A stretch of 7,955 nucleotides of DNA, taken from assembly GCA_003696125.1 (NCBI GenBank), contig RFHZ01000346.1, positions 1 to 7,955 of the forward strand. Reading direction: 5' to 3'. The notes beneath the pieces were generated by a model. The model saw only the letters and a list, made by a program, of their open reading frames with translations. It was not told where the DNA came from and did not search any database. Both the position numbers and the translations under genes were made by a program. Shown here piece after piece: positions 1 to 7,955 of this stretch (position 1 is its first letter; each line of letters starts with the position of its first letter). The stretch is from Nitrospinota bacterium (GTDB taxonomy: Bacteria > Tectomicrobia > Entotheonellia > J063).

Positions 1-98
1 AGTAATGAGTAATGAGTGATGAGTAATGAGTAACGAGTAATGAGTGATGAGTAATGAGTAACGAGTGATGAGTAATGAGTAATGAGTGATGAGGACTG
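1..98. repeat. Heptanucleotide tandem repeat array (AGTRAYG), 14 units
   Basis: The window opens inside a 7-base tandem repeat. Thirteen consecutive units are AGTAATG, AGTGATG or AGTAACG, and a degenerate fourteenth (AGGACTG) closes the array. With A, G and C for the three variants, the order is A-A-G-A-C-A-G-A-C-G-A-A-G. Units 2-5 and 6-9 are therefore an exact 28-base higher-order duplication. The left edge is cut by the window, so the true copy number is unknown. Because the period is 7, start and stop triplets recur in all three plus-strand frames, so no protein can be read through it on that strand. Its function is unknown; slipped-strand expansion is the likely origin. Confidence 0.95.
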
Positions 99-99
99 A

Positions 100-127
100 G
101 TAGGGGCGCAGCGCGCTGCGCCCCTAC
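100..127. repeat. Perfect 28-base GC-rich palindrome (REP-like)
   Basis: The sequence from 100 to 127 equals its own reverse complement, with arms starting GTAGGGGCGCAGCG and no unpaired loop. On either strand it could fold into a very stable hairpin. It lies about 100 bases downstream of the permease stop codon. No T-tract follows on either strand, so it is not a classical intrinsic terminator, although such a hairpin could protect the 3' end of the minus-strand transcript. The AGGGGC/GCCCCT arm ends recur in a smaller hairpin at 4536-4549. It may belong to a dispersed REP-type palindrome family, which is inference from this window alone. Confidence 0.9.
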
Positions 128-138
128 CAGACGTTTGT

Positions 139-204
139 CCCTCTGTGCCTGGTTCATCCTTATGTCTCTGTCTCTCTCCGTGTCCTCCGTGTCTCCGCGG
201 TGAA
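139..204. repeat. Low-complexity intergenic repeat (CTCTGTG / TCCGTGTC type)
   Basis: This stretch is built from variations on CTCTGTG, TCTCTG and CTCCGTGTC and ends in CCGCGGTGAA. On the minus strand it reads TTCACCGCGGAGACACGGAG and onward. Phrases of this type (ggagacacggaggacacgg) are familiar to me as intergenic repeats in many environmental bacterial genomes. That recollection has not been checked by a search. Together with the heptad array and the palindrome it fills the gap left of the permease gene with repeats. An open frame crosses it on the plus strand, but the product is low complexity and antisense to the permease gene. Confidence 0.6.
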
Positions 205-225
205 TCACCCTTTGGGCCTGGCATC

Positions 226-1155
226 TCACTCCTCATACCGGATGCGGGGATCGAGATAGGCGTAGAGCAGATCGACCCCCAGGTTGGCCAGCACGTAGAT
301 CAGGGCAAAGACGAGTGTGCATCCCATCACCACCGGAAAATCGCGATTAGCCACGGCCGTCACCATGAGGCGACCGATCCCGGGCCAGGCAAAGATGGTT
401 TCGGTCAGGGGCGCACCGGTCAAGAGATCGGCCAGGCTGATCCCGGTGATGGTGACCACCGGGATGGAGGCGTTCTTTAACCCGTGTTTGAACAGGATTA
501 TGCCTTCGTGTAACCCTTTGGCCCGTGCCGTCTGCATGTAGTCCTGTCGCAGCACCTCCAGGAAGCTGGAGCGGGTCATGCGGGCGATGTACCCGGTCTG
601 CAGTGCCCCCAGGGTCAGGGCAGGGAGGACCAGGTACCAGAGGCTCCCGTTGCCGTACCCGGAGATGGGGAACCAGCGCAGGGTAGAGGCAAAGAGGAGG
701 ATGAGCATCATCCCGCTCCAGAAGACGGGGGTGGAGATGCCCAAGAGGGAGAGGATCATCAACAGGTTATCCCACCAGGAGTGCTGTTTGACCGCAGAGA
801 GGATCCCGGCCGTGCAGCCGAACACAACGGCCAGCAGCATGGAGGCCACGGCAAGACGAATGGTGGCTGGCAGGCGCTCCCCGATGATCTCGGTCACGCG
901 TCGATGCTGGCGGTAAGAGCGACCGAGGTCAGCCCGCAGCAGCTTTTTCATGTACAGGGCATACTGGACGTAGAACGGCTCGTCCAGGCCGTAGTCCTTC
1001 CGGATCTGGGCGATGATCTCCGGATCGCCCCGTTGTCCCATCATGGCCCGTACCGGATCACCCAGCGAGATATAGGAGAGGAGAAAGATGAGCAGGGTGA
1101 TGCCGAAGAAGACCGGGATGAGGGTCAGAAGGCGCCTGGCCACGAAGAGGAGCAT
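226..1155 (-). CDS. Peptide/dipeptide ABC transporter permease, OppB/DppB type
   Basis: This is an inner-membrane permease subunit of an ABC importer for oligopeptides, dipeptides or similar solutes, and would pair with a second permease and ATPases to move substrate delivered by the binding protein. The 309 residues match the family length. A first membrane helix (about 9-29) is followed by the extracytoplasmic loop with the typical LGDPVRAMMG and YGLDEPFYVQY segments. Five further helices lie at about 98-121, 130-157, 172-194, 236-256 and 274-300. The EAA-type cytoplasmic loop that contacts the ATPase is at about 205-229 (DYMQTARAKGL). ETIFAWPGIGRL (252-263) and the C-terminal LDPRIRY are further family hallmarks. 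The ATG has a GAGG-type ribosome site and starts 13 bases after the binding-protein gene ends. OppB, DppB or a homologue for another solute cannot be separated. No OppC/DppC partner follows before the repeats at 1-204. Confidence 0.93.
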   Translation of the reverse strand: MLLFVARRLLTLIPVFFGITLLIFLLSYISLGDPVRAMMGQRGDPEIIAQIRKDYGLDEPFYVQYALYMKKLLRADLGRSYRQHRRVTEIIGERLPATIRLAVASMLLAVVFGCTAGILSAVKQHSWWDNLLMILSLLGISTPVFWSGMMLILLFASTLRWFPISGYGNGSLWYLVLPALTLGALQTGYIARMTRSSFLEVLRQDYMQTARAKGLHEGIILFKHGLKNASIPVVTITGISLADLLTGAPLTETIFAWPGIGRLMVTAVANRDFPVVMGCTLVFALIYVLANLGVDLLYAYLDPRIRYEE

Positions 1156-1168
1156 CCTGTTCCCTCGT

Positions 1169-2767
1169 TTACCTGTCCAGCCAGACCAGCTCCATCGGCT
1201 GAATCCCGATGGTCAGCTCAGAATCCATGCCGGTCAGCCGCAATCCCCGCACGTAAGGCTGGAAGAGCATGTTAGCGCTGTAGTAGTAAACGTAGATCCA
1301 GGGAGCATCGTCCACGATGATCCGCTCCGCCTCCTGGTAGAGACGCTTCCGTTCTTCCCAGTCCTCGCTGGCGTCTGCCCGGTCCAGGAGGGCATCGACA
1401 CGAGGATTGCTGTACCGGGCGCTGTTACCGGCCGGACCGATGTTCCGGCTATGGTGGAGCACGGTCAGGAAGTTCTCCGGATCCGGGTAGTCGGCGATCC
1501 ATCCCATGCGGTGCAGGAGGGTTCCTCCATCATCCACCAGCTTGATATAGGCGGCCCAGTCGAGGCTTCGCAGCCCGATATTGATCCCGAGTTCCCGCAG
1601 TTGCGCCTGCACCAGCTCGGCGATCTTCTGGTGCGTCTCGTTGGTGTTGAAGTAGAGATCGATGTGAGGAAACCCTTTGCCGCCAGGATAGCCGGCCTCG
1701 GCGAGGAGTTGTCTGGCCTTTTCCGGGTTGTAGGTGTAACCTTTCAGGTCCGGGTTGTACCCGGGCATGGTGGGGGGAAGCACCCCCTTGGCCGGGATGA
1801 CCCGTCCTTCCAGGATGATGTCCGAGATGGCCTGGCGGTCGATGGCATAGTTGAAAGCCTGGCGGAGCTTCTTGTTGTTTTTGAAGGGCGGTTTTTCCAT
1901 GTTGAAACGGAAGGAATAGGTACCCAGATTCGGGTAGGAGACGAGGAGTTTACCTAACTCCGGATCATTTTTCACGCTGAGAAACTGTCCGCTGGGAATG
2001 TCGCTATGCTCCAGGTTTCCCGCCTTAAACTCCTCCAGCCGGGTCATCTCCTCCGGGATGATACGGTACAGGATACGGTCCAGGTAAGGACGACCGCGGA
2101 AGTACTCCGGGTTGGCCTCCAGCAGGATATGGTCGTCATGCTTCCACTCCACAAAGCGGAACGGTCCTGTCCCCACCGGATGCGAGGTGAAGTCCTTGCC
2201 GTACCGCTCCACCACCTCGCGGGGAACGACATAGTTCGAGGAGTAAGCCAGAAGGTGCAGGAAGAGGGTAAAGGGCTTTTCTAGGGTCAGCTTCAGCGTA
2301 TAGTCATCCACCACGGTGATCCCTGTCACCCGGTCGGCTTTCCCCTGCATATATTCCTTAGCCCCCTGGAGCCGGTCGATGAAGCCGGTACGGGGGGAGT
2401 GGGTAGCCGGGTTAAGTACCCGCTCAAAGGTATAGCGGAAGTCTTGCGCGGTACATTCCCGGCCGTTGTGGAACTTCACCCCTTTGCGGAGGTAAAAGGT
2501 GTAGGTGCGCTTATCCGGTGAGATCTCCCAGCGGGTCGCAATATCCGGGACGAGGCGTAGGTTTTCATCGTACCGCACCAGGGCGTTGAAGATCTCCGAA
2601 GCGACCGAATGCGAGGTCGTATCCGTGATCTGCGCCGGGTCGAGGGTAGGAGGATCGGTGGAAAGGGGGAAGCGATAGGTACCACCATATTTGGGAGTAG
2701 CCGCGAGCGCATTGCCTCCGGTCCAGAGCAGGGTGAGGCTAAGCAGTACAATGATGAAGCGTTGCAT
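1169..2767 (-). CDS. Peptide ABC transporter substrate-binding protein (family 5, OppA/DppA type)
   Basis: This 532-residue protein is a solute-binding protein of bacterial family 5, which captures peptides, or sometimes nickel, sugars or opines, outside the inner membrane. A Sec signal peptide covers residues 1-22 (MQRFIIVLLSLTLL, then NALA before the likely cut). There is no cysteine at the cleavage site, so the mature protein is probably free in the periplasm and not lipid-anchored. The mature N-terminus begins KYGGTYRF and STDPPTLDPA. The family signature is at about 79-110, including YTFYLRKGVKFHNG. The ATG at 2767 is preferred over an in-frame start at 2833: AGGAGG lies at 2779-2774, six bases before it, and the longer start would fall upstream of the -10 box. 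It is first in an operon with the permease. The peptide specificity is inferred from the family. Confidence 0.93.
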   Translation of the reverse strand: MQRFIIVLLSLTLLWTGGNALAATPKYGGTYRFPLSTDPPTLDPAQITDTTSHSVASEIFNALVRYDENLRLVPDIATRWEISPDKRTYTFYLRKGVKFHNGRECTAQDFRYTFERVLNPATHSPRTGFIDRLQGAKEYMQGKADRVTGITVVDDYTLKLTLEKPFTLFLHLLAYSSNYVVPREVVERYGKDFTSHPVGTGPFRFVEWKHDDHILLEANPEYFRGRPYLDRILYRIIPEEMTRLEEFKAGNLEHSDIPSGQFLSVKNDPELGKLLVSYPNLGTYSFRFNMEKPPFKNNKKLRQAFNYAIDRQAISDIILEGRVIPAKGVLPPTMPGYNPDLKGYTYNPEKARQLLAEAGYPGGKGFPHIDLYFNTNETHQKIAELVQAQLRELGINIGLRSLDWAAYIKLVDDGGTLLHRMGWIADYPDPENFLTVLHHSRNIGPAGNSARYSNPRVDALLDRADASEDWEERKRLYQEAERIIVDDAPWIYVYYYSANMLFQPYVRGLRLTGMDSELTIGIQPMELVWLDR

Positions 2768-2773
2768 AGGTAT

Positions 2774-2779
2774 CCTCCT
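2774..2779 (-). promoter_or_regulatory. Ribosome binding site of the substrate-binding protein gene
   Basis: AGGAGG on the minus strand, six bases before the ATG at 2767. It decides the start in favour of the shorter product that begins directly with a signal peptide. Confidence 0.88.
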
Positions 2780-2811
2780 CTTAGCTGGTAGCCTCTCTGG
2801 TTTCAGGAGGG

Positions 2812-2840
2812 ACATTACCCTGAGCACGGCCAAATGTCAA
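2812..2840 (-). promoter_or_regulatory. Sigma70-type promoter of the peptide transporter operon
   Basis: On the minus strand a perfect -35 box TTGACA (2840-2835) and a -10 box TAATGT (2817-2812, four of six matches to TATAAT) are separated by exactly 17 bases. Transcription should begin near 2805, giving a leader of about 38 bases that holds the AGGAGG ribosome site. No obvious operator repeat is visible in the short leader. The promoter shows that the transporter operon is expressed independently of the cassette-like genes upstream. Confidence 0.82.
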
Positions 2841-2976
2841 GAGGGTTTCCGGTAGGGAAGAGCGGTGCCTGTACGAAGGGCACACCTGATTGCGGTAGAG
2901 ACCTTAGGCGCATACTCACAAGGCTTTATGCAGAGCACTCTGCGTATCGTGCCTCTTCGAGGTGGTCAAACGATGA
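2841..2976. other. Spacer between the SRPBCC gene and the transporter promoter
   Basis: These 136 bases hold no gene I can support. A perfect 14-base palindrome, GCAGAG-CA-CTCTGC, lies at 2930-2943 and could form a short hairpin in the 3' part of the SRPBCC transcript. No T-tract follows on either strand, so it is not a convincing terminator. I searched the minus strand here for an attC site to close the second cassette and found none: the nearest candidate box, GCCTAAG, fails at its last base and has no partner. Confidence 0.5.
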
Positions 2977-3471
2977 CTAATGGGGTTCCCGCCTTTTCCC
3001 CGTCTTGAGATAGTAGTTGATGGCTTCTTCCCAATCTCTGAGGTCATAAGCATACATCGATTGGAGAGCCTTTTCATTCATGGCGTTGCCCTTGCCGGTT
3101 AGTCCGGTATATGTGTACGTAATCTCCGCTTTGGTGATTTGATTCGGAATATCTTCCCAGCATCGGATAGTAATCCACCACAATCTTTCCGGCGTAAAGA
3201 CCGTATACTCGATGAGTGCTTGGTCAGGCAGATATTTTGATACTGTCCAGATATAGTCAGGTTCGCCGTGCCCCTGTTGGGATGGCGTTTTGAAAACCAT
3301 ATGTTCTTCCACCTGACCTGTGGTGGGGTAGAGTATCTGAGGATTCCATCCAGCAGCCCATTCTTTTTCTGCTATGGGGCCGAACAACGGGAATACGTCC
3401 TTTAGCGGGGCATTTAGAGTGATGATACTTGTTTTTGAGATTCTTCTCGATGTAAGAGATGAAGTGGTCAT
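2977..3471 (-). CDS. SRPBCC-fold (START/polyketide-cyclase-like) family protein
   Basis: This small soluble protein of 164 residues has the pattern of the SRPBCC helix-grip fold, which forms a deep pocket for hydrophobic ligands. After about a dozen residues comes the opening strand and helix (ITLNAPLKDVFPLFGPIAEKEWAAGW), typical of subfamily members with PLFGP-EKEW-GW. Later come VFKT, YIWTVSKYLPDQALIEYTVFTPE and AEITYTYTGLTGKG, and a long C-terminal helix (ALQSMYAYDLRDWEEAINYYLKTG). The ligand cannot be told, and no signal peptide is present. The ATG at 3471 has GGAGAG ending four bases before it. The frame is open up to 3555, but those extra 28 codons run through the attC-like site and are probably not translated. 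It appears to be a cassette gene whose downstream recombination site has been lost. The fold assignment is firm; the function is unknown. Confidence 0.82.
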   Translation of the reverse strand: MTTSSLTSRRISKTSIITLNAPLKDVFPLFGPIAEKEWAAGWNPQILYPTTGQVEEHMVFKTPSQQGHGEPDYIWTVSKYLPDQALIEYTVFTPERLWWITIRCWEDIPNQITKAEITYTYTGLTGKGNAMNEKALQSMYAYDLRDWEEAINYYLKTGKRREPH

Positions 3472-3507
3472 ATTTCTCTCCAGATATGAGTCAGAAACAC
3501 ACTTGCA

Positions 3508-3568
3508 GTCTAACGTGTGACTCAGCGGTAGTGGCGTAGCCGCTGTCCACTGCATCGGCTTGTTAGGC
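3508..3568 (-). other. Integron attC-type recombination site (61 bases)
   Basis: On the minus strand the site begins with GCCTAAC (3568-3562), fitting the attC R'' consensus RYYYAAC. It ends with GTTAGAC (3514-3508), fitting the R' consensus GTTRRRY, whose G/TT junction is where an integrase would cut. The boxes pair with six of seven matches. Inside, CAGTGG pairs with CCGCTG with one G-T wobble, flanking a GGC-TAC-GCC tip, so the bottom-strand hairpin used by integron integrases can form. The 61-base length is within the known range. The site starts six bases after the stop codon of the membrane-protein gene and lies 36 bases before the next start codon, the usual cassette layout. A covariance-model search would settle it. 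Confidence 0.8.
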
Positions 3569-3574
3569 CGCCTG

Positions 3575-4522
3575 TCAGAACATCAGCCAGAACAGCAGCT
3601 TCTCGAGCCACCCCCGGTACACGCTGTTTAGGTCCTCCAAACGGGGATCATCTGACCATACAGACCAGGTCCAAACAGCCTGGTATGGAAAAAACCAGCC
3701 TCTTTCCTGTAGCACCCAAAAAAGTCCTTCGTCAATGACGATCTTACGACCTCGCAGACTCCTAAAGAGCATCAACTTATATTTCCTCGAGTACTCAATA
3801 CGCACAGTTCCGCGCAACTTCAGAAGCCACCTGTCGCCATGCTTGATGGCGTGACCAGTAATAGTAAACGGATTAAGTGCAAGCGCTGTACGGATAGACT
3901 CATGGCGAGGATTGTAGGACCATCCGATCCTGTATTTCCGGAGCTTATAATCTGTCTGGCCCGATCTGCGGGCTTCTCTCAACATCTCCGCAAGGACCCG
4001 ACGGACTTTCGGAGACCTCATCGGCATATCTGAAGCCCATTGGCGCTCGTTGGGACCAGGAATGGCCAGAAGGAGGGTTTCAGCAGCGACTTCGCGAAAC
4101 CCGGCCAGCCATCCACCAGCCGCCATCCCGATGTTAAGAGTCCAGATCCCGGCCAACTCTATTGTTGAAAAGGTATTGGGTCCCTCTATCTTCTTGCGTG
4201 ATAAATACTCCACACGATCTGCGTATTCGTGGAAGGGCACATACCACCCTAGAATTGTAGCGGCGATGACAAGGAGCAGAGCTATCCATCTTACAAGGCG
4301 CAATCTCCTGAAGCGCCACACGGCCAAACAGAAGCCCAGTAAAGCCGTGAAGATTGGAGTTATCCGCAGTCCGAACGTGAGCATGCCTAGGGTGATTATT
4401 ACCAGGAGAAGCACTGCACCCCACCGCATGCTCTCGGTTACAAAGGCGAGTATCCTCCAGATTTTTCGATCAGGACCTCCTGGATCTGGTTTGCTCTTAT
4501 CGCATGTCAAGGACTGTCGCAC
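3575..4522 (-). CDS. Unrecognised membrane protein, probable integron cassette gene
   Basis: I do not recognise this 315-residue protein. Its N-terminal third is hydrophobic, with helices at about 34-54, 56-70 and 79-94, and a weaker one near 123-143. The middle contains a basic stretch (PMRSPKVRRVLAEMLREARR, about 167-186). The C-terminal half looks soluble, with alternating strand-like segments (KYRIGWSYNPRHES, WLLKLRGTVRIEYSRKYKLMLFR) and many tryptophans and tyrosines, ending GWLEKLLFWLMF. This suggests a membrane-anchored cytoplasmic or surface domain. The GTG at 4522 has GTGGAG ending seven bases before it; the ATG at 4429, directly before the first helix, is an alternative with a poorer ribosome site. 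An attC-type site follows the stop codon by six bases, and an attC-like R' box lies 33 bases upstream, so the gene fills a cassette of about 1.05 kb. Its base composition is lower in GC than the flanking operons. Confidence 0.78.
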   Translation of the reverse strand: MRQSLTCDKSKPDPGGPDRKIWRILAFVTESMRWGAVLLLVIITLGMLTFGLRITPIFTALLGFCLAVWRFRRLRLVRWIALLLVIAATILGWYVPFHEYADRVEYLSRKKIEGPNTFSTIELAGIWTLNIGMAAGGWLAGFREVAAETLLLAIPGPNERQWASDMPMRSPKVRRVLAEMLREARRSGQTDYKLRKYRIGWSYNPRHESIRTALALNPFTITGHAIKHGDRWLLKLRGTVRIEYSRKYKLMLFRSLRGRKIVIDEGLFWVLQERGWFFPYQAVWTWSVWSDDPRLEDLNSVYRGWLEKLLFWLMF

Positions 4523-4535
4523 CGGCGGTCTCCAC

Positions 4536-4549
4536 AGGGGCTTGCCCCT
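4536..4549. repeat. Short GC-rich palindrome (AGGGGC-TT-GCCCCT)
   Basis: A perfect 14-base inverted repeat with a two-base loop. On the minus strand it directly precedes the GTGGAG ribosome site (4535-4530) of the membrane-protein gene, so a hairpin here could affect translation initiation. Its arms match the outer part of the 28-base palindrome at 100-127, suggesting a shared repeat family. Any regulatory role is inference. Confidence 0.65.
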
Positions 4550-4555
4550 CGATCC

Positions 4556-4729
4556 ATCTAACAGTTCAGTAAGTATAATCTTTTAGAAACCATAGGAATA
4601 GAAGGCTCTGAAATTAGATATCACTCCATCATCCTCTTTTTTTCTCATTTGGCTCATTGTAGAGTAGCTTTCTAGAAAATTCAAGTCTTTTTAACTCTTC
4701 ATATCTACTGTCACACCGGACTGTTAGAT
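4556..4729. repeat. AT-rich 174-base segment bounded by inverted repeats with attC-like ends
   Basis: The left end ATCTAACAGT (4556-4565) and the right end ACTGTTAGAT (4720-4729) are perfect 10-base inverted repeats, and pairing continues imperfectly for several more bases. The ends fit both integron box consensuses (RYYYAAC and GTTRRRY). The left box, read on the minus strand as GTTAGAT (4562-4556), sits 33 bases before the GTG of the membrane-protein gene, nearly the same offset as the attC-type site has to its own downstream gene. The interior is clearly AT-rich and has no gene. At 174 bases it is longer than usual attC sites. It could be an unusually long or decayed attC, an attI remnant, or a small non-autonomous transposable element. 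No target duplication beyond a trivial AT is visible. Confidence 0.5.
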
Positions 4730-4974
4730 AGAACTATTCCTATTTCTCTACATCAAGATCCTGGGAAAAGCCGTTGGGAGAGATCGGGACCTATGCAAAG
4801 CCGCAACAACGCTGGCGACTACCTGTGGTATGTGGCCTGCGCATTTTCTCTCCCTCCTTTCAGCAACAGGGATACCACAGGAGCGTCCTTATTTTGCAAA
4901 ATCCCTCTCCTCCTGTTACAATCCTTTAGAGAAAATCCCAGGCGATACCCCTCTGAGCAGACCAGGATACGACA
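4730..4974. other. Intergenic region upstream of the RNA methyltransferase gene
   Basis: With the segment at 4556-4729 this makes a gap of about 450 bases between divergent genes. A perfect 10-base inverted repeat, CCTGTGGTAT (4822-4831) with ATACCACAGG (4872-4881), spans a 40-base loop just upstream of the candidate promoter. A second 10-base repeat pairs 4592-4601 (ATAGGAATAG) with 4734-4743, crossing the right end of the AT-rich segment. A small plus-strand frame (4793-4990) runs into the methyltransferase start, has no good ribosome site and shows no recognisable protein features, so it is left out. I see no RNA gene. Confidence 0.5.
4894..4922 (+). promoter_or_regulatory. Candidate promoter of the methyltransferase/oxidoreductase genes
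   Basis: TTGCAA (4894-4899, four of six matches to -35) and TACAAT (4917-4922, five of six to -10) are 17 bases apart. A TG one base before the -10 box makes it an extended -10. The start point would be near 4929, leaving a leader of about 46 bases before the ATG at 4975. The -35 overlaps a 10-base palindrome TTTTGCAAAA (4892-4901). The prediction rests on sequence match alone. Confidence 0.6.
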
Positions 4975-6111
4975 ATGGAGGCGGAAGTGACCATTCATGA
5001 TGTGGCCTTTGGGGGGGCTGGAGTAGGGCGACTCCCGGATGGCAAGATCGTCTTTGTCCCGTATACCATCACAGGAGAAACGGTACGTATTCGTATCACC
5101 AGCTCGACCAGGGACTTTGCCCGGGCCGAGCTGCTCACCGTTCTCATCCCCTCTCCACACCGTGTCTCTCCCCCCTGTCCCTATTTTGGTCGTTGTGGGG
5201 GGTGTGCCTACCAGCATATCGCCTATGAGGAGCAGGTGAGGATCAAAGTCAAACAGCTTCGCGATATGCTGACCCGCATCGGAAAATGCAACCTCCTTCC
5301 CCCTATCCATGTGGAAGCTGCTCCTCATCCGTACGGATACCGGAACAAGATCGTGGTCCATCGAGGACCGGTCGGCCAGATCGGGTTCTATGCCACCGAT
5401 CACCGGACGGTTATCGATATTGAGCAGTGTCTGATCGCCAGCCAGGCGGTCAATACCCGTCTTATGGCCGTGCGTCACTCCTCAAGAGTACCCCGTCACC
5501 TGGAGATCTCTGATCCGGAACAGCGGGCCGGAACACCACCGGGAAGTTTTTATCAGGTGCACACCGCCATGGCACACCGACTGCTGGCCTGGATACGTAC
5601 ACAGGTTCTGGAACAGGAGGCAGCCACCCTGGTCGATCTCTACTGCGGTGCCGGGTTTTTCTCACTGGGAATGGCCGATATTTTTGCCAGCGTATACGGG
5701 ATTGATCGAGACGCGCAGGCGATTCAGAGAGCCCAGATGCAGTCCCAAGGGGCTGAGCATGTCCACTTCTCTGCCTCTACCGTAGAGGAGGGGCTCGATG
5801 CGATTTTCGCAAAGCCGTTACCCGCACCGATCACCCTGCTTGTCGATCCTCCCCGGGAAGGGGTGGATAAGAGGGTGATCACCCGTCTCGGCCAGAGAGG
5901 AGACATGACCCAGTTGATCTATGTCTCCTGTAATCCGGCAACCCTGGCCCGGGACCTGCAGCGGTTTCTGCAGGCGGCTGAACAGGACTCGTCTCCCGGT
6001 CGATACCGGCTGGTGGCCCTGGGACTCTTTGACATGTTTCCTCAAACCGCGCATATCGAAGCCGTGGCCATCGTACGCCGGGAGTCAAGTCATGAAACAG
6101 GGCGTCTTTAA
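4975..6111 (+). CDS. TrmA/RlmD-family RNA (uracil-C5) methyltransferase, short form
   Basis: This 378-residue protein should methylate C5 of a uridine in rRNA or tRNA using S-adenosylmethionine. An N-terminal TRAM-type RNA-binding domain (about 1-58, AFGGAGVGRLPDGKIVFVPYTITGE) is followed by a 4Fe-4S ligand set at Cys68, Cys74, Cys77 (CPYFGRCGGC) and Cys152. GSFYQVH (190-196), the SAM loop DLYCGAGFFSL (221-231), DPPREGV (291-297), the nucleophile Cys319 in YVSCNPATLARDL, and FPQTAHIE with base Glu362 are all present, so it looks catalytically complete. It is shorter than the usual 430-460 residues: the segment between about 165 and 190 lacks most of the central domain seen in RlmD. The ATG at 4975 starts directly at the TRAM domain with a modest AGGA site. 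Which uridine is modified cannot be told. It probably leads an operon with the oxidoreductases 12 bases downstream. Confidence 0.92.
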   Translation: MEAEVTIHDVAFGGAGVGRLPDGKIVFVPYTITGETVRIRITSSTRDFARAELLTVLIPSPHRVSPPCPYFGRCGGCAYQHIAYEEQVRIKVKQLRDMLTRIGKCNLLPPIHVEAAPHPYGYRNKIVVHRGPVGQIGFYATDHRTVIDIEQCLIASQAVNTRLMAVRHSSRVPRHLEISDPEQRAGTPPGSFYQVHTAMAHRLLAWIRTQVLEQEAATLVDLYCGAGFFSLGMADIFASVYGIDRDAQAIQRAQMQSQGAEHVHFSASTVEEGLDAIFAKPLPAPITLLVDPPREGVDKRVITRLGQRGDMTQLIYVSCNPATLARDLQRFLQAAEQDSSPGRYRLVALGLFDMFPQTAHIEAVAIVRRESSHETGRL

Positions 6112-6123
6112 GGGGGTTAGGCC

Positions 6124-7236
6124 GTGCAGTCCATACCGCTGCGTCACGTGATCGTTGGGGTAGGGGCCTCGGTCTTCACCATGCATCGTCCCGCCCTGGA
6201 GTTGGAGACCGTCGATCTGGTGGCGGTCTCCGACATCGATGCCGAACGGGGACGACAGCGAGCCGCTGAGCTGGGATGCCCCTTTTACACCGACTATCGC
6301 GTCATGTTGACCGAAACCCGGCCTGAGGTGGCGGTGATCATGACCCCTCATCCTTCGCATGCCTCGATTGCTCTCGATTGCCTGCAGGCCGGCTGTCATG
6401 TCCTGGTGGAAAAGCCGATGGCCGTGCATGTGGCCGAAGCAGACGCCATGATCGCCGCAGCCAAACAGGCCAACCGTCTCCTGGCCGTTGTCTTCCAGCA
6501 TCGCCATCACCCGGCAGTGCGCATGGCGCATCGCCTGATCCAGCAGGGAGCGTTAGGAGATATCCAGCATGTGGATCTGATCGCCACCTGGCTCCGGACC
6601 GCCGTCTACTATCGCCTGGCCCCCTGGCGGGGAACCTGGATCGGGGAGGGGGGAGGGGTCTTGTTGAACCAGGCAGCCCATCATCTCGATCTCCTCTGCC
6701 ATCTGGTGGGGATGCCCGGCCGGGTCCTGGCCTGGACCCGTACCCGTCTGCATCAGATCGAGACCGAAGACACGGTGCAGGCCATGCTCGAGTGGGAGAA
6801 CGGGGCGATGGGATCTGTGCATGTCAGCACTGCAGAGGCAGGCCAGCCAGGACGCCTGGAGATCCGGGGCACCGGAGGCTATCTGCAGCTCACGGCAGAG
6901 CAGGTTCGTCTTTCCCGGTTGGAGATCGATCTGCGTGACCACATCGCGCAAAGCCCTCATCCGTTTTGTTCCCCGTCCCTCCAACCGGTGCCTGTAGAGC
7001 TGGAGCCGGGTACCGGAGATCATGTGGCCGTGTACCGCAACCTGCACCAGGCCATCCTGCAGGGCACACCGGTGAGTGCCGATGGGACCGAAGGACGGAG
7101 GTCGCTCGAACTGGCCAATGCCATGATCTACTCGAGTCATACACAAACCGCTGTGGAGTTCCCGCTGGATCGACAACGATACGTCGCCCTGCTCGACGAG
7201 TTGAAAACGGGTCATACGAATCGAAACACAGGATAG
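6124..7236 (+). CDS. Gfo/Idh/MocA family oxidoreductase
   Basis: This 370-residue cytoplasmic dehydrogenase belongs to the family that oxidises or reduces sugars, inositols and nucleotide sugars with NAD(P). The N-terminal Rossmann domain starts at about residue 7 (HVIVGVGASVFTMHRPAL), with an acidic residue ending the second strand (VAVSDID). MTPHPSHASIALDCLQAGCHVLVEKPMAV (73-101) holds the EKP motif with its catalytic lysine. The C-terminal domain carries WRGTWIGEGGGVLLNQAAHHLDLL (168-191), with the active-site histidine region and Asp189. Asparagine replaces the more usual aspartate after GGG, as in subgroups related to UDP-sugar dehydrogenases such as WlbA. The start is GTG at 6124, with AGGGGG seven bases before it, and it follows the methyltransferase stop by 12 bases. 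The substrate is unknown. The next gene is a related family member. Confidence 0.9.
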   Translation: MQSIPLRHVIVGVGASVFTMHRPALELETVDLVAVSDIDAERGRQRAAELGCPFYTDYRVMLTETRPEVAVIMTPHPSHASIALDCLQAGCHVLVEKPMAVHVAEADAMIAAAKQANRLLAVVFQHRHHPAVRMAHRLIQQGALGDIQHVDLIATWLRTAVYYRLAPWRGTWIGEGGGVLLNQAAHHLDLLCHLVGMPGRVLAWTRTRLHQIETEDTVQAMLEWENGAMGSVHVSTAEAGQPGRLEIRGTGGYLQLTAEQVRLSRLEIDLRDHIAQSPHPFCSPSLQPVPVELEPGTGDHVAVYRNLHQAILQGTPVSADGTEGRRSLELANAMIYSSHTQTAVEFPLDRQRYVALLDELKTGHTNRNTG

Positions 7237-7248
7237 AGGAGAAACCTG

Positions 7249-7955
7249 ATGCCTGCAGAGACGATAGGCTTTGCGATCTTAGGAACCGGGATGGTTGCCC
7301 GGTACCACCAGCAGGCCATTGCAGCCAATGCCGAGAGGGGAGCACGCCTGATAGCGGTGGGACACTATGATGCCAGCCGTTTTGCCGAGATCGGTGCCCG
7401 GTTTGGCGTACCCTGTCTCGCACTGGAAGACTTGCTCAAGCATCCAGAAGTGGATGTCATCTGTATCTGTACCCCGAGTGGTCAGCATGCGGCGCAGGCC
7501 ATGGCTGCAGCCCGGGCGGGGAAACATGTGCTGGTAGAAAAGCCGATGGCGGTCACTCTTTCAGAGGCAGAGGAGATGATCACCACCTGTGCCTCGACCG
7601 GTGTCAGGCTGGGGGTTGTCCTCCAGCGGCGAGCAGAGCCGCTTTTCCAGCGGATCAAAACGGCCATCCAGCAGGGAGCACTGGGGACCTTGACCCTGGG
7701 CTGTGTCACCATCCCCTATTTTCGTCCCCAGGCTTACTATGATCAGGCCGACTGGCGAGGGACTTGGGCCCTTGATGGAGGAGGGGTGCTGATGAACCAG
7801 GGGATCCATCTGGTCGACCTGCTGCTCTGGTATATGGGAGATCCGGTACAGGTGCAGGCCTCTGCCGATACGCTGCAGCGAGACATCGCCGTCGAAGATA
7901 CCCTGGTGGCAACGCTCCGCTTTGCCAGCGGCGCCCTGGCCACGATCACCGCCAC
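7249..7955 (+). CDS. Gfo/Idh/MocA family oxidoreductase (3' end cut by the window)
   Basis: This is the first 235 residues of a second member of the same NAD(P)-dependent oxidoreductase family; the frame is open to the last base. The Rossmann domain begins at about residue 6 (IGFAILGTGMVARYHQQAI). CTPSGQH (74-80) and HVLVEKPMAV (93-102) carry the cofactor and catalytic-lysine motifs. WRGTWALDGGGVLMNQGIHLVDLLLWYMG (169-197) holds the histidine and aspartate region, and its LMNQGIH-VDLL pattern is close to that of WlbA-type UDP-sugar dehydrogenases. GAGGAG at 7236-7241 lies seven bases before the ATG and overlaps the upstream stop codon, indicating tight coupling. Shared phrases with the upstream gene (IQQGALG, WRGTW, VEKPMAV, GGGVL-NQ) suggest two paralogues, though clearly diverged. 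About 100-140 residues of the C-terminus are missing. The substrate is not known. Confidence 0.92.
   Translation, partial: MPAETIGFAILGTGMVARYHQQAIAANAERGARLIAVGHYDASRFAEIGARFGVPCLALEDLLKHPEVDVICICTPSGQHAAQAMAAARAGKHVLVEKPMAVTLSEAEEMITTCASTGVRLGVVLQRRAEPLFQRIKTAIQQGALGTLTLGCVTIPYFRPQAYYDQADWRGTWALDGGGVLMNQGIHLVDLLLWYMGDPVQVQASADTLQRDIAVEDTLVATLRFASGALATITA

Follow-up and report, generated by a model that had tools for sequence, protein, structure and literature searches.

Genes and features of the locus

The window, by which we mean the whole stretch of 7,955 nucleotides that was analysed, carries a short array on its minus strand in the order promoter leader, GTTAGAT core, ORF B, attC site and ORF A (Table 1). 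The core is located 33 nt ahead of the ORF B start, the attC site begins 6 nt beyond the ORF B stop codon (3577-3575), and ORF A, which has a GGAGAG ribosome site, follows 36 nt behind the R' box of the attC site with its ATG at 3471. Since the core, ORF B and the attC site stand in this order, they form a canonical cassette of about 1048 bp (about 3514-4561). On one side the array is bordered by genes for an ABC transporter and a family-5 solute-binding protein, and on the other side by genes for a TrmA/RumA-type RNA methyltransferase (TrmA gene at 4975) and two Gfo/Idh/MocA oxidoreductases. The GC contents of the cargo genes are 0.47 and 0.52, compared with 0.58-0.62 for the neighbouring genes.

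Table 1. Features of the array and related features on other contigs of the same assembly
Feature	Location	Strand	Description and basis
attC site	3508-3568	minus	Covariance model R1, geometry match to attCs upstream of intI, shuffled windows
ORF B	3575-4522	minus	315 aa; cargo of cassette 1; open frame
Core site GTTAGAT (GTTRRRY)	4556-4562	minus	Left boundary of cassette 1; sequence
ORF A	2977-3471	minus	164 aa; second cassette-like gene
AT-rich leader element, putatively attI/Pc-like	4574-4697	minus	Second genomic copy and promoter scan; reads towards ORF B
intI	L002 93-1157 (contig C988)		Complete-looking; extended N-terminus, frame runs off contig start
Second attC of the genome	L148 2552-2624 (contig C344)		R1 26.9 bits, E 0.02 genome-wide; weaker

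The survey of the window ORFs found no integrase, which bears out what the original prediction had claimed. As ordinary genes flank both ends of the array within the contig, the missing intI is not an artefact of a contig end. A complete integron has intI adjoining attI and the cassettes, and here ordinary genes are found on both sides instead. The order of the flanking genes is not conserved in the relatives G001-G004. At the contig start, the window also contains 14.6 tandem copies of the 7-base unit AGTAATG (1-102) and, at 102-149, a palindromic GGGGCGCAGC-GCTGCGCCCC element with two more copies on contig C752, an intergenic repeat dispersed in this genome.

Structure of the attC site

The site comprises 61 nt and reads, on the minus strand from 3568 to 3508, GCCTAAC AAGCCGATG CAGTGGA C...A CCGCTG AGTCACAC GTTAGAC. 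At its outer ends, the R'' box GCCTAAC (3562-3568) matches RYYYAAC and the R' box GTTAGAC (3508-3514) matches GTTRRRY. The inner elements follow the attC order, with a 9-nt spacer behind R'', the L'' arm CAGTGG with an extrahelical A, a loop, the L' arm CCGCTG and an 8-nt spacer in front of R'. The two arms form five Watson-Crick pairs and one T.G wobble, and the wobble corresponds to a C.A mismatch on the recombining bottom strand. The original prediction had described outer boxes that fit the R''/R' consensuses, internal arms that pair, a total of 61 bases and distances of 6 nt to one stop codon and 36 nt to the next start, and re-reading of the sequence agreed with it on every one of these points.

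In order to compare the site with known ones, we built a covariance model (R1) from 26 attC sites, all of them from other genomes, with the 3508-3568 site excluded. The source of the model was a set of 80 intI loci, drawn from named genomes and related to the integron integrase of this genome, in which the attCs upstream of intI were taken in cassette orientation. These attCs share a constant layout: a 9-nt spacer separates R'' from L'', the L'' arm has an extrahelical base that is A in most cases, and behind the loop and L' a spacer of 8 to 9 nt leads to R'. The layout of the 3508-3568 site is identical. When R1 was run against the window, the site scored 39.7 bits on the minus strand (E 4.9e-8) and 11 bits only on the plus strand, and in the whole draft genome of 4.18 Mb it ranked first with an E-value of 2.6e-5; the E-values of R1 are rough. 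Sites in 21 integron loci next to intI scored about 20-62 bits with the same model. The covariance-model check that the original prediction had named was thus positive.

For comparison, R1 was run on about 54 Mb of sequence from 12 genomes that have no complete intI; G001, with its broken intI, had been set aside. Among the candidates scored, at most 150 per genome, scores of at least 39.7 bits occurred in one genome alone, G062, and because a second attC on the same strand lies 0.9 kb from the G062 match, that match probably belongs to a real array. The two G062 attCs (L168 3848-3907 and 4804-4862) have no complete intI and are probably a CALIN, a cluster of attC sites lacking an integron integrase.

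A chance palindrome or a terminator between two ordinary genes would have to be considered at such a place. The pattern GCCTAAC-N(40-70)-GTTAGRY has one match in the genome against three for a backward control pattern, so that the R-box pair by itself does not exceed chance and is not significant, and the folding energy of the site is unremarkable against shuffles (z -1.0 and -1.3); both of these results are what a chance palindrome would give. It is contradicted by the full geometry, for which strict matching found one match in the real window and one in 3000 dinucleotide-shuffled windows, by the strand-specific, genome-wide score of an independent covariance model, and by the position of the site directly behind a stop codon and in gene orientation. 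We therefore regard a chance origin as highly improbable, and 3508-3568 is a genuine integron attC. Short motif reading can find true attCs provided that the spacers and the L-box geometry are checked as well, since R boxes by themselves do no better than chance. An Rfam scan of the whole window gave zero matches.

Genes of the array

ORF B has hydrophobic helices near its N-terminal end and is predicted to be an orphan membrane protein. Comparison with Pfam, NCBIfam and PHROG assigned it to no family, and no relative was found in the PDB, plasmids, viral contigs or about 290 genomes. A fold prediction of ORF B was too poor (pLDDT 47) and was discarded.

Homologs of ORF A were found in three of about 290 genomes, with a 58% homolog in G062, which alone represents its phylum in the collection searched; a search for ORF A in that phylum accordingly reached no genome but G062. 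Plasmids gave no match to ORF A and viral contigs gave one weak fragment of 46%. Neither ORF A nor ORF B was found in the four same-class genomes searched. The single-sequence AlphaFold model of ORF A reached a pLDDT of 66, and the Foldseek matches listed were all START/SRPBCC/Bet v1-like, suggesting tentatively that ORF A likely adopts a START/SRPBCC (Bet v1-like) fold.

R1 detected a single attC in the window and contig, with no match behind ORF A (2768-2976), and the search around the ORF A homolog in G062 likewise gave no attC. The G062 attCs and this homolog, the closest one to ORF A, are in the same genome and are not adjacent. We infer that ORF A arrived in the form of a cassette and that its own attC decayed or was lost.

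Integron integrases and attC sites elsewhere

An integron integrase is encoded on contig C988 of the same assembly. It scores 436.9 bits with TIGR02249 (cut-off 265), has the tyrosine-recombinase catalytic residues R/K/HxxR/H/Y, and contains the IntI-specific insertion (LERKYPHIATEWGWQYVFP...DPRSGQVRRHH), which is absent from the Xer-type recombinase of the genome. Since C988 starts inside the intI frame, the attI site and any adjoining cassettes would lie beyond the contig edge. RsmI- and NAD-synthase-like genes are located downstream of intI on this contig. Here, we need to consider that the genome is a MAG of 990 contigs with 94.8% completeness and 8% contamination, so that the co-residence of the IntI and array contigs in one organism is likely rather than certain.

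The second attC of the genome, on C344, has the same L'' (CAGTGGaC) as the 3508-3568 site and is followed by an M35-type (Aspzincin) metallopeptidase-domain gene. Within the same class, G004 holds three full-length or nearly full-length IntI loci with at least 49 attCs (loci L118-L146), and in G001 at least two attCs adjoin an intI that a stop codon interrupts (L176).

The presence of an IntI in the genome bears on a possible off-target insertion, in which IntI acting in trans would have placed one or more cassettes at a non-classical GTT site of the attG type between the operons. Insertion at attG is well established as a route for cassettes (Loot 2024, cited in PMC11023631, PMC12444791 and PMC12901181), and the boundaries at 4562/4561 and 3514/3513 fit G/TT recombination. 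A naive target, on the other hand, is not expected to share a promoter leader at two loci, as is found here (see below). We consider such an insertion a possibility that falls short of being probable.

The leader element

Upstream of the core lies a promoter-bearing leader that had escaped the original prediction. Its GC content over 4556-4699 is 0.31, and a sigma-70-like promoter is predicted in it, with TTGAAT (4684-4679) and TACAAT (4661-4656) separated by 17 nt. A second copy of the leader was found on contig C752 at 10028-10154, or 10022-10150 (L166 6023-6151) in a slightly different delimitation, with a 78% match and with TTGACT-17-TACAAT at the same place. Both copies are positioned just upstream of a GTTRRRY core, which is GTTAGGC on C752, and the two loci then diverge, into ORF B in the window and a hicBA toxin-antitoxin pair on C752. 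The similarity of the copies fades about 10-15 nt before the core, as judged from these two loci only. Each copy holds a short ORF that starts with ATGAG right at the -10 box.

A sequence-only model of the leader, run on the genome, on four relatives of the same class and on 84 other loci, found no further copies, and no attC was found behind hicBA on C752. Direct repeats of about 240 bp, 97% identical (L166 5787-6025 and 6814-7052), bracket the segment of leader, core and hicBA on C752, an arrangement suggestive of a duplication or of homologous recombination. We also considered whether 4556-4731, with its 10-bp inverted repeat ATCTAACAGT/ACTGTTAGAT, could be read as one long attC. This reading was rejected, as the segment has no canonical L boxes and no R1 match, and its fold is weaker than that of shuffles (z +1.3).

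We put forward the hypothesis that the leader is attI/Pc-like, possibly integrase-free. If it were a true attI/Pc, the locus could be a degraded chromosomal integron, in which an intI once stood beside the leader and was lost, leaving attI/Pc and two cassettes. The predicted promoter is located about 90 nt before the core, like a Pc-attI arrangement (the cassette transcript of Vibrio cholerae begins 65 bp upstream of attI; PMC3948777), the leader is conserved to about 10-15 nt before the core with different cassettes beyond, and degradation of integrons has been put forward as the origin of CALINs (PMC9024848). However, the stretch that separates the leader from the TrmA gene gave no sign of a former intI, the loss of one intI does not explain a leader at two unrelated places, and the IntI contig C988 breaks off before its attI. 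Degradation of this kind is conceivable, and we give it and the attG-type insertion equal weight.

Origin of the array

We suggest that 3508-3568 is very probably the attC of the cassette that carries ORF B, within a short integron array that has no integrase beside it. In this proposal, an integron integrase, most simply the IntI on C988, would act in trans on the array: it would fold the bottom strand of the attC and recombine it at the G/TT core beside the leader, where the ORF B cassette would stay. The leader promoter, if active, would then transcribe ORF B and subsequently ORF A. The points that speak against this proposal are the one attC on the contig, the C.A mismatch of the bottom strand, the ordinary folding energy, the position of IntI on a different contig of a MAG with 8% contamination, and the flanking gene order, which offers no empty site for comparison. 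The original prediction had proposed a cassette remnant free of integrase, inserted between two housekeeping operons, and this reading is supported by the R1 result, the rarity of the two ORFs and the ordinary outer genes. The lack of a local integrase stood. Three refinements have to be made, namely that the genome has an IntI on another contig, that the locus, with one attC, is not a CALIN in the strict sense, and that it also carries the leader with its GTTRRRY core.

A further and rather unlikely idea is that the leader and its GTTRRRY core constitute a free-standing landing site, present in at least two chromosomal copies without an integrase and served by IntI in trans, at which single cassettes (ORF B in the window and hicBA on C752) would be taken up and expressed at a distance from the main integron. 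If this were true, integrons would have satellite capture sites, which would bear on cassette expression and on fixation outside the main array. It should be noted that, for integrons other than those of class 1, good descriptions of attI sites are scarce (PMC9024848). Whatever its role, the duplicated leader may be the sole unusual feature of the locus, and the array adds an integron-bearing lineage with uncharacterised cargo.

Comparison with known integron elements

We compared the elements of the locus with known systems. First, the attC site resembles the attC (59-be) of integron cassettes in its R and L boxes, its 9- and 8-nt spacers, its length and its position directly behind a gene in the same orientation, and its L'' likewise has an extrahelical A, which is T on the bottom strand. 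It differs from 59-be in the one T.G pair of the L stem, which is C.A on the bottom strand, and in its short apical stem. Second, the leader differs from attI/Pc in that it has no adjacent intI, occurs at two loci and shows no sequence relation to the IntI loci compared, but it is similar to attI/Pc and to the delta-attI cassettes known in mobile integrons (PMC12901181) in having a predicted promoter upstream of a GTTRRRY core before the first cassette. Finally, the array as a whole is comparable to the well-described CALINs (PMC9024848), with cassette genes and an attC between chromosomal genes and no neighbouring intI. Unlike a CALIN, it has one attC only. IntegronFinder 2 takes two attCs as its default, and single-attC cases are stated to be possibly real (PMC9024848); measured against this default, the locus is a single-attC integrase-less array rather than a strict CALIN. 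In Xanthomonas genomes, CALINs are found away from the intI locus (PMC12444791), and the array resembles those distant from the ilvD locus in that intI is located elsewhere in the assembly. As a remnant of mobile genes, the locus belongs to a kind that is already known, to which it adds a new case.
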